This document shows positions 1-64,000 of a DNA stretch of 64,000 bases, piece after piece. The notes below the pieces were generated by a model. That model searched no databases. It worked only from the letters and a program-made list of their open reading frames with translations, and was not told the origin of the DNA. Each line of letters opens with the position of its first letter. Position 1 is the stretch's first letter. Location: the NCBI RefSeq assembly GCF_000262465.1, contig NZ_CM001489.1, forward strand, positions 5,663,149 through 5,727,148. Direction: 5' to 3'. Origin of the DNA: Frankia sp. QA3 (GTDB lineage: Bacteria > Actinomycetota > Actinomycetes > Frankiales > Frankiaceae). Made by a program: the position numbers and the translations under genes.

Positions 1-65
1 CGTCCGGCCCGCCGCTGCCGACCGGACCCGACCGGGCCGCTGGCGGCCCGCGGACCTCGCCGAAC

Positions 66-2630
66 GTGAACACCCTCTACGACACCGTGGACCAGGCGGC
101 GCTGCGTCGGGTCGACGTCCGGGAACGCACCGCCGACGCGACCGTCTACCACAAGGTGACGGCGGATCCGGCCGGGCCCGACGCGACGGGCGGTGCCGGC
201 ATGACGGAGGTGACGCCGGTGCGCCGGGTCGCCGGGCGGCGCCGCGACCGGCCCACCCAGGCGACCGAGCGGATGGCGGTTCGGGTTGGCGAGCGAGAGG
301 CGGCCGAGGGCCGCACCGGGCCGGGCCGGGCCGGTGCCCGTCGTCCGGCCCCCGGGCGAACCGGGCCGGGCCGCGGCGCTCCGGCGCGCTCGTCGCGGGC
401 GGCGATGGGAGGCCCGGAGGGGCCAGGCGGACCCGACGGGCCGGGCGGGCCGGGTGGCGGCGGTCGCCCCCCTCGCCCGGGCCAGGGCCATCGTGGCCCG
501 ATGTGGTGGCGGCGGCGGCCACGCTGGCTGCGCCGGCTGGTGCTGGCCGGGGTCTTCTCCTCGATCCTGCTGTTCGTCGCCGGCGTCGGCGTCGTCTACG
601 CGGCGACCCGGGTGCCGCTGCCCGGCGAGGTGAAGACGGACCAGACGTCGATCATCTTCTACGGCCCGCCGGCCGGGACGAAGCAGGACACCGGCGACGA
701 GCTCGCGCGCATCGGGACGGTGAACCGCACCGACGTGCCACTGGCCCAGGTGTCCAAGGACATGCAGCACGCGGTGCTCGCGGCCGAGGACAAGAACTTC
801 TACAACGAGCCCGGCATCTCGCCGAAGGGCATCGCACGGGCGCTCTACGTCAACGTCACCGGCGGCGAGCTGCAGGGTGGTTCGACCATCACCCAGCAGT
901 ACGCGAAGAACGCCTACCTGAGCCAGGAGCGCACGTTCAGCCGCAAGATGCGGGAGATCGTGCTCGCGGTGAAGCTGGAACGGAAGTACTCCAAGGACCA
1001 GATCCTGGAGTACTACCTGAACACGATCTATTTCGGCCGCCGTGCCTACGGCATCGAGGCCGCGGCGAAGGCGTACTTCAACACGACCGCGGCCAAGCTG
1101 ACCGCGGGCCAGGGCGCAGTGATCGCCGGTTTGATCCGCTCGCCGAACTATCTTGACCCGGCGAAGAACCCGGGCCCCGCGGCGAATCGCTGGCACGACG
1201 TCGTGTCGACGATGGTCGCCGAGGGCTGGGCGCCGGCGAGCCTCGCCCAGGAGAACCCACCGCAGCCTCTCCCCCGGGCGGAGGACGCGGCCGCCTCCTC
1301 CGCCCAGGTCACCTACATCCGCGAGCAGGTCAAACGCGAGCTGATGGCCGCGGGCATCACCGAGGACCAGATCAACCGCGGCGGCCTGCGGATCACCACG
1401 ACCATCGACAAGGGCCGCCAGATCGCCGCCTTCCAGGCCGTCAGCGGGGTGCTCAGCCAGGCCTATGCCGCCGTGCCGGACCTGCGCACCGGCCTGTCCG
1501 CGGTGGAACCCGGCACCGGGCGGATCCTCGCCTGGTACGGCGGGTCGCTGTACGGCAAGGACGCCCAGGGACACGCGCAGTACCAGGACAACGTCTCCCA
1601 GGCGGAGGTGCAGTCCGCCTCCACCTTCAAGACGATCACTCTGGTCGCCGCGCTGCAGAAGAACATCAACCTGAAGTCGACCTTCGCCGCACCCGCGAAG
1701 ATCACTCTTCCGGGCAACTACGTGGTCAACAATGACGAGAGCGAGTCGGGCGACCTCGGCTACAAGGACCTCATCGAGGCCACCGCCGCCTCGATCAACA
1801 CGGTGTACGTGCCGCTCGGCCAGAACATCGGCGTGCGGAACGTCGTCAGCACCGCGCGTCTGCTCGGCATCCCGGACAACACCCGGCTGCCGAACGAGGC
1901 CGGCGTCACCCTGGGTAAGGACCCGGTCCACGCCATCGACATGACCTCGGTGTACTCGACCCTCGCCGCGGGCGGCGTCCGGGCGAAGCCGCACATGGTC
2001 GACAAGGTGGTGGACGGGACCGGACAGGTCATCTACTCGGGCAACCCGGAAGCCAAGCAGGTCATCCCGACGACCGTGGCGCGTGACGCCACCTACGCCC
2101 TGCAGAGCGTGATCAACGACCCGGGCGGGACCGGCACCAAGGCCCGGCTGGCCGGCGCGCGCGAGGCGGCCGGTAAGACCGGCACGTCGACGGACTTCCG
2201 CTCCGCGTGGTTCTGCGGCTATACCAAGGAACTGTCGTCCTGCGTGAACATGTTCCGCGGCGGGGGCACCGACAAGGAGCTGCTCAAGGGCATTCCTGGC
2301 GCGGAGAAGGGTGTCTACGGCGGCACCTACCCGGCGCGGATCTGGAAGGCCTTCATGGACGCGGCCCTGCAGGGCGTGCCCAAGTCCAAGTTCGACCCGC
2401 CGGCCTTCGGCGGACTCGTCCAGGACAACGAGCCGGAACCGACACCCACGCCGACGATGACTCCAAGCGCCGCAGCGACGTCGGGCGCCGTCGATCTCCT
2501 GGGCGGACTGTTCGGCGGCAACGGCGGTGACCAGCAGCAGCCGCAACAGCAACAGCAACAGCAGCCCGGGGCGAACCGCCCGAACCGCTCGCCCAAACCG
2601 CCGGGGCTCTTCGCGGACCCTTTCGGGTGA
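66..2630 (+). CDS. ponA: Class A (bifunctional) penicillin-binding protein
   Basis: Membrane-anchored enzyme that polymerises and cross-links peptidoglycan outside the membrane. Residues 1-155 are a Gly/Pro/Arg-rich cytoplasmic part, followed by one membrane segment (about 157-180). The glycosyltransferase (GT51) domain shows EDKNFY at 241 and GGSTITQQYAKN. The transpeptidase domain has S519-T-F-K522 as the SxxK motif, an SIN motif, and K704-T-G. The C-terminus is a Pro/Gln tail with a polyglutamine run. The reading frame stays open to the left edge, so the GTG start at 66 is provisional. An internal start such as the Met at residue 46 is possible. Confidence 0.93.
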   Translation: MNTLYDTVDQAALRRVDVRERTADATVYHKVTADPAGPDATGGAGMTEVTPVRRVAGRRRDRPTQATERMAVRVGEREAAEGRTGPGRAGARRPAPGRTGPGRGAPARSSRAAMGGPEGPGGPDGPGGPGGGGRPPRPGQGHRGPMWWRRRPRWLRRLVLAGVFSSILLFVAGVGVVYAATRVPLPGEVKTDQTSIIFYGPPAGTKQDTGDELARIGTVNRTDVPLAQVSKDMQHAVLAAEDKNFYNEPGISPKGIARALYVNVTGGELQGGSTITQQYAKNAYLSQERTFSRKMREIVLAVKLERKYSKDQILEYYLNTIYFGRRAYGIEAAAKAYFNTTAAKLTAGQGAVIAGLIRSPNYLDPAKNPGPAANRWHDVVSTMVAEGWAPASLAQENPPQPLPRAEDAAASSAQVTYIREQVKRELMAAGITEDQINRGGLRITTTIDKGRQIAAFQAVSGVLSQAYAAVPDLRTGLSAVEPGTGRILAWYGGSLYGKDAQGHAQYQDNVSQAEVQSASTFKTITLVAALQKNINLKSTFAAPAKITLPGNYVVNNDESESGDLGYKDLIEATAASINTVYVPLGQNIGVRNVVSTARLLGIPDNTRLPNEAGVTLGKDPVHAIDMTSVYSTLAAGGVRAKPHMVDKVVDGTGQVIYSGNPEAKQVIPTTVARDATYALQSVINDPGGTGTKARLAGAREAAGKTGTSTDFRSAWFCGYTKELSSCVNMFRGGGTDKELLKGIPGAEKGVYGGTYPARIWKAFMDAALQGVPKSKFDPPAFGGLVQDNEPEPTPTPTMTPSAAATSGAVDLLGGLFGGNGGDQQQPQQQQQQQPGANRPNRSPKPPGLFADPFG

Positions 2631-2941
2631 CCGGTGGGCCGACCGCGCCGGCGGGTTCGGGAAATCGGGGCGTCGTCGAGATGCGCACCCGCAGTCCCGA
2701 ACCCACCGCGGCGCATGACGGTCGGTCCACCGGTCCCACTCCCAGGTGATCTTCTCGGTCTCCGCGTGGGCGCCGTCCGGCGGCGGCCGGATGCCGCCAG
2801 CACGGCGTCCGGCCCCACCGGCCGTCCCGCCATCGCCCGGGTGTGGCCCGGGTGGAGGACGCACCATGCGGGCGTGCCGGGGCTGAGGCGGCGACACCTG
2901 CCGGAACTGCGGTCCCCGGCCCGGCCGGGCTGTGTACCACA
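2631..2941. other. Spacer between ponA and the GT87-like gene
   Basis: Just over 300 bases of GC-rich sequence. I see no convincing gene, RNA or strong hairpin in it. The start of the downstream gene is uncertain, so its 3' part could be coding. Confidence 0.4.
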
Positions 2942-4951
2942 ATGGCCCGCATGGCCACGACACCGGCGTCTCCCGCCCGCGTCAGCCCGGCCCGGGAGGA
3001 CCCGGTCGTGGCGGGCGCGAGCCAGCTCATCGGCGGGCCGCCGGGCGAACACGCGGTCCTGGCGGACCGGCGGACCTGGCTGACCCCGCTGCGCGTGCTG
3101 ATGGCCCTGGTCATCGTGGCCAGCGTGCTCGGCTACACCCAGAAGATCGGTTGCCGGGACACGCGGACCTGGACGCACGAGCACCAGTACAGCGCGCTGT
3201 GCTACTCCGACGTCGTCGCCCTCTACAGCCAGGAGGGCCTGGTCGATGGGAAGATCCCCTATCTGGACTACCCGACGGAGTACCCGCCGCTGATCGGTGC
3301 GGCGATGGCGCTCATCTCCTGGCCCGCGGGCCACGCCTCCGGCCCGAAGGCGGTCTACCGGGACGATGGCGGCCGGCGCGTGTTCGACCACTACACGATG
3401 GATCGGCGCTCGGCCGTCTTCTACGACCTCACCGCGCTGCTGTTCATGATCGCCGCGTGCGTGGCGGTGGCCTGCACCGCGCTGGCGGCCGGCTCCCGGC
3501 GGGTCTGGGACGCGGCGCTGTTCGCGCTGGCCCCTGCGCTGGTCCTGCATCTGCTGACGAACTGGGACATCCTCGCGGTGGTGTTCGCGGCCGGTGGCCT
3601 GCTCGCCTGGTCCAGACGGGCGCCGCGGCTGGCCGGCGTGCTGCTCGGCCTGGGCATCCTCACCAAGCTGTATCCGGTGCTGTTCCTGCTCGGACTGGGC
3701 ATCCTCTGCCTGCGCGCCGGGAAGCTGCGCGAGCTGGCGAAGACCGTCACCGCGGCGGTCGTGACGGTGATCGTCGTCGTCGTGCCGCTGTGGCTGTCCG
3801 CCGGCTACTTCGACGAGCAGAACAACAAGGTCGGCGACAGCATCTGGACGACCTTCTGGCGCGGAGGGGACTGGCTGCGCCTGCTCGGCGGGGGCCCGGA
3901 CGGGGCACGCAACGGCCTCGCCCGGTTCATCGACCTGAACTCCGACCGGAGCGCCGACTGGGACTCGTTGGCGTTCGGGGCGACCTGGCTCGCCGACCGC
4001 CACGACCCCGCCTGGTTCGGGCCGCTGCACCTGGTGGTCTGCGTCGTGATGGCGGTCGTCGTCCTCGCGGTGGCGGCGGCGCTCATCGTGCACCGCCCGG
4101 ACACCCGCCGCCTCGTCGCCGCCTCGGCGGTGGCGGCGTTCGGGACCGTCGCGATCGCCGTCCCGCTGGTCCTGCAGGGCATCCGGGAGCACGGCCTGCC
4201 CGTGGGCACACTGAACATCATCACCGCCGCGACCCTGGTGGTCGCGGTCGTCGCGATCGGGCTGCTCACCTGGTTCGCTCCGCGCCGGCCGCGACTGCCC
4301 CAGGTGCTGTTCCTGCTCGTCGTCGCGTTCCTGCTGAGCAACAAGGTCTTCTCCCCCCAGTACACGATCTGGCTGCTCCCCCTGGTGGCGCTGGCCCGGC
4401 CGCGGTGGCGGCTGTTCCTGCTCTGGCAGGCGTGCGAGGCGTGGGTCCTGTTCACCCGCTTCATGCACTTCATCTACAACGACACGCAGGGCCGGCACGG
4501 GATCGACCGGGGCTGGTTCGTCGGCGCGGTGGCGCTGCGCGACCTGGTGCTGCTCGTCATGGCGGCGTTCGTGGTGCGGGAGATCCTGCATCCGCGGGCC
4601 GACGTGGTGCGGACCGGAGGGTCGCTGGATCCGACCGATCGACTCGCCGCGGACCGGCCGGCGGCGGGGCTGGACCAGGACGCGGTGGATGACCCGGCCG
4701 GAGGAGTCCTGGATCACGCGCCCGACGTGCGCGGTGGCTGGCGCGGCCGGCCGACGAGGCCGGCGCGCGACGGCGACCCCGAGCCGGAGTTGGCGACCGT
4801 CGCCGCGCGGGCGGCGGTGGCGGACGAGCCCACGCCGCCGCGGCCGGAGCTCGAGCCGGTGGAGCCGGGTGCCCTGTTCCGGCCGCGGCACGACCGATCG
4901 GGCACGGCTGGTGGGTCGGAACCCGACGGCAGCGGGCCCGCCGGTGGCTGA
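2942..4951 (+). CDS. Polytopic membrane glycosyltransferase, GT87-like
   Basis: Multi-span membrane protein, probably a polyprenyl-phosphate-mannose-dependent mannosyltransferase acting on cell-envelope glycans. After a soluble N-terminus there are many hydrophobic helices. The segment LDYPTEYPPL resembles the acidic loop motif after the first helix of GT87/DUF2029 proteins. About 130 C-terminal residues are charged and low in complexity. Start is uncertain: ATG at 2942 or 2951, neither with a clear ribosome site. Its stop overlaps the next gene's GTG (GTGGCTGA), which implies translational coupling. The family call rests on the motif and topology only. Confidence 0.75.
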   Translation: MARMATTPASPARVSPAREDPVVAGASQLIGGPPGEHAVLADRRTWLTPLRVLMALVIVASVLGYTQKIGCRDTRTWTHEHQYSALCYSDVVALYSQEGLVDGKIPYLDYPTEYPPLIGAAMALISWPAGHASGPKAVYRDDGGRRVFDHYTMDRRSAVFYDLTALLFMIAACVAVACTALAAGSRRVWDAALFALAPALVLHLLTNWDILAVVFAAGGLLAWSRRAPRLAGVLLGLGILTKLYPVLFLLGLGILCLRAGKLRELAKTVTAAVVTVIVVVVPLWLSAGYFDEQNNKVGDSIWTTFWRGGDWLRLLGGGPDGARNGLARFIDLNSDRSADWDSLAFGATWLADRHDPAWFGPLHLVVCVVMAVVVLAVAAALIVHRPDTRRLVAASAVAAFGTVAIAVPLVLQGIREHGLPVGTLNIITAATLVVAVVAIGLLTWFAPRRPRLPQVLFLLVVAFLLSNKVFSPQYTIWLLPLVALARPRWRLFLLWQACEAWVLFTRFMHFIYNDTQGRHGIDRGWFVGAVALRDLVLLVMAAFVVREILHPRADVVRTGGSLDPTDRLAADRPAAGLDQDAVDDPAGGVLDHAPDVRGGWRGRPTRPARDGDPEPELATVAARAAVADEPTPPRPELEPVEPGALFRPRHDRSGTAGGSEPDGSGPAGG

Positions 4952-6329
4952 GGCGGTCCCCCGGGATCCGTCCGCCGACCCGGTGGCCCCCTTCCACCCA
5001 GGCATTCCACCCGGCCGGGGCGGCCTCGCCGGACTGGAGGGCGCATCGGGTGCGGGGGACCCTGCTGGCCAGGGGGAGCAGGCTGATCAGGGGGAGCGGG
5101 CTGGCCAGGGGGAGCGGGCTGATCAGGGGGAGCGGGCCGGGGCGGGGAGCTGGGCCGGGACGGACGAGCTCGTCGGCACCCGCGACCTCACCGGCATCGC
5201 CCACTCGGGCTGGGCCCGCCTGCCGGAGTCCGTTCGGGCCACGCTGCCGCTCTGGCTCGCCAGCCGGATCGCCGTCGCGCTCCTCTCCCTCGCCGCGGCG
5301 CGGGCGCTGACCTCGAAACCGGCCCGCGACGCCCCGGGCCTGCGAACCCTCTGGGACCGCTGGGACGTCGGCCTGTTCACCAAGGTCGCCCGGTACGGCT
5401 ATCTCTCCCCCGCCTACTCGGACCGCACGGAGGTCGACTTCCCCGGCCTGCCGCTGGCCATCCGCCTCGTCCACCTGATCGTGCCGGACTGGATCGCCGC
5501 CGGTCTCGTCGTCTCCCTGCTCGCGGGCGCCGTCACCGTGGCCGCGCTGTGGCGGCTGGCCGCGGACGAGGTCGGCGCCCCGGCCGCGAGGTTCGCCGTC
5601 GTCGGCCTGATCTCCTTCCCGTACGCGGTGTTCCTGTTCGCCGCCTACTCCGAAGGCCTGTTCCTGGCGTTCGCGACGGCGTCGTGGCTCGCTGCCCGCC
5701 GGCAGCGCTGGTGGCTGGCCGGGCTGCTCGGCGCGGGGGCGGCGGCCACGCGGATCAGTGGCGTTGCCTTCGGCGTGGCACTCGCCGTGCAGTACGTGGT
5801 CGGCCGGCGCGCGGCGGGGCGGCCGGTGTTCGCCTGGCCGGCGTTGTCGCTGGCCCTCCCGCCGATCCCGGTCCTCGCCTACCTGGGCTACCTGCGCGCG
5901 CGCACCGGCGGCTGGGGCGCCTACACGGACGCCATGCGCGACGGCTGGCACCGCGGCCTCGACTGGCCCTGGTCCGGATGGGCGACCACCTGGTCGTCGG
6001 CGACCGACGGCAACGGGGCGTCGACGTTCGTGTGGTTCTGGCGCGGGGAGCTGCTCGCGGTAGTCGTCGGCGTGCTGCTGACGATCGTCCTGATGGTCGG
6101 CCGGCGGTGGGGGGAGGCGACCTTCGTCGGCGTGATGACCACGATCATGGCCTGCACGAACTACTACGCCTCCGGGATCCGGGGCATCCTGGTCGCCTTC
6201 CCCCTCTACCTGCTGCTCGCGCGAGCCGCCGCGCGCCATCCCCGGGTCGTGCCGGTGTATCTGTGCCTGTGCGCGCCGGTGATGGCGGTGCTGGTCGTCG
6301 CCTTCACCCAGGGGCAGTGGGTCGACTGA
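4944..6329 (+). CDS. Membrane mannosyltransferase, PIG-V-like
   Basis: Polytopic protein of about 461 residues. The loop with LWDRWDVGLF, followed by DRTEVDFPGLP, matches the pattern of PIG-V/GT76-type mannosyltransferases (acidic residues in the first extracytoplasmic loop). It is coupled to the preceding GT87-like gene through GTGGCTGA, so the two probably act in one glycan pathway. The N-terminal 60 residues hold an in-frame 18-base minisatellite (GERADQ/GERAGQ-like repeats) before the first membrane helix. Longer upstream starts exist in the same frame, but they would overlap the previous gene heavily. Confidence 0.75.
   Translation: MAEAVPRDPSADPVAPFHPGIPPGRGGLAGLEGASGAGDPAGQGEQADQGERAGQGERADQGERAGAGSWAGTDELVGTRDLTGIAHSGWARLPESVRATLPLWLASRIAVALLSLAAARALTSKPARDAPGLRTLWDRWDVGLFTKVARYGYLSPAYSDRTEVDFPGLPLAIRLVHLIVPDWIAAGLVVSLLAGAVTVAALWRLAADEVGAPAARFAVVGLISFPYAVFLFAAYSEGLFLAFATASWLAARRQRWWLAGLLGAGAAATRISGVAFGVALAVQYVVGRRAAGRPVFAWPALSLALPPIPVLAYLGYLRARTGGWGAYTDAMRDGWHRGLDWPWSGWATTWSSATDGNGASTFVWFWRGELLAVVVGVLLTIVLMVGRRWGEATFVGVMTTIMACTNYYASGIRGILVAFPLYLLLARAAARHPRVVPVYLCLCAPVMAVLVVAFTQGQWVD
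5064..5135 (+). repeat. In-frame 18-base minisatellite, 4 units
   Basis: Four units alternating GCTGATCAGGGGGAGCGG and GCTGGCCAGGGGGAGCGG, with small changes. They encode a Gln/Gly/Glu-rich stretch in the N-terminal region of the PIG-V-like protein. Unit length keeps the frame. Confidence 0.9.
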
Positions 6330-6417
6330 CCCCGCCCACCGCGTCGGTTCGCGCGTGCCACCGGTGCGGCGGTACGACCCTCCAGTCGGGGATGCGGAAC
6401 GATGTCGCTGACGCCGC

Positions 6418-6783
6418 GTGCCGTGGCGTCGATGCAAAGTGACGGAGGGCGATGCGGTGGATACCGGGGACTCCCGGGCGGGCCGGCCTGACGTCGGGCC
6501 CCGGGACGGTGGGGACGCTGCCGGTGGCAGTGGTGGCGGCGGCGGTGGGTCGGATGGCGGCGCGCGCGGTGGCCCGCGCACCGTCGCCCGGCTCGTGGGC
6601 GGGCTCGCGGGTCTGGCCGCTCTCGCCGTGCTCGGGCTGGCGTTCGCGGACCCCACCCCGTCGCGTCATCTGCGCGGCCTGCTGATCACAGTCGATCTCG
6701 TCTGCCTGGCCGGGGTGGCGACGGCCTGGCTGCGTGTGGTCCTGGCGGTCGGGGCGCCCGGGGCGCCGAAACGGATCGAGTAA
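6418..6783 (+). CDS. Small membrane protein of unknown function
   Basis: About 115-121 residues, depending on whether GTG 6418 or GTG 6439 is used; neither has a clear ribosome site. A Gly/Asp-rich N-terminus is followed by two hydrophobic segments (GLAGLAALAVLGLAFA and a second LLITVDLVCLAGVATAWL), then a short tail. It sits upstream of rpsF on the same strand. I do not recognise the family. Confidence 0.55.
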   Translation: MPWRRCKVTEGDAVDTGDSRAGRPDVGPRDGGDAAGGSGGGGGGSDGGARGGPRTVARLVGGLAGLAALAVLGLAFADPTPSRHLRGLLITVDLVCLAGVATAWLRVVLAVGAPGAPKRIE

Positions 6784-7029
6784 GCTCATCGGGACACGCC
6801 GTGCGTCGGCGCACGCGTCTGTTCGCTGGTCAGCCATTGATCTCTCATCCGGATCGCCGGTCTGCCACGAGCGGTCGCCGTGCACTGCTGATCGTCCGGA
6901 TGTGCCGGCGGGCGATCCCTCTCGGGTCTTCGACGCCGCGCGCGTCCTCGGCGGCACAGATCCGGTCCACGGCTCCTCCTGCCACGGAAAATCCGTGGCC
7001 GCCCGAGTCCACAGGAGGTGGGTTCAACC

Positions 7030-7356
7030 TTGGCACGTCACTATGAGCTCATGGTGATCCTCGATGCTGATCTCGAGGAACGCACCGTAGCGCCGTCCCT
7101 CGACCAGTACCTCGGTGTCGTCCGACAGGGCGGCGGCGTGGTCGAGAAGGTCGACATCTGGGGCCGGCGCCGGCTCGCCTACGAGATCGCGAAGAGCCAT
7201 GAGGGCATCTACGCGGTCATCGACCTGCACGCGGAGCCGGACGTGGTCGCCGAGCTCGACCGCCAGCTCGTCCTGAACGAGTCGGTCATCCGCACGAAGG
7301 TCATCCGGCTCCCCGAGCCGAAGAAGCCTCGCCAGAGCCGCCGGGTGGCGGCATGA
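7030..7356 (+). CDS. rpsF: 30S ribosomal protein S6
   Basis: RNA-binding protein of the small subunit; S6 pairs with S18, encoded two genes downstream. The sequence [17 protein letters not shown] and the [19 protein letters not shown] pattern are typical. I choose TTG 7030: AGGAGG at 7013-7018 overlaps the alternative GTG at 7018, so that GTG is too close to be used. First gene of the rpsF-ssb-rpsR-rplI group conserved in actinobacteria. Length, about 108 residues, is normal. Confidence 0.95.
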
Positions 7357-7419
7357 CCCGGTCCGCGGCGACGGCGATCTCCTCGCCGTCGTGGGCCGCC
7401 GAATTCCGGGAGGGCGCCC

Positions 7420-7980
7420 GTGGCCGGTGAGACGATCATCACCGTCGTTGGCAACCTGACCAGCGATCCCGAGCTGCGGTTCACGTCGAACGGCGCCGCG
7501 GTGGCGAGCTTCACCATCGCCTCCACGCCGCGCACGCTGGACCGCCAGACCAACGAGTGGAAAGACGGCGAGGCGCTGTTCCTGCGCTGCTCCATCTGGC
7601 GTCAGGCCGCCGAGCACGTCGCCGAGTCGTTGCAGAAGGGCGCCCGTGTCATCGTGACGGGTCGGCTCAAGCAGCGCTCGTTCGAGACTCGTGAGGGTGA
7701 GAAGCGCACTGTGATTGAGCTCGAGGTCGACGAGGTCGGCCCTAGCCTGCGCTACGCGACCGCCAAGGTCGTCCGGGCCGCCCGCGGTGGCGGCGGCGCC
7801 GGTTTCGGCGGTGGCGGTAGCGGTAGCGGCGGTGGTGGCTACGGGGGTGGCGGTGGTGGCGGCGGCGGCTACGGCGCGCCGGCCAGCGTCCCCTCCGGCG
7901 CCCCGGCCGGCGGAGTCCCCAATGATGATCCCTGGTCGCAGCAACCGGCCGGTGGCTACTCAGACGAGCCTCCGTTTTGA
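7420..7980 (+). CDS. ssb: Single-stranded DNA-binding protein
   Basis: Binds ssDNA during replication, recombination and repair. The N-terminal 115 residues form the OB fold ([20 protein letters not shown]). A glycine-rich linker follows, and the C-terminus is acidic and ends DEPPF, close to the usual DDDIPF partner-binding tip. GTG start. Lies between rpsF and rpsR, the usual bacterial position for a housekeeping ssb. Confidence 0.96.
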
Positions 7981-8030
7981 GCGGGCGCTCGTCGTCCTCG
8001 CGGTCGACACAACGAGGTAGGAGCACATCC

Positions 8031-8267
8031 ATGGCCAAGGCGGCCGTGCGCAAGCCGAAGAAGAAGGTTTGCGTCTTCTGCAAGGACAAGGTCGAGTACA
8101 TCGACTTCAAGGACACCTCGCTGCTGCGCAAGTACATCTCGGACCGGGGCAAGATTCGCGCCCGACGGGTGAGCGGCAACTGCAGCCAGCACCAGCGCGA
8201 CGTGGCGACGGCGGTGAAGAACAGCCGCGAGATGGCGCTGCTGCCCTACACCGCCTCGGCCCGCTAG
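8031..8267 (+). CDS. rpsR: 30S ribosomal protein S18, zinc-binding form
   Basis: 78-residue S18, partner of S6. C14 and C17 (CVFC) together with C51 and H54 (CSQH) are the likely zinc ligands, so this is the C+ paralogue rather than a zinc-independent copy. The rRNA-binding core [18 protein letters not shown] is intact. ATG start with GAGGTAGGAG upstream. Confidence 0.96.
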
Positions 8268-8278
8268 GGGGTGGCGCG

Positions 8279-8725
8279 ATGAAGCTCATCCTGACCCAGG
8301 AGGTCCCAGGCCTCGGTAGCCCGGGCGACATCGTCGAGGTCGCGAACGGCTACGGGCGCAACTACCTGGTGCCGCGCAAGTACGCGATCATCGCGACCAA
8401 GGGCGCGGAGCGCCAGGTCGAGCAGATCAAGCGGGCTCGCTCGGCTCGGGCGGTCCGCGACCTCGGCCACGCCCAGGAGATCGCCGGCCAGCTCGGCGGC
8501 CTCAAGGTCGAGCTGATCAGCCGGGCAGGCAAGGAGGGCCGGCTGTTCGGCTCGGTGACGGCGGCCGACGTGGTCGAGGCCGTCACCGCGGCGGGCGGTC
8601 CCGAGCTGGACCGGCGGCGCGTCGAACTGACCACGCCGATCAAGTCCCTCGGGGCGTACACGGTTGCCGTGCATCTTCACCCCGAGGTCACCGCATCGGT
8701 GAAGCTCCAGGTCAAGAAGGCATAG
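8279..8725 (+). CDS. rplI: 50S ribosomal protein L9
   Basis: 148-residue large-subunit protein. The N-terminal domain shows VPGLGSPGDIVEVANGYGRN and the LVPRKYA segment; a long central helix and the C-terminal domain follow. The ATG lies 11 bases after the rpsR stop. Last gene of this group, followed by a terminator-like hairpin. Confidence 0.96.
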   Translation: MKLILTQEVPGLGSPGDIVEVANGYGRNYLVPRKYAIIATKGAERQVEQIKRARSARAVRDLGHAQEIAGQLGGLKVELISRAGKEGRLFGSVTAADVVEAVTAAGGPELDRRRVELTTPIKSLGAYTVAVHLHPEVTASVKLQVKKA

Positions 8726-8796
8726 GACCGGCGGTACCGCGCTCGGGAGCCGGCAACGCCGCCTTGCCGGCGAGGTACGGCTGTCCCGGACTGTCG

Positions 8797-8846
8797 AACT
8801 CCCCCGGCCGACCCACCCCAGTGGTGGTCGTCGGTCCGGGGGAGTT
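8797..8846 (+). terminator. Terminator-like hairpin after rplI
   Basis: Left arm 8797-8812 (AACTCCCCCGGCCGAC) pairs with right arm 8830-8846 with a single-base bulge, and is followed by TTCGTCGTT. This is consistent with an intrinsic terminator of the ribosomal-protein operon, with only a weak T-tract. Confidence 0.6.
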
Positions 8847-8892
8847 TCGTCGTTGCGGGACCGGCCCGCGGCAAACTTTCTTCCGTCCCGTC

Positions 8893-9045
8893 TTATCCAC
8901 AGGCGGCTGGCCGGATGCGCTTGCCTCACCTGCGGTCCCCTGGCGTTGTGGTCCCTGATTTCCACAGGGTGTGCACCGCTGTCCCGAGGTCCTCCCCAGG
9001 TTCAGGCAGGTTACCCACAGCTTTTCCACAAGGGCCTGTGGATAA
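8893..9045. promoter_or_regulatory. Cluster of DnaA-box-like sequences before dnaB
   Basis: Perfect TTATCCACA lies at 8893-8901 (+) and 9037-9045 (-). Near matches lie at 8958-8966 (ATTTCCACA), 9011-9019 (TTACCCACA) and 9022-9030 (TTTTCCACA). The last three sites fall within 35 bases, and two of them face each other. It occupies the otherwise gene-free 544-base spacer between rplI and dnaB. It may put dnaB under DnaA control; binding is inferred from sequence only. Confidence 0.55.
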
Positions 9046-9269
9046 CTTTTTGGTGGGGGTGGTCGTCGATCCGTATGGTCGGACCCTCCAGACTGGGGGT
9101 CCGCCGGACTCGCCTGGCCAGTTCAGGGGCCGCGCGTCAGGTGTACGGGTCGCGTTCCCGTGCGGCTGGCGATCCGGTGGGTGCGGCGGCGTGGCCCGTT
9201 GACCGCAGCTCTGGCATGTACGAACATGTGTTCGAATGTGGATCTGCGGGAGAGCGGGGAGGGTGCGTC

Positions 9270-10634
9270 GTGAGCGTCACCGAGATCTCGCGCGGCGGCG
9301 CAGGCGGCGGCGCGGAGTTCGAGCGGACCCCGCCGCACGACCTCCCGGCCGAACAGAGCGTGCTCGGCGGCATGCTGCTGTCGAAGGACGCCATCGCCGA
9401 CGTCGTCGAGGTCCTGCGGATGGCGGACTTCTACCGCCCGGCTCACGGACTCGTCTACGAGGTCATCGGTGACCTGTACGGCCGGGGCGAGCCCGCCGAC
9501 GTCATCAGCGTCGCGGCCGAGCTCAGCCGCCGCGACCTGCTGGAACGGGTGGGCGGCCCGGCGTACATGCACACCCTGATCTCCAGCGTGCCCACCGCGG
9601 CGAACGCCGGATACTACGCGCGCATCGTCGCCGAGAAGGCGGTCCTGCGCCGCCTCGCCGAGGCCGGCACCCGCATCGTCCAGCTCGCCTACGGCGCCGC
9701 CCCCGACGTCAGCGACGTCGTGGACCGCGCCCAGGCCGCTGTGTACGAGGTGACCGAGCGGCGGGCGAATGACGACTACCTGCCGCTGGGGGAGCTGCTC
9801 AACCCGGCCCTGGAGGAGATCGAGTCGATCCAGGGCCGCGGGGAAGGCGCGCTGACCGGCGTGCCGACCGGCTTCGTCGACCTCGACGAGCTGACCAACG
9901 GCCTGCACGGCGGCCAGCTGTGGATCGTCGCGGCCCGGCCGGCCGTTGGGAAATCCACGCTGGGGTTGGATTTCGCGCGGGCGGCGTCGATCAAGAACGG
10001 GCTGACCTCGGTCATCTTCTCGCTGGAGATGAGCCGTATGGAGATCACCATGCGGCTGCTGTCGGCCGAGGCGCGGGTGTCGCTGCAGAACATCCGCACC
10101 GGCCGGCTCACCGACGACGACTGGGCCAGGTTGGCCCGCCGGATGGGCGAGGTGGCCGAGGCGCCGCTGTTCATCGACGACAGCCCGCACCTGACGATGA
10201 TGGAGATCCGGGCCAAGGCTCGCCGGCTCAAGCAGCGCAACGAACTGCGCCTGGTCATCCTCGACTACCTGCAGCTGATGTCGTCGCCGAAGAAGGTCGA
10301 GAGCCGTCAGCAGGAGGTCAGCGAGATCTCCCGGTCACTGAAGCTGCTGGCCAAGGAGCTCGACGTGCCGGTAGTCGCGATCTCCCAGCTCAACCGCGCC
10401 TCCGAGCAGCGGGCCGACAAGCGCCCCCAGGTCTCCGACCTGCGCGAGTCCGGCAGCCTCGAACAGGACGCCGACGCGGTCATCCTGCTCTACCGGGAGG
10501 ACACGGTCGAGAAGGAGTCGGCGCGTGCCGGGGAGGCGGACCTCATCATCGCCAAGCACCGCAACGGGCCGACCGGCACCGTCACCGTCGCCTTCCAGGG
10601 GCATTACTCGCGTTTCGTGGACATGGCGAACTGA
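9270..10634 (+). CDS. dnaB: Replicative DNA helicase DnaB
   Basis: Hexameric 5'-3' helicase of the replication fork. The N-terminal domain starts PPHDLPAEQSVLGGMLLS. The RecA-like domain has Walker A RPAVGKST (K228), SLEMSRMEI, the LVILDYLQLM Walker B region and QLNRASEQRADKRP. About 454 residues, so no intein. GTG 9270 has GGGGAGGG upstream; the frame is open further left, but that part does not resemble DnaB. Confidence 0.96.
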   Translation: MSVTEISRGGAGGGAEFERTPPHDLPAEQSVLGGMLLSKDAIADVVEVLRMADFYRPAHGLVYEVIGDLYGRGEPADVISVAAELSRRDLLERVGGPAYMHTLISSVPTAANAGYYARIVAEKAVLRRLAEAGTRIVQLAYGAAPDVSDVVDRAQAAVYEVTERRANDDYLPLGELLNPALEEIESIQGRGEGALTGVPTGFVDLDELTNGLHGGQLWIVAARPAVGKSTLGLDFARAASIKNGLTSVIFSLEMSRMEITMRLLSAEARVSLQNIRTGRLTDDDWARLARRMGEVAEAPLFIDDSPHLTMMEIRAKARRLKQRNELRLVILDYLQLMSSPKKVESRQQEVSEISRSLKLLAKELDVPVVAISQLNRASEQRADKRPQVSDLRESGSLEQDADAVILLYREDTVEKESARAGEADLIIAKHRNGPTGTVTVAFQGHYSRFVDMAN

Positions 10635-10806
10635 CCCGTCCCCGGCCCGGTTCCGGGCACGGGGTCCGACCGGTGCCCACCTGCGCTGGTCTGCGGACCA
10701 CGATCCCCGGACGGTGACACACTGGGCGCTATGACCCACGGGAAGATGCGGCCCCACGGGAAGATGCGGACCACGGGCTACATGCAGCGCACCGAGGAGA
10801 CGTCCG

Positions 10807-11151
10807 GTGAGTGATGGCGGGAACAGCGGCCCCGAGGGGTCGGGCGTCCTGGAGATTGCCCGGTTCGACGTCCAGCCAGGCACCGAGGAGAAGTTCGTGG
10901 CCGCCTACCGGGAGGTGCGCCCGGAGCTGGTCGGCACGCCCGGCTGCCGGGCCGCGCGGCTGACTCGGGGCATCGAGTCGCCATCGAGCTTCGTGCTGCT
11001 CGTCGAGTGGGAGACCCTCGACAGCCACCTGAAGAACTTCCGGGAGTCCGACCGTTTCGTCCGCTGGCGCGCGGCGCTGGGACCGTACTTCGCCGGCCCG
11101 CCGTCGGTCGCCCACGGCGTCGACGTCCCGGCCGGCCCCGACCCGGCCTGA
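10807..11151 (+). CDS. ABM-type (antibiotic biosynthesis monooxygenase-like) small protein
   Basis: 114 residues forming a dimeric alpha/beta-barrel-like pattern: [19 protein letters not shown], then a central [14 protein letters not shown] and a final [17 protein letters not shown]. This fits the ABM fold, whose members range from monooxygenases to haem-degrading enzymes. The substrate cannot be told. GTG start with ACGTCCG upstream, so the ribosome site is weak. Confidence 0.75.
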
Positions 11152-11180
11152 CCTGCCCGCGATCGCCTGGACCCCTGACC

Positions 11181-12359
11181 ATGGAAGCGTTCTTCGGGTA
11201 TCTGTTCGTCGCGCCGTTGACGGCCGTCTTCTTCGGCTTCCTCATCTGGCTGATCCCGGCGATCGTGCTCCGCGACCGGATCGGCAGGCTTCAGGTCCGA
11301 CCGTTCGCGTTCTTCGTCACCGGCTACGCCTTCACGGTCGTCCTGACCCTTTACCTGCTCATCGCCCGGGCCTGGGTGGGACCGATCGCCGGCACCGTCG
11401 CCTCGCTGGGACTCGTCTGGGTGATTCGGGACCAGTGGCGGCGGCGCCGACCCCCTGGCAGCCGGAAGGTGAATCCCCGTGGCGGGCCGCCGCAGCCCGG
11501 TCAGCCGGGACCCGCCGGTCAGCAGCCAGCCGGGTACCCCGGTCAGCCGATCGGCCACCCGGGTCCGCCAGGCTATCCGGGTCCGCCCGGCTATCCGGGT
11601 CAGCCCGGCTATCTCGGCCACTCGGGCTATCCGGCCCAGTCGCCGCAACCTGGCTATCCGGCGCAGCCTCCTCATCCAGGCCAGCCCGGTCATCCCGGCG
11701 GTCCGGGGCAGCTTGGCCAGCCGGTTCAGCCCGGTCTTCCGGGTCGGGCGGGCCAGCCCGGTTATCAGAGTCCCCAGTCGCCCCCCTACCCGTCCGCCCA
11801 CCCGGGGAGCGCGGTGCCTGCCCCGCCCGGTTGGCCTGGCCTGCCGGCGGCCGGGCCGGCGGCAGGCGGGCCGAGGGCCGGCGGTCGCGGCGGAACGCCG
11901 CCCGCGAAGTCCGGTGCCCGCCCGCCGGGGGACGAGGACGGTCCGTCGATCTCCGACTTCCCACCGATCCCGGACTACCCGCCGCTGTCCGAGCATCCGT
12001 CGGTCCCCGACTTTCCCTCCATCCCGGACTTCCCGCCGATCCCAGACTTCCCGCCGATCCCAGACTTCCCGCCGATCCCGCCGATCCCGGACTACCCGCC
12101 GACCTTCGACGAGCACGCGGGCCCTGCGGCCGGCAGTGGCGGCGGGGACGATCTGGGTGGCACCGATCGCCCGACCGACCCGACCGGCGGGCCGGCAACC
12201 GGCGCTGGTTCGCCGCCCGACGCCCCGGCGGGTGGCCGAGGCGGCGGGCGGCGGATCGCCGGCTACCCATGGGCAGCCCCGCCGCCGGGACCGCGTCCGG
12301 GCGGCGCGACCCCGAGGCCGCCCCGGACACCGCCCGACGAGCCCGACCCGGACGCCTGA
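11181..12359 (+). CDS. Membrane protein with long Pro/Gly-rich repeat tail
   Basis: About 392 residues. The first 90 contain three hydrophobic helices ([20 protein letters not shown] onward). The rest is disordered: PGYPGQP-type repeats around residues 105-200, then short repeats of [12 protein letters not shown], partly exact 18-base units near 12010-12080. Architecture suggests a membrane anchor with a cytoplasmic low-complexity domain. No family recognised. ATG 11181 chosen because the open frame further left overlaps the previous gene and is not hydrophobic. Confidence 0.7.
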
Positions 12360-12375
12360 ACGCCTGAACGCCCCC

Positions 12376-12420
12376 GCCTGTCCACGGGGATAAATCGGGC
12401 ACGAAACCCTGTGGACAGGC
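12376..12420 (+). repeat. 45-base palindromic element, copy A
   Basis: Arms 12376-12389 (GCCTGTCCACGGGG) and 12407-12420 pair over 14 bases with one G-U pair. The 17-base loop is ATAAATCGGGCACGAAA. It starts 17 bases after a stop codon. Same length, arm design and loop as copies at 12449, 22319 and 57580. Confidence 0.85.
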
Positions 12421-12448
12421 AAGGAAGGCCCGGCGCGGCCCCGGCCCC

Positions 12449-12493
12449 GCCTATCCGGAGGGATAAATCAGGCACGAAGCCCTCTGGATAGGC
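12449..12493 (+). repeat. 45-base palindromic element, copy B
   Basis: Arms 12449-12462 (GCCTATCCGGAGGG) and 12480-12493 pair over 14 bases with one G-U pair. The loop ATAAATCAGGCACGAAG differs from copy A at two of 17 positions, while the arms differ more, in a compensatory way. It lies in the same spacer as copy A, upstream of ilvD. Confidence 0.85.
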
Positions 12494-12630
12494 AGGGGAA
12501 GGTTCGGACGTCGCCGACGGGCGGGTTCGCGTGATCGGGCCGCTGCGCAGGGTGGCGCCCGTGATGTGGCGTACCGTCGTGGCATCGCCAGTCCGCTGCC
12601 GGCGGTCCCCGTCGGGGCGTAGCCGACGTG

Positions 12631-14499
12631 ATGTCCGAGGTCGAGATGCCCGCTCTCCGCTCCCGTACCACCACGCATGGCCGGAACATGGCCGGGGCCC
12701 GCGCCCTGTGGCGCGCGACCGGCATGACCGATGACGACTTCGGCAAGCCGATCATCGCCGTCGCGAACAGCTTCACCCAGTTCGTGCCGGGCCACGTGCA
12801 CCTGCGTAACCTCGGCGCCCTGGTCGCGGGGGCGGTCGCCGAGTCCGGGGGAGTGGCCCGGGAGTTCAACACGATCGCCGTCGACGACGGCATCGCGATG
12901 GGGCACGGCGGGATGCTGTACTCGCTGCCGTCGCGGGAGATCATCGCCGACAGCGTCGAGTACATGGTCAACGCGCACTGTGCCGACGCGCTGGTCTGCA
13001 TCTCCAACTGCGACAAGATCACTCCGGGCATGCTGCTCGCGGCACTGCGCCTCAACATCCCGACCGTGTTCGTCTCCGGCGGGGCGATGGAGTCCGGCAA
13101 CGCGGTGATCTCCGGCGGCACGGCCCGCTCCAAGCTCGATCTCATCACGGCGATGTCCGCGGCGGTGAACCCGGAGGTCTCCGACGGCGACCTGTCGACG
13201 ATCGAGCGGTCGGCCTGCCCCACCTGCGGTTCCTGCTCCGGCATGTTCACCGCGAACTCGATGAACTGCCTGACCGAGGCGATGGGGCTGTCCCTGCCCG
13301 GCAACGGTTCGACGCTGGCCACCGCCGCCGCCCGCCGTGAGCTGTTCGTCGAGGCCGGCCGGCTCGTCGTCGACCTGGCCCGGCGCTACTACGAGAAGGA
13401 CGACGAGGCCGTCCTGCCCCGCTCGATCGCGACGGCCGCGGCCTTCCGTAACGCGTTCGCCGTGGACGTGGCGATGGGCGGCTCGACGAACACTGTGCTG
13501 CACCTGCTCGCCGCCGCCGTCGAGGCCGGCGTCGACGTCACGCTCGCCGACATCGACCAGATCTCGCGCACCGTGCCCTGCCTGTGCAAGGTCGCGCCCA
13601 GCTCCACCCATTACTACATGGAGGACGTGCACCGGGCCGGCGGGATCCCGGCGATCCTCGGAGAGCTGGACCGGGCCGGCCTGCTCGACCAGGACACCCA
13701 CTCGGTGCACGCGGCCAGCCTGCGCGAGTTCCTCGACCGCTGGGATGTCCGTGGTGCGAACCCCTCGCCGGACGCGGTCGAGCTGTTCCACGCGGCGCCG
13801 GGCGGGGTGCGCACGATCGAGCCGTTCAGCTCCACCAACCGCTGGGATTCCCTCGACACCGACGGGGAGAACGGCTGCATCCGCTCCGTCGAGCACGCCT
13901 ACTCCGCCGAGGGCGGCCTCGCCGTGCTGTTCGGCAACCTCGCCACCGAAGGCGCGGTCGTCAAGACCGCCGGGGTGGACGAGAGCCAGTGGTCCTTCCG
14001 CGGCCCGGCGCTCGTCGTCGAGAGCCAGGAGGACGCGGTCGACGCCATCCTGAACAAGCGGGTCCAGCCCGGAGATGTGATCATCGTCCGGTACGAGGGC
14101 CCCCGGGGCGGCCCCGGCATGCAGGAGATGCTCTACCCGACGGCCTTCCTCAAGGGGCGGGGCCTCGGGCCCAAGTGTGCGCTGATCACGGACGGCCGGT
14201 TCTCCGGCGGGAGCTCGGGCCTGTCGATCGGCCACGTCTCACCGGAGGCGGCGCACGGCGGCACGATCGCCCTTGTTCGCGACGGCGACCTCATCGACAT
14301 CGACATTCCGACGCGTCGGCTGGAACTGCTCGTCTCCGAGGAGGAACTGGCGCGGCGGCGGACCGAGCTGGAGGCGGCCGGTGGCTACCGGCCGGCGAAC
14401 CGGGAACGCCCCGTCTCGGCGGCGCTGCGCGCCTACGCGGCGATGGCGACCTCGGCGTCGACCGGCGCCGCGCGCGACGTCGGCCTCCTGGGCGGCTGA
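12631..14499 (+). CDS. ilvD: Dihydroxy-acid dehydratase
   Basis: Fe-S enzyme of valine, leucine and isoleucine synthesis. About 622 residues, the long form. Diagnostic stretches: [13 protein letters not shown], the cluster Cys in [10 protein letters not shown], the second in [18 protein letters not shown], and [23 protein letters not shown] near the end. ATG 12631; a GTG just upstream in the same frame is an alternative. The TGA lies in a 16-base tandem duplication. Confidence 0.96.
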
Positions 14500-14523
14500 C
14501 GTCGCGAGCGGCTGACGTCGCGA
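14492..14523. repeat. 16-base tandem duplication across the ilvD stop
   Basis: Two exact copies of GCGGCTGACGTCGCGA plus a partial third to 14532. The first copy contains the ilvD TGA (14497-14499), so the stop is duplicated. Confidence 0.85.
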
Positions 14524-14527
14524 GCGG

Positions 14528-14561
14528 CTGACCGGCCCGGCCCTCGGGCGGGGCCGGTCAG
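14528..14561. terminator. Bidirectional terminator-like hairpin between ilvD and egtD
   Basis: CTGACCGGCCC (14528 on) pairs with GGGCCGGTCAG (ending 14561) around a GC-rich loop. It sits exactly between two converging genes. No T-tract. Confidence 0.55.
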
Positions 14562-14564
14562 GGC

Positions 14565-15659
14565 TCAGACCGGGGCCGCGGCGGGCGCGGTCGAAGGCGT
14601 CGCGAGGGTCACGGCGAAATCGCCCTCGGGGTCGGTCCATTGCTGGGTCACTGCCCAGCCGGCGTCCGCCAGCTCCGCGGTGATCCCGTCCCGGGTGAAC
14701 TTCGCGCTGATCTCGGTCAGCAGGTCCTCCCCGCGCTGGAATTCGACGGTCAGTGCGAGGGAGTCGATGGTCACCCGCTGGTCGCGGACCGCGCGCAGCC
14801 GCATCTCGATCCAGGAGTCCGCCGCGTTCCACCGGGCGACGTGCGCGAAGCCGCGGATGTCGAAGTCCGCGCCCAGCTCCCGATTGATCACGGTGAGCAC
14901 GTTGCGGTTGAACGCGGCGGTCACGCCGGCCCCGTCGTCGTAGGCGGCGACGAGCCGGTCCGGGTCCTTGACCAGGTCCGTGCCGAGCAGCAGGGCGTCG
15001 GTGGAGCCGCACTGCTCGCGCAGCGCGCGCAGGAACCCGCCGCGCTGGGCGGGCTGCATGTTGCCGATCGTGCCGCCGAGGAAGGCGATCAGGCGCCGAC
15101 CGCCGCCGGGCAGGTGCGACAGGTGCCGCTCGAAGTCGCCGACGACCGCATGCACGGCCAGGTCCGGGTAGGCGGCGATGAGGCTGCGACCGGCCTGCGT
15201 CAGCGTGGACTCGTCGACGTCGAACGGGACGAACCGGCGTAGGCCGCCGGCGGCCCGCAGGGCGTCGAGCAGCAGCCGGGTCTTCTCGGACGTGCCCGAG
15301 CCCAGTTCGATGAGCGTGTCGGCGGGGCAGGCGGTCGCGATGTCGCTCGCGTGGCTGTCGAGGATCGCCCGCTCACGCCGGGTGGGGTAGTACTCCGGCA
15401 GCTTGGTGATCTCGTCGAACAGCATGCCGCCGGTGGCGTCGTAGAACCACTTCGGCGGCAGTTCCCGGGGATTCGCGGTGAGCCCGGTGAGCACGTCGCG
15501 GGCCAGGGCGACGGCACGGTCCGCCGCACTCACGTGCCGGTCCAGGGCGAGCCCCGGGGCCGAGGTCGCCGCGGCGACCTCGGCGCCGCCGGCGATGCCG
15601 TCCATGCCGGAGGTGCCGGCGGCACCCGCGGAGGTGGTCGTCGGAGTCCTCGGTGTCAT
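14565..15659 (-). CDS. egtD: L-histidine N(alpha)-methyltransferase EgtD
   Basis: SAM enzyme that trimethylates histidine to hercynine, the first step of ergothioneine synthesis. Shows PKWFYDATGGMLFDEIT, LPEYYPTRRE, the SAM motif LIELGSGTSEKTR, FVPFDVDES and FLGGTIGNM, all typical of EgtD. I choose ATG 15659 because GGAGGG precedes it; two upstream in-frame starts add only 5-11 residues. Last gene of egtABCD, 43 bases after egtC. Confidence 0.95.
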   Translation of the reverse strand: MTPRTPTTTSAGAAGTSGMDGIAGGAEVAAATSAPGLALDRHVSAADRAVALARDVLTGLTANPRELPPKWFYDATGGMLFDEITKLPEYYPTRRERAILDSHASDIATACPADTLIELGSGTSEKTRLLLDALRAAGGLRRFVPFDVDESTLTQAGRSLIAAYPDLAVHAVVGDFERHLSHLPGGGRRLIAFLGGTIGNMQPAQRGGFLRALREQCGSTDALLLGTDLVKDPDRLVAAYDDGAGVTAAFNRNVLTVINRELGADFDIRGFAHVARWNAADSWIEMRLRAVRDQRVTIDSLALTVEFQRGEDLLTEISAKFTRDGITAELADAGWAVTQQWTDPEGDFAVTLATPSTAPAAAPV

Positions 15660-15702
15660 CGTGGCGCCCTCCATCGACGTGGTGCAACCCACAGTAACCG
15701 AT

Positions 15703-16533
15703 CTAGGAGATCAAACTACGAAGAGTGACTTTGTGCGTGTTGGCCACGAGGAGATGATGGTCCGGAACGTCGACCCAGCCCGGTTCGTCATCATCCGGCT
15801 CGCTCGCGACCAGCACGCCGTCGGGCTCCACCCGGTAGAACAGGCTGTCCCGCCAGGCGGTCGCGACCAGCTGGGTGCCATCCGTCACCAGCAGGTTCAG
15901 CCGGGCCTCGTCGCCGTCGACCGCCGCTGCCGCCGGTTCTGGCTGAGGTTCCGTCCCGGACGCCCAGTCGCCGGCCCACGGCACCACGCCACCCGCCCGT
16001 CGATCCGCGAGGCCCGCGCCACTCAGTGACAGCACGACGTCGGCAACGGCGTCGGCCAGCGGGCGCTTCCCGGCCTGCTCCCAGACCAGCGCGGCCAGCA
16101 GCGCCGAGTCGCACGCGGAATCGGGCTCGGGGGCGCCGGGCCGCTCGCGCAACAGCGCCCGCACGGCCGCGGGGTCGACGCGCCCGTTGTGGCTGAGCAG
16201 CCGGGCCCCGTCGGTGAAAGGGGCCGTCGACGACTCCTCCACCGGCATGCCCACGCTGGCGCTGCGCACCGCCGCCAGCACGCAGCCGGACGCGATCGCG
16301 CCCGCCATCGACGCGTAGGAGGCGTCTGTCCACATCGGCACCGCGCGGCGCACCCGGGCGGGCTGCGGGCGCAGCGCCGGGGCGTACCAGCCGACCCCGA
16401 AGCCGTCGGCGTTGATCGTGCCGTGCCGCATCCGGCGCGGTGCCCAGGACTGGCGCAGCAGGCTGTGCGGTGCGTTCATGGTCAGCCGCGCCAGGGTGCG
16501 CGGCGCTCCGAGCCAGGCGAGATGGCGGCACAT
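15703..16533 (-). CDS. egtC: Gamma-glutamyl-hercynylcysteine sulfoxide amidohydrolase EgtC
   Basis: Class II glutamine-amidotransferase fold; removes glutamate from the EgtB product. It begins MCRHLAWLG, so Cys2 becomes the N-terminal nucleophile after Met removal; this fixes the start. NADGFGVGWY and the SHNGRV segment are also typical. Placed 4 bases after egtB, as in other ergothioneine operons. Confidence 0.95.
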   Translation of the reverse strand: MCRHLAWLGAPRTLARLTMNAPHSLLRQSWAPRRMRHGTINADGFGVGWYAPALRPQPARVRRAVPMWTDASYASMAGAIASGCVLAAVRSASVGMPVEESSTAPFTDGARLLSHNGRVDPAAVRALLRERPGAPEPDSACDSALLAALVWEQAGKRPLADAVADVVLSLSGAGLADRRAGGVVPWAGDWASGTEPQPEPAAAAVDGDEARLNLLVTDGTQLVATAWRDSLFYRVEPDGVLVASEPDDDEPGWVDVPDHHLLVANTHKVTLRSLIS

Positions 16534-16537
16534 CGAC

Positions 16538-17971
16538 TCAGCCGGCGTCGCGGGCCAGCCGGAAGCCCGCGAAGATCTGGCGGCGGATCGGGTAGTCCCA
16601 GTTGCGGAAGGTGGTGCGCACGGCCGCCGGATCCGTCGCCCAGCTTCCGCCGCGCAGGACACGGAATGCCGAATCCCTGCCGGGCCTGGGGAAGAAGACC
16701 TCGCTGTACTCGCGGTACGGATGGGAGCGGAAGCCCGGGTAGGGCGTGAAACCGCTCGCGGTCCATTCCCACACGTCCCCGATCATCTGCTCGGCTCCGC
16801 AGGGACTCGCGCCCGCGGGGTAGGCCCCCAGCGGGGCCGGGCCACTCGTGCGATGACCCAGGTTGGCATGCTCCGGCGTCGGATCGGTGTCCCCCCACGG
16901 ATAGCGCCGTGAACGTCCGGTGGCCGGGTCGTGGGCGGCGGCCTTCTCCCACTCCGCCTCGGTGGGCAGCCGGCGGCCGGCCCAGCGGGCGTGCGCCTCG
17001 GCCTCGTACCAGCAGACGTGCTGGACCGGCTCGTCGAGCGGCACCGGCTCGACCCGGCCGAAGCGCCGGCGCAGCCACACCTCGCCCTCGCGCCACCAGA
17101 ACGCCGGCGCCGTCAGGTTCTCCTGCTGACGCCACTGCCAGCCCGCGGCCGACCACAGACGCTCGTCGTCGTAGCCGCCGGCCTCGATGAAGGCGATGTG
17201 CGCCCCATTGGACACCGGCAGGGTGTCGATCCAGAACGCCGGCAGGTCCACCTGGTGCGCGGGTCGCTCGTTGTCGTACGCCCAGGGCTCGATGCTGGTG
17301 CCGAGCGTGCACGGCCCGGCCGGCACCAGCACCTCGGCGCGCGGCACGGGCCGTCCGGGCGGTGGCGCCTGCCCCGCAGCGAGCAGCGGCGGCCCGGCAC
17401 GCAGCTGATGGGTGGCGAGCATCGTCTCGTCGTGCTGGTGCTCGTGCTGGATGACCATGCCGTAGACGAAGCCGTCAGCGAGTAGCCGGTGCCGGTCCGC
17501 GGCCGGGTCGGGTCCCACCGGCCCGCCGGGTCCGCCGGCGCCGGGAACCGGTGGCGCGTCGACCTCCCCGGCGTCGGCGGGCAGCGGCGCGAGCCGGTCG
17601 AGGATGTCGAGGGTCCGGCCGCGGACCTCGCGCAGGTAGGCGCGGGCCTCGGCCGGGCCGAGCAGCGCGAGGCGGATCCGGCTGGCCCGGCTGTGCCGGA
17701 AGGCGTCGTAGACGTCGTCGAGGCCGGGCCGGGTCGCGGCGACGTCGCTGAGCGCGCGCACCAGCCAGAGATCCTCGTAGTTGCCGATGTGGGCGAGGTC
17801 CCAGACCAGCGGCGACATCAGTGGCGAGTGCTGGCGGACGAGCTCGTCGGTGTCGATGTCGGTGTAGGCCAGCGAGCGCGCCCGCGCGAGGTCGAGCGCG
17901 CTGGCCACGGCCTGCGCGGTGACCGGCGCCGCCGGGGGCGCCGGATCCTGGGTCAGGCGACCGAAACGCAC
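16538..17971 (-). CDS. egtB: Hercynine oxygenase EgtB
   Basis: Non-haem iron enzyme that joins hercynine and gamma-glutamyl-cysteine as a sulfoxide. N-terminal DinB-like domain with QHEHQHDET containing the iron-binding HX3HXE; C-terminal formylglycine-generating/sulfatase-modifying fold ([36 protein letters not shown]). About 477 residues. GTG 17971 overlaps the egtA stop by 19 bases; longer frames to the left are antisense-like and not homologous. Confidence 0.95.
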
Positions 17972-19602
17972 AGTTGTGCCTCCTCGCGCAGCAGGCCGGT
18001 CGGGCCGATCAGGGCGAACCGCTCGGACAGTTCGTCGGCCGGACATCGGCCACGTTGCGGATAACGTTCGTTGAAAATCTCGACCGCCTCGGCGAGGTCG
18101 GCGCAACCGGCGCGGTGCAGCGCGGCGGCGGCGAGCTCCAGGCAGCGCACCGCAGCCAGCCGCAGGGGCTCGTCGGCCATGCCGAGCATCGCCGCGGCCG
18201 GCCAGCGTCGGGCCACCGGCGCGCATGCCTCGGCCGCTCCCCGGGCGGCGACCGGATCGTCGAGAAGAGCGGTGGCCACCGCCACCGCCACCCGCCAGCC
18301 CTCCCCGGGCTGGGCGTCGAGGTAGCGCAGCTCCCACCAGCCTCGCGGGCGCACGGGCGGGAACACCGTCGTGGCGTGGTATGACAGATCGTCGAGGGTC
18401 GGCGCCCGTTCGACCGGGCCCCGCCCGGCGACCCAGTCCCCGAACGTGTGCCCGCCGGTCACCGCGACGAAGCGGCGGTCCTCGCCGGGCCCGACGTCGC
18501 CCGCCGGGTCGCCGATCATCATCAGCTTCGCGTCCAGCAGGTACCTCGCCCAACGGTCGACGAGATCATAGGGTCGCGCCGTCGCCGCGCCAGGCCCCGT
18601 GCCGCGGGTCGTCGGCGGCGCGGGCAGGTCCAGCACGGAGCCGGTGCGGCTCGCATCGATGCCCGACCAGACCGCCTGGCGGGTCGAGCGCCAGCCGGTA
18701 CGCCGGCCGGCCAACGCCGGCGAGGCGGCGAACATCGCGGTCAGCACCGGCCCGACCTCGTGGGCCAGCCGGAACCGGTGGGCCGCCTGCGCGGGCGTCG
18801 CGCCGAGGTCCAGATTCACCTGGACGGATGCGGTGGAGCACATCATCACCTCGCCGGAGGTCCCCCCACCGGTCCGGAAGTGCTCCTCCATGGCGGCGTA
18901 CCGGGAGGCGGTGGTCTGGCGCACCCCGGCGCGCAGCGGATCCACCCCCATCCCGACGACCGCGAGGCCGTCCTCGGCCAGCGCCGCCCGCACCAGGTGA
19001 AGGTCCGCGGCGGTGGACTGGACGGCCGCCGCGAGCCCGGCCGGCGGACCCGACAGCTCCAGCTGGCCGCCGGGCTCGAAGGTGAGCAGGCTGCCCCCCG
19101 GCAGGACCGGCCCGGCGGCGCCGGCGCCCAGGCCGGCGATCCGGTCAAGCGCCCGGCGGGTCCGCGCCGGCGGGACCGGCTGGTGGACCGCCCGGCTGTC
19201 CACGACGAACCACTCCGTCTCGATCCCCACCGACGTCTCGATCCCCACCGACGTCTCGATCCCCACCGACGTCTCGATCCCCACCGACGTCTCGGAGCCT
19301 GGTGACCTCTCGGAGGTCGGCGACGGCTCGGGGCTCGGCGGGGAGCCGGGGCCCGCGACATCACCGCCAGGCACCAGGAGTGACCCTCCCGCGGGGTTCT
19401 CGGCCGGGGCGACGCAGCCGGCGGCGAAGGCCCACACCGCGTCGAGGTCGACGGGCCGGTCCGGGTGAGCCGACTCCGGGCGAGTCGGGGCGGAGGGCTG
19501 TCGGCCGGGCGACTGTCGGCCTGGCGACGGTGCTCCCGGCGATCGGTGGGACGACGGCGGCTCATCGTCCCCGGATCCCCGGAGTGTCACGTGACGTGGC
19601 AT
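17953..19602 (-). CDS. egtA: Glutamate-cysteine ligase EgtA
   Basis: GCS2-family ligase making gamma-glutamylcysteine for ergothioneine. It has [12 protein letters not shown], the conserved Glu-rich first strand; [11 protein letters not shown]; and [21 protein letters not shown]. About 549 residues if ATG 19602 is used. The first 80 or so residues are disordered and include a repeated ETSVGI block that copies the catalytic-strand codons. Start not certain. First gene of egtABCD; no egtE in this window. Confidence 0.9.
19217..19288 (-). repeat. In-frame 18-base minisatellite in egtA, 4 units
   Basis: Four exact units of GTCTCGATCCCCACCGAC (+ strand). On the coding strand they read SVGIET repeatedly, running directly into the conserved SVGIETEW of the ligase. 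The unit appears to be a tandem amplification of the active-strand codons. Confidence 0.92.
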
Positions 19603-19948
19603 TCTGCGGCTCCTTCTCGGTGCTGCCACCGGTCGGCGCGGCGCCCGGTGGCGGCCTTCCCGGGGGGTTCTCCCCTGCGCGGCCCGCTCCCTACCCGGCT
19701 GTTGCGTGTGGTGTCGCCTCGGCCGGTTCGCCGATGGGTGGTATAGATGTGGGTTCAACGTGGTTCTCTCTCGCATATTCCACGCCCTTGACCCTGTCGC
19801 TGTTGTGTATTCGATGGAATGGTGACCGGGATGGACCAGAAAGCCGGTAGCGCGCCGTGACGGACTGGCGCCCGACCCGGTCCCGGACCCGGAGACAACG
19901 CCGAGCGCGACGGCGTCATGACGGCGCCGGGAGGTGGTGACCGCGGCC
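19603..19948. other. Divergent spacer between egtA and the NERD gene
   Basis: About 345 bases without a recognisable gene. It must hold the egt operon promoter (minus) and the NERD promoter (plus). It includes a locally AT-richer part near 19740-19830, but I could not assign -35/-10 boxes with confidence. Confidence 0.4.
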
Positions 19949-20773
19949 GTGTCCGATCGGCAGTCAGCGGGACGTTCGGCCATGGCCGAGTACCTGCGGC
20001 GCAAACAGTTGTATTCAGCCGAACGCGGAGATCACAAAAGTCGGGCGCTGGCCGTCGGCGGGGCCCTCGCGGTGGGCGCCGCCCTGGTCATCGCCGTGCT
20101 GTGCGCCCTCGCCGGGCTGCCCGGTGTCGTGACCGCCCAGCTCGCGGTGCTCGCGGCGCTCGCGGTCGGCGTCGTCGGGGCCGTGCGTTTCCTGCGCACC
20201 CCACCGGAGATCGAGGCGTGGCGCGAGGACGCGGAGGCCGAACGCAGCACCGCCCGCGCGCTCGACCGGCTGGTCCGCGCCGGCTACACCGTGCTGCACG
20301 ACCGGTCCCTGGCGGACTCGGCCGGCAACATCGACCACCTCGTCATCGGGCCGTCCGGGGCCTGGGTGATCGAGACCGACGCCCACCAGGGGCCCGTCCG
20401 GCAGAACGCGGCCGGCGTCTGGGCCGGCAAGGTGCCGCTGCGGGCGATGCTCGGCCTCGTGGCGTGGATGGGTGAGGAGGCCACCGCCCAACTGCTCGGC
20501 GAGCTGCCGGACGGCTGGCAGCTGGAGGTCCAACCGGTCGTCGCCTTCGCGCGCGCCGAGGTTCCGGCCGGGCTCGCCCTCGTCGAGGGCGTGCTGCTGC
20601 TGCCCGCCGCCGGGGTCGCCGAATACGTGCTGTCCGCCGGGGTGGTACTGCGGCCCATCGACGTCGCAATGCTGGTCGACGTGGCCGAGCGGGCCTTCCC
20701 CGCCTACGAGGTGTCCGGGCCGCCGCCGTCCTGGCCCACCCGCTCCCGGCTGCGCGGCCTGCTGCGGCGCTGA
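19949..20773 (+). CDS. NERD-domain membrane protein
   Basis: About 274 residues. A charged N-terminus (AEYLRRKQLYSAERGDHKSR) is followed by two hydrophobic helices and then a NERD (nuclease-related) domain with NIDHLVIGPSGAWVIETDAHQG. The domain is related to restriction-like nucleases; its role in such membrane proteins is not known. GGGAGGTGG precedes GTG 19949; GTG 19934 and ATG 19982 are alternatives. Confidence 0.75.
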   Translation: MSDRQSAGRSAMAEYLRRKQLYSAERGDHKSRALAVGGALAVGAALVIAVLCALAGLPGVVTAQLAVLAALAVGVVGAVRFLRTPPEIEAWREDAEAERSTARALDRLVRAGYTVLHDRSLADSAGNIDHLVIGPSGAWVIETDAHQGPVRQNAAGVWAGKVPLRAMLGLVAWMGEEATAQLLGELPDGWQLEVQPVVAFARAEVPAGLALVEGVLLLPAAGVAEYVLSAGVVLRPIDVAMLVDVAERAFPAYEVSGPPPSWPTRSRLRGLLRR

Positions 20774-20837
20774 CCGGTCTGACGGCGCTGACCGGTCTGA
20801 CGGCGCTGACGGGTCTGACGGCGCTGACGGGTCTGAC
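20766..20837 (+). repeat. 18-base minisatellite across the NERD-gene stop, 4 units
   Basis: Four units of GGCGCTGACCGGTCTGAC, the last two with one C-to-G change. The TGA stop (20771-20773) lies in the first unit, so every further unit adds another in-frame TGA. Confidence 0.92.
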
Positions 20838-21033
20838 CCGCGCTCGGTCGGCGTCCGTCGCGACGGGTGCGGCGAGCTCGTTGGGATCGGCGGCGTGACC
20901 GGGGGATTCGTGTTCCGTTCTGGACCTGCTTGAGATCCGTTGGCGGGCCCCGCCGCGGACAGGCCGGCGATGGTCGGGATACCGTGGAACTACTGAGTCA
21001 CCCCCGGCCGAGGACGCCGACGAAGGAGTCGAC

Positions 21034-21180
21034 ATGGCGCGCAAGATGACCGTGCTGGCGCTGCTGGCTGGTGCGGGGGCCGCCTTCTCCGCCGCCCGAC
21101 GGCGGTCCCGGGGCAAGGAGGAGATCGACCTCTGGCGGGAGGCGACGTCCACCACCGGGTCCCCGGCCGGCGGACGCTGA
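21034..21180 (+). CDS. DLW-39 family small peptide
   Basis: 48 residues: a short hydrophobic N-terminus (MTVLALLAGAGAAFSA), a basic cluster, then the EIDLWREATS segment that gives the actinobacterial DLW-39 family its name. Probably membrane-inserted; function unknown. ATG with GAAGGAG seven bases upstream. Confidence 0.75.
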   Translation: MARKMTVLALLAGAGAAFSAARRRSRGKEEIDLWREATSTTGSPAGGR

Positions 21181-21278
21181 CGGCCCGCGCGGCAGCGCGC
21201 CGAGCGGTGTGCCCGCGCCGGCTCGGTGGCCCGGAACTCGCCTGACGCCGAGTGGCATGGTCGGGCACCATAGGAGCC

Positions 21279-21713
21279 ATGCTGCCCCGTGAGATCCCGG
21301 TTCGCCCGGGTCTCGTGCTGCCCTCGGCCGATCTGCACTGGCGGTATTCGCGTTCGTCCGGGCCGGGCGGCCAGTCGGTCAACACGTCCGACTCGCGGGT
21401 GGAGCTTTCCTTCGACGTCGCCGGCTCGCCGGCCCTGTCGCCGACGATGCGTCAGCGCGCGCTCGCGCGCCTGGCCGACCGGCTTACCAATGGCATGCTC
21501 ACGGTCGTCGCGAGCGAGCAGCGCTCGCAACTGCGAAACCGGGAGGCCGCGCTCGGCCGGCTGGTGGACGCCCTGCGGGCCGCGACCGCCCCGCCGCCGC
21601 GACCGCGGCGGCCGACGCGGCCCTCCCGCGGGGCCGTCGAGCGGCGCCTGCAGGCGAAGAAGCAGCGGTCCGCGACGAAACGGGACCGCCGCAGTCGGCC
21701 CCCCGAGGACTGA
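21279..21713 (+). CDS. arfB: Alternative ribosome-rescue factor ArfB-like hydrolase
   Basis: Releases peptides from stalled ribosomes by peptidyl-tRNA hydrolysis. It carries the GGQ motif (G30-G31-Q32, in SSGPGGQSVNTSDSRVEL) and a basic C-terminal tail (QAKKQRSATKRDRRSR) that would enter the mRNA channel. 144 residues, normal for ArfB and too short for RF1/RF2. ATG with TAGGAG upstream. Confidence 0.92.
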   Translation: MLPREIPVRPGLVLPSADLHWRYSRSSGPGGQSVNTSDSRVELSFDVAGSPALSPTMRQRALARLADRLTNGMLTVVASEQRSQLRNREAALGRLVDALRAATAPPPRPRRPTRPSRGAVERRLQAKKQRSATKRDRRSRPPED

Positions 21714-21836
21714 GCTCGCCGCCACCCGGCCCGTTCCGCGCTGTCCGCCGATTTTCCGCGCTGCCCGGTCGGTCCCGCCGTGTCGCCGCGGTCCCGGCGG
21801 CCCATCCCGGCCCGCCCGGCCGCGAGGAACGCGCGA

Positions 21837-22184
21837 TCAGAGCTCGACGATGCCGACGTCGGCGACGAGCGTGCCGAGCAGGCCCGCGGGCGCGGCAAGG
21901 TGCAGCTCGATGTGGGTCGAGGGGGCCAGATCCTCGACGACGCGCAGCGGGACGTGGACGGAGCCGCGGGCGCCGATCGGGAAGAAGCGCATCGGCACCC
22001 CGTCCCGGTGCAGGATCAGGCAGATCAGCTCGTCGGTCGAGTTGCCGCCACGGAAGTACAGCGGCTGGGCGGTGACGCCGGCCGGGACCACGTAGCTGAA
22101 CGCCGGGCCGAGCGGGAACGGCGCGTCCAGGCCCTTGCCCTCGAACGGGACGATCCCCTGTAGGAAGCGAGGCGTGGTGAACAT
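21837..22184 (-). CDS. Conserved-looking protein of unknown function
   Basis: 115 residues, starting MFTTPRFLQGIVPFEGKGLD. It looks like a compact soluble beta-rich protein, with several aromatic and hydrophobic strands (FSYVVPAGVTAQPLYFRGG, ELICLILHRDG). No signal peptide or membrane helix. GGAGGAGG precedes the ATG, which strongly supports the start. It lies 225 bases downstream of potC. Family not recognised. Confidence 0.65.
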   Translation of the reverse strand: MFTTPRFLQGIVPFEGKGLDAPFPLGPAFSYVVPAGVTAQPLYFRGGNSTDELICLILHRDGVPMRFFPIGARGSVHVPLRVVEDLAPSTHIELHLAAPAGLLGTLVADVGIVEL

Positions 22185-22318
22185 CCGCTCCTCCTCCCGC
22201 CGAGGATCCACGCGCATGCCGTCCGTACACCTCCCGGAATTTTCGCTCGAACGTGTTTCCGTCATGTTACGGCCCCGCCCGCAGCCGCCCCACCGCCGAC
22301 GCCGCCGCGTTCCCGCCT

Positions 22319-22363
22319 GCTTCTCCAGAGGGACGAAACGGACAGGAAGGCCTCTGGATAAGC
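22319..22363 (+). repeat. 45-base palindromic element, copy C
   Basis: Arms GCTTCTCCAGAGG (22319-22331) and CCTCTGGATAAGC (22351-22363) pair with one mismatch. The loop GACGAAACGGACAGGAAGG aligns with that of copies A and B. Total length is again 45. It lies 46 bases past the potC stop, in the potC-to-unknown-gene spacer. Confidence 0.75.
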
Positions 22364-22408
22364 AAGGGACGAGCCGGGAGGAGCCGGGGAAGGCGGGGCC
22401 TGCCGGGG

Positions 22409-23251
22409 TCAGATCTGGCGGCGGCGCAGCAGGAGCGCGTTGCCGAGCGCGAGCAGCACGCCGACCACGAAGATGATCGTGGCCATCACGTTGACCTGGG
22501 GTGGCACGCCGACTCGGGTCGCGCCGAAGACCCATAGCGGGAACGTGAGCGTGCTGCCCGCGTTGAACGTCGTGATGACGTACTCGTCGATCGACATCGC
22601 GAAGGCGAGCAGCGCCCCCGACAGCACTCCGGGCAGGATGAGCGGCAGGGTGACCAGGCGGAACGTGGTGAACGGGCCGGCGCCGAGATCGCGGGCGGCC
22701 TCCTCGACGGAGCTGTCGAAGCCGGCGAGCCGGGCCCGCACGACCACCGCCACGTAGGAGATGTTGAACATGATGTGGGCGATGAGGATGGTCAGGTAGC
22801 CCCGCGGCACGCCCATCGTGATGAACAGCGACAGCAGCGACGCACCGAGTACCACCTCCGGCGCGGCGATGTTGGCGAACATCAGCAGCTCCACGCCACC
22901 GCGGCCGCGGAAGGTGTGCCGGCCGAGCGCGAGGCCCATCAGCGTGCCGAGCGTGGTGGCGACCGCGGTGGACAGCAACGCGATCGTCAGCGAGTTGACC
23001 AGCGCGGTGGTGAGGTCGGGGATGGCGAACAGCTCGCCCCACCAGCGCAGGGTGAAGCCGTTCCAGGTGTTGTTGCGCTTGCCGACCCGGTCGTTGAAAC
23101 CGAACACGATCATCACGATGATCGGCAGCACCAGCCAGAGCAGGATCAGCCAGGTGTAGGCGTGCAGGAGCCGCTCGCCCAGGCGCCCACCGCGCCCACC
23201 GCCGGGCCGCGCCGGGGCGAGGCGGGGCGGCGCGGAGTCCAGGCTGGTCAA
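22409..23251 (-). CDS. potC: Polyamine ABC transporter permease (PotC-like)
   Basis: Inner-membrane permease, about 280 residues with six hydrophobic helices. The EAA loop reads VEEAARDLGAGPFTTFRLVTLPLILPG. The first helix follows LLHAYTWLILLWLVLPIIVM. The best start is TTG 23251, which overlaps the potB stop (TTGA); no ATG or GTG is available nearby. Fourth gene of the pot operon. Confidence 0.9.
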   Translation of the reverse strand: MTSLDSAPPRLAPARPGGGRGGRLGERLLHAYTWLILLWLVLPIIVMIVFGFNDRVGKRNNTWNGFTLRWWGELFAIPDLTTALVNSLTIALLSTAVATTLGTLMGLALGRHTFRGRGGVELLMFANIAAPEVVLGASLLSLFITMGVPRGYLTILIAHIMFNISYVAVVVRARLAGFDSSVEEAARDLGAGPFTTFRLVTLPLILPGVLSGALLAFAMSIDEYVITTFNAGSTLTFPLWVFGATRVGVPPQVNVMATIIFVVGVLLALGNALLLRRRQI

Positions 23252-24114
23252 CGGGTGCTCATCTCCAGCACGTCCCTGGTGCCGAGCAGGCGGGCGTAGA
23301 CGAAGATCCCGATGAGCAGCACGGCCATCAGGATGAACGACACCGCGGAGGCCAGAGGGTAGTCCGCGTTCGTCAGGTACGTCGTCTGGATGATGTTGCC
23401 GATCATGGTGGTGTTCGTGCCGCCGAGCACGTAGGCGTTGACGAAGTCCGACGTCGCCGGGACGAAGGTGAGCAGGAAGCCGGCGAACACCCCGGGCATC
23501 GACAGCGGCAGGACGACCCGGGTCAGCACCCCCCGGCGGTTCGCGTACAGGTCGTCGGCGGCCTCCAGCAGCCGCGGGTCGATCCGCTCCAGCGCCACGT
23601 AGATCGGCAGCAGCATGAAGGGGAAGAAGTTGTACGTCAGCCCGGCCACGACCGCGAACGAGGTGGCCAGGACGTGGAAGTCGGCCGGCAGCAGCCCGGC
23701 GTCCTTCAGGTTGCCGAGCAGGATGCCGTCGTCGGCGAGCAGGAACTTCCAGGAGACCGTGCGGATGACGAACGAGACGAAGAACGGCAGCAGCACGCCG
23801 AACAGGTAGTTTGATTTGTTCCGGCCGGCGTGGAAGGCGATCCAGTAGGCCATCGGGTAGGCCAGCAGAATCGTCGTCACCGTGGCGATCAGGCCAAAGA
23901 TCAGTGAGCGGATGAACTGGGTTTCGTAGGTGGTGATCGCGTCGGCGTAGACGCCGAAGTCGAAGGTCTGGGTGAAGCCGTCGACGACGTTTCCGGTCTG
24001 CAGCGAGACCGACAGCATGACGGCTGTCGGCACGACGAAGAAGATGGCCAGCCACAGCCCGCCGGGCAGGACGAGGAAGTAGGGGGCGAGGGCCCCTGCC
24101 CGCCGCCGTCTCAC
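23248..24114 (-). CDS. potB: Polyamine ABC transporter permease (PotB-like)
   Basis: 288-residue permease with six hydrophobic helices and the EAA-type loop LEAADDLYANRRGVLTRVVLPLSMPG. It pairs with PotC to form the transmembrane channel. GTG start 26 bases after potD. Confidence 0.92.
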   Translation of the reverse strand: MRRRRAGALAPYFLVLPGGLWLAIFFVVPTAVMLSVSLQTGNVVDGFTQTFDFGVYADAITTYETQFIRSLIFGLIATVTTILLAYPMAYWIAFHAGRNKSNYLFGVLLPFFVSFVIRTVSWKFLLADDGILLGNLKDAGLLPADFHVLATSFAVVAGLTYNFFPFMLLPIYVALERIDPRLLEAADDLYANRRGVLTRVVLPLSMPGVFAGFLLTFVPATSDFVNAYVLGGTNTTMIGNIIQTTYLTNADYPLASAVSFILMAVLLIGIFVYARLLGTRDVLEMSTR

Positions 24115-24139
24115 CGCGCGCCCGTGCCGGCGGCGGCCG

Positions 24140-25411
24140 TCATGACTGGTAGACCGGCTGGAAGATGCGGTTCCACTCGGTCTCCTCGTCGGTGGTCAGC
24201 ACCCGGAACCGGCTGACCCTGGAGAGCTCGTCGTCGGACGGGAACAGCAGTGTGGACTTCGCCAGGTCCGCCGGGACGTGCTCGGCGGCCTTCGGCACCG
24301 GGGTGATGTAGTTGATGTACTCCGCGAGCATGCCGGCGACCTCGGGGCGGTAGACGAAGTCCATGTAGGCGATGGCGTCCACCGGGTGCGGCGCGGTCTT
24401 CGGGATGCACATGTTGTCCGTCCACAGCAGACCGCCCTCGGCCGGCACCACGAACTTCAGGTTCGTGCCGGTGGCGATCTGCTGGTAAACGTCGCCGGAC
24501 CAGGCCATCGAGATCCACAGGTCCCCGCCGGCCAGGGCGTCGATGTAGGACTGGTCGTAGTACTTGCGGACGATCCCGTCCCGGCGCTGCGCGGTGAGCT
24601 TCGCGGCGGCCTTCTTCCAGTCGTCCGGGGTGGATTTCGCCGGATCGACGCCGGTGCCGAGCAGAGCGAGGTTGGGCAGGTCCTGGTTGTCGCCGAACAT
24701 GCCGACCTTGCCGGCGAACTTCGGGTCGAACAGGTCGTCGTAGCTGGTGATCTCCCGGCCGGTCTTCGCCGGGTCGTAGGCGATTCCGGTGAGGCCGGAC
24801 TGCCAGGGAATCGTGAAGGCGTTGCCCGGGTCGTACGTCGGGTTCTTCATGCTCGGCGAGGCGTTCGCGGCGAACGTCGGCAGCCTCGCGTGGTCCAGCG
24901 GCGCGAGGTAGCCGAGCTGCATCACCCGGCTCAGCGTGATGCCGTTGGTGAGGACCATCAGGTCGTAGCCGATCGACCTGTCCGCCGCCAGCGTCGGCCG
25001 GATCTGCGCGAAGAACGACTCGTTGTCCTGGATCACCTCCCGGTAGGTGACCTTGATGCCGGTCTCCTTCGTGAACATGTCCAGCGACGGGTGATCGGCG
25101 TCGGTGGAGCCGACGTCCATGTAGAGCGGCCAGTTCGCGAAGTCGACAGTGCCCGCCTTCGTCCGGTCCTTCCAGAACGACGCGGCATCGTCGCCCGTGG
25201 AGTCCTTCTTCTCCCCGCTGACGCCGCAGGCGGCGAGGAACGCCGCCCCACCAGCCAGCCCCGCGAACCGCAGCAGGTCGCGGCGGCCGAACCGGGCCTG
25301 CGTCAGGCCGCGCAGCATCGCGGGGTCCGCAAGCGCCGCGGCGCGCAGGTCGCCGCCGGATCGGGGGTCGCCGCAGTGGCCGGCGTCGCCGGGGGTCTCG
25401 GGCTGCGTCAC
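24140..25411 (-). CDS. potD: Polyamine ABC transporter substrate-binding lipoprotein (PotD-like)
   Basis: 423 residues. N-terminal twin arginine (FGRRDLLRFAG), a hydrophobic stretch and the lipobox FLAAC with C62 suggest a Tat-exported lipoprotein. The mature part has ANWPLYMD and the IGYDLMVLTNG segment typical of PotD/PotF. Polyamine specificity is inferred from family and context, not proven. Confidence 0.92.
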   Translation of the reverse strand: MTQPETPGDAGHCGDPRSGGDLRAAALADPAMLRGLTQARFGRRDLLRFAGLAGGAAFLAACGVSGEKKDSTGDDAASFWKDRTKAGTVDFANWPLYMDVGSTDADHPSLDMFTKETGIKVTYREVIQDNESFFAQIRPTLAADRSIGYDLMVLTNGITLSRVMQLGYLAPLDHARLPTFAANASPSMKNPTYDPGNAFTIPWQSGLTGIAYDPAKTGREITSYDDLFDPKFAGKVGMFGDNQDLPNLALLGTGVDPAKSTPDDWKKAAAKLTAQRRDGIVRKYYDQSYIDALAGGDLWISMAWSGDVYQQIATGTNLKFVVPAEGGLLWTDNMCIPKTAPHPVDAIAYMDFVYRPEVAGMLAEYINYITPVPKAAEHVPADLAKSTLLFPSDDELSRVSRFRVLTTDEETEWNRIFQPVYQS

Positions 25412-25480
25412 GGTGGCGTTCCTCCGTGTCCGGGCAGGCCGGCAGGGGGCGCCTGCCGGCCCGCGTGCTGGCCTGTGGTG

Positions 25481-26953
<1,473 letters not shown>

Positions 26954-27113
26954 ATTGCGGAACAGCAAGGGATCGGTTCGTAAAGAGTCTGTATCGCGAC
27001 TAATTCGGTGGTGACCTTGGCGTGTGGTCGGGCTTTCCCGCGATGTTCGGCGGATCGCCGCCGGTATGGCGTTTCGCCTGGCGTACCGTCGCCCGCAGGG
27101 GCACGGTGGGAAC

Positions 27114-28016
27114 ATGGCCGCCCCGTCCTCTCCCCGACCATCCGTCATCGGCGTGCCCGAGGCCGACGCCGACGCGGCCGCCGACCGTGAGTTCGGCCCC
27201 GGTCCCGGCGGTCCGGGCCCGGACCCGGGTCCGGCGCAGGAGGCGGGCATCGAGCCGTCGGCATCGTCCGCGGCCTGGCCCCCCGGCCCCGACTACCTGC
27301 CCTCCGTGGTGCCGCACGACCGCCTGGCCGGCTGCGCCGCCGCGCACCGGCGGTTGCTGGACCTGGTGGAACGGGTGGACGACGACGTGCTGCGCCGCCC
27401 GTCCGGCCTGCCCGGGTGGACCGTGGCCCACCTGCTCACCCACCTGGCCCGCAACGCCGAGAGCCACAGCGGGATGGTCGAGGCCGCGACCGGCGGTGAC
27501 GTCCGTGACCAGTACCCGGGCGGCCAGGAGCAGCGCGACCGCGACATCGCCGCCGGCCGCGACCTGCCCGCCGCCACCGTGCGGGCCGAGGTCGCCGCCG
27601 CCGTCGCCCGGCTGGAGCGGGCCTGGGACGCGGTGCACGTCGACGCCTGGCGCACCGGCTTCGGCCGGGTCAGCACGTACGGCGTGACGACGCTCGCCGA
27701 TCTGGTCTTCCTGCGCTGGCGCGAGACCGAGATCCATCTCGTCGATCTCGCCCTCGCCGACCTCGGTGGCCCCGGCTGGGCGGACCTGAGCCCCGCCTAC
27801 GTCGAGGTCGAATGGGCCTGGACGGTGCGCGGCCTGCCGTCGCGGCTGCCGCCGGAGGTCACCGTCCTGCTCGCGCCGGGTGACCGGCCGTCGACCGCGG
27901 TCGGGCGGGGGGAGGAGCTGGTCGTCGTCGACGTCCCGACCATCCCCGCGCTGGCCTGGTTGACCGGCCGCGACCCGGGCCGCCCCGACTGGCCGGAGCT
28001 CGGCCCCTGGACGTGA
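27114..28016 (+). CDS. Maleylpyruvate isomerase family mycothiol-dependent enzyme
   Basis: DinB-like four-helix protein with the MDMPI N-terminal pattern: AAHRRLLDLVERVDDD, RPSGLPGWTVAHLLTHLARNAES, and WRETEIHLVDLALAD. The metal-site His residues in the HLLTHLARN and EIHLVDL segments are visible. The thiol cofactor would be mycothiol, the actinobacterial thiol. The first 60 residues are disordered. ATG 27114 with GGTGGG upstream. Substrate unknown. Confidence 0.85.
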   Translation: MAAPSSPRPSVIGVPEADADAAADREFGPGPGGPGPDPGPAQEAGIEPSASSAAWPPGPDYLPSVVPHDRLAGCAAAHRRLLDLVERVDDDVLRRPSGLPGWTVAHLLTHLARNAESHSGMVEAATGGDVRDQYPGGQEQRDRDIAAGRDLPAATVRAEVAAAVARLERAWDAVHVDAWRTGFGRVSTYGVTTLADLVFLRWRETEIHLVDLALADLGGPGWADLSPAYVEVEWAWTVRGLPSRLPPEVTVLLAPGDRPSTAVGRGEELVVVDVPTIPALAWLTGRDPGRPDWPELGPWT

Positions 28017-28240
28017 GCGGCGGGAGTCCACCGCCGCCGTCCGGTGCGGGTTCGCCCTCGTCACCTGCTCCCGCGCTCGTCCCGGCACCCTCCGCCGCGA
28101 CCCGCCTGCGGTAGGCGTCTCCCGCTCATGCCCGGGAATCGGGCAGGCGAGAGAATGTCTGGCGTGTCGGACAACAGGGACAACCGGGGTGAGGCCACAC
28201 AGGGCGGGCAGCGGGACCACGGGCGCGATCGGATCCGCGC

Positions 28241-29302
28241 ATGATCACGATGGCGCTGTTCAACAACAAGGGCGGGGTCGGCAAGACGACCCTCGCCTAC
28301 CACCTGGCCCACATGCTCCAGCGGATGGGCCACCGGGTGCTCGCCGTCGACCTCGACCCGCAGGCGAACCTGACCGCGCAGTTCCTCGACGAGGACGAGT
28401 TGACCCGGCTCTGGGCGGAACCGGAGGACACCGCGTCCTCGGCCCCGAAGCCCGTCGAGTTCGACGTGCGCCCCGCGCGGGTCTTCCCCGGCACGGGAAC
28501 GATGGCGACCGCCATCGCGCCGATCATGGAGGGCATCGGGGACGTCGAGCTGCCCGACCCGGTGATGATCGAGGACGGCCTGTGGCTGCTGCCCGGTGAC
28601 GTCGAGCTCAGCGTCTTCGAGGACCGGCTGTCCGCCGCCTGGCCGAACAGCTTCCTCGGCAAGGACATCGCCGCACTGCGGACGACGACGGCGCTGCACC
28701 GGGTCATCGACAACGGCGCCCGCACCGTCGGCGCCGAGATCGTCCTCATCGACGTCGGCCCGAACCTCGGCGCGATCAACCGTGCGTCGCTGCTGTCCGC
28801 CGACACGGTGCTCATGCCGCTGGCCGCCGACCTGTTCTCGCTGCGCGGCCTGCGCAACCTCGGCCCGACGCTGCGGGAATGGCGCTCGACCTGGCAGGGC
28901 ACCGTGCTGCCGAAGGTGCCCGACCGGATCCCCGCGCCCCGCGGCCTGATGATGCCGATCGGCTACATCGTCATGCAGCCGCCCGCGCGCGCCGACCGCC
29001 CGGCCAAGGCCCACGACCGCTGGCTCGACCGCATCCCCGAGGTCTTCGCGACCTCGGTGCTCACCAGCGGCAACCCCGGCCCGCACGACCGTTCCTTCGA
29101 GATAGCGACCCTGCGGCACTACGCCAACCTGATCCCGCTGGCCCACGACGCCCGCAAGCCCATGTTCGAGCTGCGCGCCGGCGACGGCGCCCTCGGCGGC
29201 ACCCAGACCGCCGTCCGCCGCTGCTACTCCGACTTCCGTGACCTCGCGGTCAAGGTCCGCGAACGCCTCGCCTTCATCGACCCCTCCCTCCGCCGCTCCT
29301 GA
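28241..29302 (+). CDS. Orphan ParA/Soj-type ATPase
   Basis: 353 residues with the deviant Walker A NKGGVGKTTLAYHLA, switch I DLDPQANLTAQFL and Walker B-like EIVLIDVGPNLG. Resembles ParA proteins that position DNA or other cargo. No parB gene is adjacent. The middle (residues 55-110) carries an insertion relative to minimal ParA. Three evenly spaced DnaA boxes follow directly. Its cargo cannot be told. Confidence 0.85.
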   Translation: MITMALFNNKGGVGKTTLAYHLAHMLQRMGHRVLAVDLDPQANLTAQFLDEDELTRLWAEPEDTASSAPKPVEFDVRPARVFPGTGTMATAIAPIMEGIGDVELPDPVMIEDGLWLLPGDVELSVFEDRLSAAWPNSFLGKDIAALRTTTALHRVIDNGARTVGAEIVLIDVGPNLGAINRASLLSADTVLMPLAADLFSLRGLRNLGPTLREWRSTWQGTVLPKVPDRIPAPRGLMMPIGYIVMQPPARADRPAKAHDRWLDRIPEVFATSVLTSGNPGPHDRSFEIATLRHYANLIPLAHDARKPMFELRAGDGALGGTQTAVRRCYSDFRDLAVKVRERLAFIDPSLRRS

Positions 29303-29338
29303 CCGCCCCTTGGCCGCACCGCGCCGCAGCCCAACGGC

Positions 29339-29455
29339 GGTCAGCGGGGAGTTATCCACAGGGTCGGCTCGGTAGCCTCCGGTGGTCAGCGGGAAAGTTA
29401 TCCACAGGACGTGCGTCGCGGCCCTTCGATGGTCAGCGCGAAGTTATCCACAGGG
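29339..29455 (+). repeat. Three DnaA boxes with exact 46-base spacing
   Basis: Perfect TTATCCACA at 29352-29360, 29398-29406 and 29444-29452, all in the same orientation and exactly 46 bases apart. Each sits in a longer repeated core, GGTCAGCGnGnAGTTATCCACAGG. Between the cores the sequence is not conserved. Located just after the orphan parA and before tRNA-Ala. Confidence 0.9.
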
Positions 29456-29645
29456 CTTGGAGTCGGGCACCCTGCTCCCCGGCAGGCATCGAATCGTCCG
29501 GACCGTGCCCTGGGAGGCGAGGTGCTGCATCGCCGGGTTCCCGCCGTGGCGGAGGTCCGAGATGGTCCCGATGCCGTAGGCTGGGGAAGCACTTCACCGT
29601 GCGGTGCCCGCCTCCGGGCGGCGCGGCCCGGCCGAGGTGCGTCCA

Positions 29646-29718
29646 GGGGGCGTAGCTCAATTGGCAGAGCACTGCCTTTGCAAGGCAGGGGTTCGGGGTT
29701 CAAGTCCCCGCGTCTCCA
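29646..29718 (+). tRNA. tRNA-Ala (anticodon TGC)
   Basis: Full cloverleaf, 73 bases. The anticodon arm is CTGCC-TTTGCAA-GGCAG with anticodon TGC; the T arm is GGGGTTCAAGTCCCC-like. The acceptor pairs GGGGGCG with CGTCTCC and includes the G3-U70 wobble that marks alanine tRNAs. Discriminator is A; the CCA end is not encoded. Confidence 0.97.
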
Positions 29719-29738
29719 CGCGCTGATTCCTCGTGGTC

Positions 29739-29755
29739 GCTGCCCTTCGGGCAGC
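29739..29755 (+). terminator. Hairpin after tRNA-Ala
   Basis: GCTGCCC-TTC-GGGCAGC, a 7-base perfect stem 20 bases past the tRNA, followed by TTCCC. Probable terminator of the tRNA transcript. Confidence 0.55.
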
Positions 29756-29894
29756 TTCCCACCAGCCGCGATGCTGGCCCGGGGGGACGACCCCCCGGAC
29801 CCCCGATGTGGTGTGGCAGCCTCCCAGGATCGTTATGGCGTCGAGGGCGTGAGCCGTGGCCGTCGGAGCCAGACCCGCGCGTCCGGCGGGAGGG

Positions 29895-30260
29895 TCACTC
29901 GCAGAGCCGCTTCCATGTGGTGGCGCCGGGCCGCAGTGTGAAGGTCACGCGATGCCCGGCGTCGTCCGTGAAGACGACCTCCGTCTCGCTCACAGGCGTC
30001 AGGATGCCGATCTGGGATGGGTTGCCCCAGCCGTCCGGCGGGTTGAAGTTGCCGTCGTGCAGCGACGGGACCAGCTCGTAGTAGTGGTCCTGGTAGCGCG
30101 CCTCGCTGATGCCGCAGTGCGTGGAGAGCCCGTAAGGCACCGCCGGCCCGAGCTGCTCGGGCCCCGCGGGCGAGGACCCGCAGCCGCCGAGCAGCGCGGC
30201 CAGACAGGCGCCGGCGACCGCGCTGGCCGCGCGTGTCCGCGTCGAGGCGAAGGCATACAT
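29895..30260 (-). CDS. Small lipoprotein of unknown function
   Basis: 121 residues. N-terminal signal: basic STRTR, hydrophobic core and lipobox LLGGC. The mature part has two Cys (HCGIS and the terminal RLCE), possibly a disulfide, and several aromatic residues (ARYQDHYYELVP). The start is set by the signal peptide; the frame is open further up. Family not recognised. Confidence 0.7.
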   Translation of the reverse strand: MYAFASTRTRAASAVAGACLAALLGGCGSSPAGPEQLGPAVPYGLSTHCGISEARYQDHYYELVPSLHDGNFNPPDGWGNPSQIGILTPVSETEVVFTDDAGHRVTFTLRPGATTWKRLCE

Positions 30261-30467
30261 CTGTTCTCCGTCGGCGTCGGAAGGGAAAGGCTTCCCCTTT
30301 CGACGCGGCGCGCTAGCCCGGTTCCCAGGGAGCTGGCGGGAAACAACTTCAGGTCTTGACCCGACCTGGGCCACGCCCCGACGTCGCGCGGCACCTGTTC
30401 ACGACGCGGGGGCGGATCCGGCCCCACCGGTGACGACAGCCACCTTTCCCGTGGGGGTTCACCGTGT

Positions 30468-30923
30468 TCACGGTCGCTCCGGGGGAACGAACGCGGCCAG
30501 TTCCCGCATCTGATCGACGAATGAGCCGGAGATGCCCGCGAAGAACTCCGCGTCGGCCTGCTCCATCACCATCACCGCGCGGCGGGCCAGGACCGCGCCC
30601 GCCTCTGTCACGATGACGACCTTCGCCCTGGTGTCCTGGGTGTCCGTGCCGCGCCGGACAAGCCCCCGCGACTCGAGTTTGCGCAGGATCTCCGAGGTCA
30701 TCTTCACGTCCGTCGCGGCCTGGTCGGCGATGGTGACCTGGTTCGGCTGGTGTCCCTGCGTGTTGAGCCACCAGGTGCACGCCAGGAGAACGAACTGGAC
30801 GTGGGTGAGCCCGAGCGGCGCGAGTGCCTCCGTCACCGCCCGCTGCCACCGCAGGGTCAGACGCCACAGCAGAAAACCGGGGCTGTCGGCCGGCCCATTC
30901 GCGAAGCGTGTCGCCGGGTTCAC
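30468..30923 (-). CDS. MarR-family transcriptional regulator
   Basis: 151 residues with the winged-helix pattern: LTHVQFVLLACTWWL, the recognition region QVTIADQAATDVKMTSEILRKLESRGLV and wing RRGTDTQDTRAKVVIVTEAG. Its start overlaps the stop of the SRPBCC gene (GTGA), so the two form one operon and the regulator probably controls it. Confidence 0.92.
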   Translation of the reverse strand: MNPATRFANGPADSPGFLLWRLTLRWQRAVTEALAPLGLTHVQFVLLACTWWLNTQGHQPNQVTIADQAATDVKMTSEILRKLESRGLVRRGTDTQDTRAKVVIVTEAGAVLARRAVMVMEQADAEFFAGISGSFVDQMRELAAFVPPERP

Positions 30924-31357
30924 TTCTCCCGCGCGGCGTCGCGCTGGCGGGCGGCGGCGAACAGATCGTCCATCGCGTCGGGGAAGTCGGCGCTGATCTG
31001 CGGGCCCAGTTCCGGTCCGACCTGGTCGGACGTCGGGCCGTCGATCTCCAGCCGGTGCGTGACCCGCGTCCTGCCCTCACCCGCCGGGGCGAAGGTGTGT
31101 CGGAACAGGAGGGTCAGGTCGCCGAACACGGTCTGGTCGGCGTAGACCTCCGCCTCGACCAGTTCGACGATCTTCGAGCGGAAGGTGTCCTGACCCTGCG
31201 GCGTCACCGAGATCTCGGTGCCGACCGCGAACGGCCCGTGAAGTTCGAAGCTGTCGCTTCGGTCGCTCAGCCGCACCCCGGAGTGGAGGTCCCGGAGGGC
31301 CGCCCACATGAGCTCCGGCCGGAGATCCGCGACCGCGCTGTATTCCGTCGTCCACAC
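30920..31357 (-). CDS. SRPBCC-domain protein
   Basis: 145 residues of the START/polyketide-cyclase-like fold: EYSAVADLRPELMWAALRD, then paired beta strands and a long C-terminal helix DAMDDLFAAARQRDAA. Such proteins bind hydrophobic ligands; the ligand is unknown. First gene of a two-gene operon with marR. Confidence 0.85.
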   Translation of the reverse strand: MWTTEYSAVADLRPELMWAALRDLHSGVRLSDRSDSFELHGPFAVGTEISVTPQGQDTFRSKIVELVEAEVYADQTVFGDLTLLFRHTFAPAGEGRTRVTHRLEIDGPTSDQVGPELGPQISADFPDAMDDLFAAARQRDAAREK

Positions 31358-31391
31358 GATGTCCTCCTAGATGACCTGTGCGGAGACTATC

Positions 31392-31404
31392 TGTTCACAG
31401 AACA
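31392..31404. promoter_or_regulatory. Operator-like palindrome upstream of the SRPBCC-marR operon
   Basis: TGTTCACAGAACA, 5-base perfect arms around ACA, 34 bases upstream of the SRPBCC start. Position and size suit a MarR-type dimer site for self-regulation; binding is inferred. Confidence 0.45.
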
Positions 31405-32011
31405 TCTGGCAGGCCGGGGGGTCGGGAGGGGACCCGCCTGTCCGTCGCTCGGTTGCGAAGATCCAGGCCAGGCGGGGCATGGCGAGGTGGTCCACCCGCG
31501 GAGCGGACGTCCCGCCCTCGAGTGGGACCCCGCCTCGGCTCGTCGACGGGATGGTCGGGACTGCAGGCGGTTTCGGCGATGGCCGGCGCGATGGCCGGTG
31601 CGACGGCGGGTGCCACCGGGCGCACCAGACTACCTGTCTTCTCAGAGCTGAAAAATCTGTCCCCGCCACGGTAGACTTCAGGCTCCGCTCTGGGTAGAGT
31701 TCCTGTCGTAGCCAAGAGAGTCCACGATCGCGGCAGACAGGAACTGTCGCGAGCAGGACGGCAGTCAAGGCAGGCTGCCGAGCACGATCACAGAAGATCA
31801 GAAGTACTCCACCAGGCAACGCACGAGCAGAGAGGAGCAGACGCCATCAGGATCGCCGGAGCGATGCGCTAGATCGCTCGGCACCGCAGACCCCAGATTG
31901 GAAGGTGGTCCCCGGTCACGCATATGCGATCCCCGCGTACCCGCCCCCTGGAGGCGGCCTCGCGGATACAGAAATCCGGCGTAACTGGCCGGTAGATGGT
32001 GTTGAACCCTC
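31405..32011. other. Long spacer without a clear gene
   Basis: More than 600 bases between the SRPBCC operon and the MerR-like gene. Open frames here are short and unlike known proteins. An inverted repeat AGTTCCTGTC (31698-31707) / GACAGGAACT (31736-31745) is visible; its meaning is unclear. Base composition is less GC-rich in places than in neighbouring genes. Confidence 0.45.
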
Positions 32012-32043
32012 GGGACCCTGGTGCCTTGTGGCGCCAGGGTCCC
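32012..32043. promoter_or_regulatory. 14-base inverted repeat just before the MerR-like gene
   Basis: GGGACCCTGGTGCC and GGCGCCAGGGTCCC around TTGT, one G-U pair. It ends 23 bases before the ATG. It could be the regulator's own operator or an RNA hairpin in its leader. Confidence 0.5.
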
Positions 32044-32066
32044 TCGATGTGTCCTCGAGAGGCGCG

Positions 32067-32429
32067 ATGACCCCTGGCACGACCCGCAAACCGGCCGACA
32101 GCCTTGACGACGACGACTACCCCGCCTACACCGTGGGCCGCGCGGCCGACATGCTCGGCACCACCCCCGCGTTCCTGCGGGCCCTGGGCGAAGCCAACCT
32201 GATCACTCCCCTGCGTTCCGAGGGCGGCCACCGCCGCTACTCCCGTCACCAGCTCCGACTCGCCGGGCGCGTCCGCGAACTCGTCGACCAGGGCACCGCG
32301 ATCGAGGCTGCCTGCCGCATCGTCATCCTCGAAGACCAGCTCGCGGCGGCCCGACAGCTCAACGACCAGCTACGCGAACAGGCCACCGGGCCGCTACCCA
32401 CCGGCCCGCTACCCGCCGAACCTTCCTGA
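32067..32429 (+). CDS. MerR-like transcriptional regulator
   Basis: 120 residues. MerR-type winged helix: [26 protein letters not shown], then [24 protein letters not shown], and a coiled-coil-like C-terminus ([18 protein letters not shown]). No cysteine cluster of a metal sensor, so the signal is unknown. GAGAGG precedes ATG 32067. Confidence 0.85.
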
Positions 32430-32564
32430 CCGGCAGGCCGGCAGGAAGGCGATCCAACTCGCACTGCGCGCCCCCGCCTCAACCCGGAGCTGCCCTGCCG
32501 GGCGGCGGGCGGTGGCGAGCAGGCCGGTGAGGGCGAGCAGCATCCAGGCCGTGAGGTAATCGAG

Positions 32565-33251
32565 ATGGCGCGGTTTAGGGCAATAGACAGCCTCGCCGAG
32601 TGGATTGTTGCATTGCGCCGGGAACGGGTTCTGCGGGTTGCGGTCGACGGTCCGGACGCGGCCGGGAAGACGACTCTGGCGGACGAGTTGGCCGAGCGGA
32701 TCGGCAGCCGCGGGCGGCCCGTCATCCGGGCCGGGGTGGATGCCTTCCACCGGCCGCGGGCGGAACGTCACCGGCGCGGTCCGCTGTCCCCCCACGGATA
32801 TTTCCTGGACGCCTTCGACTATGGCGCGCTGCGGCGCCTGCTGCTCGATCCGCTCGGCCCGGACGGCGACGGGTGGTATCGGACCGCCTCGTTCGACCTG
32901 CGGACTCAGACGGCGGTTGACGGGCCGGCCGAACTGGCCCCGGTCGATGCGGTGCTGCTCGTCGACGGCGTCTTCCTGCTCCGACGGGAGCTGCGCGACC
33001 ACTGGGACGTGAGTATCTTCCTGAGCATCAGCCCCGGCGAGTCGCTGCGCCGGGCGCTGGTGCGCGACGTCGACCTGTTCGGCTCCCCGGCCGCGGTCCG
33101 GGAGCGCTATGAGGCCCGCTATCTGCCGGGCCAGGAGCTTTACCGCCAGGGCGCCGCGCCGCACGAGCACGCGCACGTCCTGATCGACAACGAGGATCCC
33201 GTCAACCCGCGCATACTGCGCTGGCCGGCTGGACCCGGAGGACGTGGATAG
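32565..33251 (+). CDS. Uridine kinase-like P-loop phosphotransferase
   Basis: 228 residues with Walker A GPDAAGKTT, a lid-like region FHRPRAERHRRG and the LLVDGVFLLRRELRDHWDVSIFL segment, resembling uridine/phosphoribulokinase-type kinases. Substrate not proven. ATG start with GAGGTAAT upstream, a weak ribosome site. Confidence 0.8.
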   Translation: MARFRAIDSLAEWIVALRRERVLRVAVDGPDAAGKTTLADELAERIGSRGRPVIRAGVDAFHRPRAERHRRGPLSPHGYFLDAFDYGALRRLLLDPLGPDGDGWYRTASFDLRTQTAVDGPAELAPVDAVLLVDGVFLLRRELRDHWDVSIFLSISPGESLRRALVRDVDLFGSPAAVRERYEARYLPGQELYRQGAAPHEHAHVLIDNEDPVNPRILRWPAGPGGRG

Positions 33252-33328
33252 GACTCGCTACCGAACACCCTCCCGCGCCGCCGGAGCGCACTGCTCGAGT
33301 ACGGACCGGGGGCTGATCGACGAGCCGG

Positions 33329-33916
33329 TCAGCGCGGGAGCCGGTCGGCGGTGACGACTGCCAGGTCGCGGTGCTGCCAGGTGACCGTGGTGTCGAAGCC
33401 GGCCTGGTGGAGCCAGTCGAGCTGGTCGGGCAACCGGCTCGGTGCGTCGTGGATGCCGTCGATGGGGGTGACGGCATCCCCAGGGTCGTCGGGCACGACC
33501 ACATCCGCGAGCACGAAGCGGCCGCCCGGCGGCAGGACGGCGGCGATCCGGCGGAACAGGTCGGCCTTCCCGGGCCCGTCCAGATGGTGCACGGCCAGCG
33601 CCGAGATCACCAGGTCGAACGGGCCGGCCGGGAGCGGGTCCTCGAGCCTGCCGACGCGAAGATCCGCGGGTGGAAGGCGGGGGCGGGCGGCGTCGAGCAT
33701 CGCCGGGCTCTCGTCGAGCGCGACGAGGGCTGCGTCCGGATGGACGCCGAGCACGCGCCCGCTGGTCTCGCCCGTGCCCGCCCCGAGATCGAGCACGCGC
33801 GTCACCCGCAGGCCCGCCGTCGCCGCCGCCACCTCGTCCTGAAGCTGTTCGTAGTGCGGCACCTCGGCGAGCACCATGGCCCGATAGGTCCCAGGGTCGA
33901 AGTGAAACTGCGCCAT
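33329..33916 (-). CDS. Class I SAM-dependent methyltransferase
   Basis: 195 residues. Motif I VLDLGAGTGETS, acidic strand ALVALDESPAML, motif with FDLVISALAVHHLDG and a LPPGGRFVLADVV segment. AAGGGAG precedes the ATG. Small-molecule substrate likely, but unknown. Lies beside a TetR gene on the same strand. Confidence 0.88.
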   Translation of the reverse strand: MAQFHFDPGTYRAMVLAEVPHYEQLQDEVAAATAGLRVTRVLDLGAGTGETSGRVLGVHPDAALVALDESPAMLDAARPRLPPADLRVGRLEDPLPAGPFDLVISALAVHHLDGPGKADLFRRIAAVLPPGGRFVLADVVVPDDPGDAVTPIDGIHDAPSRLPDQLDWLHQAGFDTTVTWQHRDLAVVTADRLPR

Positions 33917-34009
33917 TACTCCCTTCTACGACATCTGGCGCGACGAGACGGCCGGATTCCCATCCCGCGAGGAGGACGAGGTCGCCGGCGCCGGATGGTG
34001 ACGGGCGCC

Positions 34010-34561
34010 TCAGCCCGCGGCGGTGGGCTGCAGGATGCCCAGGGCGGTGCGGAGGATCTCGGCACGGTCGGCGGGGTCGAGGGTGCCATGGTTGAGGGCG
34101 AGCGCGGCCATCGTGGCGTGCTTGATCGCGGCGAAGGCGGCGTGCGCGCGCAGGATGGCGCCCCTGTCGGCATCGGGGCCGGCCAGCGCGGCGATCACCT
34201 GCTCGGTCATCGCCTCGAAGGTGCGGGGCAGCCGCTCGTCGATGGCGGCCAGCACGCTCGGGTCCCGGTCGATGAGCGCGGCCAGCTCGCGGGAGTCCGC
34301 GGCGAGGTCGATGAACGCGCCGAGCAGCTCCGCCGGGGCGGGCGGCCCGGTGTCGAGGCACTCGATGATCCGGCGGTAGGCCGCCAGCGGTTCGGCGAGC
34401 AGGCCGTCGAGGATCGCCGCCTTCGACGAGAAGTGGTAGTACAGCGCGGCCGTCGTGGTGCCCAGCTCGCGGGCGATGTCGGCGTTCGTCGTGCCGGTGT
34501 AGCCATGGCGGGCGAACAGCTCGCGGGCGATCGCGAGGATCCGTTCCCTGGTCTGGCTCAC
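34010..34561 (-). CDS. TetR-family transcriptional regulator
   Basis: 183 residues. N-terminal HTH: RERILAIARELFARHGYTGTTNADIARELGTTTAALYYHFSSK. The C-terminal ligand domain is Ala/Leu-rich. It lies upstream of the methyltransferase gene with a gap of about 90 bases and may regulate it or a neighbour. Confidence 0.92.
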   Translation of the reverse strand: MSQTRERILAIARELFARHGYTGTTNADIARELGTTTAALYYHFSSKAAILDGLLAEPLAAYRRIIECLDTGPPAPAELLGAFIDLAADSRELAALIDRDPSVLAAIDERLPRTFEAMTEQVIAALAGPDADRGAILRAHAAFAAIKHATMAALALNHGTLDPADRAEILRTALGILQPTAAG

Positions 34562-34795
34562 GGTTTCCAGGCTACTTGCCTATTGATCAGTAAGCGGGTG
34601 TCCCGAAGGGAAACCGCTGATCAGTGGGGCCCCGGCCGCGCCGAGGACCTCGTCGGCGTAGGAGAGTAGCCAGGCGGTGACGCCGGCCGGCAGGTCGACG
34701 GTGACGTCGAGATGCCCGGCCCGGAAGGCGCGGGCCGGGCAGGACGGATCGCCCGCTCCGGATGAGGCCCGTGGATCGGGCCGGAGCGGGGCAGG

Positions 34796-34855
34796 GGTCA
34801 CCGACCGTATCGGATCGGCGCCGGGCGGGGCGTCGGATCGATACGGTCGGTGACC
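34796..34855. repeat. 17-base perfect inverted repeat
   Basis: GGTCACCGACCGTATCG (34796-34812) is exactly repeated in inverse at 34839-34855, with a 26-base spacer that itself is partly self-complementary. It lies in a gene-poor stretch between TetR and the nif-side unknown gene. No flanking transposase or target duplication was seen. Confidence 0.8.
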
Positions 34856-34921
34856 AGTATGGGCGGTGTCCGGTCGGGGTCGCGATCGCGGGCCGGGCGG
34901 TCGTGGTCAGACGGTGACCCA

Positions 34922-34969
34922 GGCTTTCTCTCGCAGCGGCGCCCCAGGCCGCCACTCCGAGAGAAAGCC
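34922..34969. terminator. 12-base perfect stem with inner GC stem
   Basis: GGCTTTCTCTCG (34922-34933) pairs with CGAGAGAAAGCC (34958-34969); inside, GCGGC pairs with GCCGC. The result is a long two-part hairpin. Could be a terminator for the minus-strand gene at 35091, which ends 122 bases away, or a small structured RNA. Confidence 0.5.
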
Positions 34970-35090
34970 CGTGGTAGCCGCCGTCTCCATGCCCGCAGGC
35001 GGTGGCCGCAATCCTCCCGAACCGACTCGACTGGCAGGCGGCGCCTCGGCGATCGGCGAGTATCGCTGAGGGAAGCCGCCTACCGGTCGT

Positions 35091-35537
35091 TCACCGCAGT
35101 GGACGCATGCAGTCCCGGCATCGGTCGTTCAGGATCGACAGAAGCTCGACCGCCTTCAGGGAGGCGTCACGCACCTTGGCGATGTCCTGCGACGAGTTCA
35201 GCCGGATCAGGGCGGTCTCGGCTCCGTCCGAGGCGCCCTCGCGGACGGCTTCCACGATCTCGGCCGCGGGGGTGCCGTACTGGAAGAGCAGGATCTCCTT
35301 GTCCTGGTATGCCGGCAGCTCCATGGGTAGGTGACCGAGACCGATGCCCGCGAGGTTGCGGCTGAGGATCTGCCGCACGTTCGTCCCGAGCCGGCCGTAG
35401 CCACCGATCTCCCGCAGCATGCCCATGGTGGTCCTGAAGACTCCGTTGTTCCCCACCACGGCTGCCCGCAGGTCCTCCCAGGTCCCGGGGGCGTCGGTCG
35501 GCACACCGATCATCTGCGCCTCCGACATCTCTACCAT
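35091..35537 (-). CDS. Unknown protein divergent from nifV
   Basis: 148 residues, soluble, acidic-to-neutral, no signal peptide. Mixed alpha/beta pattern: GTWEDLRAAVVGNNGVFRTTM and GYGRLGTNVRQILSRNLAGIGLGH, then LLFQYGTPAAEIVEAV. It ends with CRDCMRPLR, a CxxC that might bind metal or act in redox. Read away from nifV across a 733-base regulatory spacer. A nif-linked regulator is conceivable from position only; family not recognised. Start ATG 35537 or 35528. Confidence 0.65.
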   Translation of the reverse strand: MVEMSEAQMIGVPTDAPGTWEDLRAAVVGNNGVFRTTMGMLREIGGYGRLGTNVRQILSRNLAGIGLGHLPMELPAYQDKEILLFQYGTPAAEIVEAVREGASDGAETALIRLNSSQDIAKVRDASLKAVELLSILNDRCRDCMRPLR

Positions 35538-35700
35538 CCCGGCTGGCAACCGAAGTACCCCGCGTATACGTGTACCGACACGCCCAGCTCCTTCCGCTTC
35601 CCGAGGGAAAGCACTGCGTGCTGCCGGGCCGGCCTCGCCCGGCTTCGCCCGGCGTCTTTTTGTTATCCATAAGATATCCGACCCGTCCGGCGAGGTCCAA

Positions 35701-35720
35701 CCCAGGAAGAAGTTCAAGGG
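35701..35720. promoter_or_regulatory. nif-flanking motif, copy 1
   Basis: CCCAGGAAGAAGTTCAAGGG, 17 of 20 identical to copy 3 at 56146. It lies 164 bases upstream of the start of the minus-strand unknown gene. Confidence 0.6.
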
Positions 35721-36045
35721 TTTCGATAACGTTAACCCTCGCTGCACAGGACGATGGTGACGCCATCGGGACGTGCCGATTAGTGCGTACTCCGCACCGC
35801 CGCCGAGAGCCCCCCGTGACCCCCCTCGGCTTCCTTTCCGTAACATTTGCGCTACGGAAAGGAATCGTTCGAGCCGCCCGGTCGGATAACCTGGCGTCTG
35901 CACGGTCGGACGCATCGACCGCGGCTCCTTTTCGTTCGGCCGGGGCACCGCCCTCGGTGAGGTGCGCGACTCCGTGGGCCCCCGGTCGCCCTGGGCGGCC
36001 CACCCTGCCGGGGGAGCTCCGCCACTTCCGGCCCGCCCGAAGACC

Positions 36046-36082
36046 CCCAAGGAAAAGTCCAAGGATAGATTTTTCCTTGCGG
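36046..36082. promoter_or_regulatory. nif-flanking motif, copy 2, with hairpin arms
   Basis: It starts CCCAAGGAAAAGTCCAAGGA and continues through TTTTTCCTTGCGG. It matches copy 3 (56146-56182) at 31 of 37 positions. CAAGGAAAA (36048-36056) can pair with TTTTCCTTG (36071-36079). It sits about 190 bases upstream of nifV. Confidence 0.7.
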
Positions 36083-36085
36083 ATA

Positions 36086-36107
36086 TCCTTCGAGATATCT
36101 CGAAGGA
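36086..36107. promoter_or_regulatory. 22-base perfect palindrome upstream of nifV
   Basis: TCCTTCGAGAT followed by ATCTCGAAGGA, with no spacer. It suits a dimeric regulator. The bases AAGGAAAA (36103-36110) can also pair with TTTTCCTT (36071-36078) of motif copy 2, giving an alternative structure. Confidence 0.75.
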
Positions 36108-36273
36108 AAAGCTTGCACTCAATCGCCGAGAATACCTGTTAACCGGGAAGTTACCGGCGCTTGCAGCCTCGAAATAATCGCCTCCTAGTCTGATTCGTGT
36201 CGCCGCCGAACAAACACAGAACCACAGTTCGCGGCGCAGCCCATGGTCTTCAGTCCCGGAGCAACGGCTGGTG

Positions 36274-38531
<2,258 letters not shown>

Positions 38532-38580
38532 CGATCCCACTCCCACCTGCACCGACACCGTCGAGGATGAGGTCCCGACC

Positions 38581-40041
38581 ATGACGACGACACCGGCACC
38601 CGAGCGGGCCGAGACCGAGGCGATGATCGCCGAGGTTCTGTCTCAGTACCCCAAGAAGGCAGCCAAGTTCCGGGCCAAGCACCTCAAGGCCAACGACCCC
38701 GAGGGGTCGAAGGAGTGCGAGGTCAAGTCCAACATCAAGTCCCGGCCCGGGGTCATGACGATCCGCGGCTGCGCCTACGCCGGTTCCAAGGGTGTGGTGT
38801 GGGGCCCGGTGAAGGACATGGTCACCATCAGCCACGGCCCGGTCGGCTGCGGTCAGTACTCCTGGGCGACCCGGCGCAACTACGCCCACGGTCACCTTGG
38901 CATCGACAACTTCACGGCGATGCAGATCACGACGGACTTCCAGGAGAAGGACATCGTCTTCGGCGGTGACCCCAAGCTGGAGAAGGTCTGCGACGAGATC
39001 GTCGAGTTGTTCCCGCTGGCCAAGGGCATCTCGGTGCAGTCCGAGTGCCCGATCGGTCTGATCGGGGACGACATCGAGGCGGTCGCCAAGAAGTCCTCCA
39101 AGAAGCTCGACATCCCGGTCATCCCCGTCCGCTGCGAAGGCTTCCGTGGCGTCAGCCAGTCGCTGGGTCACCACATCGCGAACGACGCTGTCCGCGACCA
39201 CGTGCTCGGCACCGGCGGCGACTCCTTCGAGCAGACCGACTACGACGTCGCGCTGATCGGTGACTACAACATCGGCGGTGACGCCTGGGCCTCCCGGCGC
39301 ATCCTCGAGGAGATGGGCCTGCGGGTCATCGCCCAGTGGTCCGGCGACGGCACGATCAACGAGATGGCCTCGACGCACCTGTCGAAGCTCAACCTGATCC
39401 ACTGCTACCGCTCGATGAACTACATCTGCACCACCATGGAGGAGCGCTTCGGCACTCCCTGGACCGAGTTCAACTTCTTCGGTCCCACGAAGATCATCTC
39501 CTCCATGCGCAAGATCGCCGAGTTCTTCGACGACGAGATCAAGGCGAAGACCGAGGCGGCGATCGCTCGGTACCAGGTGCGCTTCGACGAGATCACCAAG
39601 GCGTTCCGGCCGCGGCTCGAGGGCAAGCGCGTCATGCTCGCCGTCGGTGGCCTGCGCCCCCGGCACACCATCGGCGCGTACGAGGACCTCGGCATGGAGG
39701 TCGTCGGCACCGGCTACGAGTTCGCCCACAAGGACGACTACACCCGGACCTACGGCATGCTCAAGGAAGGCACCGTCCTCTACGACGACCCGACCGCGTT
39801 CGAGCTCGAGGAGTTCGCCAAGTTCCTCAAGCCGGACCTGATGGGTGCGGGCGTCAAGGAGAAGTACGTCTTCCACAAGATGGGCATCCCCTTCCGGCAG
39901 ATGCACTCCTGGGACTACTCCGGGCCCTACCACGGCGTCGACGGCTTCGCGGTCTTCGCCCGGGACATGGACATCGCCATCAACAGCCCGGCCTGGGACC
40001 TCCTCGAGGCCCCCTGGTCGAAGGCCGGCGAGGTCGCCTGA
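38581..40041 (+). CDS. nifD: Nitrogenase MoFe protein alpha chain NifD
   Basis: Holds FeMo-cofactor. P-cluster ligands C64, C90 ([11 protein letters not shown]) and C156 ([12 protein letters not shown]); cofactor ligands C283 ([12 protein letters not shown]) and H442 ([12 protein letters not shown]). These fit a Mo-nitrogenase. 486 residues, full length. Separated from nifH by 49 bases. Confidence 0.98.
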
Positions 40042-40117
40042 TCCGCCGCCCTGCGGGCATCCGGGCGCCAGGCGCCCAGCAGTAGCTGACCAGTAGTTCA
40101 TCCAGGCCTGGCCGAAC

Positions 40118-40165
40118 GCAGCCGCCAGCGACCCCGTGACCGGAGAAACGGTCGCTGGCGGCTGC
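40118..40165 (+). promoter_or_regulatory. 16-base perfect stem-loop between nifD and nifK
   Basis: GCAGCCGCCAGCGACC (40118-40133) pairs exactly with 40150-40165 around a 16-base loop. It ends 60 bases before nifK. No T-tract follows, so RNA processing, stabilisation or partial termination are all possible. Confidence 0.7.
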
Positions 40166-40225
40166 CGCGGCAGGCCTCAAGCCCCACCTGGGGACAAGCC
40201 CCACAGGGGAGAGGAGGGACGTCCG

Positions 40226-41788
40226 GTGACGACGACCCCCGAGCACACCAGCGCGGTCCCGCTGCGGGTCCTTGACCACAACGACATCTTCCGCGACGAG
40301 GTCTACCAGAAGCAGTTCGAGGGCAAGCGCGAGTTCGAGAACGCGGCCCCGAAGGAAGAGGTCCAGCGGGTCCTCGACTGGACCCGCGGGTGGGAGTACC
40401 GGGAGAAGAACTTCGCCCGGGAGGCCCTGACCGTCAACCCGGCCAAGGCCTGCCAGCCGCTCGGTGCGGTGCTCGCCGCGCTCGGGTTCGAGGGCACCAT
40501 GCCGCTGGTGCACGGGTCGCAGGGCTGCGTGGCGTACTTCCGCAGCCACTTCGCCCGGCACTTCAAGGAGCCGGTGCCCGCCGCCTCCACCTCGATGACC
40601 GAGGACGCCGCCGTGTTCGGCGGGATCAACAACCTCGTCGAGGCGATGGAGAACATCACCGCCCTCTACAAGCCGAAGCACATCGCGATCAGCACCACCT
40701 GCATGGCCGAGGTCATCGGTGAGGACCTGTTCGCCTACATCGGCGCGGCCCGCGACCAGGAAGCGATCACCCAGGACTTCCCGGTGTCGTACGCCCACAC
40801 CCCGTCCTTCGTGGGCTCGCACATCACCGGCTACGACGTGATGCTCAAGGGCATCCTCGAGATGCTGGCGAAGTCCCCCGACGCGGACGCGTCGAAGGTG
40901 GCGAAGTCCGACAAGGTCCGGCTGAACGTCATCCCCGGGTTCGACACGTACATCGGCAACCACCGCGAGTACAAGCGCATCCTCGAGCTGATGGGGGTCG
41001 ACCCGCTGATCCTGGGCGACCACTCCAGCTCGCTGGACTCCCCGGCGGACGGCGAGTACGACCTCTACCCGGGCGGCACCCCGCTCGCGGAGGGGGCGCT
41101 GGCGAAGTTCAGCCGCGCGAGCCTGGTGCTGCAGGAGTCCACGCTGCGCCGGACGGCCGAGTACATCGAGAAGGACTGGAAGCAGGACACGATCCTGCTC
41201 GAGACCCCCCTCGGGGTCAAGGGCACGGACGCCTTCCTGACCGCGGTGGCCAAGGTCGCGGAGGTCGAGGTCCCGGCGGAGCTGACCGCCGAGCGCGGCC
41301 GCCTGGTCGACGCGATCACCGACTCGCATGCCTACGTGCACGGCAAGCGGGTGGCCATCGCCGGCGACCCGGACCTCGTCGTCGCGCTGACCCGCTTCGT
41401 GCTCGAGCTCGGGATGATCCCGGTGCACATCGTGAGCACGAACGCCGACACCTCCTTCCCCGCCCGCATGGAGAAGGTGCTCTCCGCCAGCAAGTTCGGC
41501 GAGGAGGCGACCGTGTGGCCGGAGAAGGACCTCTGGCACCTGCGGTCGCTGGTCTTCACCGAGCCGGTCGATGTGCTCATCGGCAGCATGCAGCTGAAGT
41601 ACATCTCCCGCGAGGCGAACGTGCCGCTGGTCCGGGTCGGGTTCCCGATCTTCGACCGGCACCACCTGCACCGGTTCCCGATCATCGGGTACACGGGCGG
41701 TCTGCACCTGCTCACCCAGCTCGTCAACACGATCCTCGACGAGATGGACCGCAACGCCCCCGACCACAGCTTCGACGCCGTTCGCTGA
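40226..41788 (+). CDS. nifK: Nitrogenase MoFe protein beta chain NifK
   Basis: Partner of NifD; shares the P-cluster. Ligands C76 (AKACQPLGA), C101 ([10 protein letters not shown]) and C159 ([13 protein letters not shown]). About 520 residues. GTG 40226 chosen because GAGGAGGG lies 7 bases upstream; the frame is open 30 codons further up, but that part overlaps the hairpin. Downstream spacer of 211 bases before nifE. Confidence 0.98.
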
Positions 41789-41919
41789 TCGGCGCCGTGC
41801 TGTAGCCGGGCCGGCTCCCAGCCGGATCCGAACGTGGTCGGCCGGCCGCGCCCACCGCGCTCCCTGCGGCCGGTCGACCACCCCCCGCGGGTCGACCGAT
41901 GGCGACATCTCCCCGCGCC

Positions 41920-41953
41920 GGGTCGATCGGCTCCCTCCCGGGCCGATCGACCC
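41920..41953 (+). promoter_or_regulatory. 11-base stem-loop between nifK and nifE
   Basis: GGGTCGATCGG (41920-41930) pairs with CCGATCGACCC (41943-41953) around a 12-base loop. A weaker pair of GGTCGACC-like arms lies just before it. Together they could limit read-through from nifHDK into nifE. Confidence 0.6.
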
Positions 41954-41999
41954 CCCTGTCCAGCCTCTCCCGAGGACCGCCCCCTCCCGAGGATGGCCC

Positions 42000-43370
42000 A
42001 TGGCTGCTACTGAACGTGCCGCCCTATTCACCGAGACGGCCTGCGACCACAACAACGCCAAGAGCGCCAAGGCTCGCAAGGCGGGCTGCCCCAAGCCCAA
42101 GCCGGGTGGTACCTCCGGCGGCTGCACCTTCGACGGGGCGATGATCACCCTCGTCCCGATCGCCGACAGCGCCCACATCGTGCACGGCCCGATCGCCTGC
42201 GCCGGCAACTCCTGGGACGGCCGGGGCAGCCTGTCCTCCGGGCCGACGCTGTTCCGCCACGGCTTCACCACCGACATGACCGAGAGCGACGTGGTGCTCG
42301 GGGGCGAGCAGCGCCTGTTCGACACGATCTGCGAGGTCATCGAGCGGTACGCGCCGCCCGCGGTCTTCGTCTACTCCACCTGCGTCACCGCGATGATCGG
42401 CGACGATCTCGGCGCGGTCTGCGCGGCCGCCGCGGAGCAGACCGGGGTGCCGGTGATCCCGGTCGATGCCCCGGGCTTCGTCGGGAACAAGAACCTCGGC
42501 AACAAGATCGCCGGTCAGACCCTGCTGGACCACGTGATCGGCACCGTCGAGCCGGGCGACGTCACCGACCTCGACGTCAACCTCATCGGCGAGTACAACA
42601 TCGCCGGCGAGCTGTGGGACGTCGTGCCGCTGCTGACCCGGCTGGGGATCCGGGTCCGGTCCTGCATCAGCGGGGACGCCCGCTACCGCGACATCGCCGC
42701 GGCCCACCGCGCGAAGGCGACCATGGTCGTCTGCTCCCGGGCGCTGCTGGGCCTCGCCCGCGGCCTGGAGGAGCGCTACGGCATCCCGTGGTTCGAGGGC
42801 AGCTTCTATGGCGTCAGCGCGATGGGCGACACCTTGCGGGGCTTCGCCCGTCTGCTCGATGACGACGAGCTCTCCCGCCGCACGGAGGAACTCATCGCCG
42901 TCGAGGAGGCGGCCGTCGAGGCCGCGATCGCGCCCTACCGCGCCCGGCTCGCCGGCCGCAAGGCCGTGCTCTACACCGGCGGCGTCAAGAGCTGGTCGAT
43001 CGTCTCCGCGCTGCAGGACCTCGGCATCGAGGTTGTCGGCAGCGGCATCACCAAGAGCTCCGACGGCGACGTCGACAAGATCCGTGAGCTGCTCGGCGAC
43101 ACCAAGATGATCTCCGAGGGGAGCCCGCGGGAACTGCTGCGGGTGGCGGAGGAGACCGGCGCCGACATCCTCGTCGCCGGCGGCCGCAACCAGTACACCG
43201 CGCTCAAGGGCCGGCTGCCGTTCCTCGACATCAACCAGGAGCGGCACATCCCCTACGCGGGCTACACCGGCATGGTCGAGTTCGCCCGCCGCCTGGACAT
43301 GGCGATCGCGAGCCCGGTCTGGGAGCAGGTCCGCCGGCCCGCCCCCTGGGACCTGGTCGGAGCCCACTGA
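42000..43370 (+). CDS. nifE: FeMo-cofactor scaffold subunit NifE
   Basis: Homologue of NifD; with NifN it forms the scaffold on which the NifB product is matured. Conserved cysteines occur in [11 protein letters not shown] and [24 protein letters not shown] and the C-terminal [14 protein letters not shown] are typical. 456 residues. Stop overlaps the nifN start by one base (TGATG). Confidence 0.96.
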
Positions 43371-45064
43371 TGGCCGAGATCATCACCGGGGAGCGGCGCG
43401 CCGCGATCGACCCGCTCAAGTTCAGCCAGCCGCTCGGCGCCGCGCTCGTCTTCCTCGGCCTCGCCGACTCGCTGCCGATCATGCATGGGTCGCAGGGCTG
43501 CGCGTCGTTCGCCAAGGCCCTGCTGACTCGGCATTTCAACGAGCCGATCCCGCTGCAGACCACGGCGATCAGCGAGGTGACCGCGGTCATGGGCAGCGGC
43601 GAGGCCATGGTCGCCACCCTCGACGCCATCCGCAAGAAGCAGCGCCCGGCGATCATCGGCCTGCTCACCACGGGCGTCACCGAGGTCTCCGGGGAGGACG
43701 TCGGCGGCCAGTTGCGCACCTACCTGGCCACCTGGGCCGACGCCGACACCGACACCGCGCCGCTGATCATCGGGGTGTCCACCCCGGACTTCCTCGGCGG
43801 GCTGTCCGACGGCTGGTCGGCCGCGCTGGAGGCGCTGATCCGGGCGGTGGTGCCCGCGCCGATGACGGCCGAGGCCGGCTCGGACGCGCCGACCGCGCTC
43901 ATCGCCGCCTCCGCCCCGCCGGCCGCCACCCTCCCCGCCGCCACGTCGGCCGCCACGTCGTCGGCCGCCACGTCGTCGGCCGCCACGTCGTCGGCCGCCA
44001 CCATGCTGGCCGGCGCCGCCCGCGCGATCCCCGCCGCGGCGCCGGCCACCACCACCGTCCCGGCCTCGCCCCTGTCCCGGCGGGCCGGTACGACCGACGA
44101 GGACGCCGCCGACCGGGAGCTGGTCGCCGTCCTTGCCGGTCCCGCACTCACCGCGGCCGACCTCGACGAGGTCGCCGGGCTGGTCCGGGCGTTCGGGCTC
44201 GACCCCGTGCTGGTGCCGGACCTGTCGGCCTCGGTCGACGGCCATCTTGCCCCGGCCTGGCAGCCGACGACGACCGGCGGCGCGGGCCTCGCCGAGCTGC
44301 GCTCGCTGCGCCGCGCCGGCGCCGTGCTCGTCGCGGGCGCCACCGCCGCCCCCGCGGGCGAGCTGCTCGCCGCCCGCACCGGTGCCCGGCTGCTGCGCCA
44401 CCGGCACCTGTCCGGCCTGACCGAGACGGACTCCCTGGTCGCGGAGTTGATGGCGCTCACCGGCCGGACCGCTCCCGAGCAGGTCCGCCGGGCCCGAGCC
44501 CGCCTCGCCGACGGCCTGCTCGACGCGCACTTCGTCCTCGGCGGCGTCCGGGTGGCGATCGCCGGGGAGCCCGAGACCCTGCTGGCCGCTGGTTCGCTGC
44601 TGCGCGACGTCGGCGCCGAGATCGTGACCGCGGTGTCGCCGACTCCGGCGCCGGCCCTCGCCGACGCGCCGTGGGCCCAGGTCGTCATCGGCGACCTGGC
44701 CGAGTTCGCCGAACGGGCGCAGGCAGCCGGTGCCGAGCTCGTCCTCGGCTCCAGCCACGCCCGGGGAATCGCCGAGCGGATCGGCGCCGCGTTCCTGCCG
44801 ATCGGGTTCCCGATCTTCGACCGGCTCGGGGCGGCGCTGGCCGGCACCGCCGGCTACGCCGGCAGCCTGCGGCTGCTGCTCGACGCGGCGAATCGTGTCC
44901 TCGACCACGGGCACGCGCACGCCCGTCCGGGCCACCCGCCGCAGCCCGCCTCGCCGGGATCCGCCGCGGCCGGTCATCTCGCCGCCACCGAGATCCCCCA
45001 GCAGGGGCGCGGCACGGCAGAACCCGACGAACTCGACAACCTGTTCCAGGAGTCCCCGTGTTGA
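43370..45064 (+). CDS. nifN: FeMo-cofactor scaffold subunit NifN
   Basis: Homologue of NifK, partner of Nif[22 protein letters not shown] near the start and the [29 protein letters not shown] segment near the end are typical. At 564 residues it is long: residues about 165-245 are an Ala/Thr/Ser-rich insertion, partly a 15-base minisatellite. The TGT-TGA end overlaps the nifX start. Confidence 0.95.
43946..43990 (+). repeat. In-frame 15-base minisatellite in nifN, 3 units
   Basis: Three exact units of TCGGCCGCCACGTCG plus partial copies at each side, encoding SAATS repeats inside the low-complexity insertion of NifN. Confidence 0.85.
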
Positions 45065-45489
45065 AGATCGCCTTCGCGACCAGCGACGGCACCGCTGTGG
45101 ACCAGCACTTCGGCTGGTGCCGACGGTTCGACGTCTACGAGGTCGGCCCCGAGGGGTCACACCTGCTGGAGACCCGCCTGCTGGAGGCGGCGTCCGACGA
45201 CGAGCAGGACAAGATCGAATCCAGGCTCGCCGCGGTCACGGACTGCGTGATCCTCAACATCGCCGACATCGGCGGGACCGCCGCGGCGAAGGTCGTCAAG
45301 GCCAAGATCCACCCGGTGAAGGTGGCCAAGGGCACCAGCGTGGAGGACCTGCTCACCCGCTACGTCGCGACGCTGGCCGGGACCCCGCCGCCCTGGCTGC
45401 GCAAGGTCCTCAAGGCCCGCGAGCCGCAGCCGGCCGCGCAGAGCTGGACCCGCAGCGTCGCCGCGGTGCTGAAGGGAGACGCGGCATGA
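45058..45489 (+). CDS. nifX: FeMo-cofactor carrier NifX
   Basis: Small carrier of cofactor precursors. Starts [28 protein letters not shown], the core of the dinitrogenase-associated domain, as also found at the end of NifB. 143 residues. GTG 45058 chosen because AGGAG lies five bases upstream; TTG 45061 is the alternative. Overlaps nifN by 7 bases. Confidence 0.94.
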
Positions 45490-45929
45490 GCGAGGCGAAG
45501 GACTTCCTGCGTGACCTGCTCGACCAGGTCCGGGCCGGCGACTCCTACGGCCAGCTCGACCGGTTCTCCGACCAGCAGCTGCTCGCCCCGTTCGTGGTGA
45601 CCAAGGAGCAGCGCCGCACGATCGCGACCAACTGCGACCTCGACATCGCCACCGCCGCCCGGCTGCGGTCGTTCTACCAGGCCGTCGCCGCCGCCACCGA
45701 GAAGGCGACCGGCGCGTTCACCACGACGATCCTCGACCTCAACAGCGAGGGCTTCGGCCGGGTGATCATCTTTGCGGGCCGACTCGTCGTGCTCGACAAC
45801 GCGCTGCGCGACGTGCAGCGGTTCGGTTTCAACTCGTTCGAGGAGCTCGCCGCCCGCGGCGAGGCCCTGGTGCTCGGCGCGAGCAAGCTGATCGAGCGCT
45901 GGAGCGAGGTCGCCCGCGATGACTCCTGA
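45486..45929 (+). CDS. NifX-associated protein (DUF269)
   Basis: 147 residues with [26 protein letters not shown] and the [15 protein letters not shown] segment, as in the NifX-associated family found in nearly every nif cluster. Exact role not defined. ATGA overlap with nifX. Confidence 0.92.
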
Positions 45930-46167
45930 GCCGCCGGCCCCGAACACCGCGGGCCCCGACGCCGCGGGCCTCGACGCCGCCGCCGCCCAGCAGCGGCTGC
46001 GCAAGCTCCAGAGCAAGGCCACCCAGCTCAAGCTCGATCTGCACGACCTCGCCGAGGACCTCCCGATCGGCTGGGAGGGAATTCTCGACGTCGCCCGCCG
46101 CACCTACGACGCCTACGCCGAGATCGCCCTGTTGGAGGGCCTGGCCGAGAAGGAGACGTCGCGATGA
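45919..46167 (+). CDS. CCE_0567/DUF683-type helical protein
   Basis: 82 residues; a disordered N-terminus followed by two helices ([27 protein letters not shown], then [25 protein letters not shown]) forming a likely helical hairpin, as in the small nif-linked family. It overlaps the previous gene by 11 bases and the next by 4. Function unknown. Confidence 0.88.
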
Positions 46168-46559
46168 GCGCGACCACCGACGCCGGCCAACTGGCCGCGT
46201 TCCACCGCTGCTCCACCGCCGAGGAGTACTTCACCCTGCTGGAGGTCGACTACGACCCGCGGGTCGTGGCCGTCAACCGGCTGCACATCCTCAAGCACTT
46301 CGCCGGCGAGCTGGCCAAGCTGCCCGAGGCCGGGGCCGACGCGGAGAACCCGCGCCATCTGCTGCGCGACTACCGCGACGCGCTCGTCCGCTCCTACGAG
46401 GCGTTCACCAACGCCGGCGCGCTGGACCACCGCCTGTTCAAGGTGCTGAAGGACCGCGCGCCGCAGTCGGCCTTCGTGCCGGCGTCCGAGATCACCGTGC
46501 AGCGGTTGGGGTCCACCCAGCCGTCGGAAACGTCCGAGCGGACGGAGGAGGCCCGATGA
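46164..46559 (+). CDS. nifW: Nitrogenase-stabilising protein NifW
   Basis: 131 residues with [20 protein letters not shown] and [18 protein letters not shown], the NifW core. Binds NifDK and protects or matures it, notably against oxygen. ATGA overlaps on both sides. Confidence 0.94.
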
Positions 46560-47197
46560 CCACCAGCACCTACGACGTCGGCGACGTCGTCATGGCCGCC
46601 AAGGCGCTGCGCAACGACGGCACCTACCCGGACCCGGCGATCTCCATCGGCGAGATCCTGGTCGAGCCCGGCACCCGCGGCCAGGTCATCAACGTCGGTC
46701 TCTACCTGCAGGAACACATCGTCTACGCGGTGGCGTTCGAAAACGGCCGCATCGTCGGCGCGCTGGAGCGCGAGCTCGTCACCCCCGAGGAGCCCGCGGA
46801 CGAGGCTGCGCCCGCCGACACCCCCGCCGCCGCGACCGCTGCCACGGCGGCCGCCGGTTCGTCCCCGGCCGCCGTGCTTGTGGCGGAGAAGGTGCCGGCC
46901 GAGCCCGCGGCACAGGCCGCCGGTGCGACCGGCGAGCCGGCGACGAAGACCTGCAAGCACGGGTCGGCGAACTGCAAGTCGGCCTCGGCGGCCGCCGAGC
47001 CGGCCACGCCGGTCAAGCCCAGCACGCCGGTCAAGCCCAGCACGCCGGTCAAGCCTGCGGCGGGGGCCGGCGAGCCTGCGGGCAGCAAGCCGCCGGTGAC
47101 CGCCAAGCCGGGACCCCCGGCCCGCCCCGCGCAGCCCGCGGCGACGGGGAAGAGCGTCGGCGCCGGGACGCCCGCCGCGAAGGGTGACGGAAGGTGA
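46556..47197 (+). CDS. nifZ: Nitrogenase maturation protein NifZ, long-tailed
   Basis: Residues 1-80 are Nif[21 protein letters not shown] and [24 protein letters not shown]. Helps form the P-clusters. Beyond residue 80 is a low-complexity Ala/Pro/Lys tail with a TPVKPS 18-base repeat (47006-47056) and a CKHGSANC cysteine pair. At 213 residues it is about twice the usual length. Confidence 0.92.
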
Positions 47198-48741
47198 GCG
47201 GGGAGCCATTCGCGCTGCCGATGGTCGGCGCCGCCCCCGCCGGCGGGCTCCCCCGGCGGGGCGATGCCCAGGCGCCCGCTTCGGCCGGCGGCTGCAAGAC
47301 GACCACGAGCTGCGGCACCAGCGCTCCCGTGCAGGACCCTGAGATCGCCGCCAAGATCGCCAACCACCCGTGCTACAGCGCCGAGGCGCACCAGTACTAC
47401 GCCCGCATGCACGTCGCGGTCGCGCCTGGCTGCAACATCCAGTGCAACTTCTGCAACCGGAAGTTCGACTGCGCCAACGAGAGCCGGCCGGGCGTCACGA
47501 GCACCCTGCTGACTCCCGAGGACGCGCTCGCCAAGGTCAAGCTGGTCGCCAGCGAGATCAAGCAGATGAGCGTGCTGGGGATCGCCGGGCCCGGTGACCC
47601 GCTGGCGAACCCGAAGCCGACCTTCCGGACGATGGAGCTGGTGGCCCGGGACTGCCCGGACATCAAGCTGTGCCTGTCGACCAACGGGCTGCGGCTGCCC
47701 GAGTTCGTCGACCGGATCGTCGACCTCAACGTCGACCATGTCACGATCACGATCAACATGATCGACCCCGAGGTCGGCGAGCGGATCTACCCGTGGGTCG
47801 CCTGGCGGGGCAAGCGGTACACCGGCCGGGAGGCGTCGAAGATCCTCTCCGAGCAGCAGCTCGCGGGGCTCGCGGCGCTGACCGAGCGGAAGATCCTCTG
47901 CAAGGTCAACTCGGTGATGATCCCCGGGATCAACGACGAGCACCTCGTCGAAGTCTCCCGGACCGTCAAGGGGCTCGGCGCCTTCCTGCACAACGTGATG
48001 CCGCTGGTCTCGGCGCCCGAGCACGGCACCGTCTTCGGCCTGACCGGCCAGCGCGGCCCGACCCCGCAGGAGCTCAAGGCCCTGCAGGACCGGTGCGAGC
48101 AGGACGACGGCGCCGAGATGAACATGATGCGCCACTGCCGGCAGTGCCGCGCCGACGCGGTCGGCCTGCTCGGCGAGGACCGCGGCGACGAGTTCACCCC
48201 CGAGTCCTTCCAGGGCCGCGAGATCGCCTACGACCTGGCCGGCCGCCAGCAGGCGCACGAGGAGATCGAGCGCTGGCGGACCGAGGTCGCCGCGACCCGG
48301 CAGACCCTGAACATCGCCACCGGCGCGCGCACCCCCGACGTGCCGGCGGCCGAGCCCGTCCGGCCGGACGAGGTCGTCCTCGTCGCGGTCGCCACCAAGG
48401 GCAGCGGCGTCGTCAACCAGCACTTCGGTCACGCCGGCGAGTTCTGGATCTACGAGGGCGGCCCGGGCTGGGCCCGCCTGGTGCAGACCCGCGACGTCGA
48501 CCGTTACTGCAACGGCCCGTCGGACTGCGACGAGGACGCCTCCAAGCTCGACCGCACGATCGAGATGCTGTCCGACTGCGCCGCCGTGCTGTGCAGCAAG
48601 ATCGGCCTCGGCCCGCGTGAGGCGCTCGAGGAAGCCGGCATCGAGCCGGTCGAGATCTACGACCTGATCGACAAGGCGGTGGCCGAAGTCGGCGCCCGCC
48701 TCGTCACGGACCGCGCCCCTGCGGAGGTAGGCACCCCATGA
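47194..48741 (+). CDS. nifB: FeMo-cofactor radical-SAM enzyme NifB
   Basis: Builds the 8Fe core (NifB-co). Radical-SAM motif C80-N-I-Q-C84-N-F-C87; a [12 protein letters not shown] glycine motif follows. The C-terminal 120 residues are a NifX-like domain ([22 protein letters not shown]). 515 residues. GTGA overlap with nifZ. A CxxxxxC pair before residue 45 is unusual. Confidence 0.97.
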
Positions 48742-49358
48742 CCGCGACCGCCACTGTCCTCGAACTGACCGACAAGGCCGTGGCGCAGGTGCGCCACCTG
48801 CTCGGCTCGACCCCGGGCACCGAGGGATTCGCCCTGCGCATCGGGGTCGACCCGGGCGGCTGCTCCGGCTACACCTACAAGCTGGCGCTGGTACCCGGCG
48901 CGGAGACCGGCGACGTCGTGCTGCCGCAGGACGGCTTCGACGTCGTCGTGCACACGTCGAGCGTCGATCTGCTGCGCGGGATGCGCGTCGACTACACCGA
49001 GACGCTGACCTCCTCCGGCTTCACCTTCGCCAACCCGAACGCGAAGAGCTCCTGCGGATGCGGGTCGTCGTTCGGCTCGTCCGACGACCCCGAGCGCACC
49101 GCGGCCGACGCGAAGCTGCGCGAGCAGGTCGAGGAGATCATGGAGGAGATCCGCCCGATGCTGCGCGGGGACGGCGGGGACGCCGAGGTCGTCGCCGTCC
49201 TCGCCGGGGGCGGGCAGCCCGGCTCCGCCGAGGTGCACCTGCGCCTGACCGGCGCCTGCGGCGGCTGCTCCAGCGCGAACGCGACGCTGACCGGCGTGAT
49301 CGAGGCCCGGCTCAGGGAGCAGCTGCCGGAGATCGGCCGGGTCGCGCTGGTCGCCTGA
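48738..49358 (+). CDS. HesB/IscA-NifU C-terminal fusion, Fe-S carrier
   Basis: 206 residues joining two domains. Residues 1-105 are an A-type carrier ([12 protein letters not shown] and the closing SSCGCGSSF). Residues 115-206 are an Nfu/NifU C-terminal domain ([22 protein letters not shown] and the cluster-binding CGGCSSA). It would take clusters from NifS-fed assembly to nitrogenase proteins. No separate IscU-type scaffold domain. ATGA overlap with nifB. Confidence 0.94.
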
Positions 49359-49523
49359 CCGCCTGACCGCCCCGCCCGTGCGGGGGGAACGGCGGCGGGT
49401 GGCCGCGGGTCCGCGGACCTGCCGGCCGCCCGGCGCCGCCCCCTCCCGGCAGGCGACCCGCCTGACCAGTCCGCCTGACCAGTCCGCCTTTCCACCCGTC
49501 CTGCCGAATCCGCGGAGAGCTCG

Positions 49524-50357
49524 ATGGTCACTGCCCGGTCTCACTCCCACCCGCGCCTGCGGTCGATGTGCCCCGGCCCGCCCGCGCGGATCCTGCCCGT
49601 ACAGGCGGCCCCGCCCGGGGCCGAGACTTCCCGGCGCTTCGACCGGCAGTTGACCATCCCCGGCTTCGGGGTCTCGGCCCAGCGGCGGCTGAGCCAGGCC
49701 ACGGTCCTGGTGGCCGGCGTCGGCGGTGTCGGCGGGGCGGCCGCGACCTACCTGGCCGCCGCCGGGGTCGGGCGCCTCATCCTGATCCATCCGGGCGACC
49801 TGGAGGAGCCCGACCTCAACCGGCAGACGCTCATGCGGCCGGAGCGGGTCGGCGAGCCCCGGGTCTTCTGCGCGGCGGACACCCTGCGCGCCCACCACCC
49901 GGGCGTCGAGATCGTCGCGGTGGACCGCGACCTCGCGGACCCGGCCGTACCCGGCCTGATCGCCGAGGCGGACGTCGTCGTCGACGCCCGGCACAACTTC
50001 CCCGAGCGGTACCTGATCAACCGGCTGTGTGTGCGGGCGAGGGTGCCGCTGGTCGTCGCCGCGATGAACGCCACCGAGGCGTACCTGATGGTGGTCCGGC
50101 CGGGGGAGCCGTGCCTGCGCTGCGTGTTCGGCGAGGGCGACCCGGCCTGGGAGCCGCTCGGCTTCCCGGTGCTCGGCGCCGTCGCGGGCACGGTGGGCTG
50201 CCTGGCCGCGACGGAGGCGCTCAAGGTCGCCGGCGGTTTCGCCGAGCCGGCCGTCGGCCGCCTCATCCACCTCGACCTGTGGGACGTCGACCTGCGCACC
50301 CCGCGGACCCGGCGCGACCCGGCCTGCCCGGACTGCGGCCCGGGGGGCACGCCGTGA
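49524..50357 (+). CDS. hesA: HesA/MoeB/ThiF-family E1-like protein
   Basis: 277 residues. Rossmann ATP-binding motif VLVAGVGGVGGAAATYLAAAGVG, acidic strand ILIHPGDLEEPDLNRQ, and two CxxC pairs (CLRC, CPDC) that likely bind zinc. HesA proteins accompany nif clusters; activation of a sulfur carrier or metal insertion has been proposed. First 30 residues look disordered, so ATG 49569 is an alternative start. Confidence 0.88.
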   Translation: MVTARSHSHPRLRSMCPGPPARILPVQAAPPGAETSRRFDRQLTIPGFGVSAQRRLSQATVLVAGVGGVGGAAATYLAAAGVGRLILIHPGDLEEPDLNRQTLMRPERVGEPRVFCAADTLRAHHPGVEIVAVDRDLADPAVPGLIAEADVVVDARHNFPERYLINRLCVRARVPLVVAAMNATEAYLMVVRPGEPCLRCVFGEGDPAWEPLGFPVLGAVAGTVGCLAATEALKVAGGFAEPAVGRLIHLDLWDVDLRTPRTRRDPACPDCGPGGTP

Positions 50358-51835
50358 TCTACCTCGACCACAATGCGACGACGCCGGTCGACCCCGAGGT
50401 CCTCAACGCCATGCTGCCGCTGCTGCGGGAGCACTTCGCCAACCCGGCGAGCCCGCACCCGGCCGGTCAGGCCGTCGCCCGGCTCGTCGATCGGGCCCGT
50501 CGCGACGTCGCCATCCTGGCCGGCGCGCGCCCGCGCGACGTGGTGTTCACCAGCGGTGCGACCGAGGCGGCCAACCTGGCGATCGCCGGGGTGCTCGCCA
50601 CCGCGCCCCCGACGCGGCGGCGCGTCCTGGTCGGGGCCACCGAGCATCCGGCGGTCCTCGCCGCGGCGCACGCCGCCGCCGAGCTGCACGGGGGCAGCGT
50701 GCAGACCGTCCGGGTGCATCCGAGCGGTGCCATCGACCTGGCCCACCTGCGCGCGCTGCTGCACCCCATGCCGCCGTCCGCCGCGGTGCCGTCACCCATT
50801 GCCGGGCCGGCCGCGGATCCCGGGGGCTCAGGGGGCTCCCGGGGCCGCGGCGAGGCCGATTCGGGTCCTGCCGGCGATTCGGGTCCTGCCGGCGAGGGCG
50901 CCAAGGTCGCCCTGGTCGCGGTCATGGCGGCCAACAACGAGACGGGGACGCTCAACGACCCGCGGCCGGTCGCCGCCCTCGCCCACGAGGCCGGAGCCCT
51001 GTTCCTGTGCGACGTCACCCAGGCATTCGGCCGCATCCCGGTCTCGGTCACCGAGTCGGGCATCGACCTTGCCGTCGCGTCCGCACACAAGATCTACGGC
51101 CCGAAGGGCACCGGCGCGCTGATCGCCGGCCGGTCGGTGCGGGCGCGCCTCACGCCGCTGATCCACGGCGGCGGGCAGGAACGCGGCCTGCGCGCGGGCA
51201 CCCTCAACACCCCGGGCATCGTCGGCTTCGGCGCCGCGGCGCGCATCGCCGCCGCGATGATGGACGACGAGGCCACCCGGCACCGGGCCCAGACGGAGCT
51301 GCTGTTCGACCTGCTCGTCGGCTGGCTCGGCGCGGGAGCCCTGGAGGTCAACGGGCCGGTCGAGGACGGCACCGGCCGGCCCGGCCCGGTGCGGCTGCCG
51401 AACACGCTGAACCTGCGTTTCGTCGACGCCGACGCCGACGCGGTCCAGTCCTGCCTGCCGGACGTGGCGGTGTCCGCGGGCTCCGCCTGCCACGGCACCG
51501 GGAACGAACCGTCCCCGGTGCTGCTGGCGATGGGCCGTTCGGCGACCGCCGCCCGGGAGAGCCTGCGGTTCAGCGTCGGCCGGTTCACCACCGTCGACCA
51601 GATCCACGCCGCCGCCGCGACGGTGGCCCGCGCCGTGCTGCGCGTGCAGTCCCTGCGGGCCGTCGGGTCCGGCGAGGTCCCCCAGCCCGCCGAGCCCGGG
51701 GAGCCCGAGCGGCGGTCGGCCGCGAGCGACCGGCCCGCCGCGAGCGACCGGCCCGCCGCCGGCTGGGCCGACGAGGTCACCCCCACCCAGGGGCAGACCC
51801 CGGAGCTGCCCGTTCCCCGATCTGCCCTGCCCTGA
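50354..51835 (+). CDS. nifS: Cysteine desulfurase NifS
   Basis: PLP enzyme that removes sulfur from cysteine for Fe-S assembly. Starts IYLDHNATTPVDPEV; PLP lysine K246 in ASAHKIYGPKG; active cysteine C379 in SAGSACHGTGNEPSPVL. 493 residues, long for NifS: a Gly/Ser/Pro insertion lies at about 140-180, and a 60-residue tail with an AASDRP repeat follows. GTGA overlap with hesA. Confidence 0.96.
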   Translation: MIYLDHNATTPVDPEVLNAMLPLLREHFANPASPHPAGQAVARLVDRARRDVAILAGARPRDVVFTSGATEAANLAIAGVLATAPPTRRRVLVGATEHPAVLAAAHAAAELHGGSVQTVRVHPSGAIDLAHLRALLHPMPPSAAVPSPIAGPAADPGGSGGSRGRGEADSGPAGDSGPAGEGAKVALVAVMAANNETGTLNDPRPVAALAHEAGALFLCDVTQAFGRIPVSVTESGIDLAVASAHKIYGPKGTGALIAGRSVRARLTPLIHGGGQERGLRAGTLNTPGIVGFGAAARIAAAMMDDEATRHRAQTELLFDLLVGWLGAGALEVNGPVEDGTGRPGPVRLPNTLNLRFVDADADAVQSCLPDVAVSAGSACHGTGNEPSPVLLAMGRSATAARESLRFSVGRFTTVDQIHAAAATVARAVLRVQSLRAVGSGEVPQPAEPGEPERRSAASDRPAASDRPAAGWADEVTPTQGQTPELPVPRSALP

Positions 51836-51905
51836 TGACCGGCCCGCGCTGCCAGTCTCGCCACGCGTGGTCCTGGCACTTCCGGCGCGGGATCGCGACG
51901 TTGAG

Positions 51906-53963
51906 ATGAGGTCCCTCATGCCCACCGAGCAGTTGTCCGAACGGCCCGAAGGGGCCAGACGGCTGGAGAACGTGGTCATCCGCTTCGCCGGCGACTCCGG
52001 CGACGGGATGCAGCTCACCGGTGACCGGTTCGGCGCCCAGGCGGCCGCGATCGGCAACGACGTGGCGACGCTGCCGAACTACCCGGCGGAGATCCGCGCC
52101 CCAGCGGGCACCGTGGCCGGTGTGTCGAGCTACCAGCTCCACATCGCCGACCACGACATCCGGACCCCCGGTGACCAGCCTGACGTCCTCGTCGCCATGA
52201 ACCCCGCGGCGCTGAAGGCCAACGTCGCCGAGTTGCGCCCCGGCGGCGTCATCATCCTGGACACCGACGCGTTCACGGTGCTGGGCCTGGAGAAGGCCGG
52301 CTACGACGTCGACCCGCTGACCGACGGCTCGCTGGACGCCTTCCAGGTGCACGCCGTCAACCTGACCGGGTTCGCCGCGGCCGCCGTCGCCGATCACAAC
52401 CTCAAGCGCAAGGACGCCGCGCGGACGAAGAACATGTTCGCCCTCGGCCTGGTGTCCTGGATGTTCAGCCAGCCCATCGAGGACACGATCGCCTACCTGC
52501 AGAAGCGCTTCGCCTCGAAGCCCGACGTGCAGGCCGCGAACGTCTCCGCGCTGCGCGCCGGCTGGATCTACGGCGAGTCGACCGAGGCCTTCGCGAACGT
52601 CTACGAGGTGAAGCCGGCCCCGCTCCCGGCTGGCACCTACCGGCACATGAAGGGCAACAAGGCCGTCGCGTACGGTCTGGTGGCCGCGGCGCACCAGGCC
52701 GGGATGCCGCTGTTCCTCGGCGCCTACCCGATCACCCCGGCGTCGGAGATCCTGCACGAGCTGTCCGCGCTGGCGTCCAACGACGTGCGGTCCTTCCAGG
52801 CCGAGGACGAGATCGCGGCCATCGGCGCGGCGATCGGCGGGTCCTTCGCCGGCATGCTCGGGGTGACCGTCACCTCGGGTCCCGGGATGGCGCTCAAGGC
52901 CGAGGCGCTCGGGCTTGCGGTGATCATGGAGCTGCCGCTCGTCATCGTCAACGTGCAGCGCGGTGGGCCGTCCACCGGCCTGCCGACCAAGACCGAGCAG
53001 TCCGACCTGCTGCAGGCGCTCTACGGCCGGCACGGCGAGGCGCCTTTGCCGGTGATCGCCGTGCGCTCGGCGGCGGACGGCTTCGACGCCGCGATGGAGG
53101 CCGCGCGGATCGCGCTGGCCTACCGCACGCCGGTCATCCTGCTCTCCGACGCCTACATCGCCAACGGCAGCGAGCCCTGGCGGGTCCCCGAGGTCGAGGA
53201 GCTGCCGTTCATCGGGATCGACCTGGCCACCGAGCCGAACGCGGTCGACGCCGAGGGCAACCCGGTCTTCCTGCCGTACGCGCGTGACCCGGTCACCCTC
53301 GCCCGGCCGCTGGCGATCCCGGGCACCCCGGGGCTGACCCACCGGATCGGTGGTCTGGAGAAGGCCGACCTCACCGGCGCGGTGTCCTACGACCCGGACA
53401 ACCACGACCTCATGATCCGGACCCGGCAGTCGAAGATCGACAACATCGACGTGCCGCCGCTGGAGGTCGACGACCCGAGCGGTCCGCCCGGATCCGGCGC
53501 GGACGTGCTCGTGATCGGCTGGGGCTCGACCTGGGGCCCGATCGGCGAGGCCTGCCGGGAGGTGCGCGCGCAGGGCATGAAGGTCGCCCAGGCGCACCTG
53601 CGCCACATCGCGCCGCTGCCGGCGAACGTCGCCTCGGTGCTCTCCGAGTACCACACCGTGCTCGTGCCCGAGATGAACCTCGGGCAGCTCGCCGGCCACC
53701 TGCGCCGCGAGACCCTGATCGACACCGTCGGTTACAACCAGACTCGCGGGATGCCGTTCCGGACGGCGGAGCTCGCCTCCGTCATCACCCGGGTGATCCA
53801 GGGAATCGACTCCGACACCGCGCCGGACGCGGGCACGAAGCCGGTCGGTGACGTCGGCGCGCGCCTCGCGGCCAGGTCGGATTCCGCGTCGGCGAAGCCC
53901 GCGGCCCACACCGGCACCCCCACTGGTACCCAGCACGACGCGACCCGGGAGGCGGGACGATGA
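51906..53963 (+). CDS. korA: 2-oxoacid:ferredoxin oxidoreductase, fused gamma-alpha subunit
   Basis: The N-terminal 190 residues are the gamma domain (ENVVIRFAGDSGDGMQLTGD). The alpha domain follows (PITPASEILHEL, SGPGMALKAEALGLA, QRGGPSTGLPTKTEQSDL). With korB it oxidises 2-oxoglutarate or pyruvate and reduces ferredoxin. Which substrate is preferred is not certain. 685 residues from ATG 51906; ATG 51918 is an alternative. Confidence 0.93.
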   Translation: MRSLMPTEQLSERPEGARRLENVVIRFAGDSGDGMQLTGDRFGAQAAAIGNDVATLPNYPAEIRAPAGTVAGVSSYQLHIADHDIRTPGDQPDVLVAMNPAALKANVAELRPGGVIILDTDAFTVLGLEKAGYDVDPLTDGSLDAFQVHAVNLTGFAAAAVADHNLKRKDAARTKNMFALGLVSWMFSQPIEDTIAYLQKRFASKPDVQAANVSALRAGWIYGESTEAFANVYEVKPAPLPAGTYRHMKGNKAVAYGLVAAAHQAGMPLFLGAYPITPASEILHELSALASNDVRSFQAEDEIAAIGAAIGGSFAGMLGVTVTSGPGMALKAEALGLAVIMELPLVIVNVQRGGPSTGLPTKTEQSDLLQALYGRHGEAPLPVIAVRSAADGFDAAMEAARIALAYRTPVILLSDAYIANGSEPWRVPEVEELPFIGIDLATEPNAVDAEGNPVFLPYARDPVTLARPLAIPGTPGLTHRIGGLEKADLTGAVSYDPDNHDLMIRTRQSKIDNIDVPPLEVDDPSGPPGSGADVLVIGWGSTWGPIGEACREVRAQGMKVAQAHLRHIAPLPANVASVLSEYHTVLVPEMNLGQLAGHLRRETLIDTVGYNQTRGMPFRTAELASVITRVIQGIDSDTAPDAGTKPVGDVGARLAARSDSASAKPAAHTGTPTGTQHDATREAGR

Positions 53964-55042
53964 GCACGGTCAACGGAAAGGCCGAGGAGCCGGCCGGCAC
54001 GAGCGGCCGGCGGGCGCCCACGGTGGCGGACTTCACCACCGGCCAGGAGGTGCGCTGGTGCCCCGGCTGCGGGGACCACGCGATCCTGTCGACGATGCGC
54101 GGGCTGCTGCCGGCCCTCGGCGTCCCCCCCGAGAACACCGTGGTGGTGTCGGGCATCGGCTGCTCCTCGCGGCTGCCCTACTACCTCGACACCTACGGGA
54201 TCCACTCCATCCACGGGCGGGCGCCGTCGTTCGCGACCGGCATCTCGATCAACCGGCCGGACCTGTCGGTCTGGGTCGTCACCGGTGACGGCGACGCGCT
54301 GGCCATCGGCGGCAACCACCTGATCCACGCGCTGCGGCGCAACGTGAACCTCAAGATCCTGCTGCTCAACAACGAGATCTACGGCCTCACCAAGGGGCAG
54401 GCCTCGCCGACGTCCAAGGTCGGCACGGTCGGCCCGTCGAGCCCGTTCGGCTCGCTCGACAACCCGTTCAACCCGGTCGCGCTCGCGCTCGGCGCCGGGG
54501 CGACGTTCGTGGCCCGCACTATCGACTCCGACCGCCGCCACCTCACGGCGACGCTGACCGCCGCCGCGGCGCACAAGGGCGCGGCGCTGGTGGAGATCCG
54601 GCAGGGCTGCCCCACGTTCAGCGCGATCCCCCGCCAGCCCAACCGCGCCGCCAGCCAGGAGAGTCCCGCCGAGCCGGACAACCCCGCGGCGCCCGAGCAC
54701 GGCCCGATCCGGCTCTCGCCCGGCCTGCCGATCGTCTTCGGCGCCAACGAGCAGTGGGGCGTGATCCGCGACCCGAGCACCGGCGAGCTGGGTATCGGGC
54801 ACGGCGGCGACTCCCGCGTCGTCGTCCACGACCCGGGCACCCAGAACTCCACCTACGCCTACGGGCTGGCCCGCCTGGCGGAGACGTCGCTCGCCGAGCC
54901 GCCGATCGGGGTGTACCGGTCAGTCTCCCAGCCGAGCTTCGACCAGCTCTTCCAGGATCGGCTGGCGACGGCTCGCCCCGACGGCCGTGGTGACCTGCGG
55001 ACGCTGCTCACGGGCACCGACTCCTGGGTGGTCGCCGGCTAG
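53960..55042 (+). CDS. korB: 2-oxoacid:ferredoxin oxidoreductase beta subunit
   Basis: 360 residues. Cluster and TPP sites: VRWCPGCGDHAIL, SGIGCSSRLPYY and the TPP motif VTGDGDALAIGGNH followed by LLNNEIYGLTKGQ. ATGA overlap with korA gives fixed stoichiometry. Convergent with fdxA, which may be its electron acceptor. Confidence 0.94.
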   Translation: MSTVNGKAEEPAGTSGRRAPTVADFTTGQEVRWCPGCGDHAILSTMRGLLPALGVPPENTVVVSGIGCSSRLPYYLDTYGIHSIHGRAPSFATGISINRPDLSVWVVTGDGDALAIGGNHLIHALRRNVNLKILLLNNEIYGLTKGQASPTSKVGTVGPSSPFGSLDNPFNPVALALGAGATFVARTIDSDRRHLTATLTAAAAHKGAALVEIRQGCPTFSAIPRQPNRAASQESPAEPDNPAAPEHGPIRLSPGLPIVFGANEQWGVIRDPSTGELGIGHGGDSRVVVHDPGTQNSTYAYGLARLAETSLAEPPIGVYRSVSQPSFDQLFQDRLATARPDGRGDLRTLLTGTDSWVVAG

Positions 55043-55121
55043 CCACTAGATCGCCGGCCAGGGAGCTGCGCCCCTGGCCGGGGCGGACGGGCGGCCGGGC
55101 GGACCGCCCGTCCCGCGATGC

Positions 55122-55159
55122 GAGGGGATCAGGCCGACTCCGGTCGGCCTGATCCCCTC
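55122..55159. terminator. 17-base perfect hairpin after korB
   Basis: GAGGGGATCAGGCCGAC (55122-55138) pairs exactly with 55143-55159 around TCCG. Very stable; likely bidirectional terminator between converging genes, though no T-tract follows. Confidence 0.7.
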
Positions 55160-55344
55160 TGGTGCGTCCGGGCCCGATGGTGGCCTGGCCGGAGCAGCTG
55201 CCTCGGAATGCCGTGTGGGAATACCGCGTCGGATGGCCCCCCTGGGGGACCGGCGTGGGCGGACCAGCCTGGGAGGACTGGAGTGGGAAAGACCGGAATT
55301 CGCGCCGCGTCGCCGTCGCCCGCACGGTTGAGGCGGCTCACGAC

Positions 55345-55383
55345 GGCGTTTCATGGCGGCGTTTCATGGCGGCGTTGCATGGC
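55345..55383. repeat. 13-base tandem repeat, 3 units
   Basis: Three units of GGCGTTTCATGGC, the third with one T-to-G change, just before the next hairpin. Confidence 0.85.
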
Positions 55384-55384
55384 A

Positions 55385-55426
55385 ATGCCGCCAGCCGGCC
55401 GCTTTGTCGCGGCCGGCTGGCGGCAT
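55385..55426. terminator. 18-base perfect hairpin before fdxA end
   Basis: ATGCCGCCAGCCGGCCGC pairs exactly with 55409-55426 around TTTGTC. A shorter 9-base stem (55442-55450 / 55471-55479) follows. On the minus strand they lie 60-150 bases past fdxA and may end its transcript. Confidence 0.65.
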
Positions 55427-55538
55427 GGTGTGACGTTGAAAGGCCGGTGCCCGGACGGGGGTGGTCCTGAGCACCGGCCGTGGCCGGCGGTCCCGCTGAC
55501 GCCGTGGCCGCGTCAGCCTTCGCCGGCGGCTTGTGCCG

Positions 55539-55874
55539 TCAGCGTCCGTACCCCGCGACGAAGGGGGTGTCGACCCTGATCGGGCCGACCCTGCCCGCGC
55601 CGCCCGGATCGCCGACGGGTGCATCCCGCCCAGGCAGGATGGTGTGGAAGAAGCGGGCCTCGTCCACGATGAACTCGGCTTCCGTCCGCGGTACCAGTTT
55701 GACGCTCATGATCGCGTCGACCGGGCAGGCCGACTCGCACGCCCCGCAGTCGATGCACTCGTTCGGATTGATGTACAGCTTCCGCGCGCCCTCGTAGATG
55801 CAGTCGACGGGACACTCGCCCAGGCAGGCGGTGTCCTTTACATCAATGCAGGCGGACGTGACGACAAACGTCAT
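55539..55874 (-). CDS. fdxA: Seven-iron ferredoxin FdxA
   Basis: 111 residues. Cysteines at 9, 17, 21, 25, 40, 43, 46 and 50, in the pattern of [3Fe-4S][4Fe-4S] ferredoxins (ACLGECPVDC and CIDCGACESACP). A C-terminal extension follows. AAGAAGG lies before the ATG. Faces korAB and carries the nif-flanking motif upstream, so it is a plausible electron donor to NifH. Confidence 0.94.
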   Translation of the reverse strand: MTFVVTSACIDVKDTACLGECPVDCIYEGARKLYINPNECIDCGACESACPVDAIMSVKLVPRTEAEFIVDEARFFHTILPGRDAPVGDPGGAGRVGPIRVDTPFVAGYGR

Positions 55875-56213
55875 GAGTGCCTTCTTTACCGGTCGCCGGG
55901 ACGGGTCGAGTGTTGAAGGCGGGCCGGGCCCGCGGTGACCCGCGGATCGATGGTGGGCTCCGTCGTCGACCACGGAAACCTGCCACCGGAACCGGCCCGA
56001 TTCTACGGTTCGGCCGTACTTGCGGCTTCCAGGAAAGCGTAACAGGAGACCGGGCCGGATGGGGAGGTCGGCTGTAAAGGGAGCGTAAACAAGTCGACCC
56101 GTAGTCGGTGGTTTTCGATAGGGCGATCCCACCGCCCGGGAAAAACCCAGGGATAAGTTCAAGGATAAGTTTTTCCTGGCGGCCGGTGCGCGGGAGGCGA
56201 CCCGCGCCGCCCC
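55875..56213. promoter_or_regulatory. fdxA upstream region
   Basis: About 340 bases between fdxA and ltrA, both on the minus strand, so any promoter here serves fdxA. It contains nif-flanking motif copy 3 about 270-310 bases upstream of the start. No clear gene. Confidence 0.6.
56139..56182. promoter_or_regulatory. nif-flanking motif, copy 3, with hairpin arms
   Basis: Core CCCAGGGATAAGTTCAAGGA at 56146-56165, then TTTTTCCTGGCGG. GGAAAAAC (56139-56146) can pair with GTTTTTCC (56169-56176). Inside is a direct repeat AGGGATAAGTT / AAGGATAAGTT 12 bases apart. Confidence 0.7.
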
Positions 56214-57422
56214 TCACCGCGCCGAGCGGGTCCCGCCAGCCACCTCCGTGGCGACGATCAGGCCCGTCAGCACGAGCCCGGTGGCCAGGACCGGCTCCGG
56301 GCTGAACGTCACCGCGAGCACGGCGGCGGCGGCGAGCACCACCAGCGCCGTCTGGACCCGGCCGGCGTGATGGGGGCGCAGGTGCAGCAGCGCGACGGTG
56401 ACCAGGAAGACGGCCACCGGCACGGTCACCGCGGCGCTCGCGGCGAACCTGTCGATCTCGCCGTGGTGGGTGACGTGGTCGGTGTTCGCCGCGAGGCCGG
56501 CGCCGACGGCCGCCGCGGCGGCGAAGATGAAGAAGTGGCCGTACCCCCACACGAAGCTCACCCGGTTCGCCACGAGGAACCGGTGCGCGGACCGGGCGAA
56601 GTACAGCCACCACATCGCGAAGACGGTCAGCAGCCCGCCGGCCGCCACCCCGAACAGCGCGGCGCCGGCCTGGTCGGCGTCGACGGCGGACTGCACCGCG
56701 ACCGTCGCCGAGAGGACGGACTCGCCCAGGACGATGATCGTGAACAGGCCGTACCGTTCCGCGATGTGGTGGGGATGCCACGGGGTCCGCCCGGCCCGCT
56801 CGGCCACGATCGGCACCGCCAGCTCCGCGAGGACCATCACGACGAACCCCAGCAGGCGCCAGCCGTCCGGGACCGCCAGCAGCGCCGCCCAGCCGATCAT
56901 GCAGACCGACACCCCCAGGGCGTAGCCGTGCGCGGTGCGCGCGCCGGCCGCGTCCGCGCCGCGGGCCGCCCGCAGCCACTGGGCCACCAGCCCGCAGCGC
57001 ATCACCGCGTAGCCCAGGGTCACCACCGCGAAGTCGTCGTCGAAGGCGCGCGGCACGCCGGCGGCGAGGATGAGCACCCCGGCGATCTGGACGAAGGCCG
57101 CGGCCCGGTACGGCACATCGTCGACGTCGTAGGCGGAGGCGAACCAGGTGAAGTTCATCCACGCCCACCAGACGGCGAAGAAGACGGTGAGGTAGGCCAC
57201 GGCACCGCTGCCCATGTGCCCCTCACCGAGGGCGTGGTGCAGCTTCGTGGACGACTGCGCGACCGCGACCACGAAGCACAGGTCGAACAGCAGCTCCAGC
57301 GGTGTCGCCACGCGGTGCGGCTCGTCGACGGACCGTGGGCGCATCGGCCGGTGCCAGGGACGGCGGTCCGCCGGTGGCGGTGGCGGCGGCGTCGAGGAGT
57401 CCGACAGCTCCGGGGGCGTCAT
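56214..57422 (-). CDS. Low-temperature-requirement-type protein LtrA
   Basis: 402 residues with 10-12 hydrophobic helices. The opening VATPLELLFDLCFVVAVAQ and the central HIAERYGLFTIIVLGESVL are hallmarks of the LtrA family. The molecular function of LtrA proteins is not established. ATG 57422 preferred over TTG 57431. Confidence 0.88.
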   Translation of the reverse strand: MTPPELSDSSTPPPPPPADRRPWHRPMRPRSVDEPHRVATPLELLFDLCFVVAVAQSSTKLHHALGEGHMGSGAVAYLTVFFAVWWAWMNFTWFASAYDVDDVPYRAAAFVQIAGVLILAAGVPRAFDDDFAVVTLGYAVMRCGLVAQWLRAARGADAAGARTAHGYALGVSVCMIGWAALLAVPDGWRLLGFVVMVLAELAVPIVAERAGRTPWHPHHIAERYGLFTIIVLGESVLSATVAVQSAVDADQAGAALFGVAAGGLLTVFAMWWLYFARSAHRFLVANRVSFVWGYGHFFIFAAAAAVGAGLAANTDHVTHHGEIDRFAASAAVTVPVAVFLVTVALLHLRPHHAGRVQTALVVLAAAAVLAVTFSPEPVLATGLVLTGLIVATEVAGGTRSAR

Positions 57423-57513
57423 AGCCGGCAAGGTACCGGCCGGCGCCGGTTTGCCGCACGGCAGGCAAACCGGCAGGTGACCGGCCTGACAGCCGGTCGC
57501 CCCGGGCGGCTGC

Positions 57514-57570
57514 GGTCCCGCCGGCCCCCGCTGGTCCCGCCGGCCCCCGCTGGTCCCGCCGGCCCCCGCT
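57514..57570. repeat. 19-base tandem repeat, 3 units
   Basis: Three exact units of GGTCCCGCCGGCCCCCGCT in the spacer between ltrA and qorB, followed immediately by palindromic element copy D. Unit length is not a multiple of three, in line with its intergenic position. Confidence 0.88.
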
Positions 57571-57579
57571 GGGCTCCCT

Positions 57580-57624
57580 GCTTATCCAGAGGGTTCTGCG
57601 CCCGATTCATCCCTCTGGATAAGC
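57580..57624 (-). repeat. 45-base palindromic element, copy D
   Basis: Perfect 14-base arms GCTTATCCAGAGGG (57580-57593) and 57611-57624. The loop, read on the minus strand, is ATGAATCGGGCGCAGAA, matching copy A at 13 of 17. It lies 39 bases past the qorB stop and is oriented with that gene. Confidence 0.85.
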
Positions 57625-57662
57625 AGTTGGACACCCCGACGCGACGGCCGGGTGCGGCGGAG

Positions 57663-58520
57663 TCAGACCTTGGCGGCGCGCACGGCGTCGGCCAGGCTGG
57701 TGGTCGGCCGGCCGAGCAGCCGCTGCAGGTCGTCCGCGTCGACGTCGAGCGCGCCGCCGCGGATCGACCCGTCGATGCCGGCGAACAGGGTCGCGATCGT
57801 CTCGTCGAGACCGGCCTGGCCCAGCGCGGCGGCGAGCTCCTCCACCGTGACGTCGCGGTAGGTCACGGTGATGCCGGTGACCTCGGTGATCGTCGCGGCG
57901 AGCTCGGCGAGGGTGAACGGGGAGCCGCCGAACTCGTAGATCGCGTTGTCGTGCCCCGAGCTCGTCAGGACCTTCGCGATGCCCGCGGCGAAGTCGGCCC
58001 GGGAGGCCCCCCTGATCCGACCGTCGCCCGCGGCACCGAGGATGAACCCCTGGGCCAGGTACTGACCCAACTGGGCGGTGTAGTTCTCGAAGTACCAGTT
58101 GATGCGCAGCACCGTGAACGGCACGCCCGCGGCGGCGAGCACCTCCTCGGTGGCCTTGTGCTCGGCGGCGAGGGACAGATCGGTGACGTCGGCCCGCGGA
58201 GCACTGGTGTAGACGATCCGCCCGACGCCGGCCGCCTTCGCCGCCTCGATCACGGCGGTGTGCTGGGCGAGGCGCTGGCCGAGCTCGCTGCCCGAGACGA
58301 GCAGCAGGGTGTCGACCCCCGCCAGGGCGGCGGGCAGGCTCGCCGGGTCCGAGTAGTCGCCCGCCCGGACCTGCACCCCGCGCTCGGCGAGATCAGCGGC
58401 GCGGGCGGGCGTCCGCGCCACAGCGATGATCGTCGACGGCTCGAGGCCGGCCTGGAGGAGCTCCTCGACGACGAGCCGGCCGAGGTGTCCCGTCGAACCG
58501 GTGACGGCGATGGTGGCCAT
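57663..58520 (-). CDS. NAD(P)-dependent oxidoreductase, QorB/NmrA-like
   Basis: 285 residues. The N-terminal Rossmann motif is VTGSTGHLGRLVVEELL; VSGSELGQR and the VPFTVLRINWYFENY segment match the QorB (YtfG) quinone oxidoreductases. AGGGAG precedes the ATG. Divergent from an HxlR regulator, the arrangement of ytfG-ytfH and many redox-stress pairs. Confidence 0.88.
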   Translation of the reverse strand: MATIAVTGSTGHLGRLVVEELLQAGLEPSTIIAVARTPARAADLAERGVQVRAGDYSDPASLPAALAGVDTLLLVSGSELGQRLAQHTAVIEAAKAAGVGRIVYTSAPRADVTDLSLAAEHKATEEVLAAAGVPFTVLRINWYFENYTAQLGQYLAQGFILGAAGDGRIRGASRADFAAGIAKVLTSSGHDNAIYEFGGSPFTLAELAATITEVTGITVTYRDVTVEELAAALGQAGLDETIATLFAGIDGSIRGGALDVDADDLQRLLGRPTTSLADAVRAAKV

Positions 58521-58553
58521 GGATGTTCTCCCTGTCGGTTGCAGTTTCCTTTG

Positions 58554-58565
58554 GTAAGTACTAAC
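58554..58565. promoter_or_regulatory. Operator-like near-palindrome between qorB and hxlR
   Basis: GTAAGTACTAAC, symmetrical about AGTACT at 10 of 12 positions, in the 90-base divergent spacer. A good candidate for the HxlR site. Confidence 0.5.
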
Positions 58566-58609
58566 TATCAGATAGCGGTCGTCCTAGGTGGGATCGTAGG
58601 CTTGTGACC

Positions 58610-59038
58610 ATGTCTTCCGATCGTGATATGGCGGTGGGCGAGCCGTGTCCTGGGGAGATCGGACCCAGCGACGAGCTGATCAGCGATGTCTTCGCCCGGG
58701 GTTGCAGCTCACGGGCGGCGCTGGAGGACGTGGGGTCCAAGTGGGGCATGCTCGCAATGCTCGCGCTGGGCGAGGGCAGCTACCGGTTCAATGCGCTACG
58801 CCGCCGCGTCGAGGGCGTCAGCGAGAAGATGCTCTCCCGGACGCTGCAGGTCCTGGAGCGCGACGGCCTGGTGATCCGCGAGGTGGTCAGCACGATCCCG
58901 GCGCGGGTCGAGTACTCGCTGACCCCGCTGGGCGGCCGGGTCGCGGGGCAGCTGCGTGCCCTCGCAGACCTGTTCGAGGTGTCGGCGGTCGAGATCAGCC
59001 GGGCTCGGACGGCCTATGACGCCGACCGGAGGCCGTGA
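58610..59038 (+). CDS. HxlR-family regulator
   Basis: 142 residues. Winged helix: DVGSKWGMLAMLALGEGSYRFNALRRRVEGVSEKMLSRTLQVLERDGLV. The N-terminal RGCSSRAALE holds Cys32 at the position of the redox-sensing cysteine in QorR/HypR proteins. Divergent from qorB, so probably its redox-responsive regulator. GTG 58604 is an alternative start. Confidence 0.9.
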   Translation: MSSDRDMAVGEPCPGEIGPSDELISDVFARGCSSRAALEDVGSKWGMLAMLALGEGSYRFNALRRRVEGVSEKMLSRTLQVLERDGLVIREVVSTIPARVEYSLTPLGGRVAGQLRALADLFEVSAVEISRARTAYDADRRP

Positions 59039-59942
59039 CGGCGCGGGGGCCGGCGGGAGTGGTTGCCCCGGGCGCCGTCGGGACGCCGGCGAGGCGGCGG
59101 CTCATCGATCCGGCGATCCGGCGGGCCTGGAGCTTGGCGCGGTCCGCGTGCGGGCCGCTGTGCAGGTCGTCGACGGTCGCCGTCCACAGCTCCAGCCAGC
59201 GGGCGAACAGCTCGGGCGTGAGCGGGACGCGGACGTGCAGCTCGGCGTGCACCCCGAAGGCGTTGCGCCGGTAGGTGCCGGCTCGGAAGATCACCGCCTG
59301 CCAGAAGTCGCAGATCACCGGGAGGTGCGCGGGCAGGTCGAGCCGCGCGACGTCGACGAAGATGGGGCCGAGCCGCGGATCGGCGAACGCCCGCCGGTAG
59401 AACTCCGTCACGAGCGCCGCGATGTCCGGGCGCTCACTGATGTCCGGGCGCTCACTGATGTCCGGGCGCTCACTGATGTCCGGGCGCTCACTGATGTCCC
59501 GGCGCTCACTGATGTCCGGCGGACCGCCGGTATCCGGCGGACCGCCGGTGTCCGGGCGCTGACTGACGTCCGGGTGACCGGCGGCGTCCGGGGAGTCGGT
59601 GCCGGTGGGGCTGCCGATGGCGGAGCCGGCCGTGGCGTCCGTGCTGGCCTCCAGGGGCTGCGAGCCGTCCGCGGGACCGCCGGCGCCCGAGCGGGGCCGC
59701 GCCGGGTCACAGGTCGGTGTTGCCGTGCCGGTCCCGGTCCGGATCGCTGGGAGCTCCGGATCGCTGGGAGCGGGGTGTGACCGCGTAGCCGAGGCTACGT
59801 CCCCCGGGCCGCGAACGCCCGGGGGCCGTGGAACGTCGCCGGGCCGCCGGTCATGAACATCGTCACACCGATGGCCTCGGCCGCCTGTGCGCAGCTCGCG
59901 GGAAGGCGAGCGGATCGCGTCCGGCACCGGCCCGGGACTCAT
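58995..59942 (-). CDS. Group III truncated haemoglobin with long repeat-rich N-terminus
   Basis: 315 residues. The globin core is about 173-287: FYRRAFADPRLGPIF (with the distal-pocket Tyr), CDFWQAVIFRAGTYRRN, VHAELHVRVPLTPELFARW (with the proximal His). The first 170 residues are disordered, ending in five DISERP repeats that touch the globin. GGAAGGG before ATG 59942 supports this long form. Its end overlaps the 3' end of hxlR by 44 bases. Confidence 0.85.
   Translation of the reverse strand: MSPGPVPDAIRSPSRELRTGGRGHRCDDVHDRRPGDVPRPPGVRGPGDVASATRSHPAPSDPELPAIRTGTGTATPTCDPARPRSGAGGPADGSQPLEASTDATAGSAIGSPTGTDSPDAAGHPDVSQRPDTGGPPDTGGPPDISERRDISERPDISERPDISERPDISERPDIAALVTEFYRRAFADPRLGPIFVDVARLDLPAHLPVICDFWQAVIFRAGTYRRNAFGVHAELHVRVPLTPELFARWLELWTATVDDLHSGPHADRAKLQARRIAGSMSRRLAGVPTAPGATTPAGPRAVTASGRRHRPSEPG
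59421..59510 (-). repeat. In-frame 18-base minisatellite in the globin gene, 5 units
   Basis: Five units of GATGTCCGGGCGCTCACT (+ strand; one base change in the last), coding DISERP repeats right up to the globin domain. Two further 18-base repeats (GGCGGACCGCCGGTATCC-like) follow at about 59517-59552. Confidence 0.92.
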
Positions 59943-60368
59943 GGCGACAACCCTTCCCGGCGCGCGCCGCCCAAACCGCCACCCGGGTGCGCCGACGCCA
60001 CGGGGGCGATCGGGCCGGTTGCCCGGGTTGCGGCGTCCCGACCGCCAGCCGACCTGCGCCAGTGCGCGAGCGGTGATGGTCCCATCACCGGTGTGGGGGG
60101 CGACAGGTCACGCCAATTGGCGTACCGTCAGACAATCCACAATTCGGGGACCATATTCGGGCTTCCGGTCGGCGGCGTTACCCGGATTGATCTCGATGAT
60201 GTCGCCGGCCAGCGTCTCAGCTCGCGGTGCGCGTATCGACCGCTGCTTCACCCCTGCCCGCGATCGTCCCGTCCGCCGGCTGCCCGATCCTTCGCCGCCG
60301 GCCGCCGCCCCCCGCTTTCTCAACCGGCCGACCGCGTTTCAGGCCGGCCACACATCCCGAGGTGCCAG
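59943..60368. other. Spacer before the response regulator
   Basis: About 425 bases between divergent genes. No convincing gene or strong hairpin. A locally AT-rich part near 60110-60160 may hold the response-regulator promoter; I could not define boxes. Confidence 0.4.
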
Positions 60369-60815
60369 ATGACGACGAGTCTGCCCGCCAACTCGTTCGA
60401 GGTTCTGCTGGTCGAGGACGACCCGGGGGACGTCCTCATGACCCGCGAGGCGTTCGCCGATGATCGGATCAACGGCCGGCTGCATGTCGTGAACGACGGC
60501 ATCGAGGCCATGGCCTTCCTCCGGCGCGAGGAGCCGTTCACCGACGCTCCCACCGCCGACCTGGTCCTGCTCGACCTCAACCTGCCCCGCCGCAACGGCA
60601 TCGAGGTGCTGGCGGAGATCAAGGACGACGCGGAGCTGCGCCGCATCCCCGTCGTGGTGCTCACGACCTCGGACGCGTCCGAGGACATTCTGCGCAGCTA
60701 CAACCTGTACGCCAACGCCTACGTGACGAAGGCGGTCGACTTCGACCGGTTCGTCGACGACGTGCGTTTTATCGACGACTTCTTCATCACGGTCGTCCGC
60801 CTGCCGCGCCGCTGA
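60369..60815 (+). CDS. Single-domain response regulator (Rcp1/CheY-like)
   Basis: 148 residues, receiver domain only. Acidic pocket D17/D18, phosphoacceptor D69 (LLDLNLPRRNG), switch T99/T100 and K121. The VEDDPGDVLMTREAF opening is typical of regulators that pair with phytochrome-type or other histidine kinases; none is adjacent. The 3' end overlaps the next, convergent gene by 29 bases. Confidence 0.93.
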   Translation: MTTSLPANSFEVLLVEDDPGDVLMTREAFADDRINGRLHVVNDGIEAMAFLRREEPFTDAPTADLVLLDLNLPRRNGIEVLAEIKDDAELRRIPVVVLTTSDASEDILRSYNLYANAYVTKAVDFDRFVDDVRFIDDFFITVVRLPRR

Positions 60816-61518
60816 GCGCTGATTCCCGGCGCCACACCAGGGCGAGGGCGAACGGGTGCCCGCGGAAACGTCCCCATTTCGGCTTCGCGGCGAGCCAGGA
60901 ATCGTCGACGACGTTCTCCTGCATCTCCGCCAGTGCCCAACCCGTGCTCAGCCCCGCCGCGACCTGGTCGCTGACCAGGTGGACGTGGGTGGTGATCGCA
61001 CGCTGCGTGCCGGTGCCGTCGGTGTAGTGGGTCGGCATGCCGGAAGTCATGATGAAGTGCGGGTGGAAGCCGACGAGGACGAACAGGCCACCGGGCCGGG
61101 TCAGCCGGGCCGCCTCGGCGTAGAGCGGGGCGAGTCCGGGCAGGTGCTCGTCCATCAGACACGCCACGACAAGGTCGTAGCCCGCTGAGGGCAGGCCGGT
61201 GTCCGTCGCGTCCGCCTCGACGAGGCGATCGTGGGCGCCGCGTTCCCGGGCCAGCGCCAGCATCGCCGGCGTCAGGTCCACCCCGTCGACGGCCGCGACC
61301 CCACGGGTACGCAGCCAGGCGCCGGTGCGGCCGGTGCCGCAGCCCAGGTCCGCCGCCCGCGTGACCTGTGCCCACGCCGGCTGCCGAAGCCGGTCGAGCA
61401 GCGCGAGGTCCATGAAGTCCTCGACCGTCCGCTCGTAGCTGGCCGACCACTGCTCGTAACCGGTCCGGACGTCCACGGTCGGGTACCCGCGCAGGTCGAA
61501 CTGCGAGAAGGAGGGCAT
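60787..61518 (-). CDS. Class I SAM-dependent methyltransferase
   Basis: 243 residues. Motif I ADLGCGTGRTGAWL, acidic strand VDGVDLTPAML, and motif YDLVVACLMDEHLPG; LTRPGGLFVLVGFHPHF follows. Substrate unknown. ATG 61518 with GAAGGAGGGC-type context on the coding strand is weak; an in-frame start 28 codons up is less likely. Confidence 0.88.
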   Translation of the reverse strand: MPSFSQFDLRGYPTVDVRTGYEQWSASYERTVEDFMDLALLDRLRQPAWAQVTRAADLGCGTGRTGAWLRTRGVAAVDGVDLTPAMLALARERGAHDRLVEADATDTGLPSAGYDLVVACLMDEHLPGLAPLYAEAARLTRPGGLFVLVGFHPHFIMTSGMPTHYTDGTGTQRAITTHVHLVSDQVAAGLSTGWALAEMQENVVDDSWLAAKPKWGRFRGHPFALALVWRRESALSGAAGGRP

Positions 61519-61559
61519 CGGCGAAGTATCATCGCCTGCCACCCGGCCTTCAACGCAAA

Positions 61560-61597
61560 TTCGGCGCGTGGCTCCTGGGAGGGAGCCACGCGCCGAA
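61560..61597 (-). terminator. 16-base perfect hairpin after the cold-shock gene
   Basis: TTCGGCGCGTGGCTCC pairs exactly with 61582-61597 around a 6-base loop. On the minus strand it is followed by TTTGCGTT. It lies 25 bases past the csp stop: a good intrinsic terminator. Confidence 0.75.
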
Positions 61598-61621
61598 CGC
61601 AAAGCTGGGGGTGGTGCGACC

Positions 61622-61825
61622 TTAGGCGGGAGTCACGTTGTCCGCCTGCGGTCCCTTCTGGCCCTGCACGATCTCGAACTGGACGCTCTGGCCCTCATCC
61701 AGGGACTTGTAGCCGTCCGCCACGATCGAGGAGTAGTGGACGAACACGTCCGGGCCGCCACCGTCGACGGAGATGAATCCGAAGCCCTTCTCCGCGTTGA
61801 ACCACTTGACGGTACCCTGCGCCAC
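61622..61825 (-). CDS. Cold-shock protein (CspA family)
   Basis: 67 residues. RNP1 KGFGFI and RNP2 VFVHY are intact; starts [16 protein letters not shown]. Binds single-stranded RNA or DNA as a chaperone. GTG start with AAGGAG eight bases upstream. No other gene in its transcript. Confidence 0.96.
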
Positions 61826-62026
61826 GATACTTTCTCCTTGCCGCGCTCCCGGTGCGCGTCCTTCGCGTACCGGCCTCGCACCAGACCCCGACCGGTGCCG
61901 TGGTCTGGTCGTGCCGTTCTCTGCGTAGGTCACGCACCGAGAAACAAGCAACACCTCCAGCCTACCCCCAGGCTGGCCCGGTGCGCTGGACCAGCGGTGG
62001 ACTCAGTCTTGGTCCGGGCCCGTCCT

Positions 62027-62989
62027 TCACCCGCCGAGCGCCTGCGCCACCGCCAGTGCTGCCGGACCCGGCTGGCCGGCCCAGAGCAGCTCGGTGCGGA
62101 ACTCCAGGGCGGGCCCGAGCAGCGGCACGCCGACCGGGTCCACCCGGACGGTACCCGAGCCGTCGCCGTCGCTGGCGCTGGCGCCGTGCCGGTCGTCGAC
62201 GCCGGCCTGACCCGGGAGCCTGCCGGGGGCGAGCAGGCGGCGGGGAAGCACTCCGAGGCCGTGACCGGCGGCGATCAGCGCCAGCAGGCCCCCGACGTCT
62301 GCGCCGTCGTAGCGCAGCTGCGCCCGGAACCGCAGCTCTCCGGTCACGACGCGAAGATCGGCCACCCCACTCGCCACCTCGGGTGCGTCGATCCACCGGG
62401 CGTCGACGAGGTCCGCCAGCCGCAGCCCGGTGCGCCGGGCGAGCGGGTGCCCGTCGGGGAGGATCACGACGACCGGATCCGCGGCGACCCCGACCGCCCG
62501 AATGGGCCCCACATCGGGTAGCCGCAACGGGTCGCTGGAGGCGGCCAGCCCGGCGGCGAGGCCGAGATCGAACTCGCCCCGGGCCACGCCGTCCGCCACC
62601 GCCGCGGTGCCGGCGACGACGACGCGGACGTCCAGCCGGGGCCGGCCGGCCAGGACGTCCGCGAGGACCCGCGCGAGCCGGTCGGCGGCCAGCGGGTGGG
62701 TGGCGACCGTCAGCCGCTCGCTCGGCGCGCCGGCGGCCCGTACTACGTCGGTGCGCGCGGCGGCCAGGCGCAGCAGTAACGGGCCGGCGTGCTCCAGCAG
62801 GCGGGCACCGGCCTCGGTGACGGTGACTGGGCGGCGGTGCAGCAGCGCGACGCCGAGATCCGCCTCCAGCGCCGCGATCTGCTGCGAGACGGCGGACTGG
62901 GTGTAACCCAGCTCACGGGCGGCAGCCGAGAACGACCCCGCCGTCGCAACGCTGACGAAGGTGCGCAACTGCTGGGGATCCATGCCCAT
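62027..62989 (-). CDS. LysR-family transcriptional regulator
   Basis: 320 residues. N-terminal HTH: MDPQQLRTFVSVATAGSFSAAARELGYTQSAVSQQIAALEADLGVALLHR. The C-terminal substrate-binding domain follows. Divergent from the glutamine-amidotransferase gene at 63059, which it may regulate. Confidence 0.92.
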   Translation of the reverse strand: MGMDPQQLRTFVSVATAGSFSAAARELGYTQSAVSQQIAALEADLGVALLHRRPVTVTEAGARLLEHAGPLLLRLAAARTDVVRAAGAPSERLTVATHPLAADRLARVLADVLAGRPRLDVRVVVAGTAAVADGVARGEFDLGLAAGLAASSDPLRLPDVGPIRAVGVAADPVVVILPDGHPLARRTGLRLADLVDARWIDAPEVASGVADLRVVTGELRFRAQLRYDGADVGGLLALIAAGHGLGVLPRRLLAPGRLPGQAGVDDRHGASASDGDGSGTVRVDPVGVPLLGPALEFRTELLWAGQPGPAALAVAQALGG

Positions 62990-62993
62990 CAGT

Positions 62994-63007
62994 TTTGCTT
63001 ATGCAAA
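62994..63007. promoter_or_regulatory. LysR-type operator candidate
   Basis: TTTGC-TTAT-GCAAA, a perfect 5-base inverted repeat close to the T-N11-A rule, 5 bases upstream of the lysR start. Suits self-regulation and control of the divergent gene. Confidence 0.5.
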
Positions 63008-63058
63008 GTGCGCAGAGAATCGTTGGACCTGAACTGCGTGCCCGCCGACGATCGACGC

Positions 63059-63886
63059 ATGACCTCGAGCGCACCCGTCACCCCGGCCGCACCCGTCACG
63101 CCGGCCGCACCCGTCACACCCGTCGCACCCGTCACACCCGTCGCACCCGTCGCGCGTGTGGCGCTCGTCGGCGACCGCAGCGCCGAGGTCGCGGCGCACG
63201 GCCGCATCCCCGACCTGCTCGACGCGCTGCGCCGTCGCGACGGACTGCCGGTGGACGCCTACTGGATCCCGACCGACGAGGTGGCGGCCATGGGCCCGCT
63301 CGACGGCTTCGACGGCATCTGGCTGGTGCCGGGCAGCCCCTACGCCAGCGAGGCGGGCGCACTCGCGGCGGTCCGCACGGCGCGGGAGCGGGGCATCCCC
63401 TTCCTCGGGACCTGCGGCGGCCTGCAGCACGTCGTGCTGGAGTTCGCCCGCTCGGTGTGCGGCTTCGTGGACGCGGCGCATGCCGAGGTCGACCCCGATG
63501 CGCCCCACCCGCTGATCGTGCCGATTGCCTGTGCCCTGAACGGTCACGAGGGCGCTGTTCGGATCACCCGGGACTCCCTCGCCGAACGGGTCATCGGCGC
63601 GGACCGCACGGTCGAGCGCTACTACTGCTCATACGGGATCAACCCGGACCACATCGGACTGCTGCTCGCCCACGGCCTGCGGTTCAGCGGGGTGGACGAG
63701 TCCGGTGACGTCCGCGTCCTCGAACTGCCCGGCCATCCCTTCTTCCTGGCGACGCTGTTCCAGCCCGAGCTCGGCTCGGAGGTCAGCCGCCCGCATCCGG
63801 TCATCCGTGGCTTCGCCGAGGCCGCGGTGGCGACGGCCGCGGCCCGCCGCGCGTCGGCGCGGGTGACGCGGCGAACGCTCGGCTGA
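63059..63886 (+). CDS. CTP-synthase-like class I glutamine amidotransferase protein
   Basis: About 275 residues. Nucleophile elbow LGTCGGLQHVVLEFAR with the catalytic Cys, and a C-terminal HPFFLATLFQPE with His and Glu of the triad. It is the stand-alone glutaminase half, related to the CTP synthase C-terminus; acceptor partner unknown. The N-terminus is a minisatellite-coded APVTPA repeat. Divergent from lysR. Confidence 0.85.
   Translation: MTSSAPVTPAAPVTPAAPVTPVAPVTPVAPVARVALVGDRSAEVAAHGRIPDLLDALRRRDGLPVDAYWIPTDEVAAMGPLDGFDGIWLVPGSPYASEAGALAAVRTARERGIPFLGTCGGLQHVVLEFARSVCGFVDAAHAEVDPDAPHPLIVPIACALNGHEGAVRITRDSLAERVIGADRTVERYYCSYGINPDHIGLLLAHGLRFSGVDESGDVRVLELPGHPFFLATLFQPELGSEVSRPHPVIRGFAEAAVATAAARRASARVTRRTLG
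63071..63142 (+). repeat. In-frame 18-base minisatellite, 4 units
   Basis: Four units of GCACCCGTCACNCCGGCC and close variants, coding APVTPA/APVTPV at the N-terminus, ending right before the first strand of the amidotransferase domain (VARVALVGDR). Confidence 0.9.
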
Positions 63887-63991
63887 GCCGCAGCGACGCC
63901 GTACCGCCCCACCGGCCGCTGCGATCATGCCCGTCATAGACTTCCCTCCCGGTCAGCAGGCTGACGGGTGCCGGTGAGGAAGGGGCCATGT

Positions 63992-64000
63992 GAACGTCCT
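63992..64000 (+). CDS. Possible start of a gene cut by the window edge
   Basis: GTGAACGTC after GGAAGGGG, at ribosome-site distance. Only three codons are visible, so this is weakly supported. Confidence 0.25.

Follow-up and report, generated by a model that had tools for sequence, protein, structure and literature searches.

A conserved dyad lattice and a GlnR-type box at the nif and ferredoxin promoters of Frankia

Comparison of 13 Frankia genomes revealed that the element conserved upstream of nifV, of the nif-linked ferredoxin gene fdxA and of a second ferredoxin gene, fdxA2, is an inverted repeat, RGGAWA-N16-TWTCCY (the dyad), found in all three promoter families. Downstream of the dyad stands an AC-n9-AC box of the GlnR type, which is the strongest conservation in these promoters. 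The explanation that best fits the whole, with a probability of about 0.7, is that the dyad is a nif-dedicated operator working together with GlnR-type nitrogen control. The sites, their conservation, their specificity, their geometry and their co-occurrence with a gene divergent from nifV were observed directly in the genomes described below.

Results

The AT-rich motif of the nif region

The window is the whole stretch of DNA analyzed, 64 kb from Frankia sp. QA3, and its main features are listed in Table 1. Pfam supported the identification of nifV, nifH and two oxidoreductase genes taken to be korA and korB. The original prediction described an AT-rich motif in three copies with the consensus CCCARGRADAAGTYCAAGG. 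The blocks at 36046-36082 and 56146-56182 are indeed identical at 31 of 37 bases, the third copy at 35701-35720 shares 17 of 20 bases with 56146-56165 when compared by eye, and no other place in the window exceeds 22 matches to either 37-bp block, apart from self-matches of the first block, which matches its own reverse complement at 27 and 23. Genome-wide (one contig of 7,590,853 bases, or 7.59 Mb, with completeness given as 94.85%), the consensus has only three exact matches, the same three copies; the next-best match has two mismatches, and allowing up to three mismatches gave 18 matches vs 8 for a reversed-pattern control.

The finding is thus real, and stronger than was first thought, but the consensus, the third copy and the idea of a separate control system need correction. 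The consensus has the wrong boundaries, and the 37-bp block, taken as a unit, loses part of the conserved element at its edge. We rejected the consensus as a functional unit, as columns outside the half-sites differ between lineages. The third copy was rejected as an operator: it is not a dyad, shares the left half only and is not conserved beyond close relatives, with 18-19 of 19 bases of 35701-35719 kept in six of 12 genomes and 9-15 in the other six (the contig of the 13th stops before the site). The fdxA copy does lie upstream of fdxA, but at 272 bp from its start and just past the end of an LtrA-family gene. Both fdxA and the unknown gene divergent from nifV are on the minus strand, and the two motif copies assigned to them point away from their gene; for the fdxA copy, the symmetry of the dyad explains this orientation. 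Since the LtrA-family gene (56214-57431, minus strand) ends 36 bp from the dyad, the putative fdxA operator is intergenic, flanked by two genes of the same orientation.

Table 1. Features of the nif region, with positions in the window
Feature	Position	Strand	Remarks
Conserved unknown gene, 148 aa, candidate regulator	35091..35537	-	divergent from nifV
Third copy of the original prediction	35701..35719	+	no dyad; kept in close relatives only
GlnR-type box, divergent gene	35720..35735	-	TTAAC-n6-GAAAC
nifV operator dyad 1 (putative)	36050..36077	.	AGGAAA-N16-TTTCCT, 12/12
nifV operator dyad 2 (putative)	36062..36089	.	AGGATA-N16-TATCCT, 12/12; 12 bp along the same lattice
GlnR-type box, nifV promoter	36139..36154	+	TTAAC-n6-GTTAC
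Putative -10, nifV	36186..36191	+	TAGTCT, 31 bp after the box; predicted
nifV, homocitrate synthase	36271..37488	+	HMGL-like, HCS_D2
nifH	37668..38531	+	Fer4_NifH
fdxA, nif-linked ferredoxin, 111 aa	55539..55874	-	
Putative -10, fdxA	56036..56041	-	TACGCT, 32 bp after the box; predicted
GlnR-type box, fdxA promoter	56074..56089	-	TTTAC-n6-TTTAC
fdxA operator dyad (putative)	56150..56177	.	GGGATA-N16-TTTCCT, 12/12

Conservation of the dyad and its lattice

Alignments were made of the nifV upstream spacer in 13 Frankia genomes (the contig of G012 ends within the spacer), of 600 bp upstream of fdxA in 12 genomes and of 420 bp upstream of fdxA2 in 12; G005 was left out of both ferredoxin sets, its fdxA match being a distant one only. 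Within the last 400 bp, perfect dyads were present in 24 of the 37 upstream regions (nifV 7/13, fdxA 8/12, fdxA2 9/12) and dyads with at most one mismatch in 32 (12/13, 9/12 and 11/12, respectively), which bears out the expectation that a nif-linked element would be conserved in other Frankia. Among 7,400 dinucleotide shuffles, a perfect dyad arose three times and one of at least 11/12 arose 59 times. The five regions below this level are fdxA of G007, G008 and G012, with no N16 dyad of at least 11/12, nifV of G012, where the best dyad has a gap of 15, and fdxA2 of G003, where the best dyad reaches only 10/12.

When the gap between half-sites was scanned from 4 to 30, perfect dyads clustered at 4, 16 and 28, apart from single strays at gaps of 22 and 27; those with a gap of 4 occurred at nifV and fdxA only. 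This clustering indicates that the half-sites stand on a 12-bp lattice. In a table of 33 distinct sites, which shows the half-site consensus, the G positions (29 and 33 of 33) and the C positions (33 and 30 of 33) are near-invariant, a uniformity that is partly selected, since the sites were chosen for scoring at least 11/12. A perfect palindrome, CCTTCGAGATATCTCGAAGG, at 36087-36106 overlaps the end of the nifV dyads and is partly kept in related strains.

Genome-wide specificity

The genome of origin contains exactly three perfect dyads, an overlapping pair at nifV and a single one at fdxA, so the element is not frequent at unrelated genes; its fdxA2 site scores 11/12. Across the 13 Frankia genomes, 31 distinct sites were found, 26 of them at nifV, fdxA or fdxA2 (25 without a G005 contig-edge site placed by similarity), and the reversed pattern gave three sites in all. 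Five sites lie elsewhere (G002:C239, G003:1774090, G005:C478, G005:C980 and G008:C342). Four of these were inspected; one overlaps ORFs, and none of the four has a gene start within 400 bp downstream, as defined by the filter used. Elsewhere in the family, 22 genomes from other genera yielded 20 sites vs 17 for the control, which is background level, but these 20 include the promoters of nifH in G021 and of fdxA2 in G019. A tandem repeat, WTWTCC-N6-WTWTCC, was considered as an alternative definition and rejected as less specific than the dyad (61 matches in the 13 genomes vs 5 for the control, with two recurrent matches elsewhere, L181 inside an ORF and L182 not), although it was useful for finding fdxA2.

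The GlnR-type box and the putative -10

The GlnR box of actinobacteria is a 5+6+5 site, GTnAC-n6-GTnAC and variants (PMC10704036). The boxes described here resemble it and are of the kind GTnAC-n6-GnnAC (AC-n9-AC), with TTAAC and TTTAC differing from GTnAC at the first base. At nifV the box is TTAAC-n6-GTTAC in 13/13 Frankia, at fdxA it is TTTAC-n6-TTTAC in all 12 aligned genomes, and at fdxA2 it is TTTAC or TTAAC followed by n6-TTCAC in 12/12. Upstream of the divergent gene, the minus strand reads TTAAC-n6-GAAAC in all 12 genomes covering that region, and the GAAAC b-site is shared with the box of glnA. As a positive control, glnA is preceded by GTAAC-n6-GAAAC in 13/13 genomes, so a canonical GlnR target is present; the best dyad in these 13 glnA promoters is 8-9/12. 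Within the window, TTWAC-n6-KTYAC occurs at nifV and fdxA only. The proposal that the AT-rich motif marks a separate nif control system is not supported, because a GlnR-type box stands in the same promoters, mostly at a fixed distance.

Distances were measured from the dyad centre to the box start, and were mostly 62-63, 74-75 or 87 bp at non-homologous genes in three genera. At nifV the distance is 75 bp in 12 of 13 Frankia, often with a second dyad at 63 bp, and 74 bp for a 9/12 site in G012; at fdxA it is 74 or 62-63 bp, and at fdxA2 75 or 87 bp. The exception is the fdxA2 of F. canadensis (G002), at 123 bp, which is 48 bp or four lattice steps further.

A TAnnnT sequence was sought at 29-34 bp after the box, a range that partly selects the spacing, and was found at 31 bp in nifV (13/13) and in the Parafrankia-type nifH (4/4), at 32 bp in fdxA (10 of the 11 listed; 33 bp in G002) and fdxA2 (12/12), and, as TAATCT, at 34 bp in the Parafrankia-type fdxA2 (6/6). 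The dyad is mostly about 110-135 bp upstream of this presumed -10. Given the weak TAnnnT consensus, the selected spacing and genome G034, in which no TAnnnT occurs within 44 bp after the box, the -10 is weaker evidence than the dyad-box distance.

A second ferredoxin gene and other genera

Two occurrences of the same promoter were missed by the original prediction, one at a ferredoxin gene outside the nif cluster and one in Parafrankia, where the promoter precedes nifH rather than nifV. The ferredoxin gene, fdxA2 (C1:2115357-2115686 in the genome of origin; L108, L176), was found because WTWTCC-N6-WTWTCC matched its upstream region in nine genomes, and it carries the dyad-box promoter. It is 54-62% identical to fdxA and unlinked to nif, at 2.1 Mb vs 5.7 Mb in the genome of origin. 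Its neighbors differ between G003 and G001, the latter being F. alni ACN14a, as its nifV and nifH coordinates match the published ones (PMC10252897), and a DUF4096 transposase ORF lies just downstream of it in the genome of origin. In nodules of F. alni, NifH, NifK and KorB were the top raised proteins, KorA was raised too, and the ferredoxin FRAAL3855 was raised 12.67-fold (PMC8951365). In ACN14a, a PASTA-domain kinase is encoded a few genes away from fdxA2, and FRAAL3851 is a serine/threonine kinase (PMC10252897); by gene order alone, FRAAL3855 is therefore probably fdxA2.

At four Parafrankia-type loci, nifH itself is the gene that the divergent gene faces, with no nifV in between, and the same promoter precedes nifH, with dyads of 11, 12, 10 and 11 of 12, the box TTAAC-n6-GTTAC in 4/4 and a dyad-box distance of 75 or 63 bp. 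The promoter therefore travels with the operon, whether nifV or nifH comes first. The Parafrankia label for this genus (g5) rests on loci L209, L211 and L212 and on a G021 site identical to that of L210. In the six Parafrankia-type genomes, fdxA2 has the box in 6/6 and a dyad of 10-12/12 in 5/6, at 74-75 or 87 bp (the fdxA2 of G021 has no dyad of at least 10), and the nif-linked fdxA has neither a dyad of at least 10/12 nor a box in any of the six. In G034 the nifV dyad-box distance is 75 bp, and the box, TTAAC-n6-CTTAC, was missed by the box pattern and spotted by eye. In the five genomes of genus g6, which we take to be Protofrankia, a box precedes nifV with -n6-GATAC as its second part and GTAAC (four genomes) or GTTAC (one) as its first half, and no dyad above 9/12 was found in the 1.4 kb covered.

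The gene divergent from nifV

The divergent gene is present in 12 of 13 Frankia genomes, including the genome of origin; the 13th, G012, is 85% complete and its nif contig stops short of the gene. The other 11 copies are 89-99% identical, somewhat more conserved than nifV (84-99%). The gene was also found in 6/6 Parafrankia-type genomes and in G034, and in none of the five Protofrankia-type genomes or the 10 remaining genomes of the family that were searched. The Protofrankia-type genomes, which lack the gene, also lack the dyad, yet keep a box. Across genera, the gene and the dyad of the nif promoter are thus present or absent together, a co-occurrence of limited weight in that related genera share ancestry and represent few independent events. 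All 13 loci found in a scan of an 84,980-species collection belong to Frankia or Parafrankia, a count that is incomplete, since the scan relied on a pair of short peptide patterns, and ACN14a, CcI3 and G034 were not among its matches.

The full-length aligned copies of the protein share an invariant C-x-x-C near the end. Searches of Pfam and NCBIfam assigned it to no family, two AlphaFold models (pLDDT 51.6 and 55.7) were too poor to use, and a structural comparison of 41 chains yielded nothing. Weak matches to DUF6244 (best E value 0.11, 3 of 17 members), profile matches in G022 and G026 (E values 0.24 and 0.43) and PDB sequence matches to a designed repeat protein (E value 0.00045) and cytochrome c6 (E value 1.2) were all treated as noise. 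The region upstream of the gene contains no dyad of at least 11/12, and within the window there is none outside nifV and fdxA. At 35662-35679, upstream of the gene, lies TTATCC-ATAAG-ATATCC; the TTATCC is kept in 12/12 Frankia covering the site and the second TATCC, 11-12 bp away, in 11/12 (ATAACC in G003). This sequence could be the -10 region of the divergent gene or another pair of half-sites.

Discussion

Comparison with known systems

In proteobacteria, NifA/sigma-54 promoters carry an inverted-repeat site about 100-150 bp from the start at nif operons and ferredoxin genes. The Frankia dyad is alike in outline, being an upstream inverted repeat at nif and ferredoxin genes. However, neither the NifA site TGT-N10-ACA nor the sigma-54 -24/-12 element TGGCAC-N5-TTGCW was found in the last 340 bp of any of the 37 upstream regions. 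This result agrees with the remark in the original prediction that Frankia is not known to use a NifA/sigma-54 circuit here, and Frankia has been reported to lack nifA, nifL and rpoN (PMC5745019). Searches of the 37 regions for the MerR-type GlnR site (TGTNA-N7-TNACA), the NtcA site (GTA-N8-TAC), the DnaA box (TTWTNCACA) and FNR/CRP sites were likewise negative. The MerR-type GlnR of Paenibacillus is unrelated, in protein family and in site, to the OmpR-type GlnR. Paenibacillus offers the likeness of a Gram-positive nif operon under a nitrogen regulator named GlnR (PMC6191146), but the site of that regulator differs. The closer likeness is to OmpR-type GlnR promoters such as that of glnA, which share the 5+6+5 box; the nif and ferredoxin promoters of Frankia add the dyad lattice, which glnA is without. 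The accessible literature, mostly outside subscription journals and including PMC5745019, PMC6624747, PMC3188489, PMC4531530, PMC10252897, PMC8951365 and PMC10704036, yielded no prior description of the dyad or of GlnR control of Frankia nif.

A model for nif control and its alternatives

What follows about binding, activation, the signal and which two proteins are involved is inferred from these sequence patterns. A sequence-specific DNA-binding regulator, dimeric or oligomeric and dedicated to the genes of nitrogenase and its ferredoxins, would bind the inverted GGAWA/TWTCC half-sites on the 12-bp lattice, in most cases about 110-135 bp before the presumed -10, with half-site centres typically 21 bp, or two helical turns, apart. 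A GlnR-type nitrogen activator would bind the AC-n9-AC box between this operator and the -10. The near-fixed dyad-box spacing suggests that the two proteins act together, most simply as co-activators, and nitrogen starvation and a second nif-specific signal, possibly vesicle state, oxygen or redox, would then both be needed.

A candidate for this regulator is the 148-aa product of the gene divergent from nifV or nifH. On the strength of its phyletic match to the dyad, its position and its conservation, it is the leading candidate for the binder, although we regard this assignment as tentative. It is conceivable, at a similarly low level of confidence, that the protein is the first known member of a new nif-regulator family that is restricted to Frankia, Parafrankia and one related lineage. 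Such a protein might assemble on the GGAWA/TWTCC lattice and contact the GlnR-type activator and RNA polymerase, and the result could perhaps be a fixed-spacing nif switch unrelated to NifA, NtcA or Paenibacillus GlnR. We give roughly even odds to a different arrangement, in which the dyad is genuine and its binding protein comes from a locus other than the divergent gene, which would then be just a conserved gene linked to nif, perhaps one for a nitrogenase accessory or redox protein bearing the invariant C-x-x-C. The lack of a recognized DNA-binding family or fold and of a dyad of at least 11/12 upstream of the gene argue for this arrangement, and other regulators, including the TetR protein FRAAL0868, are raised in nodules (PMC8951365); however, the gene tracks the dyad across genera and stays divergent from nifV or nifH.

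That GlnR alone governs these promoters, the AT-rich lattice being a passive bend, an easily melted stretch or a site for a nucleoid protein, appears unlikely. The box is better conserved than the dyad and persists without it in the Protofrankia-type genomes and at the fdxA of three Frankia, as this explanation would predict, but a bend or AT-rich patch needs neither perfect dyads restricted to lattice gaps nor a GG/CC-containing pattern that is highly specific genome-wide. The near-invariance of G and C in the 33 preselected sites is weaker evidence in the same direction. Far less probable is a role as RNA, in which the inverted repeats form a terminator or attenuator hairpin after the LtrA-family gene (fdxA) or in a leader (nifV). 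The nifV copy does fold well as RNA (z -3.65), and the W positions are complementary in 26 of the 35 sites having W on both sides, but for the fdxA copy neither strand folds more stably than shuffles (z 0.14 and -0.23), the inner bases pair at just 98 of 222 positions and the element mostly stands 110-135 bp upstream of the presumed -10; at nifV, moreover, no gene runs into the element, since the neighbor is divergent. Chance, or the shared ancestry of non-functional spacer, can practically be dismissed, for although close relatives have most spacer sequence in common, the same dyad and distances recur at three non-homologous promoters in three genera, and the shuffle and reversed-pattern controls contradict it.

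Significance for Frankia

Alders, Casuarina and other non-legume hosts obtain fixed nitrogen from Frankia. The authors of an earlier study reported that homology searches did not uncover the regulators of its nif genes (PMC5745019). The same study describes class 2 mutants of CcI3, which have normal vesicles and low nif mRNA, and a transformation system has been described for F. alni ACN14a (PMC6769113). A putative operator, a co-located GlnR-type box, a single candidate gene and a small regulon, here the nif operon with two ferredoxins, make the question of Frankia nif control testable. For synthetic biology, the answer would tell which control parts accompany an actinobacterial nif operon.
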